Virus record (IMG/VR): IMGVR_UViG_3300042861_000491
Coordinates: 1 to 26,718 of that record
Strand: one strand, 5' to 3'
Source: a virus
DNA length: 26,718 nt
A program made the position numbers and the translations under genes. The notes beneath the pieces were generated by a model, which was given only the letters and a program-made list of their open reading frames with translations, ran no database searches and was not told the origin of the DNA. This document shows, one piece after another, positions 1 to 26,718 of the stretch. Every line of letters begins with the position of its first letter. Position 1 is the first letter of the stretch.

Positions 1-1228
1 TTAAAGGTTGCGCTCTAAATCTACCAGGAATATGATACGCTTTAGTTTCGTATTCTTCTCCATCTTCTTCTATTACAAAAGATTGGTAAAACGCATAAAC
101 TTCATCATACATAAACCCTTTAGAATAAAAACACATATTAGGGTCTTTAAAGTTTTTACCTTCTGAAGTTAAAGATAAGTCTACTTGTTTTTGAATGTAA
201 TTAACTCTAGTATTATTTACATAAGGTTGAAAATCAAATTCTGGTTTACTTTTTAAATTTGCTTTATATAAAACATCGTCTAACTGTGTAATAGCTAAAG
301 AAGATTTATAATTAGCTAAATTTATAAGAACAGAATCAACAGCTATTTCATTTGTTAAATTATCAATAGTACATTTAAAATCTGAATTACTAAGTAAAAA
401 TTCTCCAAATAACCAAGCAGTAACAACTTGATTTTGTTTTCTAATTACTTGAACTCTAATGTAATCATATTCAAAATTTAATCTTATAGCCGCTATACTT
501 ATTGAAATAGCTTTATTTGTAACTATTCCTGCTTTTGAACCTATATAATTAACATTAAAAGGCGCATTTGAATCAGTAACAGGTATAGGAGAAGATACAT
601 AAAGTGTTTGTGTAAAGTTTTTATATTTATCACCATAAGTGCATACAATATAATAAACAGCAGCTGTAAGAGATCCTCCAGTAACGGTAGTTGCTGTTTG
701 ATCAATATATTCTCCTTTAACAGGCGTAAACCCAAACATTAAACCTAATTGCGAGGCATTAGATATACTAGGTATAAATTCTCCAGAAAAACTAACAAAT
801 TCAATATCTACTTGAGGATTAGTTATATTTAACCATCTATCCGGATTAAACCCATCTACCCAATATACAATATAGTCTCCGTTAAAATTTACTTTAGATT
901 CTGCTTTTATTTGATGCTCAGTAGTAAATCCTAAAGAAGCTGCAGCAGCTTTATCTCTAAGTACTACTTTATAAGTAGTGTCTGTTATAATACCTATTTC
1001 AGAGTATAAAATATTAGAAATATTTAATATACTAAATATACATATAGAATTATCAGGTAATATACAACTACCAATTATTTCTTTACCTGTTGTAGATAAT
1101 TTATCAAATCCTTGCTCGTTAATTAACGTTTGCTTTAATATATCAAAATTAACGTTTACATTTAAAGTAGAACTATTTTCAGGTGCCGCAGCAGGATTTA
1201 AATCTTGTACTATTTTATATGGAAGCAT
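1..1228 (-). CDS. crAss-like muzzle/'stabilization' tail protein, N-terminal 409 residues (partial)
   Basis: An open frame runs without a stop from an ATG at 1228 to the left edge, so the C-terminus is missing. It begins MLPYKIVQDLNPAAAPENSS. Near the visible end it contains EVYAFYQSFVIEEDGEEY followed by AYHIPGRFR. This Tyr/Phe-rich segment leading into a 'HIPGR' motif is what I recall from the large crAss-like tail protein annotated as stabilization protein, the muzzle of phiCrAss001. In that phage it closes the distal end of the short tail. The start overlaps the stop of the upstream gene as TAATG, so translation is probably coupled. The long, Thr/Asn-rich, beta-prone sequence without transmembrane segments suits a virion protein. 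The open frame is certain; the family name is recalled resemblance plus position. Confidence 0.75.
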   Translation of the reverse strand, partial: MLPYKIVQDLNPAAAPENSSTLNVNVNFDILKQTLINEQGFDKLSTTGKEIIGSCILPDNSICIFSILNISNILYSEIGIITDTTYKVVLRDKAAAASLGFTTEHQIKAESKVNFNGDYIVYWVDGFNPDRWLNITNPQVDIEFVSFSGEFIPSISNASQLGLMFGFTPVKGEYIDQTATTVTGGSLTAAVYYIVCTYGDKYKNFTQTLYVSSPIPVTDSNAPFNVNYIGSKAGIVTNKAISISIAAIRLNFEYDYIRVQVIRKQNQVVTAWLFGEFLLSNSDFKCTIDNLTNEIAVDSVLINLANYKSSLAITQLDDVLYKANLKSKPEFDFQPYVNNTRVNYIQKQVDLSLTSEGKNFKDPNMCFYSKGFMYDEVYAFYQSFVIEEDGEEYETKAYHIPGRFRAQPL

Positions 1229-1953
1229 TAAAGTCTAAATGTTTTATAATGTTGAATTGTTTGTTCTTCTGATATATCTGCAAAGAAATTTCTTTCTCTA
1301 CTAATATCTGGAATCATCCTTACCCATTGGTTTTTAAAACTACTTCTTTGGCCGGCATCTAACATTGCAATATCATTTTCAGCTTGAATACAATATTTTA
1401 ACCATCTTTCTTCACATTGGTTAAAGTTAACAGAAGGATTTTCCATTCCGCCTAAGCACAACCACATAGAAATATACCAAAACAAAGCTTGTTTAACAGT
1501 TACTTTATCAGGAATTTGAGGAAAACCTTCTTCATCTACTGCAAAAGCGCGATAACTAAGGCAGATAGTTTCTCCATCAGGTATATTAGTCTGTAACCAG
1601 TTCGGGTTAACAATATACGAATACGGCATTGCAGATTTTGCAAATTCATTTATACAGTTATCACAATGCATGTCATAGTTAAAAGTTTGAGACCCATAAG
1701 GTACCCAATTATCACCATGTGCTACAGATTTAAGTTGAAATAAGTTACAAGGTAAATGTACTTTACCATTAGAAATAATAAAAGATTCTGTTATGTTTTC
1801 CATTGCTGGAAGTATTCCAATTGCTTCTAAGGCTTCACCAATCCATTCAATCCCATTACCGAGTAAAGCATCAGAATCTTGTGAGATATAGTTTCTATAC
1901 CTTGAAAATACAGCTTCAATTATATTTCTTGAAGATACAGTTTTGTAGTTCAT
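1228..1953 (-). CDS. crAss-like tail hub/ring structural protein (241 aa)
   Basis: A 241-residue protein without signal or membrane segments. The N-terminal part carries GIEWIGEALEAIG (about residues 34-46), then a KVHLPCNLFQLKSV segment and several cysteines. The 'WIGEALE-IG' helix followed by 'LPC' is what I recall in the crAss-like protein encoded just before the muzzle, which belongs to the connector/tail hub. Its stop overlaps the muzzle ATG (TAATG), which supports joint assembly. The ATG at 1953 is preceded within 4 nt by a TAnnTTTG box, so the message may be nearly leaderless. The virion role is inferred from family resemblance and order; the exact ring or hub position cannot be assigned from sequence alone. 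Confidence 0.65.
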   Translation of the reverse strand: MNYKTVSSRNIIEAVFSRYRNYISQDSDALLGNGIEWIGEALEAIGILPAMENITESFIISNGKVHLPCNLFQLKSVAHGDNWVPYGSQTFNYDMHCDNCINEFAKSAMPYSYIVNPNWLQTNIPDGETICLSYRAFAVDEEGFPQIPDKVTVKQALFWYISMWLCLGGMENPSVNFNQCEERWLKYCIQAENDIAMLDAGQRSSFKNQWVRMIPDISRERNFFADISEEQTIQHYKTFRL

Positions 1954-1965
1954 GTTACAAAGATA
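1954..1965 (-). promoter_or_regulatory. TAnnTTTGYAAC motif, possible promoter for the 1953 gene
   Basis: On the minus strand this reads TATCTTTGTAAC and abuts the ATG of the tail hub gene. It matches the Bacteroidota -7 consensus TAnnTTTG plus the extension YAAC seen at other starts in this window. No TTTG box lies 19-21 nt upstream, so it is a weaker promoter candidate than those at 17.05 and 19.48 kb. It could instead be a translation-initiation context. Confidence 0.45.
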
Positions 1966-2433
1966 TTAATTTTTCATAGGATATTTTAAATAATTTGTAT
2001 CTGTTTCCGCTATAAACGCGTAAAACCTATTTAAAAATCCAGATTTGCATTTAACGTCATTTGTTCTACTAGGAGAGAAGCTATAAGACTTTATATGTTT
2101 AACATAAGGTCGTTTCCATCTAAATTTAAAAACGTACCCTTTATTAGAGTAGATAACTTTATCTGGTTTAAGAGTGCCTGCTTTTCTAGCAGCATTAGTT
2201 TTACCCCAGTTAACAGGTATATTAGGAATACCGTGTTTATTAAATTTTATTTTGAGTTTGTGTCTAATTATAGATATTGTTCCTAAAAAAGGTAAATCTA
2301 CAAGACCATCGTTAATACATCTATCAGTTATAACTTGATTAAGTTCTTTCCAAATTGTAGCATATAATACTCTTTCTTTAGGTTTTACGTTATTGTGGAG
2401 TAGAATTTGGGAGTGTGTTATCGTACTTGGCAT
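1966..2433 (-). CDS. crAss-like conserved small tail/ring protein (155 aa)
   Basis: A basic 155-residue protein. Its middle holds a 'VDLPFLGTISI' strand, then PVNWGKTNAARK, then a Tyr/Phe/Trp/Lys stretch GYVFKFRWKRPY, and a C-terminal SPSR motif. I recall this order (G-T-I strand, '-WGKT', '-F-W-R', 'P/S-R') from a short conserved protein in the crAss-like ring/tail block, sometimes labelled IHF-like. The reading frame can be extended to a TTG at 2442, but the ATG at 2433 (MPSTITHS) is the more likely start. The gene overlaps the upstream gene by about 44 nt and is followed after 12 nt by the hub gene. A structural or connector role is inferred; a nucleoid-protein role looks less likely given the long basic C-terminal part. 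Confidence 0.55.
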   Translation of the reverse strand: MPSTITHSQILLHNNVKPKERVLYATIWKELNQVITDRCINDGLVDLPFLGTISIIRHKLKIKFNKHGIPNIPVNWGKTNAARKAGTLKPDKVIYSNKGYVFKFRWKRPYVKHIKSYSFSPSRTNDVKCKSGFLNRFYAFIAETDTNYLKYPMKN

Positions 2434-3067
2434 TATTTTCAAAATCTTGTCCTGTCATTAATAATATTTTCAACTCAGTTTGCATTATGTCTTTAGTAAT
2501 TAATTCTAGCATATCTGCTGTAATAGGATATTGGCTTTCTTCAGTATAGCAAGGCCCGTCATCACATACAAATCCTCTAGCGTCCATAGGATTAACTAAA
2601 ATTCCTCTAACATTTAAAGCATAAAGATTTTTAGAATATAATCTATTATTAAGATAAAATATTTTTTCTGTAAGCGAAGGGTATTTAGTATTTCCTACAA
2701 AAGGAAACCTTTCAGGTAACACTAACTCAAATCTTTTAGTTTTATTAATGGCATTAACTTTTATACCAAATCTATCTACTAATTTTACAAATTCAGGTAA
2801 TAAGTTTTTGGTCCTAAAAAGTTGACATCCTGTTTCAAAATGACAACATTCAGCCTCATCAGCTAATTCCATTTCTAAACAGCCTAAATCTTGGTATACA
2901 AAATCATTATCAAAATAATTTTTATTATAGTCTTGGCGTAAATATTGCGCGCGTTTGTAGTTTACAATAAACTTTAATTGATTAAAAGTAATAATAGAAT
3001 CATCTGATAATCTACCAGCTGTTGCTAAATTTCTTAAATTGTATACTATTTCACTTAAAGTTGACAT
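2390..3067 (-). CDS. crAss-like tail/ring protein (225 aa)
   Basis: I place the start at the ATG at 3067 (MSTLSEIVYNLRNLATAGRL) because it overlaps the upstream spanin stop as TAATG. A longer frame starting at 3127 would run 60 nt into that gene. Residues 1-45 (YNLRNLATAGRLSDDSII, then NYKRAQYLRQDY) match the pattern I recall of a crAss-like tail protein starting 'YNIRN--RGG--SDDE' with a '-YIRAKLIRQ' helix. The middle has a Cys-rich patch around CCHFETGC. Neighbouring genes are tail ring and hub proteins, so it is likely part of the same connector stack. A candidate promoter box lies in the end of the spanin gene, 24 nt upstream. Confidence 0.6.
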   Translation of the reverse strand: MSTLSEIVYNLRNLATAGRLSDDSIITFNQLKFIVNYKRAQYLRQDYNKNYFDNDFVYQDLGCLEMELADEAECCHFETGCQLFRTKNLLPEFVKLVDRFGIKVNAINKTKRFELVLPERFPFVGNTKYPSLTEKIFYLNNRLYSKNLYALNVRGILVNPMDARGFVCDDGPCYTEESQYPITADMLELITKDIMQTELKILLMTGQDFENNAKYDNTLPNSTPQ

Positions 3068-3522
3068 TATAATTTTTTTATACAGAATACGGTTGCAAAT
3101 ATAGCAAGTAATACACAAATATACCACTTTATCTTAAATTCGTCTTCTTTAACAATAATTTGGCCAGGTATTTTTATAAATTTAGTTTCACGAATAACTA
3201 CTCGAACTGTATCATGATATGGTTTTCTAATTACTTTAGTTTTTAAATTACCTAAAGAATCGATAGTTTGGTTAACCTCTACAAAACTATCATTAAAAGC
3301 AATAGCCATAGAATCAGTAGCTTGTTTGTACCACTGTCTAAACTTTACGCTTTGGTCTGAAGTATCTCCAATAATAGTAACAATTATATTAGTGTCTTTG
3401 TAAAAAGGAACTAGTATAATTGTAGAATCTCCTAATCTAGGATTTTTTTTTATTGCTTGTTTAAGGTGGTAATTTGCAGAACATGATTGTAATACAAATA
3501 GAAAAAATATAAATCTTGCCAT
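3067..3522 (-). CDS. Predicted unimolecular spanin: N-terminal lipoprotein signal plus C-terminal membrane anchor
   Basis: The 151-residue product starts MARFIFFLFVLQSCSANY: a very short hydrophobic signal ending in a lipobox-like LQSC, with Cys14 as the lipidation site. The middle is hydrophilic, with beta-like segments (VRVVIRETKFIKIPGQII). The last residues form one hydrophobic helix, WYICVLLAIFATVFC, ending in KKL. An outer-membrane lipid anchor at one end and an inner-membrane helix at the other is the defining layout of u-spanins (T1 gp11 type), which fuse the two membranes in the last step of lysis. The gene overlaps the stop of the DUF5675-like candidate lysin (TAATG), which supports a lysis role. 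The 14-residue signal is short and has Gln at -2, so lipidation is likely but not certain. Confidence 0.65.
   Translation of the reverse strand: MARFIFFLFVLQSCSANYHLKQAIKKNPRLGDSTIILVPFYKDTNIIVTIIGDTSDQSVKFRQWYKQATDSMAIAFNDSFVEVNQTIDSLGNLKTKVIRKPYHDTVRVVIRETKFIKIPGQIIVKEDEFKIKWYICVLLAIFATVFCIKKL
3092..3123 (-). promoter_or_regulatory. Tandem TATATTTG boxes upstream of the 3067 start
   Basis: Two copies of TATATTTG lie 20 nt apart on the minus strand (3116-3123 and 3096-3103). The nearer one continues as TATATTTGCAAC, the extended motif repeated across this window. Both fall inside the last codons of the spanin gene. The upstream copy supplies a TTTG only 12 nt ahead of the second box, too near for a -33 element, so promoter function is uncertain. 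Confidence 0.4.
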
Positions 3523-3944
3523 TATTTAATTACAATAGTAATAGGCTCCTTGCTCTTTGTTAATATATCCATTAATTTAACAAATGCCATTTTAGACGCT
3601 CCAATAAAATCTAACCCTTTAGATTCTCCTACTAAAATACAACCGTGAGTATCAGCTGAACTATTTCCATTATGGATACGAATGCCTTCAAATCCTGGTA
3701 CATTATTTAATAAAGGCATAACAACTTTAAATCTATTTGACATAGTTAAAGTTACTTTATATGTACCTCTAGGAATAGCTGTTTCACCGTAAACTTTTTG
3801 TTCACCAGCATCATTTAAATCGCCATCTTTATTTTTATCTCTATCTACGTCTTCAAGGGTGTAACAAAAAAATCTACCCCCTATGTACATTTTACCAATA
3901 GTAGATTTAGAAGTGAATGTTTCTCTAATTACTTGTATGTTCAT
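3522..3944 (-). CDS. DUF5675-like protein, candidate lysin (140 aa)
   Basis: The order of motifs is that of the DUF5675 family: FFCYTLEDVDRD near residue 25, AIPRGTYKV at 57-63, and RIHNGNSSADTHGCILVG at 89-106, with His91, His100, Gly101 and Cys102. The His...His-Gly-Cys arrangement resembles L,D-transpeptidase-like active sites, and members are common in phages and often considered peptidoglycan-active. Residues 33-46 form an Asp-rich DRDKNKDGDLND loop that could bind calcium. It has no signal peptide, so it would need the holins at 7.4-7.8 kb for release. Its stop overlaps the predicted spanin start (TAATG), forming a lysin-spanin pair. Family assignment is fairly sure; enzymatic activity is inferred. 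Confidence 0.65.
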   Translation of the reverse strand: MNIQVIRETFTSKSTIGKMYIGGRFFCYTLEDVDRDKNKDGDLNDAGEQKVYGETAIPRGTYKVTLTMSNRFKVVMPLLNNVPGFEGIRIHNGNSSADTHGCILVGESKGLDFIGASKMAFVKLMDILTKSKEPITIVIK

Positions 3945-3963
3945 ATTGAGTAGATTTTATTAA

Positions 3964-4131
3964 TTAATTTGTTTCTTCAATTGTTTCTTCAGCTTTTTGG
4001 CTTGATTTTATTTGTTCTTCACAAGTTTGTTTAAACTTTAAAATAAACTCAATGCTCATTTTAGCTGGTAATTCTGCCAATCCAGTTAATATTAACTGTG
4101 CTTCTTTTTCTGTTATTTCTATTGTTATCAT
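3964..4131 (-). CDS. Small charged protein (55 aa), unknown
   Basis: An ATG at 4131 opens a 55-codon frame ending in TAA at 3964. It begins MITIEITEKEAQLILTGLAE and ends in a Glu-rich tail. The whole product looks helical and acidic, with no membrane segment or cysteine motif beyond one Cys. It fills the space between the candidate lysin and the 99-residue protein with little gap on either side. A promoter-like ATTG-N20-TATATTTG sits 20 nt ahead of the start. I do not recognise it. The tight packing, initiator position and coding-like composition argue that it is real. Confidence 0.6.
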   Translation of the reverse strand: MITIEITEKEAQLILTGLAELPAKMSIEFILKFKQTCEEQIKSSQKAEETIEETN

Positions 4132-4137
4132 AATTAT

Positions 4138-4437
4138 TTATAATGTATTTGCAAATATAATATTTGGGTTTAATAATTCCAATTTAGTAATGTATATATC
4201 CGTTAATTCTGCTAAAATATTACCGTTAAAATAAGTATCTTCATGTACATCTTCCATAATACTATTCATTTTTTCGTTGTATAAAAAAGATTGAATATAC
4301 CCCTGTAAAACGGTTAACCCATCAATTTCTTTTGTGCCTAAATAACTACTATAGTTTACTATTAGTGATTCTACTTTTGTACTTGTCTGTGTTTCTGCGC
4401 TTGTAGCTATGAAACTTGGTGTATTTAATTTTATCAT
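4138..4437 (-). CDS. Unknown protein (99 aa), between fibre and lysis genes
   Basis: The 99-residue product starts MIKLNTPSFIATSAETQTST and has no signal peptide, membrane helix or cysteine. The middle (YSSYLGTKEIDGLTVLQGYI) and the acidic EDVHEDTYFNGNILAELTD segment suggest a small alpha/beta protein. It lies directly after the fibre gene at 4460-5947 (22 nt gap) and 6 nt before the 55-codon gene. I do not recognise it. By position it may be a small virion or fibre-accessory protein; that is inference only. Confidence 0.6.
   Translation of the reverse strand: MIKLNTPSFIATSAETQTSTKVESLIVNYSSYLGTKEIDGLTVLQGYIQSFLYNEKMNSIMEDVHEDTYFNGNILAELTDIYITKLELLNPNIIFANTL
4148..4183 (-). promoter_or_regulatory. 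Candidate Bacteroidota-type promoter for the 3964-4131 gene and lysis pair
   Basis: On the minus strand ATTG (4180-4183) is followed after 20 nt by TATATTTG (4152-4159), close to the TTTG/TAnnTTTG consensus. It lies in the last codons of the 99-residue gene and could drive the small gene, the lysin and the spanin independently of the fibre genes. Confidence 0.5.
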
Positions 4438-4459
4438 TTTATTTTTATTTAATTATTAA

Positions 4460-5947
4460 TTACATTGTTGAATGACTTAATTTATGCCAAACACCTGCTG
4501 CACGTACACAAAGATGTCCAATAGTTGTATTATAAACAACCAAGCCATCTGCTGGTGTTCCAATTAAATTAATTTCTGCTGTTGTCATTCTTGGAGGTAA
4601 AAACCCTTTTGTAGTACTGTCTGCTTGTAAAACTGCACTAGCGTTTACACCTGTTGTCCTAGCCATACCTACACCTAATGCTCCCCCTGCACTAGAATCA
4701 GCTAAACATATTATTAGTCTATCCGTATTAGTTCCACCAACAGTACCTTGAACAGCTATTTGTGTAAATAAAGTGCTTGTTCCTCCAAATTGCAATCTAT
4801 TAAAAGTATCTGTTGTACTATTGTAAAGTATAAATACCCCATTTGAATTAGCTAGTATTCTACCATTAGTACTATTAAATGCATTAAAACTTAAACCTGA
4901 GCAAGACACTAATCCTGTTCTTGATACAGAAAATGCGTCAAGCCCTCCACGTTGAAGAAGCATAAGGTTATGCGTCATTCCATTTAAACCTGATGTTGGA
5001 CCTACTGGGCCTTCTGTAGCATTTAAGAATATACCTGAGGTTGTTCCTGTTTGTGCTCCACTATTATTAATAGTATAAGTAATGTTTAATGGTCTATAAC
5101 TAGCTGTACCTGCTGCTGCCCCAAAATTACCTACTATATTAACTTCACCTCCTATTCCACTTGTGTAACTTGCTCTTGCTAAAGCTGAGTTATTGTAAAT
5201 CCATACACCATATCCTGCTGCTGTTGAACCAATATCGTTTGTTATTTTTAGACCATTACCTCCTAAAGTATCTGAACCAGTTGCAGAATTTACACAACCA
5301 ATCTGAGTATTATTATTATTTTGACCAAACAATAAAGCACCAAAACTATTTGTTCCAAAAATTCTATTACCTGAAATTGCTTCAACTCTAAATACATCAT
5401 TACTTCCATCTCCTTTAACATGAAGTCTTGCAGTAGGACTTGTAACTCCTATACCTACATTACCTGTACTCGTAATTGACATACGAACATTACCTAATCC
5501 TGTTTCACTTGTTCCGTGAGCAAAGAGTAAACTATTAAGACCCGAAGAATCATTATAAATATCCCAAACATTTGGGGTTGGTCCTGTTGTTAAAGATGTA
5601 ATTGTTAAACCTACTTGTCCTGCTCCAAATGTTGGTGCGTTTTTTATTATTAAATATCTTTTTCTTTCAGGAAATAAGTCAAACGCATCATCGTTTGATT
5701 CTAGCTGTAATAAAGCTGTTGCGTTTGTTGCTCCTATACATAGTCTTCTATTAACATTGTCCCAATTTAAACCTGATGCACCTCCAAAATTTACACTTGT
5801 TGTACCCAACTGCAAAGGGCTTGAATTACCCATACCATCAGTAACTGCCCTTAAAGTAGTATCAAGCGGTGTGTTTATTGTTGTAGCGTCTAAGTTTAGT
5901 ATTCCTTTATATAAAAGTGCGCCATTAGCGCCTATAAGATTTGCCAT
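4460..5947 (-). CDS. Phage fibre/adhesin protein with shared N- and C-terminal modules (495 aa)
   Basis: A Gly/Asn/Thr-rich protein typical of trimeric fibres. Residues 32-47 (LRAVTDGMGNSSPLQL) form an attachment-like module that recurs in the 9727-10662 protein. Residues around 150-185 hold 'GNVGIGVTSPTARLHVKG', a repeat common in phage fibres and intramolecular-chaperone-type adhesins. The last 49 residues (KGFLPPRMTTAEINLIG, then DGLVVYNTTIGHLCV, then GVWHKLS) match a C-terminal module frequent in Bacteroidota phage tail fibres. The centre is low complexity. It sits in the accessory fibre cluster after the Trp-rich adhesin. Host attachment is the probable role; whether it decorates head or tail is unknown. 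Confidence 0.7.
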   Translation of the reverse strand: MANLIGANGALLYKGILNLDATTINTPLDTTLRAVTDGMGNSSPLQLGTTSVNFGGASGLNWDNVNRRLCIGATNATALLQLESNDDAFDLFPERKRYLIIKNAPTFGAGQVGLTITSLTTGPTPNVWDIYNDSSGLNSLLFAHGTSETGLGNVRMSITSTGNVGIGVTSPTARLHVKGDGSNDVFRVEAISGNRIFGTNSFGALLFGQNNNNTQIGCVNSATGSDTLGGNGLKITNDIGSTAAGYGVWIYNNSALARASYTSGIGGEVNIVGNFGAAAGTASYRPLNITYTINNSGAQTGTTSGIFLNATEGPVGPTSGLNGMTHNLMLLQRGGLDAFSVSRTGLVSCSGLSFNAFNSTNGRILANSNGVFILYNSTTDTFNRLQFGGTSTLFTQIAVQGTVGGTNTDRLIICLADSSAGGALGVGMARTTGVNASAVLQADSTTKGFLPPRMTTAEINLIGTPADGLVVYNTTIGHLCVRAAGVWHKLSHSTM

Positions 5948-5960
5948 ATAAATTATATTA

Positions 5961-6182
5961 TTAAGTTAAAAAAGTTTTTGTTATTGATGGAACATATTCA
6001 GATTGTAAGCAATCTAGCAGCCAATTATATTTTGTTTCGGCTATTATTTCACTATCTTTTTCTGTTAAAAAAGTGTACCAAATATCATTAATATCTTTTA
6101 CACAATTAAAACATTGAAATGGTGCGTATTCTTGACCTTGAATAATTTCTTTTTGAGTTTTTGTTAGTGCGTATCCTATCAT
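5961..6182 (-). CDS. Small fibre-associated protein (73 aa), unknown
   Basis: The start is placed at the ATG at 6182 (MIGYALTKTQKEIIQGQEYA) because it overlaps the stop of the upstream adhesin as TAATG. A longer frame reaching 6284 would lie wholly inside that gene. The product is short, has two cysteines in PFQCFNCVKDIND, several aromatic residues, and no membrane helix. Small proteins of this kind often sit just after a fibre gene in Bacteroidota phages, where they may act as fibre assembly or capping factors. That is inference; no family is recognised. Confidence 0.6.
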   Translation of the reverse strand: MIGYALTKTQKEIIQGQEYAPFQCFNCVKDINDIWYTFLTEKDSEIIAETKYNWLLDCLQSEYVPSITKTFLT

Positions 6183-7096
6183 TATATTTGTCTTGATAAA
6201 CTTGTTTGAAATGCTTGAACTGCTGTGTAAAAGTTGGATGCTTGGGTGTCGGTTAAACCATCTCCAATAGAGGCAAAAGCACATTCTTTATTATCTGCTA
6301 CAGCTGAAGATTCTATTCCATTAAGATTACTTATATATATACTATTTGGAGGTAAATTTGTTGAAGTATTATTGTTTGTATTTGAAGAAATTAAAGTATT
6401 ATTTTTTAATAATTTTAAATTTGTTTGAGATTGTTTATTACCTACATAAAAACCTTGTATGTTACCAGTTGAACTTGTACTAGCATTAAAAGAATCATCA
6501 TAAATAGCTACATATTTCAAGTTATCAATAATTCTTTTAATAATTAATGATATATTGTTGCTACCCGATATATAGCAACCCATTGAACAAGTATATACTG
6601 TAGTTGGAGTATTATTAGAACGATTATAAAAACTTATATGGGCACTATTTAATAATAATGAAGTATTTGGAATTAAATTAGTATCCATATACGCACTAGT
6701 ACCATTAGGCGTTACCCCCGTACTTGCAAAAGTCCAACCCGAAGTAAATGTACCTGTAAAGCTACTACTTTTTAAGTTTTGCGCACAAGCCGCAGCACTC
6801 CCACCAACCATAGGATATACTGCCTTCATGCTTGTCCAAATACCTGTTGATTTCATGTCTAAAACAAGTTGGTTAGTAGCAATTTGTTCAGCAAGTGTTA
6901 ATGTACCACCTGCTGCTGTAACTCTATTAAAGAAAGCAGTTGCATCAGAATCATAATAAGCAGGCTTACCCCATCTCCAAATAGCACTTGTTCCCCATAC
7001 CCAATAAGAAGAAGTTCCCCATATCCAGATAAGTTCTTTTTTTATGCCATCTACATAATTAAATATTCTACCGTACTTTATAAAATTAAAGTTCAT
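6182..7096 (-). CDS. Trp-rich, lectin-like adhesin / receptor-binding protein (304 aa)
   Basis: The N-terminus carries three near-repeats, WIWGTSSYW, VWGTSAIW and RWGKP (about residues 24-45). These are followed by FFNRVTAAGGTLTLAEQIA and NQLVLDMKSTGIWTSMKAVY with PMVGGSAAACAQNLK. This 'T-AGG-L---E--A-NQLV-D-K--GIW--MKA-YP-VGG' block is a recurrent module in Bacteroidota phage tail adhesins that I recall, commonly leading into a concanavalin/LamG-like beta-sandwich. The remaining residues (FTGTFTSGWTFASTGVTPNG onward) fit such a sandwich. It lies between two small genes and next to other fibres. Receptor binding is likely; the sugar or protein target cannot be read from sequence. Confidence 0.65.
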   Translation of the reverse strand: MNFNFIKYGRIFNYVDGIKKELIWIWGTSSYWVWGTSAIWRWGKPAYYDSDATAFFNRVTAAGGTLTLAEQIATNQLVLDMKSTGIWTSMKAVYPMVGGSAAACAQNLKSSSFTGTFTSGWTFASTGVTPNGTSAYMDTNLIPNTSLLLNSAHISFYNRSNNTPTTVYTCSMGCYISGSNNISLIIKRIIDNLKYVAIYDDSFNASTSSTGNIQGFYVGNKQSQTNLKLLKNNTLISSNTNNNTSTNLPPNSIYISNLNGIESSAVADNKECAFASIGDGLTDTQASNFYTAVQAFQTSLSRQI

Positions 7097-7388
7097 ATCT
7101 ATATGTTACAGTTAACCCAGTTGTATTATCTGAAGCTTTTAAACTTATTGTGTTTAAATCAGAAATATTATTAAAAGGAAAAATAGCTCCATCAGGTAAA
7201 TATAAATCGTTATTATTTTGTCTAACGTAAATAACTTTATCTGTAGTATTTGATATATATACTATTCTAGCAGGAGTAGATACAGTTACTATAGGAACAT
7301 AAGTTGCAGTTGTTACAACAGATCCATTAGCTGCTTTTTTTGTAAAAATAGCTAATATTGATTTTATTAATTCTTCTAAAGTTGTCAT
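7086..7388 (-). CDS. Small beta-rich virion-type protein (100 aa), unknown
   Basis: Residues 1-18 form an amphipathic helix (MTTLEELIKSILAIFTKKAA). The rest is beta-prone, Thr/Val/Asn-rich sequence (VVTTATYVPIVTV, then ARIVYISNTTDKVIYVR). This helix-plus-beta-sandwich profile is seen in small head or tail decoration proteins, but I do not recognise a family. It overlaps the adhesin by 11 nt and starts 4 nt after the holin-like gene, so it is probably co-translated with the adhesin. It might anchor that adhesin to the virion; this is inference. Confidence 0.55.
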   Translation of the reverse strand: MTTLEELIKSILAIFTKKAANGSVVTTATYVPIVTVSTPARIVYISNTTDKVIYVRQNNNDLYLPDGAIFPFNNISDLNTISLKASDNTTGLTVTYRYEL

Positions 7389-7391
7389 TTG

Positions 7392-7583
7392 TTAATTAGT
7401 TTTTTTAATTATTTGTGTAGAATACCCACCTAAAAAAATAACTGCGGTAAGTAATAGTTTAGGCCATTCTTTTTTAGGGTCAAAACTAGTCCAATCAATA
7501 GTCATCCAAGCAGTTGCTACACCTACTATGCCTCCCATAATTGTAGAGACAACACTATGCCAATTCTTTTTTATCTTATCCAT
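7392..7583 (-). CDS. Holin-like protein, two membrane segments (63 aa)
   Basis: The product starts MDKIKKNWHSVVSTIMGGIV: a short basic tail, a hydrophobic segment at about residues 10-28, a polar turn with DWTSFDPKKEWPK, and a second hydrophobic segment at about 42-57 (LLLTAVIFLGGYSTQII), ending in KKTN. Small size, two helices, and charged ends facing the same side fit a class II or related holin. It overlaps a second 62-residue membrane protein by 13 nt. Such pairs are often holin and antiholin. The lysin and spanin are 3.5 kb further downstream. Topology is clear; the holin role is inferred. Confidence 0.6.
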   Translation of the reverse strand: MDKIKKNWHSVVSTIMGGIVGVATAWMTIDWTSFDPKKEWPKLLLTAVIFLGGYSTQIIKKTN

Positions 7584-7759
7584 GTTTTTACAAGAGTAAT
7601 TAATTTAGGAATATTTAATATTAAAGCTATTACACCAGATAATATTGTAATAAATAACGCTAGTAATTGAAACTCAGGTGTTAATACAAGTAGTTTCTCT
7701 AGTGTTAAAAATGTTGTTGATACAGCAAGTAAAGCAAGTGAGCTAGGCGGTTGTTCCAT
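7571..7759 (-). CDS. Small membrane protein, possible holin/antiholin partner (62 aa)
   Basis: Nearly the whole product is hydrophobic: a weak first segment at about residues 6-25 (SSLALLAVSTTFLTLEKLLV), and a strong second one at about 31-55 (LLALFITILSGVIALILNIP), then a basic end KTWIR. It starts MEQPPSS and overlaps the next membrane protein by 13 nt. The pairing of two tiny two-helix proteins suggests a holin with an antiholin or second holin. A TATATTTGCAAC promoter-like box lies 62 nt upstream in the gap after the collagen-like gene, so the pair may be timed separately from the fibres. Confidence 0.55.
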   Translation of the reverse strand: MEQPPSSLALLAVSTTFLTLEKLLVLTPEFQLLALFITILSGVIALILNIPKLITLVKTWIR

Positions 7760-7820
7760 TGTTAGTGTTTAATAAAAAAAATAAATTTTTTTATGTTTAG
7801 TTATATAAATAAAATCTATA

Positions 7821-7832
7821 GTTGCAAATATA
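7821..7832 (-). promoter_or_regulatory. TATATTTGCAAC motif upstream of the holin-like pair
   Basis: This is the extended TAnnTTTGYAAC motif in the 109-nt AT-rich gap between the collagen-like gene and the holin pair. The region 19-21 nt upstream is T-rich but has no TTTG. It has no GC-rich hairpin, so it reads as a promoter gap rather than a terminator. Confidence 0.5.
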
Positions 7833-7868
7833 AATAAAATTAAAAAATTAAAAAATAAAATACTAGTT

Positions 7869-8644
<776 letters not shown>

Positions 8645-8651
<7 letters not shown>

Positions 8652-8902
8652 GGAGAAGTTATATCTTTTACTTTATTTACAATATCGTTTAATTCTTCTA
8701 TAGTAAGAAGATCATAATTTAATTGGCCGTCTAAAGCCCATCTATATAAAAATACTTCAGCTAAAAATAGTATATCTACGCAACCTATGCTAAACTTTCT
8801 ATTAGATAATAAATTATTAGCTAGATTTGAATATAGTATGTTTAAACTATTTAAAGTAGAATTTATTTGGTCTTGAGTATAATTAACAATTACAGCATCC
8901 AT
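8645..8902 (-). CDS. Small helical protein (85 aa) linked to the collagen-like and Cys-rich genes
   Basis: The product starts [20 protein letters not shown] and is predicted mostly helical, with an amphipathic pattern ([19 protein letters not shown]) and single Cys residues at mid-chain ([14 protein letters not shown]) and at the very C-terminus (SPC). It overlaps the preceding Cys-rich gene by 20 nt and the collagen-like gene by 7 nt, so the three are probably translated together. Its stop is TAG. No family is recognised. It may help assemble or attach the neighbouring surface proteins. Confidence 0.6.
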
Positions 8903-9722
8903 TATTACAATAGTTAGTTAAATATTCAATAATATCTTGAGCTTTTTGGTATTTACCTAAATCTACGTTAGGTTGTATTGCCATATAAAGCATTACAGCT
9001 TCATATAATTTTTGAGTACATTTATTATCACAACTACAACTAGATATAGCTAATTTAGATATTCTACTATGTAGGCATTTATTAATTGAGAACGTGTTTG
9101 CAAAATATGCGGTAGAAGTATACCCTATACCAAATCCTATAGATACAGAAGATAAAATGGGTCCGTTAGCAGATAATGTTAAGGATCCTGTATTTACAGA
9201 TACTATGTCAAATTCATATATAGGTCCACTAACATTAAATCTAATTTTAGCTGCGCCTAAAAACGGAGCAGTATCACTAACTATTAATGTTGTATTACCT
9301 GTACAAGAGCATGTTACAGGAGTAGCATCTGAAAAACTAACATCGTACCTTGCTTTGTAAATACCGTCTACATAACTACTTCCTGCTAAAGCATTTAAAT
9401 CATAAGTAGCAGGATTTCCATTAGCTATGCTTTGAGCAGTAACAGAATTAAGTGCCCCTCCTCCAGGAGTATCTAATGCAAAGGCATATATTAACCCTTC
9501 TATTGTAGGAGTGCCGCTACCTGTATATACAACAGTTCCATTAGCTGTTAATATAAATAACTCAGATAAAAATATATCTGCTATTTCTCTTGTTCCTGTA
9601 GGAGTTTGAGCTGTTCCGTATCCTGTTAAATTTGTAGCGCTATAAACTCCAGTAGTTTCAGTTAAAACTATATTTCTATTAGAGTTATTAGGAGCTATTT
9701 TATGTTTTATTTTTAAAGGCAT
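8883..9722 (-). CDS. Beta-rich structural protein with Cys-rich C-terminus (279 aa)
   Basis: The N-terminal half (MPLKIKHKIAPNNSNRNIVL, then NLTGYGTAQTPTGTREI) is beta-prone and Thr/Gly-rich, typical of a virion protein. Residues about 141-186 hold a small Ig-like insert (NTTLIVSDTAPFLGAAKIRF...IVSVNTGSLTLS) similar in pattern to inserts in the 10738-12270 protein. The C-terminal 60 residues contain two Cys clusters: ISSCSCDNKC, and a final NNGCCNC. Between them a helix (LYEAVMLYMAIQ...KAQDIIEYL) resembles a tetratricopeptide-like hairpin. The Cys clusters could bind a metal or form disulfides. It lies 4 nt after the 9727-10662 fibre gene. Function is unassigned; virion surface is the likely place. 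Confidence 0.6.
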   Translation of the reverse strand: MPLKIKHKIAPNNSNRNIVLTETTGVYSATNLTGYGTAQTPTGTREIADIFLSELFILTANGTVVYTGSGTPTIEGLIYAFALDTPGGGALNSVTAQSIANGNPATYDLNALAGSSYVDGIYKARYDVSFSDATPVTCSCTGNTTLIVSDTAPFLGAAKIRFNVSGPIYEFDIVSVNTGSLTLSANGPILSSVSIGFGIGYTSTAYFANTFSINKCLHSRISKLAISSCSCDNKCTQKLYEAVMLYMAIQPNVDLGKYQKAQDIIEYLTNYCNNGCCNC

Positions 9723-9726
9723 ATTA

Positions 9727-10662
9727 TTAATTATAAACTCTTATTTCTACTAAATTTCCACTCAACCTACTATCTTCTAATGCTGCTGTAGCATCAAAAG
9801 AAAAAACATATAAATAAGAAGGGTCAGGAAACGATCCAACACTTGGAGCAACACCGCCATTAAATTGTACATTATTAATTGTAATAGTTGTTTTATTTAA
9901 TGTAAATAAAAAATTAGAAACTACACGATAACTTCCTGTACCTACATATTGCCACGTTAAATTTCCACCTAGTGTATTTTCTAATACAGTTGCTACAGGA
10001 TTGGCAATGCCAGTTTGGCTAATTAAAGCAACATAAGTTTTATAACTTGTTGCGTTTTTCCAAACTGTACCATCATAAGAACAAAGTGTTTTTAAAGTAC
10101 TATTCCAAACAGTTAAACTCTCAACTGGCGGTGTAATAACAGGATCGTTTATTTGAGCAGTAGTTTTACTAGGGTACAAAGTACCTTTTTCAAATTTACC
10201 GTAACCGCTAACTTTAACAATACTCAAAACATCTGCAAAAGACCCTCCAATTTGCCTGTTTAAAAAAAACCCACCATCATTAGCGAATAAAGTATATATT
10301 GTAGCAGTACTTGCTCCATCCCAAAGCCTATCATAAAAAGCTTGTCCTGCTAAAGTACCCTGTATAGTAAATGTTCCTGATGCAGTTCCAGGATCGCCTA
10401 TTAATAAAGTTTTACCAATTTTAATAACGTTATTACTAATCTGTAACTGACTAGAATTTCCTGTTACGTCTTTTACAGTTTGTAATGTACTAGTTATGTC
10501 AGTATTTAGTTTTAAAATAGAACTAGGTAAAGGTGGAACAATAGCAGCACCAAATTTTTCTGCCGTCATAGTAGAATCTACTCCTCCTATATTAACAGCA
10601 AGAGTTGCATTTTTAGTATCAGGTATAGTTTTTTCTATAAAATTTCCATTAATTGTATTCAT
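9727..10662 (-). CDS. Phage fibre protein (311 aa), shares end modules with the 4460-5947 fibre
   Basis: Residues 60-75 (LQTVKDVTGNSSQLQI) correspond to residues 32-47 of the 495-residue fibre. Residues about 162-205 (YPSKTTAQIND...SLTVWNSTLKTLCSYDGTVW) correspond to that protein's C-terminal module. A further domain follows, starting YKTYVALISQTGIANPVATV and containing LENTLGG, a module I recall at fibre ends in Bacteroidota phages. The N-terminus has a conserved 'NATLAVNIGG' segment. It is the first gene after a strong terminator and has its own TATATTTGTAAC box directly at the ATG, so it heads the accessory surface module. Confidence 0.65.
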   Translation of the reverse strand: MNTINGNFIEKTIPDTKNATLAVNIGGVDSTMTAEKFGAAIVPPLPSSILKLNTDITSTLQTVKDVTGNSSQLQISNNVIKIGKTLLIGDPGTASGTFTIQGTLAGQAFYDRLWDGASTATIYTLFANDGGFFLNRQIGGSFADVLSIVKVSGYGKFEKGTLYPSKTTAQINDPVITPPVESLTVWNSTLKTLCSYDGTVWKNATSYKTYVALISQTGIANPVATVLENTLGGNLTWQYVGTGSYRVVSNFLFTLNKTTITINNVQFNGGVAPSVGSFPDPSYLYVFSFDATAALEDSRLSGNLVEIRVYN

Positions 10663-10674
10663 GTTACAAATATA
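10663..10674 (-). promoter_or_regulatory. TATATTTGTAAC motif abutting the 10662 start
   Basis: The extended -7-like motif touches the ATG directly and lies just past the 10.7 kb terminator. A gene restarted after a terminator needs a promoter, which favours promoter function. The -33 region overlaps the terminator hairpin and lacks TTTG. If it is a promoter, the transcript would be essentially leaderless. Confidence 0.5.
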
Positions 10675-10683
10675 GTATTTTTA

Positions 10684-10719
10684 AATAAAAAAAGGGTAGA
10701 AATAAATTCCTACCCTTTT
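10684..10719 (-). terminator. Rho-independent terminator after the 510-residue virion protein gene
   Basis: On the minus strand a 10-bp perfect stem, AAAAGGGTAG / CTACCCTTTT (10710-10719 with 10690-10699), encloses a 10-nt loop and runs into a T tract (TTTTTTTATTT). It lies 19 nt after the stop. It is the strongest terminator in the window. Confidence 0.85.
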
Positions 10720-10737
10720 AATTGTTAGTATTAATTA

Positions 10738-12270
10738 CTATACTGAAAAATAACCGTTTGTACTATTTAGAACATTTCCTAAATTAGTTAATTGGCCAGA
10801 TCCAGTAGGTACTGCTAAAATAGCATTTAAAGACTCACCTGCAATAAAACCTTGTGCAGTAAAATCATTAACAAATGATGTGTACTGTAATCCAATAGTA
10901 GCATATTTAGTTCCAGCTACTGAATAGATAGGGAAATTATCAGGTAAGAAACTTCTATTTATAAATCCTGAGTAACCAGCAGCCCACAATTCTTTTTTGA
11001 AAATTTGACTGTAAGTACCAACACCTTCATTGTAAGTAGCAATAGTTCCTGTTACAACTGCTGAAGCGCTTAAATTAGTTGTAGGAGTTGCGTCAATTAG
11101 GAATGTAGTACCTGAAAGAATTGCAACAACTTTAGTACCAGCAACAAAAGCTCCAGTACCTGCAGTAACTGCAACAACCATTCCTTCAACTAAACCAGCA
11201 GTAGTTCCTACTGTAATTGTAGTTCCAGAATTTGTAGCACCAGCAGCAGAAACGTAATTAGCAAAAGGAGTACCAGCAGCAGTAGTGTATGCTCTAGCAA
11301 CAGTTTGGTTGTTTTGCATTGGAGTTCCAGACAAATTAACTGAGCAAGCTAAATTTAAAGTAGTATTAAACTGAGGCTCTAATACTTGAGAACCGTTAAA
11401 TCTGTTACCGTATTCAGTTACTCTAATACCTGAAGTTACACCTGCACCGTTAATTTGAATAGCAGTTGCAAATCCAGTTACTAAACCAGCAATTGAAGCG
11501 CCTAAAGCAATTTGTGTATTTACATAAGGAGACTCTAATTCAACAGTAGTACTTGAAACAGATTTTACTCTGTAAATAGCAGCAGTAGTTGCAGCAACAG
11601 ATCCAAATTTAATGTAAGCTCCAGCAACTATGTCTGTAGATATTACAGATAAAGTAACAATTGCAGAACCGTTAGTTACAGTTGCAGTTGGAGCAGAAGC
11701 AGGAGCAGAAGTAACAAAACTTGATAATACTTCAGAGAATGCAAAGTTTTGTTCAGGAACGACTAAGTTAGCAGGTAATAAAGCTTGTGAGTTTACGTCT
11801 TTAACAATTGCATTTGCGATAGCTATTGAAGTAGCTGAACCACTAGTTTGAAAAGAAGGCGTAGAGCTTAAAGTTGGAAATGGTGGGTTACCAACACTAG
11901 TATTTTGGATTTTAAATCCGTAAGTACCAGGAGTACCACTAGTTAAGTCATAAGTAGCAGTTACACCATCATATCCGGCAGTCCAAGCGCTAGGGATTGG
12001 AGCAACATATGCAGAATTTAAATAAGCTTTTCCAAAAGATTTAGGCGGAACCATAAAACTTTTGATGTTACGGCCAGCAGCAGCGCCTTGAGCTATCATA
12101 ATTGGCAACCCAGCATTTGCAGCGGCTAAACCAGTAGCAGCATCAGTTAAACGAGTAAACGCTCCAGCAGCTGATACTGAAAAAACTCCAATTTCTCCAG
12201 CAGCTAACGCGCTTGGAGTAGCAGCAGTTGTGTAAGATACGTTAGTACCTATTAAAACATTTTTTAACAT
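10738..12270 (-). CDS. Probable abundant virion protein with repeated Ig-like inserts (510 aa)
   Basis: An Ala/Thr/Gly/Ser-rich, beta-type protein starting MLKNVLIGTNVSYTTAATPS, a start pattern I have seen for major structural proteins of Bacteroidota phages. Two related inserts are visible at about residues 193-250 (TNGSAIVTLSVISTDIVAG...VSSTTVELESPY) and 343-397 (NSGTTITVGTTAGLVEGMVV...SGTTFLID). C-terminal sequence TYSQIFKKELWAAGYSGFIN is better ordered. The gene ends TAG-TAA and is followed by a strong terminator, as are portal and capsid. Its codon and residue use is far more Ala-rich than its neighbours, which fits high expression. In crAss-like phages an auxiliary capsid protein lies after the capsid gene and this could be it; a tail or decoration role is also possible. 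Confidence 0.6.
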   Translation of the reverse strand: MLKNVLIGTNVSYTTAATPSALAAGEIGVFSVSAAGAFTRLTDAATGLAAANAGLPIMIAQGAAAGRNIKSFMVPPKSFGKAYLNSAYVAPIPSAWTAGYDGVTATYDLTSGTPGTYGFKIQNTSVGNPPFPTLSSTPSFQTSGSATSIAIANAIVKDVNSQALLPANLVVPEQNFAFSEVLSSFVTSAPASAPTATVTNGSAIVTLSVISTDIVAGAYIKFGSVAATTAAIYRVKSVSSTTVELESPYVNTQIALGASIAGLVTGFATAIQINGAGVTSGIRVTEYGNRFNGSQVLEPQFNTTLNLACSVNLSGTPMQNNQTVARAYTTAAGTPFANYVSAAGATNSGTTITVGTTAGLVEGMVVAVTAGTGAFVAGTKVVAILSGTTFLIDATPTTNLSASAVVTGTIATYNEGVGTYSQIFKKELWAAGYSGFINRSFLPDNFPIYSVAGTKYATIGLQYTSFVNDFTAQGFIAGESLNAILAVPTGSGQLTNLGNVLNSTNGYFSV

Positions 12271-12314
12271 TGTTTTTGTTTTTTGTTTTTATATTTGATT
12301 ATTAATTAAGAAAA

Positions 12315-13409
12315 TTATTCATTAGTTTGTTCTACTCCTAAAGAGCTTTGCAGTCTACCTGTAGCTTCCATAGTTTCTAACATTAGATTAACAGCGTCTC
12401 TAACTATTTCACTATGAGTCTCTTCTGATAACTCACATGATTGTTTAGTTGTTGATGACATCAATCTTGGTTTGCGAATATACGATATTGCAATCTCTTG
12501 TACAACAAAAGCTTCTGGCCCTACACGTTCAAAAAATACATCTATAGAATCTGTATGTATAATAACTAAAGGTCCTTCATACGCATTTGTTTTATTAAAA
12601 GGATCTACTTGCATTAAATACACATCATCTTGTTGTGCAAACCTATTTGGAAATACTTCCATATTCCCATTAGATTCTAAATACGTTTTAGTATTAGTAA
12701 CTTTTGTAAAGATTAAAATAGGAGGAGTTGGGTATGTACCAATTACTGTATAATACAAAACTTTTGTATCTGCAGTTGGTACTGTTATAACAATATCTCC
12801 TTTTACATTTCTATAATTACTACTATATGCTACCCATCCTGCATTAACAAAATCAGTACTTTTATTTAACGTATCTACAACAGTTTGAATAGCTAGAGTT
12901 TTTTCTTGGCTATCTAATCCTGTTAAAGTTCCTACTGGTAGTACAACTGCAGAATCTAATCTTATACCAAACAACCCATAATCTGTTAAACCAGGTATAG
13001 CAGACAAATTAATTGTAATAGTTTTAAAAGTAACATTAGTATCAACTGGAGTTAAAGTTCCGCAATAATTATGTTTTAATCTACTTCTACTAGAAGTAAG
13101 AAACATATAGTCTCCAGGAAAATAGAATTTTAATTTATCGTTATAATCAAAATCTGTAACAGGTAACTTAAAGCATTTATCGTAATAATTAGGTACAAGT
13201 AAATTTTTTAAATCGTCTATTCTTTTTTGACTCATTTCAAATCCTTGTCTTTTAGGATTAGAAAGGGCCCCATAGCGTTGTTTAATAAATCTTTCTTGCG
13301 CTCTATTTAAAAAATAATCCTTTTCTTGAGGAAGAATTATTTCATATAGATTGGAGTTAAGTTTATTTAACTCCAAGTCTATATTTAAATGCATTTCAGT
13401 TATATCCAT
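12315..13409 (-). CDS. crAss-like head-tail connector/ring protein (364 aa)
   Basis: The product starts MDITEMHLNIDLELNKLNSN. Residues 24-75 carry LPQEKDYFLNRAQERFIKQR, then NPKRQGFEMSQKRIDDLKNL. I recall this 'E-D--LN-AQ-RF-KQRY...K-GFE-SQKR-DDL--L' signature from a conserved protein of the crAss-like structural block and of other Bacteroidota podoviruses. It is usually two to three genes after the capsid and assigned to the connector rings. The middle is a beta-rich region, and the C-terminus has an acidic helix (QSCELSEETHSEIVRDAVNL). The start overlaps the upstream stop as TAATG. Connector function is inferred from family and order. Confidence 0.65.
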   Translation of the reverse strand: MDITEMHLNIDLELNKLNSNLYEIILPQEKDYFLNRAQERFIKQRYGALSNPKRQGFEMSQKRIDDLKNLLVPNYYDKCFKLPVTDFDYNDKLKFYFPGDYMFLTSSRSRLKHNYCGTLTPVDTNVTFKTITINLSAIPGLTDYGLFGIRLDSAVVLPVGTLTGLDSQEKTLAIQTVVDTLNKSTDFVNAGWVAYSSNYRNVKGDIVITVPTADTKVLYYTVIGTYPTPPILIFTKVTNTKTYLESNGNMEVFPNRFAQQDDVYLMQVDPFNKTNAYEGPLVIIHTDSIDVFFERVGPEAFVVQEIAISYIRKPRLMSSTTKQSCELSEETHSEIVRDAVNLMLETMEATGRLQSSLGVEQTNE

Positions 13410-14287
13410 TATTTACCTGCTTTTGGCTGTTTTTTAAATTCTTTTAAAGGTATTCCAAATTCTTGTAATCTTGCTTGTAGCACTACATACTCTGAAGAGT
13501 TGTTAGCGTCTTTCATCCAAGCAATAGTACCGTCTAAACTACCTAAATTACTACTACCATTTAAGAATCTATTTCCTTCTTTTATTAATATACTAGCTTC
13601 AACCATTGACATGATTTCTGCTTTGTATTGTAAATCTTTATCAGAAACTATATCTAAAAAGTATTTAGCATCTTTTTTTACTAATTCACTTATTTTAAGT
13701 TGTTTCTTTTTAGAGGTAAGAGCTAACAATTCTGTTAAGCTTCCTATCTCAGGGTATTTAATAATTACATTTCTAATTACTAGATCTAGTTTGTTTTCAT
13801 CTTCAACTAACTTAGCAAATTCAACCATTGCTTTAGTTTCAGATTCTAACTCAGTAGATTTAATTTCATCTTCTGCTTCTGGATCAGTTATATAGAACTG
13901 TAACATTTTATTGTTTTCACATTCTTCTTTAGATTTAGCTGTATATGGATGCGATAGCGCCATTTTCCATATTAGATAATCTTCAATGTTTAAAGGCATA
14001 CCTTGAGAATCTTCACCAATCTCTAATTCTGCACCTTGAAATTCTATTTTCTTTCTTAGGTTTTTATAGTAATTTGATACTGCTACTCTAAAACCTACAT
14101 CTTTAGGATTAAGGTTTACAATTACTGGCATTAACAAATCTTCTTGTTCATAAGTTAAAGGTCTAAAAACATTACCATTTCTATCCATAAAACTAGACAA
14201 TACTACAACTGTTTCATAAGCAAAAGTATCCGGAAATCCGTATCTTTTAACTTGTTTTCTCATTACTCTTACTTTTCTACTTTTCAT
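13409..14287 (-). CDS. crAss-like conserved virion protein after the capsid gene (292 aa)
   Basis: The product starts MKSRKVRVMRKQVKRYGFPD, strongly basic, then becomes acidic and helical (residues 120-260, e.g. ELESETKAMVEFAKLVEDEN). The C-terminus returns to basic (KEFKKQPKAGK). There is no signal or membrane segment. It resembles the roughly 300-residue protein that follows the capsid gene in crAss-like genomes; its virion place is not clear to me. Its ATG lies 18 nt after the 3' end of the tRNA-like element, and no promoter box is seen ahead of it. Its transcript therefore probably reads through from the capsid unit. The next gene overlaps by TAATG. Confidence 0.6.
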   Translation of the reverse strand: MKSRKVRVMRKQVKRYGFPDTFAYETVVVLSSFMDRNGNVFRPLTYEQEDLLMPVIVNLNPKDVGFRVAVSNYYKNLRKKIEFQGAELEIGEDSQGMPLNIEDYLIWKMALSHPYTAKSKEECENNKMLQFYITDPEAEDEIKSTELESETKAMVEFAKLVEDENKLDLVIRNVIIKYPEIGSLTELLALTSKKKQLKISELVKKDAKYFLDIVSDKDLQYKAEIMSMVEASILIKEGNRFLNGSSNLGSLDGTIAWMKDANNSSEYVVLQARLQEFGIPLKEFKKQPKAGK

Positions 14288-14304
14288 TTTTCTTTAAAAT
14301 TTTG

Positions 14305-14420
14305 TAAGTGTTACAGGAATCGAACCTATGGCTACCGCACTTCTGCGTTGATCAATTTTTTGTTTAATGTGAGAATCGCTTAACCTCAGTACAGTTTTTT
14401 ATACACCAGTATGAACACTT
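14305..14420 (-). tRNA. tRNA-like element with perfect acceptor and T arms but non-canonical centre
   Basis: On the minus strand a 7-bp perfect acceptor, AAGTGTT / AACACTT (14414-14420 with 14306-14312), closes 115 nt. It stacks with no linker on a 5-bp T stem with the canonical loop TTCGATT (14313-14329), followed by discriminator A. A hairpin CGCA-GAAG-TGCG (14336-14347) could be a long variable arm of the Ser/Leu/Tyr type. The D region is a 4-bp hairpin with loop TGGT. A possible anticodon loop GTACTGA (anticodon ACT) has only 4 stem pairs. The length is about 25 nt above the usual type II tRNA, no CCA is encoded, and an extra AT hairpin is present. It may be a divergent tRNA, a decayed one, or an RNA-processing mimic. 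Confidence 0.5.
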
Positions 14421-14424
14421 ATTT

Positions 14425-14452
14425 AAAGTAGGAGTTTTTAGGCTCCTACTTT
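14425..14452 (-). terminator. Hairpin terminator or attenuator after the capsid gene
   Basis: A 10-bp perfect stem, AAAGTAGGAG / CTCCTACTTT, with an 8-nt loop starts 12 nt after the capsid stop. On the minus strand it has an upstream A tract, but only a short TTT before AAAT, so termination may be partial. This suits the absence of any promoter before the next gene. In the opposite direction the T tract is better, but nothing is transcribed from that side here. Confidence 0.6.
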
Positions 14453-14463
14453 TTATTACTTTA

Positions 14464-15894
14464 CTATAAACCAGCTACACACTGTAAGTCAATAGATGTA
14501 TTAAAACGTCTAAGAACTACTTGTCCTGTTTTTAACATGTGTAATGAACTTGCATCTTTATCTGTTGAAACAGTATCGTTACCTTGTAAGCTTGGAGATA
14601 CTTCATTCATACCTTTTACCATTGCTCTAACCATACCACGTCCTTTTTTAGTAACCATTGAGATATTAGAAACACCATCATAGATTGAACTATCAACAAA
14701 GGTCATACGATAAGATTCTAAAGGTAAACCAGTTTTAGGGTGGAATAAACCTTTAGAAGCAGGACCATCATCATACAAACGATTAGTTACAATATTGATA
14801 GTGTAACCATCAACGTGTTCGTAAGTATTGAAATATCCACCTAAACGTAATTCTCTACCTTGACCAGATACGAATTTGTTATCGGTTAACTTAATATAGG
14901 TTTGACCTAATAACTCAGATTTCATTGCAGCATCAAATGCGTCACGTCCACCTGTACCAGTAAACAAAGTAATTTGTTTGTTTTGAGCATCGCTCATACC
15001 AAAGAACACATCACGAATTGTTTGCTTAATTTTTTCAGCAGTTAACTCAGAATAAGTATCTTTGTTTTGGATTTGCTCTAATAAACCAGCTCCACGGATG
15101 ATAGGATTACCTTCTTCATCTCTTTCGTTGATTTGACCAAATTGATCACGGTTTGAAGTTTCATACCAGTAGTTAGATTCGCACTCTCTACGGAATGATA
15201 ATTGATGTTGCCATTCTTCAGTTGACCACCATAATTGAGTTTCGCCACCATTTTTATTTGGTAAAGCAATACCTTTTGCACTACGTTGTTTTACGTTACC
15301 TTCCCAAGCGTAAGATTTACGGATAGTAGAAACATCACCCCTTACTTTTTGAGAACTAGTAGTAGTAGACTCTGAACCTCTTGAACCCCAAGATGCTGCA
15401 GCGTACCAACCTAATGAATACAATGCTCCAGCAGCTAATTCACTTGCAGGAATAAATTCACTTGCAGATTTAGCACCAGCAATTTTTACAGTATACTGCC
15501 ATAAACCACCAATGTTTTTACGATCTGTAATTACTAAATGGTAGTTACGTGGAGAAATAATTGTGTATTTGTTAGGGAAAATACCTTCGTTAAAAGTAAT
15601 GTTAAATGAACTAAAGCCAGCACCAGCGTTAGCAGTTGATACTGCAGAAGCTAAAGGAACAGCTTTAAATAGACGACCCATTACATCATATTCAAACTCA
15701 TCACCTTCAATTTCCATTGTAGAACGAGCGCCTTCTGATAAAACGTGAAGCGGAAAACGATTATCCTCGTAGCCCATTAAATAGGTTAATACTGGAGTTA
15801 ATTTGTCTGGTTGAAGCATCAACTGACGAGCCAATGAGGCGTCGTTAGTTTTCATTTCTTCATTCCATGTTTGAGATGTTATTAATCTTGCCAT
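14464..15894 (-). CDS. Major capsid protein (476 aa)
   Basis: The product starts MARLITSQTWNEEMKTNDAS and is of HK97-fold size. Order (terminase, portal, scaffold-like, this gene), length and mixed alpha/beta make-up point to the major capsid protein. Visible features: an N-terminal helix region with LTYLMGYEDNRFPLHVL; a ready E-loop-like charged stretch (GDEFEYDVMGRL); a central aromatic segment (ETQLWWSTEEWQHQLSFRRE); and KQITLFTGTGGRDAFDAAM around residue 300, typical of the central A-domain of crAss-like capsids as I recall. The gene ends in TAG directly followed by TAA, and a hairpin follows. The fold is not proven by sequence alone, but no other gene in the block fits as well. Confidence 0.8.
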   Translation of the reverse strand: MARLITSQTWNEEMKTNDASLARQLMLQPDKLTPVLTYLMGYEDNRFPLHVLSEGARSTMEIEGDEFEYDVMGRLFKAVPLASAVSTANAGAGFSSFNITFNEGIFPNKYTIISPRNYHLVITDRKNIGGLWQYTVKIAGAKSASEFIPASELAAGALYSLGWYAAASWGSRGSESTTTSSQKVRGDVSTIRKSYAWEGNVKQRSAKGIALPNKNGGETQLWWSTEEWQHQLSFRRECESNYWYETSNRDQFGQINERDEEGNPIIRGAGLLEQIQNKDTYSELTAEKIKQTIRDVFFGMSDAQNKQITLFTGTGGRDAFDAAMKSELLGQTYIKLTDNKFVSGQGRELRLGGYFNTYEHVDGYTINIVTNRLYDDGPASKGLFHPKTGLPLESYRMTFVDSSIYDGVSNISMVTKKGRGMVRAMVKGMNEVSPSLQGNDTVSTDKDASSLHMLKTGQVVLRRFNTSIDLQCVAGL

Positions 15895-15924
15895 GTTTGT
15901 TTATTGTTGTTTTTTTTTAAATTT

Positions 15925-17031
15925 CTAAATACTATCCCAGTCTATTGAGTTGTTAGCTACATTTTGACCAGAAGCACCGTTTTTACCGGTTCCAACAGAG
16001 TTTCTTAATTTTGCACTAAGAGCAGTAGCTTTTTGTGTAGCAGCAGCGGCTTGTACATATTTACCTAAGTTGAATTTGTTTTTAACAGCAATAGCTAACT
16101 CAACACGTTTAGAAGGATCTTTTAAAATACTATTTAAGTCTTTCATAAAATCTCCTTGTGTATCATAATCAAATATTGCTCTTTTTTCTGTAACAGGAAT
16201 TGTAAAGTTATTTACTTTACCACTATCTATTACATTTTTAATATTACCAAAGAACGCTCTAGTGTTTTCTTTCCTTTGATACTCAGCTTGTCTTTCTTGT
16301 TCAAGAAGACTAGCTCTCTCTTTAGATTGAATCGCACTTAACTTTTTAGAAGCTACTTCAGATTGTTTTCTTAAAGTATCTGCTATTTCTAAATCATCAA
16401 TAGCGTCTTTAATTTCCTCATCAGTATAATCCATCTTTTTATAAAAGGTTTTCATTACTGCTTTTTGTACATCGGTATTATCTAAATCTACTTCAGCATA
16501 GTTAATTTCTGGATTAACTGTGTTAAAGAATGCTTTTATATTATCTTCAGTAGCATCTTCACCTAACATTTGGCAGTAATCAAAAAAATCACCGGCAATA
16601 GAAGGTAAGCTAGCAAAGTATCCATTTAACTTAGCGTCTGCCATACTATCTGCAGCGCGTTGTGTAAAAGCTACTAAGCCGTCTTCTGAATCTTCAAAAT
16701 CTTCGTCATCGCCTAATTCGATACCTATCTTTTTAGCAATGCCTTTTATAAAGCCTTCTTCAATTTCATCAGATTCTTTTGAATCATCTGGTTCATCAGT
16801 TTCACCTTTTTCATCCTTTATAGAATCTATAGGAGGATTAACTGGTGTAGCTGGTGTAGCTTTTTTAGATTTTGTTTCTCCCTTTTTACTTTTAGCCTCT
16901 TCCACAGGTGGAGTTGCTGGATCTGCAGGAGGAGTTACTGCGTCACTTTTTGGTGTAGTATCTACTACGTCGTCAATTGATGTCATCTCTCCAAGAGATG
17001 TGTCATCAAAATCTATGTTATCTATTTCCAT
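15925..17031 (-). CDS. Scaffold-like acidic protein between portal and capsid (368 aa)
   Basis: The first ~95 residues are Pro/Asp/Glu/Lys-rich and probably disordered (TPPADPATPPVEEAKSKKG). An acidic region GDDEDFEDSEDG follows. The rest is helical with coiled-coil character (RKQSEVASKKLSAIQSKERA). It ends in a Gly/Asn/Ala-rich tail. Strong acidity, helical make-up and the slot between portal and capsid are classic for a scaffolding protein that shapes the prohead and leaves before packaging. It starts 10 nt after a good TTTG-N20-TAAGTTTG promoter and has a TAG stop. No protease motif is seen. The scaffold role is inferred from position and composition. Confidence 0.65.
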   Translation of the reverse strand: MEIDNIDFDDTSLGEMTSIDDVVDTTPKSDAVTPPADPATPPVEEAKSKKGETKSKKATPATPVNPPIDSIKDEKGETDEPDDSKESDEIEEGFIKGIAKKIGIELGDDEDFEDSEDGLVAFTQRAADSMADAKLNGYFASLPSIAGDFFDYCQMLGEDATEDNIKAFFNTVNPEINYAEVDLDNTDVQKAVMKTFYKKMDYTDEEIKDAIDDLEIADTLRKQSEVASKKLSAIQSKERASLLEQERQAEYQRKENTRAFFGNIKNVIDSGKVNNFTIPVTEKRAIFDYDTQGDFMKDLNSILKDPSKRVELAIAVKNKFNLGKYVQAAAATQKATALSAKLRNSVGTGKNGASGQNVANNSIDWDSI

Positions 17032-17041
17032 GTCGTTTATC

Positions 17042-17077
17042 GTTACAAACTTAATACTGATTAAATATTAAAACAAA
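17042..17077 (-). promoter_or_regulatory. Bacteroidota-type promoter for the scaffold-capsid unit
   Basis: On the minus strand TTTG (17074-17077) is followed after exactly 20 nt by TAAGTTTG (17046-17053) and then TAAC. This matches the -33 TTTG / -7 TAnnTTTG consensus. Its -33 box overlaps the foot of the preceding terminator. The ATG of the scaffold-like gene lies 10 nt past the motif. Confidence 0.7.
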
Positions 17078-17106
17078 TAAGCGTTCCATGTTTTTGAAAC
17101 GCTTAT
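17077..17106 (-). terminator. Hairpin terminator after the portal gene
   Basis: A 9-bp perfect stem, ATAAGCGTT / AACGCTTAT (17098-17106 with 17077-17085), with a 12-nt loop lies 17 nt after the portal TAA. On the minus strand it runs into TTGTTTTAAT, a moderate T-rich tail. Confidence 0.65.
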
Positions 17107-17123
17107 ATATATCTTTACACTTA

Positions 17124-19466
17124 TTACCTTGATTTATTTTCTTTAGCTATTTTTAAATCATTAACCATCTTCTCTTTTTCTACTGATAGTTTCATTGCAG
17201 CTTCATTAGACTTAGCATTAATAGCTTTATCTTTAATTCCTAAGTCTTGTTGTTTTATTCCAAGTTCTTGTTGTTTAAGAGCTAGCTCTGCTGTTTTTTG
17301 AATAGCATCTGCGTTAGAACCTTCATCTATAGCAAAAGCAGTCATTTCAGTTTTACGAATATCTCCTTCTATTTTCATTTGAAGTAATTCAACATCGTAA
17401 GCATGTTTTTTATCTAACATAGCATCTTGAGCAGCTAAAGCCTGTTCTTGTTGTTGAGCAGCAGCTTGTTGTTTTTGTTGCTCCATTTGTTGTTGCATTT
17501 GCTCTGCTTGTTGTTCAGCGTATATAAATTTAGCTTTAAGTTCTACAAACGAATCTGAATTAATTATATCTACAATAGTAGAAGCTTTGGCTCCATTTTG
17601 AATAAAGTTTTGCATTTGAGCTTCTAGTTTTTGTTTCTTTTCTGCTTGTTTACCAGATAATGCTACAAATATTCCGTATTCTGCTTCAGTATAGTCAATA
17701 GGATCTACATCTAAATATACTATCTTACCAGAATCAGGTAAAACATAAGAAGTTTTTTTACCATCTCTCCAAGCTAATTTAGAATAATCTAATAATCCTT
17801 GGTACTCTCTTTCTTTAAATTGATCAAACTTATTAAAGTAAATCTCAGTAATCATAGAAGATTGTACTACAGCACGTTCTACCCCACCTAAAGTTTCTGA
17901 TGAAGTAATCTGGCCTTCTCTTTGGCGACTAATTCCGCAAACTTCTTCCCATTCTGTCTTAATAAAACGTAATAACTCAATATAAGATTGAATAGTAGTT
18001 GATGCAAGTTTTAACACTGATTGATGTGTTGCAGAGCCTCTATAACCTTCTTTAGAATAATCTACAAATAATAATCCTGTAGCATCACCATATAACATCC
18101 ACTCTTCAAGAGTCATGTTTTTAGGTTTTAGATTTACATCTAACTGTATCATATCATCTTTCATTTTAGCCATAGCTAATTTAAGACGATGGAAAGTAGC
18201 ATTATAAAGTATTTGATATGGTACACCTAACATAACTAAAGATATATTTCTAGAGTTAACTGCCTGTAACATTCTACCATTATAAGCACCTTTACACTTA
18301 GATATATTATCTAGAGAAGCTCTTTGCATTGGTAGCGGACGAATTTTAAAAAACGTGTCTATTCCACACATCCAACCTTCCCACCACTCGTTTACCCAGA
18401 ACCATTCTACTGTTTGACCAGCTTCTTTATTTGGTACAAAAGTTTCTTCAACTTCCATAGACTGAGGTTGGCCATATTCATCCATGAATGAACACACTCC
18501 AATTCTAACTTTAGATCTCCAAGTAACATGTTTAACTTCAATTAATCGATTGTAAATTTGCTGAGGGGTATTTGAATCATATATAATAGGTGCAGTTCCA
18601 AAAATAGTAGTATTAGTCCCAAGAGTTTCAATCTTGTTAATCATATCTTTCTTTTCTTGTTCTGTTTTACCTAATTCATCATAAAAAAATTCTGTTACAG
18701 AAGAAGGCGTCATGTATTTTCTTCTTACTACCCAATCACAGTCTTCAGTAAATTCTAAATCTGGGTCTTTATCATAATCCACATCAAGAGGATTAACTAC
18801 TTCATAGTATACTTCATTATGTATAACCCCTTTGTAAGAGTAAACCTCTCCGGAAACTAACCAATGGAAAAACATTAATTGAAACTTTTCTTGAAGTTTA
18901 CAATATTGCTCAATGTAATCTAAAGCATTTTGGCCCATTATAGCGCGCTTGTCTCTATATGAAGTAACAAATTCTTTTTCTACTTCTTCAGGAGTTTTAA
19001 CTTCTTCCGTAGGGACACCTGTATCAATACCTTGCGCGTTAAGAGTGTTAGCAAATAACTGCTCTAGATTTTGTAAAATTACTTTGTTTTTTTCTGTAAG
19101 AGATTGATTAACAACATCTTCATTAGTTACGTATACTTCTCTGTAGTTAGGGCGTTTAGCAAATTCACCTCTTAATAAATCTATTTTAGGTTTTATAATA
19201 GGATAATTAACAACTTCTGACCAATCGCCTTCAAGACGTTTGCCAAAAGGTTCTGTAATTATTTTATAATCTTCTACATTTATATGGCCATTATAATAAT
19301 CATATAATTTTTTAATTGCCAATTTGTGTTGCGTAGCAGAAAAATACGATCTTTGTATATAACCAAGCATCGTTTTTTTACCCCATTCAAAGTCATCAGC
19401 TATCTTATCAGCATAGGAAATTGTCTGTACCGGGATATTTATATTATATTTTATTTCTTTTGGCAT
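17124..19466 (-). CDS. Portal protein (780 aa)
   Basis: Length, its place directly after the terminase and before the scaffold, and sequence features fit the dodecameric portal through which DNA enters. The N-terminus is helical with NYPIIKPKIDLLRGEFAKRP at about residues 85-105, a common portal wing motif. The middle carries CGIDTFFKIRPLPMQRASLD. Residues about 650-680 are very Gln-rich (EQMQQQMEQQKQQAAAQQQE). The final ~110 residues are a long predicted coiled coil (KQQELGIKQQDLGIKDKAIN), resembling the barrel of P22-type portals. The gene ends in tandem TAA-TAA and is followed by a hairpin. It has its own promoter 9 nt upstream. Confidence 0.85.
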   Translation of the reverse strand: MPKEIKYNINIPVQTISYADKIADDFEWGKKTMLGYIQRSYFSATQHKLAIKKLYDYYNGHINVEDYKIITEPFGKRLEGDWSEVVNYPIIKPKIDLLRGEFAKRPNYREVYVTNEDVVNQSLTEKNKVILQNLEQLFANTLNAQGIDTGVPTEEVKTPEEVEKEFVTSYRDKRAIMGQNALDYIEQYCKLQEKFQLMFFHWLVSGEVYSYKGVIHNEVYYEVVNPLDVDYDKDPDLEFTEDCDWVVRRKYMTPSSVTEFFYDELGKTEQEKKDMINKIETLGTNTTIFGTAPIIYDSNTPQQIYNRLIEVKHVTWRSKVRIGVCSFMDEYGQPQSMEVEETFVPNKEAGQTVEWFWVNEWWEGWMCGIDTFFKIRPLPMQRASLDNISKCKGAYNGRMLQAVNSRNISLVMLGVPYQILYNATFHRLKLAMAKMKDDMIQLDVNLKPKNMTLEEWMLYGDATGLLFVDYSKEGYRGSATHQSVLKLASTTIQSYIELLRFIKTEWEEVCGISRQREGQITSSETLGGVERAVVQSSMITEIYFNKFDQFKEREYQGLLDYSKLAWRDGKKTSYVLPDSGKIVYLDVDPIDYTEAEYGIFVALSGKQAEKKQKLEAQMQNFIQNGAKASTIVDIINSDSFVELKAKFIYAEQQAEQMQQQMEQQKQQAAAQQQEQALAAQDAMLDKKHAYDVELLQMKIEGDIRKTEMTAFAIDEGSNADAIQKTAELALKQQELGIKQQDLGIKDKAINAKSNEAAMKLSVEKEKMVNDLKIAKENKSR

Positions 19467-19475
19467 TGTTTTTTA

Positions 19476-19511
19476 ATTGCAAATTTATTATAAAACTGAG
19501 GGAATTCCAAA
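19476..19511 (-). promoter_or_regulatory. Bacteroidota-type promoter for the portal gene
   Basis: On the minus strand TTTG (19508-19511) is followed after 20 nt by TAAATTTG (19480-19487) and then CAAT. The spacing matches the promoter at 17.05 kb exactly. The -33 box lies inside the last codons of the terminase gene and the motif ends 9 nt before the portal ATG. Confidence 0.7.
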
Positions 19512-21566
19512 TTTTGATTTTAGGTTAACAAAAAACTCATCATCAAAAAGAGATTTTGTACCTTGCTCTACTTGTGGTTTAAGTAATAATTCTTTTTTAT
19601 ATAGCATCCCTACTAACATAGCTGAATGCCTATCCATATTTCCATCATAACTAAATTTAAGTATTTCTTCAAGAAGCGGGACAGAATAAATTTTATGTAA
19701 ATTTAATTCAAACTCTCCATTTTCATTTTTCTCTCTAGGAGCTAATAACCAATCTCTAAAATATTGTACAGCTTGTTTTTTAACTTCTAAATTAGACATA
19801 GATACACCGTAGTTTCTACCTAGTTTTTTTCTAGGGGCATCGTTAGAATCGTAAACAGTTAATTCTTCTTCTAGGTAATTAATTAATTTATTAGTTCTAG
19901 CATAAGACATTATATTACCGTCTCTATCATTTTCAAATACTATTCTAGCATTGTAGTATTGAGCCATTAAAAACAATTGTCTATTAAAATCATCTTGAAA
20001 TTTAGGCCTGGCCACATATTCAGCTACAATTAAATCATAAGGCTTAGAGAAATTATTAATTCTTTTTATTACATACGCGGCACCAAGAGAATCTCTCTTA
20101 TTTAAAGATTTGCTTTTATCTTTATCCATTGCATACGGATCCACACATATATAATATAATTCAGGAGGAGTATGATTTCCAAATTTATAAGGAGGTTGGT
20201 ATTGTATAACACAGCCTTCACCATCTACATCCGGTTTATAAGGAAAATTAAGAATAGGTTTTGTGTCTGTAGAAGGATTAAATATAATTGATCCATCTAT
20301 TTTTTGTTCAAAATACCCAGGTGTGCCTAAATTACTTAAATTCTTATCTGCTTTTATTCTACTTATTTGCCTGTTAATCTCAGCTTTAGGGTAAATATTA
20401 GTACCCATTTTTAACATAGCTTCAGATGGTTTAAGAGGATTCTCACAAATCATCTTATCTACTATATTAATGTCTTTAGTGTTTCTTCTAAGCCTTTCTC
20501 TTTCTGCAAGTATTGCTGCTTCAGCTTCTTTAACCCATGAAATACCTTGAGGAGAAATAGCCCCTTCTTTAGAATAAGAATCTGGTAAAAAATAACCTAT
20601 AGATTGATTTGATCCTTCATCATACATATTATCGTATGCTAAAAACCCATAAGTATCTGGGTCATAGAACATTTCCTCAAAATCTACCATACCTCCAGAG
20701 AAATCTCCCCCAGTTCCATATACATAGATTTGACCAGATACTGATGTACCACTTTCAACTGTAGGTCTAGTAACTGTGTAAGCAGCTTTAAGGTTAGACA
20801 TAGAACCTGCTTCTTCAAACAAAATAACTCTAGCGTCTTTACCCCTGGCTACATCTGGATTATTAAGAGTAGAGTATTGCATTATCCTACTCATTGACCC
20901 GCCTGGTAATTTTCTACCGTCTGCAGTTATTTCCTCGTAAGAAGCCTGGACCATCTCCCTAGGTTTATTAATATGCTGTCTTTGTCTAGCAAATCCTGTA
21001 AACCTATTAATAAAATCTAAATAACTAACGGCCATCCTCATTGTTTCTTCAGAATACTTTTTATCTTCTGCAAGAATAAGAGAATTAGCCATTGATTTAC
21101 TAAATGAATAAGTATGCGCGCACTTAGCTGCATTTTTATATGAGTATCCTCTTCTTCTGGGTTTAAGAACTATCATGTGTAGCCCAATATCTTCAGCACG
21201 TTTACATTCTGTAAAATAAAACCAATCTGAATCCCAAAAATCAGGAAAAGTTACAGCTGTTTCTACTCTTTGTTTTTTAGATGTAAGTTCTTCTATAGTA
21301 GCTGCTTTAGCAGAAAGCTTTAAAGATATTTGACAAAAGTTAAGATAGAAGTAATGCTCTCCTGTAATCTTTATGCCGCCTACCGAGTAACCTTCTTTAC
21401 AGTAAAACGCTTGAAGATTCCAATAATTTTTCCACTCTAAAGAACCTTTAGGCGCATCAATATAAAACCCTTTACCAGGGCCGTATTTTTTTTCATTATT
21501 TAAAAAAGTAATCGCTTCTCTTCTAAAATCTTCAGTATTAATATGTGACGTGTTTAATTCAAACAT
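19488..21566 (-). CDS. terL: Terminase large subunit (692 aa)
   Basis: The ATPase half has a divergent Walker A at residues 135-144 (KPRRRGYSYK) and a Walker B at 245-252 (ARVILFEE) with adjacent catalytic Glu. Coupling-type sequence follows (VYGTGGDFSGG). The RNase H-like nuclease half has Asp475 in YICVDPYAM, Glu544 in RIVFENDRDG, and Asp645 in GNMDRHSAMLV, the usual three acidic positions. It cuts concatemeric DNA and pumps it into the prohead through the portal encoded next. The Arg-rich, Lys-poor Walker A is like those I recall in crAss-like and related podoviral terminases. The ATG is preceded by an AAAGGAG ribosome site that overlaps the upstream stop. Confidence 0.92.
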   Translation of the reverse strand: MFELNTSHINTEDFRREAITFLNNEKKYGPGKGFYIDAPKGSLEWKNYWNLQAFYCKEGYSVGGIKITGEHYFYLNFCQISLKLSAKAATIEELTSKKQRVETAVTFPDFWDSDWFYFTECKRAEDIGLHMIVLKPRRRGYSYKNAAKCAHTYSFSKSMANSLILAEDKKYSEETMRMAVSYLDFINRFTGFARQRQHINKPREMVQASYEEITADGRKLPGGSMSRIMQYSTLNNPDVARGKDARVILFEEAGSMSNLKAAYTVTRPTVESGTSVSGQIYVYGTGGDFSGGMVDFEEMFYDPDTYGFLAYDNMYDEGSNQSIGYFLPDSYSKEGAISPQGISWVKEAEAAILAERERLRRNTKDINIVDKMICENPLKPSEAMLKMGTNIYPKAEINRQISRIKADKNLSNLGTPGYFEQKIDGSIIFNPSTDTKPILNFPYKPDVDGEGCVIQYQPPYKFGNHTPPELYYICVDPYAMDKDKSKSLNKRDSLGAAYVIKRINNFSKPYDLIVAEYVARPKFQDDFNRQLFLMAQYYNARIVFENDRDGNIMSYARTNKLINYLEEELTVYDSNDAPRKKLGRNYGVSMSNLEVKKQAVQYFRDWLLAPREKNENGEFELNLHKIYSVPLLEEILKFSYDGNMDRHSAMLVGMLYKKELLLKPQVEQGTKSLFDDEFFVNLKSKFGIPSVL

Positions 21567-21568
21567 AT

Positions 21569-22198
21569 CTAACTCCTTTCAAAATCGTTAATTTCAGCGC
21601 TACCTCTGTATTTAGATGCTTTAGCTTGTTTTTCTTTCAAAATCTTTTCATCTAACTTCTCATATTGGTCAATAGATTTAGGAATTTCATTAGCTACTTT
21701 AAGTAAAGCTTGTAAATCATTAAGCATTAACTCTACACCTGATACAATTTGGCCTTTCTTGTTATTTATACCTGATTTATGCTTTTCTTCAGTAAGGTCT
21801 TGTTCGATTTGGTTAATAAGCGCGTCTACAATCTTGTTAGATTTGTGCAGTGCGTTAATAATTGTGTTAAGCGCTTGGCTAGAAGGAGTTTGATTTAATT
21901 CTTTAAACCTTTCTACCCCAGCTTTAATCTCTTCATCTGGTTGCCAAGTGTGGTCTTCAAATAAATCGTTAGCTAATTGTATATGCCTATCAAAAAGTGT
22001 ATAACTAGCATAAGGCCCTTCAGTAGAAGCCATGTGAAACACATACGCTAATTCTTTTTTAGCCATTAATTTCTGTCTACCGTCATGATCATCTTTACAT
22101 TTCTTAGTTCTTTTTACAATATTCTTAAACTCAGGTATTAGTAACGTTTCTGGTAATATTTCAATCTTTAAATCTTCTGTTACTTTAAGTAATCTCAT
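21569..22198 (-). CDS. Coiled-coil protein in the small-terminase position (209 aa)
   Basis: The product starts MRLLKVTEDLKIEILPETLL. It carries a basic patch with KRTKKCKDDHDGRQKLMAKK at about residues 29-50 and long helices to the end (IVDALINQIEQDLTEEKH...DQYEKLDEKILKEKQ). It lies 2 nt before the terminase large subunit, the usual place of the DNA-recognising small subunit, and is the right size. No helix-turn-helix is obvious and I do not recognise the family. In crAss-like phages a small terminase is not well established, so this is a positional candidate. It overlaps the metallopeptidase gene by ATGA. Its stop is TAG. Confidence 0.6.
   Translation of the reverse strand: MRLLKVTEDLKIEILPETLLIPEFKNIVKRTKKCKDDHDGRQKLMAKKELAYVFHMASTEGPYASYTLFDRHIQLANDLFEDHTWQPDEEIKAGVERFKELNQTPSSQALNTIINALHKSNKIVDALINQIEQDLTEEKHKSGINNKKGQIVSGVELMLNDLQALLKVANEIPKSIDQYEKLDEKILKEKQAKASKYRGSAEINDFERS
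21573..21579 (-). promoter_or_regulatory. Strong ribosome binding site of the terminase gene
   Basis: The minus strand reads AAAGGAG, 6 nt ahead of the terminase ATG. Most starts in the window have only A-rich leaders, so this and the site at 25.92 kb stand out. It fixes the terminase start. Confidence 0.6.
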
Positions 22199-22500
22199 TT
22201 CTTTGTTGTTTCGTATTGGTGATATAAGCCTCCTATTAAATCTACTAGTTGTTCATTTAACCATAAATCTTCATGCCCTGTATAATATAATATACAATGT
22301 ATCAATTCGTGATGAAAAGTATGTTCAATAACGGAAGGCTTATATTTTCTCCATGTTTTTTCTGTTTTATATTTTGTTGCTAGCATAATAGTATTATCCC
22401 AAGGAATAAAACGCCCAACGCATTCATTTTCTTGACAATAGCTATTATCTATTTTTACTGTAATAGTGTGCCCTAATAAATTAAATTGTTGCGGCAGCAT
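22195..22500 (-). CDS. Small zinc metallopeptidase-like protein, HExxH (101 aa)
   Basis: Residues 63-68 read HHELIHC..., giving the zincin motif His64-Glu65-x-x-His68. Glu83 in LNEQLVDLIGG is the likely third zinc ligand, a spacing seen in SprT- and ImmA-like small peptidases. The N-terminal half (GHTITVKIDNSYC, then GRFIPWDNTIMLATKY) is a short beta region before the active helix. The reading frame extends to a TTG at 22512, but the ATG at 22500 is preferred. It overlaps the next gene by ATGA. Such proteins are frequent in Bacteroidota phages with unknown targets. A role in prohead maturation or host protein cleavage is possible but not shown. Confidence 0.7.
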   Translation of the reverse strand: MLPQQFNLLGHTITVKIDNSYCQENECVGRFIPWDNTIMLATKYKTEKTWRKYKPSVIEHTFHHELIHCILYYTGHEDLWLNEQLVDLIGGLYHQYETTKK

Positions 22501-22774
22501 GTATTGTTTCAATCAATTTATCTACTGGTAGATTTACTATTAAATTTCTAGAATCGTAAAATTCTATAACAGAATGCTCTGCACTTTTCTTTCTAGCTGT
22601 AAAACAAAATACTTCTTGAGTAAGTATAGCGGAATTAAACCACATTTCTTGCCAATGATATTCATCATCTTTAGCTACCTCAATGTTTAGCTCTTCTAAT
22701 AATTCATTGTAAGCGGAACTTTTACCGTTCTCGTCTTCTACCTTGCATAAAATTTCTAGTTTTATTAAATCCAT
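22481..22774 (-). CDS. Unknown protein (97 aa)
   Basis: The product starts MDLIKLEILCKVEDENGKSS. It has a central region with tryptophan and phenylalanine (HWQEMWFNSAILTQEVFCF) and a C-terminal strand-helix (NLIVNLPVDKLIETIHAAAT). There are no membrane segments. It overlaps the exonuclease gene by 10 nt and the metallopeptidase gene by 20 nt, so it is part of the same translational chain. The alpha/beta pattern is compact, like a small binding domain, but I recognise no family and assign no function. Confidence 0.6.
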   Translation of the reverse strand: MDLIKLEILCKVEDENGKSSAYNELLEELNIEVAKDDEYHWQEMWFNSAILTQEVFCFTARKKSAEHSVIEFYDSRNLIVNLPVDKLIETIHAAATI

Positions 22775-23538
22775 TTTATTAAATTTTCTTTAGTTCTTAT
22801 AAGTTTGTTAAATGATGAAAAAGCTATTTGGTACCATTTGCCGCAGTCCTGGCAATTTAATCTGTAAAAACGAGTACCGGCTGCAGTAACTCTTATTCCT
22901 TTTTTTTGAATGTTTTCTGATTCACATTCTGGGCAACTTGCTTTATCATTGCCTCCGTGTACACCAATATGTGTTTTATGATTAGTGTATTGTTTCATTT
23001 TTTGGTATACCTTTTCTTGTAATACCACATCTTTTTTACAATATGTAACCATTTTTTTCATGGCTTTTACATCATTGTATAGTAAAATGTTTTTCCATAA
23101 ATTAAATTCTGTATGGAGTTTATGGCCTCCACCTAAAAAACTAGATATGTAATCTAATTTATTAGAATTAAACCTAAAATATTTTTTAGCAAGTTTATAC
23201 GTGTCTACTGTAGAGTAATCAGGTATAGCAGGAATGCCATGATATAAGCATCTGGTTCTTACCCATTTAATATCAAAATTATCTGAATTATGGCCAATAA
23301 CTTCATCTGCTTTATTCATTATTTTCATAAAGTCTATAAGCAATTTTTTATCGTCACCATTCTTCCATTCTAAAGAATGTACTTGCCTGTCTCCTTCCCA
23401 TTTATAACAAATACACATAATAGCGCGTTCTTTTATAATGTTTTCAGGAGGCAAGTTTAGTTTAAACCCAGCTGTCCAAGCAAACATAATGTTTGGACTA
23501 GTTTCAATATCAAAAAATAATCTTTTAAACTTTCTCAT
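22765..23538 (-). CDS. DnaQ-like 3'-5' exonuclease with C-terminal zinc ribbon (257 aa)
   Basis: DEDD motifs are all visible: Exo I FFDIET with Asp10 and Glu12; Exo II GHNSDNFDIKW with Asp89; and Exo III YCKKDVVLQEKVY with Asp170. The fold matches the ribonuclease H-like exonucleases related to DNA polymerase B proofreading domains. Residues 202-232 add a zinc ribbon, CPEC...CQDC. This could help bind nucleic acid. It is made within the packaging operon, not beside replication genes, so a role in end trimming, recombination or degradation of host nucleic acid is conceivable. It overlaps neighbours by 10-14 nt. The nuclease call is strong; substrate is unknown. Confidence 0.8.
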   Translation of the reverse strand: MRKFKRLFFDIETSPNIMFAWTAGFKLNLPPENIIKERAIMCICYKWEGDRQVHSLEWKNGDDKKLLIDFMKIMNKADEVIGHNSDNFDIKWVRTRCLYHGIPAIPDYSTVDTYKLAKKYFRFNSNKLDYISSFLGGGHKLHTEFNLWKNILLYNDVKAMKKMVTYCKKDVVLQEKVYQKMKQYTNHKTHIGVHGGNDKASCPECESENIQKKGIRVTAAGTRFYRLNCQDCGKWYQIAFSSFNKLIRTKENLIKWI

Positions 23539-23740
23539 AACGAGTAGTTATTAAATCTATTTCATCGTTAAAGTGGCTAGGGCCTTGTGGGTTATTAATT
23601 ACTTTTAGAATTTCATTTACTTTAGCGGCCATAATTTCTTTGGCATCTGAGATAACTTTTTCATTTGAAACAGGAGCTATGCAATATTCGTAATTCAATA
23701 CGTTAATCATTGCATTGATCAAGTTGATTTCTGTTTCCAT
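23525..23740 (-). CDS. Small helical protein (71 aa), unknown
   Basis: I prefer the ATG at 23740 (METEINLINAMINVLNYEYC), which has GAAGAGG about 10 nt upstream. A longer frame from the ATG at 23776 would lie deeper in the preceding gene. The product is helical with conserved-looking KEIMAAKVNEILKVI followed by NNPQGPSHF. It overlaps the preceding gene by 38 nt and the exonuclease by 14 nt. No family is recognised; it may be an accessory to the exonuclease by position only. Confidence 0.5.
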   Translation of the reverse strand: METEINLINAMINVLNYEYCIAPVSNEKVISDAKEIMAAKVNEILKVINNPQGPSHFNDEIDLITTRYEKV

Positions 23741-24014
23741 TTTTGGAAGCCTCTTCAATTCGTGGTATTTCGTCATAATTTATTTTTTGGAATTTTACTG
23801 CTAAAGTAGGATGAAAATTAATTGTTCCTAACCCTTGCAATCTAATTGATGATCTATCTTTTATTGCTTTTTTATTGTCTTCTCTTATTTGGTTAACTGC
23901 AAAACTAAACTGTTTAAAGTAAATATCTACTACTTCTTTAACAGTTATGTTATGTTTAATAGCTAACTTCTTGATTTCTTGGCTATATATCTGTTTAAAA
24001 TGATCTTTAACCAT
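23703..24014 (-). CDS. HU/IHF-like small protein (103 aa), tentative
   Basis: Residues 17-75 read as a helix (KHNITVKEVVDIYFKQFSFA), a linker, and strands SIRLQGLGTINFHPTLAVKF. The order helix, then 'I-L-G-GT--' resembles the N-terminal half of HU/IHF nucleoid proteins, and crAss-like genomes are reported to carry IHF-like genes. The long DNA-wrapping beta arm is not evident, so DNA binding is doubtful; a structural role as in other phages is equally possible. The start overlaps the fibre stop as TAATG. Confidence 0.5.
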   Translation of the reverse strand: MVKDHFKQIYSQEIKKLAIKHNITVKEVVDIYFKQFSFAVNQIREDNKKAIKDRSSIRLQGLGTINFHPTLAVKFQKINYDEIPRIEEASKNGNRNQLDQCND

Positions 24015-25126
24015 TATGAATTTAATATTTTAAAATATATATCTAATTGCGTTACTGCAGTAATATCTGCATTATACACACTTATGTTAGCTTGATTAGT
24101 AGTAACGTTATATCCTCCTTGCATTAACATTTTACCGTAACTTCTAATAGTATATTCAATAACAGATGTTGTTGTTAAAAAAGTATTGTTTAATACAATT
24201 AATTGCCCTGTTCCTGAAATAATATTACAACCAACTCCAGTAGGAATAATAATATTTCCTGCAATGCTATTTAAAGTAACAATAAATGGATTTATAGCTG
24301 TAGAAGTAACGGTAGCAGAATTAAATTGATTTTGTCTTAATTTTAAAGGGGTAATAAATCTAGTATCATCTGTTCCTGTTGTAACTTCTGCTTGTGTTGC
24401 TATTTCTGCAACGCCTTTTGTGCTTTCTGTTGCTGCTGAATCGCTTGTTATAATAGAAACAACATTTCCTGCAATTTTTCCGCTGTATTTGTTTGAATTA
24501 AAAGTAATATCACCATCAACTAATGGAACTGTACTACTTAATAAATTTATACCTTTTGAAAAGGATATTTTTTCAGCAAAAGCCCAAACTGTAGCCAATA
24601 CTTTATTCCAAGCATCTCTCCATTTTTTAGGTGTAACTGCTTTTGTATCATTTAAAGTAGAAATATTTACACTAGAGTCGCCTGCATTTTCAGATTCTAC
24701 AGTAGAAGATAGTGCTAAAATTCCTGTTAACGATTCACTTGCTATTCTATTAGTTAGTTTTAAAGGAGTAATAGCCCTTGTGTCGTCCGTTCCTGTGTTT
24801 GTTTCTGTTTGGGTTGCTAGTTCAATAATGCCTTTATTTGTTTCTGACGCTATTGGTAATTGGTTCCCAATAAAGCTAGATAATTTAAGAGGAGTAATAA
24901 TTTTACTATCATCTATACCTGCATTAACTTCTGGTTGCGTTGCTAACCTTGCAGCGCCTTTGACAAATTCTGTTGCTTGTGGTAAATTACTATTAAACAA
25001 ATTTAAAATACTTTGTAAGGTACTTTGTTTAACTGTACTACTTTGAATATTAACTACCGAATCTGATAACGTAGGTGTAACAGTTGGGTATTCAGTTAAT
25101 TTTTTTCTATTTGGGTATAAGCTCAT
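24014..25126 (-). CDS. Repeat-type tail fibre protein (370 aa)
   Basis: Four copies of the phage tail fibre repeat are visible: residues 51-82, 93-124, 130-168 (divergent) and 232-263. The core reads LATQTETNTGTDDTRAITPL-KL. Between copies three and four is a different beta segment (KISFSKGINLLSSTVPLVDG) like the fibre spacer of other phages. The C-terminal ~100 residues (SIAGNIIIPTGVGCNIISGT, LIVLNN) are a beta-rich tip, probably the receptor-facing part. It overlaps the preceding gene by ATGA and the next by TAATG. The repeat makes the call firm; tail rather than head attachment is inferred. Confidence 0.8.
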   Translation of the reverse strand: MSLYPNRKKLTEYPTVTPTLSDSVVNIQSSTVKQSTLQSILNLFNSNLPQATEFVKGAARLATQPEVNAGIDDSKIITPLKLSSFIGNQLPIASETNKGIIELATQTETNTGTDDTRAITPLKLTNRIASESLTGILALSSTVESENAGDSSVNISTLNDTKAVTPKKWRDAWNKVLATVWAFAEKISFSKGINLLSSTVPLVDGDITFNSNKYSGKIAGNVVSIITSDSAATESTKGVAEIATQAEVTTGTDDTRFITPLKLRQNQFNSATVTSTAINPFIVTLNSIAGNIIIPTGVGCNIISGTGQLIVLNNTFLTTTSVIEYTIRSYGKMLMQGGYNVTTNQANISVYNADITAVTQLDIYFKILNS

Positions 25127-25461
25127 TCTATTATAAAGTTATTATTTTCATCTGTTAAATACACACCGTCTTCATCTACCATGTACACTATGTTTTTTAG
25201 AGTGCAATTGGTAAGATTAAGTTTCTTTTTTAATTTATTATACTGGTATAAATTAGGAATATGTCCTTCGTATATTAAATTTCCTGTTCTGTCTACTATC
25301 TTTAATAACAAATAATAATTAACATCCCAACTATAAACCAAATAATTACACCATAGATACACATTTCTAAATTGCTCTTCTCCTGGGAAATCATCTAATC
25401 TTACCCAGCCATCGTATTCTACAGCGTATTGTACTGTAAATAAATCTTGTTGTGTTCTCAT
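25123..25461 (-). CDS. Unknown protein upstream of the tail fibre (112 aa)
   Basis: The ATG at 25461 (MRTQQDLFTVQYAVEYDGWV) overlaps the stop of the 52-codon gene as ATGA. The frame also extends to a TTG at 25479, which I consider unlikely. The product is aromatic-rich (YLWCNYLVYSWDVNYYLLL) and ends with an acidic tail (DEDGVYLTDENNNFIIE). It has no signal or typical membrane segment. Its start overlaps the upstream stop and its end overlaps the fibre ATG, so it may be a fibre chaperone or attachment factor. That is inference from position. Confidence 0.6.
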   Translation of the reverse strand: MRTQQDLFTVQYAVEYDGWVRLDDFPGEEQFRNVYLWCNYLVYSWDVNYYLLLKIVDRTGNLIYEGHIPNLYQYNKLKKKLNLTNCTLKNIVYMVDEDGVYLTDENNNFIIE

Positions 25462-25616
25462 AGGAGTACAAAAATACAATAATATTCTGTATACCCAATA
25501 AATAAATTATATTCAAAGGGAACTTCTGCTTTAAGGTAACGGTTTTTTAATTCCGTTACCTCTCTAAGCATTATTTCTACATTAGGATACTCATATTTTA
25601 TTTCTAATGGGTTCAC
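25458..25616 (-). CDS. Small protein with GTG start (52 aa), unknown
   Basis: The frame opens with GTG at 25616, which overlaps the TGA of the membrane protein (GTGA), and closes with a TGA that overlaps the next ATG (ATGA). The product reads MNPLEIKYEYPNVEIMLREV, then TELKNRYLKAEVPFEYN, ending in an aromatic, hydrophobic tail (YTEYYCIFVLL). The exact joins at both ends argue strongly that it is a gene. A 9-bp inverted repeat (25534-25542 / 25553-25561) lies within it. No family is recognised. Confidence 0.6.
   Translation of the reverse strand: MNPLEIKYEYPNVEIMLREVTELKNRYLKAEVPFEYNLFIGYTEYYCIFVLL
25469..25499 (-). promoter_or_regulatory. Possible promoter ahead of the 25461 start
   Basis: On the minus strand ATTG (25496-25499) is followed after 19 nt by TATTTTTG (25469-25476). 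It lies inside the 52-codon gene and 7 nt ahead of the 25461 ATG. The boxes fit the Bacteroidota pattern but lie in coding sequence, so chance is possible. Confidence 0.35.
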
Positions 25617-25915
25617 TTATATACAATATTAAAATACAATCCTTTAATTATTAACATTGCTATTACAAATAGCAAAGAACCTGTAGCTATATATACTATT
25701 CCCATAGTACATAAATCTTGCAAAACTTTTGAAGCATGCCAAGCATCATAAAACATAGGATAATATTTATGCACCCAGTTTTGTTTAGGAGCTTCTGCTG
25801 CGGTTTTACTAAAAAAATATCCCCAGTTCTTATAAGCATCATGATGTACAATTGAATCTGCCATTGCGTTTAATGCTGTTTGTACTAACAATAATAACGC
25901 TATTATTTCTATCAT
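25613..25915 (-). CDS. Small inner-membrane protein, two membrane segments (100 aa)
   Basis: The first segment (MIEIIALLLLVQTALNAMAD) is at residues 1-20 and the second at about 70-92 (MGIVYIATGSLLFVIAMLII). Between them lies an aromatic, His-rich loop (HHDAYKNWGYFF, then WVHKYYPMFYDAWHASK). The ATG is preceded by a strong AAAGGAGGT ribosome site, so it is well expressed. I recall similar small 'DSIVHH' proteins near the structural genes of other Bacteroidota phages, but no function is known. A holin or superinfection role would be guesswork. Confidence 0.65.
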   Translation of the reverse strand: MIEIIALLLLVQTALNAMADSIVHHDAYKNWGYFFSKTAAEAPKQNWVHKYYPMFYDAWHASKVLQDLCTMGIVYIATGSLLFVIAMLIIKGLYFNIVYK

Positions 25916-26088
25916 ACTTGACCTCCTTTTATTTTATGTTCTTTTAATACTTTCTGCATTATTTTTCTTCTCAGTCTGTACTCATCAAAAGTCTCATCAA
26001 ATTCAGTTAGTCTTCTATCACTTATAGATTTAAACACTCTTACCTGTTCATCTCCTCTTTTAATTAAATGGTAATCTTCAGCAGTCAT
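25912..26088 (-). CDS. Small charged helical protein (58 aa), unknown
   Basis: The ATG at 26088 opens MTAEDYHLIKRGDEQVRVFK, continuing SISDRRLTEFDETFDEYRLR and ending in KGGQV. The Arg/Lys/Glu content and helix pattern suggest a small helical protein. Its TGA overlaps the next ATG (ATGA), and its last codons form the Shine-Dalgarno of that gene. It starts 1 nt after the preceding stop. No family is recognised. Confidence 0.6.
   Translation of the reverse strand: MTAEDYHLIKRGDEQVRVFKSISDRRLTEFDETFDEYRLRRKIMQKVLKEHKIKGGQV
25921..25929 (-). promoter_or_regulatory. Strong ribosome binding site of the small membrane protein
   Basis: The minus strand reads AAAGGAGGT, 5 nt ahead of the ATG at 25915. 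It is the best Shine-Dalgarno match in the window and lies in the last codons of the upstream 58-codon gene. Confidence 0.65.
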
Positions 26089-26089
26089 A

Positions 26090-26230
26090 TTAATTTTTAA
26101 TTACTTGAATTATTTCAAAATTATCATTTATATAAATAAATGAATTAAAATTTAACATTTTAAATAAATTTAAAGTCGATGTAGGTAAAAATCCTAATCT
26201 ATCAGCTATTAATATTTTATTATTTTCCAT
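26090..26230 (-). CDS. Small protein (46 aa), unknown
   Basis: The ATG at 26230 follows the co-chaperonin TAA with no gap (TAAATG), and the frame closes with TAA just before the 26088 gene. The product starts MENNKILIADRLGFLPTSTL and has an Asn/Ile/Phe-rich remainder. It is short and not membrane-like. The exact fit between neighbours supports it as a gene; the function is unknown. Confidence 0.5.
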   Translation of the reverse strand: MENNKILIADRLGFLPTSTLNLFKMLNFNSFIYINDNFEIIQVIKN

Positions 26231-26629
26231 TTATTTCCAATCACTAAGATCTACATTAAGATATACCCCTTTAATAAAATGTACAGGGCAATCTAATACA
26301 GGCTTACCTTCTATGTAATCTACTTTAGGCCCTTCATTCCCAAACATCATCGGATCAATTCTAACTACTTGACCTCTAGTGTATTCTGAGTTTTTAGGGG
26401 CAGCTACAATAGCACATTTAAATTCCATTTTACCAGCAGATATAATTAATCCTGATGAAGATTTTAATTCTTTAGATGGAAGAGGTTGAAGAACTAACCA
26501 ATCGTTCATCGGTTGATAATCAAGAGTTACTAATTCTTTGTACTCTTCTACAGATACTTCTTTAGTACCGGTTTCTTGTAACACGCCATCCGCGCCTACA
26601 ATTAATTTACTTTTTTCTTTAGGGATCAT
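26231..26629 (-). CDS. GroES-like co-chaperonin (132 aa)
   Basis: Residues 40-132 read like a GroES beta-barrel: PMNDWLVLQPLPSKE at 40-54 matches the opening strand, SSSGLIIS at 57-64 matches the start of the mobile loop that contacts GroEL, and CAIVAAPKNSEYTRGQVVRI at 72-91 matches the next strands. The N-terminal ~35 residues are an extra charged extension. Phage co-chaperonins (T4 gp31 type) replace the host GroES, often to fold a large capsid protein. No GroEL partner is in the window, so it would use the host's. It heads the visible operon. The call is from motif pattern, not a search. Confidence 0.65.
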   Translation of the reverse strand: MIPKEKSKLIVGADGVLQETGTKEVSVEEYKELVTLDYQPMNDWLVLQPLPSKELKSSSGLIISAGKMEFKCAIVAAPKNSEYTRGQVVRIDPMMFGNEGPKVDYIEGKPVLDCPVHFIKGVYLNVDLSDWK

Positions 26630-26630
26630 A

Positions 26631-26718
26631 TTACTTTTTACTTTCTTTTTGTCTTTCTTTTAACCATTCAGTAAAGCTCATTGCTTTTTCTATTTTAGTC
26701 TCACTAGTTTTAATTTTT
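26631..26718 (-). CDS. C-terminal end of a gene running off the right edge (28 aa visible)
   Basis: An open frame enters at the right edge and stops with TAA at 26631, 1 nt before the co-chaperonin ATG (TAATATG). The visible residues are Lys/Glu-rich (KTSETKIEKAMSFTEWLKER...). An internal ATG could make a 16-residue remnant, but a longer gene cut by the window is more likely. Nothing can be said about its function. Confidence 0.45.
   Translation of the reverse strand, partial: KIKTSETKIEKAMSFTEWLKERQKESKK

Follow-up and report, generated by a model that had tools for sequence, protein, structure and literature searches.

What is a tRNA-shaped RNA that cannot decode doing directly behind the major capsid protein gene of a phage? 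The window analyzed here, a 26,718-nt fragment from IMG/VR, belongs to a crAss-like phage, as its capsid protein matches the Pfam family Crass_capsid, and it also encodes a portal protein and a terminase, with the late genes on the minus strand. A nucleotide search of the phage collection returned no match, the protein search led to crAss-like phages at about 30% identity, and a search of GTDB genomes for the host found one distant relative (41% identity), present in a metagenome-assembled genome binned as Gammaproteobacteria, an uninformative hit. The element of interest lies between two same-strand protein genes, the capsid gene and the gene that follows it, in a 176-nt gap (positions 14288 to 14463) with almost no spare sequence (Table 1). 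The product of the next gene (292 aa) has no match in Pfam or PHROG, and the sole minus-strand promoter-like match near the gap (14492 to 14463) is at chance level and overlaps the end of the capsid gene. Elsewhere in the window, positions 7869 to 8651 encode a collagen-like protein that carries long stretches of Gly-X-Y repeats.

Table 1. Features of the capsid gene and of the gap behind it, in window coordinates
Feature	Position	Strand	Remarks
Major capsid protein gene (Crass_capsid)	14464..15894	-	Pfam PF23898, 241 bits; PHROG 11589, 274 bits
Hairpin closing the capsid transcript, AAAGUAGGAG-CCUAAAAA-CUCCUACUUU	14425..14452	-	No U-run behind it on the minus strand; every relative in the clade has one
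Spacer of 4 nt, would-be RNase P leader	14421..14424	-	2-5 nt long in all 17 representative elements
tRNA-like element, 116 nt	14305..14420	-	Descriptor match; Rfam tRNA, 17.1 bits over exactly the same bounds
Acceptor stem, 5' strand, AAGUGUU	14414..14420	-	7 Watson-Crick pairs with 14306-14312
Small D-arm-like hairpin, AUAC-UGGU-GUAU	14401..14412	-	Minimum-energy fold; comparison gives no confirmation
Centre replacing the anticodon arm	14334..14395	-	Two candidate folds: an 8-bp stem ACUGUACU/AGUGCGGU enclosing a loop of 46 nt, or a set of small hairpins
T arm, AUAGG-UUCGAUU-CCUGU	14313..14329	-	5 pairs; canonical T loop
Acceptor stem, 3' strand, AACACUU	14306..14312	-	Pairs with 14414-14420; discriminator A at 14305
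Next gene, 292 aa, no known family	13409..14287	-	Behind the element; conserved in relatives

The initial annotation had described a perfect 7-bp acceptor stem and 5-bp T arm joined without a linker at positions 14305 to 14420, and this proved exact when the pairs were rederived. A descriptor that combines a 7-bp acceptor, a 5-bp T stem and a TTCRANN loop within a span of 60 to 130 nt matches once in the whole window, at the element, and in none of 60 first-order Markov shuffles of the window (0.03 matches per shuffled window when one wobble is allowed). The T stem pairs 14325-14329 with 14313-14317, including one G-U pair, around a loop at 14318-14324, and an eighth acceptor pair is possible (U14421-A14305). 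Under free folding, acceptor pair probabilities are mostly 0.96 to 0.99 (0.79 and 0.63 at the ends) and those of the T arm 0.69 to 0.81, and the centre is divided between two rival folds of about 0.33 each (pair probabilities of 0.30 to 0.33 versus 0.25 to 0.35). An 8-bp central arm, initially favored, was dropped as no better than shuffled sequence (its length is at chance level, 137 of 500 shuffles), and the folding energy of the whole element is ordinary (z = -0.49), so that the extra hairpins that the annotation had also placed in the centre are not established. The acceptor and T arm of the window element, in short, are established, and the fold of its centre is not determinable from one sequence.

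Like decoding tRNAs, the element has a 7-bp acceptor and, stacked on it with no linker, a T arm of 5 bp with a TTCRANN loop. A 7-nt anticodon loop on a 5-bp stem is absent from both competing folds, ARAGORN calls no tRNA at the element in its default, intron or mitochondrial modes, and the Rfam tRNA covariance model, although it aligns over exactly the 116 nt of the element, scores 17.1 bits, under the cutoff of 29. The window element is not a decodable tRNA, and the suggestion of a divergent serine-type tRNA finds no support, on the same three points. Under relaxed settings ARAGORN weakly reads the element as tRNA-Phe(gaa), the anticodon loop being interrupted by a 43-nt insert. In IMG/VR, a 17-mer from the 5' half of the element has four matches, none of them a tRNA-like copy, and the search found no second copy of this version of the element. 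A tmRNA was considered and rejected, as the window has no match to Rfam RF00023 and ARAGORN -m returns none; a tmRNA-like gene was observed in another crAss-like contig (L157:990-1370; G001:C1 ~28190-28570, minus strand; Rfam tmRNA, 92 bits, E = 1.8e-35), where ARAGORN makes no call.

Searches with the capsid and next-gene proteins yielded over 70 distinct contigs, among which the clade of the window is defined by a capsid of 476 to 477 aa and a sister clade by one of 482 aa. In the window's capsid clade, 26 contigs span the gap, counting the window itself, and every one has a tRNA or a tRNA-like element there; in one case the contig end truncates it. The slot has a constant layout, in which the capsid stop is followed by the hairpin, 2 to 5 nt, the element, 13 to 24 nt and an ATG; the hairpin-to-element spacing holds across 13 representatives of this clade and 4 of the sister clade, and the distance from element to ATG is 13 to 24 nt in the former and 9 to 16 nt in the latter. 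The window fits this layout, its hairpin standing 4 nt from the element, as annotated, and its ATG 17 nt away. The 26 occupants comprise tRNA-Met(cat) (6 contigs), tRNA-Trp(cca) (2), a form that we call type C (12), another that we call type D (5, including the one cut by the contig end) and the version in the window (1); the contigs are metagenomic, so assembly error is possible, and most element types recur in several samples. At least three kinds of occupant lack a 7-nt anticodon loop: type C has acceptor, D and T arms with a loop of 3 to 6 nt where the anticodon loop would be, and in type D the loop is 6 nt long and the D loop lacks GG. The closest relatives of the window (95 to 98% capsid identity) carry genuine Met or Trp tRNAs in the slot.

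That such different occupants can replace one another is clearest in two phages, L011 (type C) and L012 (tRNA-Met), whose upstream flanks mismatch at 9 of 4,466 nt, with the nearest 1.69 kb free of mismatches, and whose downstream flanks mismatch at 2 of 811 nt; between these flanks the element is wholly different, with its boundaries at identical points. On the capsid tree, occupant labels require 15 changes over 64 rows, an upper estimate because incomplete loci (such as L113, L122 and L136) are scored as element-less. In a further pair, L114 and L120 (99.6% identical), the tRNA-Met behind the next gene differs in the anticodon stem (compensated) and the T loop, so the tRNA changes faster than its flanks. 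From these sequence comparisons, the L011/L012 flanks together with the L114/L120 pair and the changes on the capsid tree, the natural alleles of one site include both a decoding tRNA and a non-decoding shape. The gap of the window itself looks recombinant, with a hairpin resembling those of L009 and L005, a downstream flank resembling that of L002 and an element unlike both.

Aligning the same gap in relatives revealed compensating changes in type C, to which the covariation count was confined because aligning all slot types together puts the acceptor columns out of register from one type to another. All variation in the type C acceptor and T stems is compensatory (two acceptor pairs and one T pair, with double changes of C-G to U-A, G-C to A-U and G-C to A-U), pairing is complete (100%) in the acceptor, D and T cells, and the arm at the anticodon position also covaries, despite its varying loop length. 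None of 500 shuffles reaches the type C covariation score, a control limited by the relatedness of the rows, and a sliding-partner control, which preserves that relatedness, destroys the signal. The arms are nearly unchanged between phages whose capsid third codon positions are 50 to 62% identical: within the 53-nt top half, 52 positions are identical between L011 and L023 (third codon positions, 62%) and 47 agree between L011 and L100 (52%). The T-half motif of type C occurs 12 times in IMG/VR, always at this slot; its D-arm pattern also matches ordinary tRNAs of other phages, and its lower acceptor is weak (a UU/C mismatch).

The initial annotation had allowed that the element might be a relic. 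For the type C family, conserved and compensatory as its aligned members appear, that reading is rejected; for the single-copy version in the window, for which no homologue was found, it retains some weight, and we consider it unlikely. It would hold that the slot normally carries a decoding tRNA and that in the window a central insertion of about 40 nt has recently disrupted such a tRNA gene, which would fit the real Met and Trp tRNAs of the closest relatives, the tRNA-Phe(gaa) reading with its 43-nt insert and the lack of a second copy in the searches. The acceptor and T arm of the window are flawless, however, and since many phages carry type C or D elements, which have no anticodon loop, and conservation of type C is strong, loss of decoding in this slot does not amount to decay.

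The hairpin between capsid stop and element offers a separate line of evidence. In the window it is not a canonical terminator on the minus strand, because no U-run extends beyond its own stem; on the plus strand it has a T-rich tail behind it and is scored as a terminator, and no plus-strand gene was identified there. The sister clade has no element after the capsid gene, and the longest U-runs behind its capsid hairpin measure 4 to 8, versus 2 to 4 in the element-bearing clade (Mann-Whitney p = 5e-4 with one row per distinct hairpin, 9 versus 8; the hairpins are related, not independent). Nine of the 20 sister-clade contigs covering the second gap carry a hairpin without a U-run and a tRNA-Met behind the next gene, and thus the same module at a second site. 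In L110, L116, L119, L124 and L126, the gap behind the next gene holds a short conserved segment, GAGCCGACGAGTTTAGTCGGTTTCA, instead of the tRNA-Met.

Across related contigs that total about 399 kb, none of them demonstrably complete, the slot tRNA-Met is the sole canonical tRNA that ARAGORN calls, and the descriptor finds three further elements with abnormal centres, all in noncoding gaps, and none in shuffles. This inventory, one canonical tRNA and three abnormal elements, makes it seem that the slot tRNA is not part of a codon-supply set and that tRNA-shaped RNAs are kept for a non-decoding purpose. The aberrant tRNA-like elements of related phages at L154:963-1075, L156:878-1014 and L155:1019-1081, each in a noncoding gap, comprise two Leu-like forms with large central insertions and one of 62 nt without an anticodon arm.

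Such a purpose might be served in trans, by a free small RNA acting as a decoy for host tRNA-targeting defense enzymes or as a tRNA-binding regulator, its place beside the capsid gene only boosting expression. An arms race could yield an occupant that evolves faster than its flanks, and the further aberrant tRNA-like elements elsewhere in related phages would suit this reading, yet a decoy for anticodon nucleases should retain the anticodon loop, the very part that is lost, and this reading would explain neither the fixed spacing of 2 to 5 nt behind the hairpin nor the longer U-runs of loci that lack the element; we regard it as improbable. We give still less credence to a recombination or integration site, at which tRNA-like sequence would be kept as a point of attachment or exchange: the boundary-precise swap between near-identical phages (L011 and L012) and the window's combination of an L009-like hairpin with an L002-like downstream flank fit it, but a DNA site has no need of an entire folded element kept with compensatory changes, as in type C, and no inserted DNA or duplicated half was seen. 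Hardly credible at all is a working tRNA from which the 43-nt insert is spliced, as the insert's place in the anticodon loop of the relaxed ARAGORN model could suggest: the D arm is also non-canonical, Rfam finds no intron family (a group I intron was rejected on this ground and on the insert being merely ~43 nt), and bacterial tRNA introns are, to our knowledge, self-splicing and far longer.

That a tRNA shape is always present, decoding or not, suggests that the phage needs the shape itself, which would probably serve as a cutting signal for the tRNA-trimming enzymes of the cell. We think it likely that the element is a tRNA-shaped processing mark for RNase P (and RNase Z) that forms the 3' end of the capsid mRNA. 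The initial annotation had proposed a tRNA-shaped signal separating the capsid message from the downstream genes, and the relatives support this well through the fixed position and geometry, the interchangeable occupants, the loss of the anticodon loop, the conserved and compensated stems of type C and the longer U-runs of the sister clade; cleavage by RNase P and RNase Z is predicted. A late transcript would run from the capsid gene through its 3' hairpin and the element into the next gene, and host RNase P would cut at the 5' end of the acceptor, between 14420 and 14421 and 4 nt past the hairpin, so that a protective and possibly stabilizing hairpin would close the capsid mRNA. The other boundary, near 14305/14304, would be processed by RNase Z or exonucleases, and the message of the next gene would start with a leader of about 17 nt. 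Selection would act on the acceptor and T-arm half, which RNase P and RNase Z read, and the anticodon arm would be free of constraint, so that real tRNAs and non-decoding elements could replace each other. For the clade as a whole we lean, with less assurance, toward the broader proposal that the capsid mRNA 3' end is made by RNase P at a dedicated mark and not by transcription termination, tRNAs and their anticodon-less mimics being interchangeable alleles of a cis site.

Several points weigh against a processing mark as the whole account. The hairpin could still terminate some transcripts, and selection may also favor decoding, since canonical Met or Trp tRNAs account for 6 of the 13 representative types or subtypes in the comparison. 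As far as its contigs tell, much of the sister clade manages without an element after the capsid gene, as do all the distant crAss-like phages sampled (absent in all five examined, at about 30% identity). The window's own version, single-copy and with rival folds in its centre, may be a relic.

Elements of this arrangement are known from other systems. RNase III sites between the genes of T7-type phages cut the polycistronic message and leave a hairpin at its 3' end; the slot resembles them in placing structured RNA between phage genes and a hairpin at a message 3' end, and differs in the enzyme and in having a tRNA fold in place of a double-stranded hairpin. The precursor of the C4 antisense RNA of phages P1 and P7 is described as cut by bacterial RNase P (Hartmann 1995, cited in PMC11143913) and would share with the element the role of a phage RNA as substrate of that enzyme (predicted here), but C4, in that description, with which the likeness was drawn and not with its sequence, is a regulatory antisense RNA and does not lie between structural genes. 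Closer in layout is mitochondrial tRNA punctuation, in which tRNAs between protein genes are excised, freeing the mRNAs (PMC8437803, PMC8601606); a tRNA shape between protein genes is common to both, but the organellar tRNAs decode, whereas several occupants here cannot, and the host here is bacterial. RNase P also removes the cotranscribed mascRNA and menRNA to form the 3' ends of MALAT1 and NEAT1, leaving MALAT1 with a triple helix (PMC10869381). As proposed here, a tRNA-like element sets the 3' end of the upstream RNA in those cases, with a protective structure upstream of it (a triple helix there, a hairpin here), but those are vertebrate nuclear long noncoding RNAs with proven cleavage, whereas a phage capsid mRNA with predicted cleavage is at issue here, and the phage slot alternates real tRNAs with non-decoding elements at one site. 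Within the same phage order, the tRNA genes known from crAss-like phages include stop-codon suppressors (PMC7886860), and those are tRNA sets and suppressors. The open-access literature searched holds no matching report of a conserved single slot behind the capsid gene or of non-decoding occupants, which is not proof of absence.

If the proposed mechanism is true, these phages would use the cell's tRNA-maturation enzymes to cut their most abundant structural message, at a mark that would evolve from tRNA genes and lose the ability to decode, an arrangement that would parallel, in phages, both the tRNA punctuation of mitochondria and the way in which MALAT1 acquires its 3' end. L011 and L012 provide a natural pair of alleles for a direct test of shape versus decoding. 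Some of the single, odd or broken-looking tRNAs of phages would then have a role outside translation, which would counsel caution before they are labeled pseudogenes.
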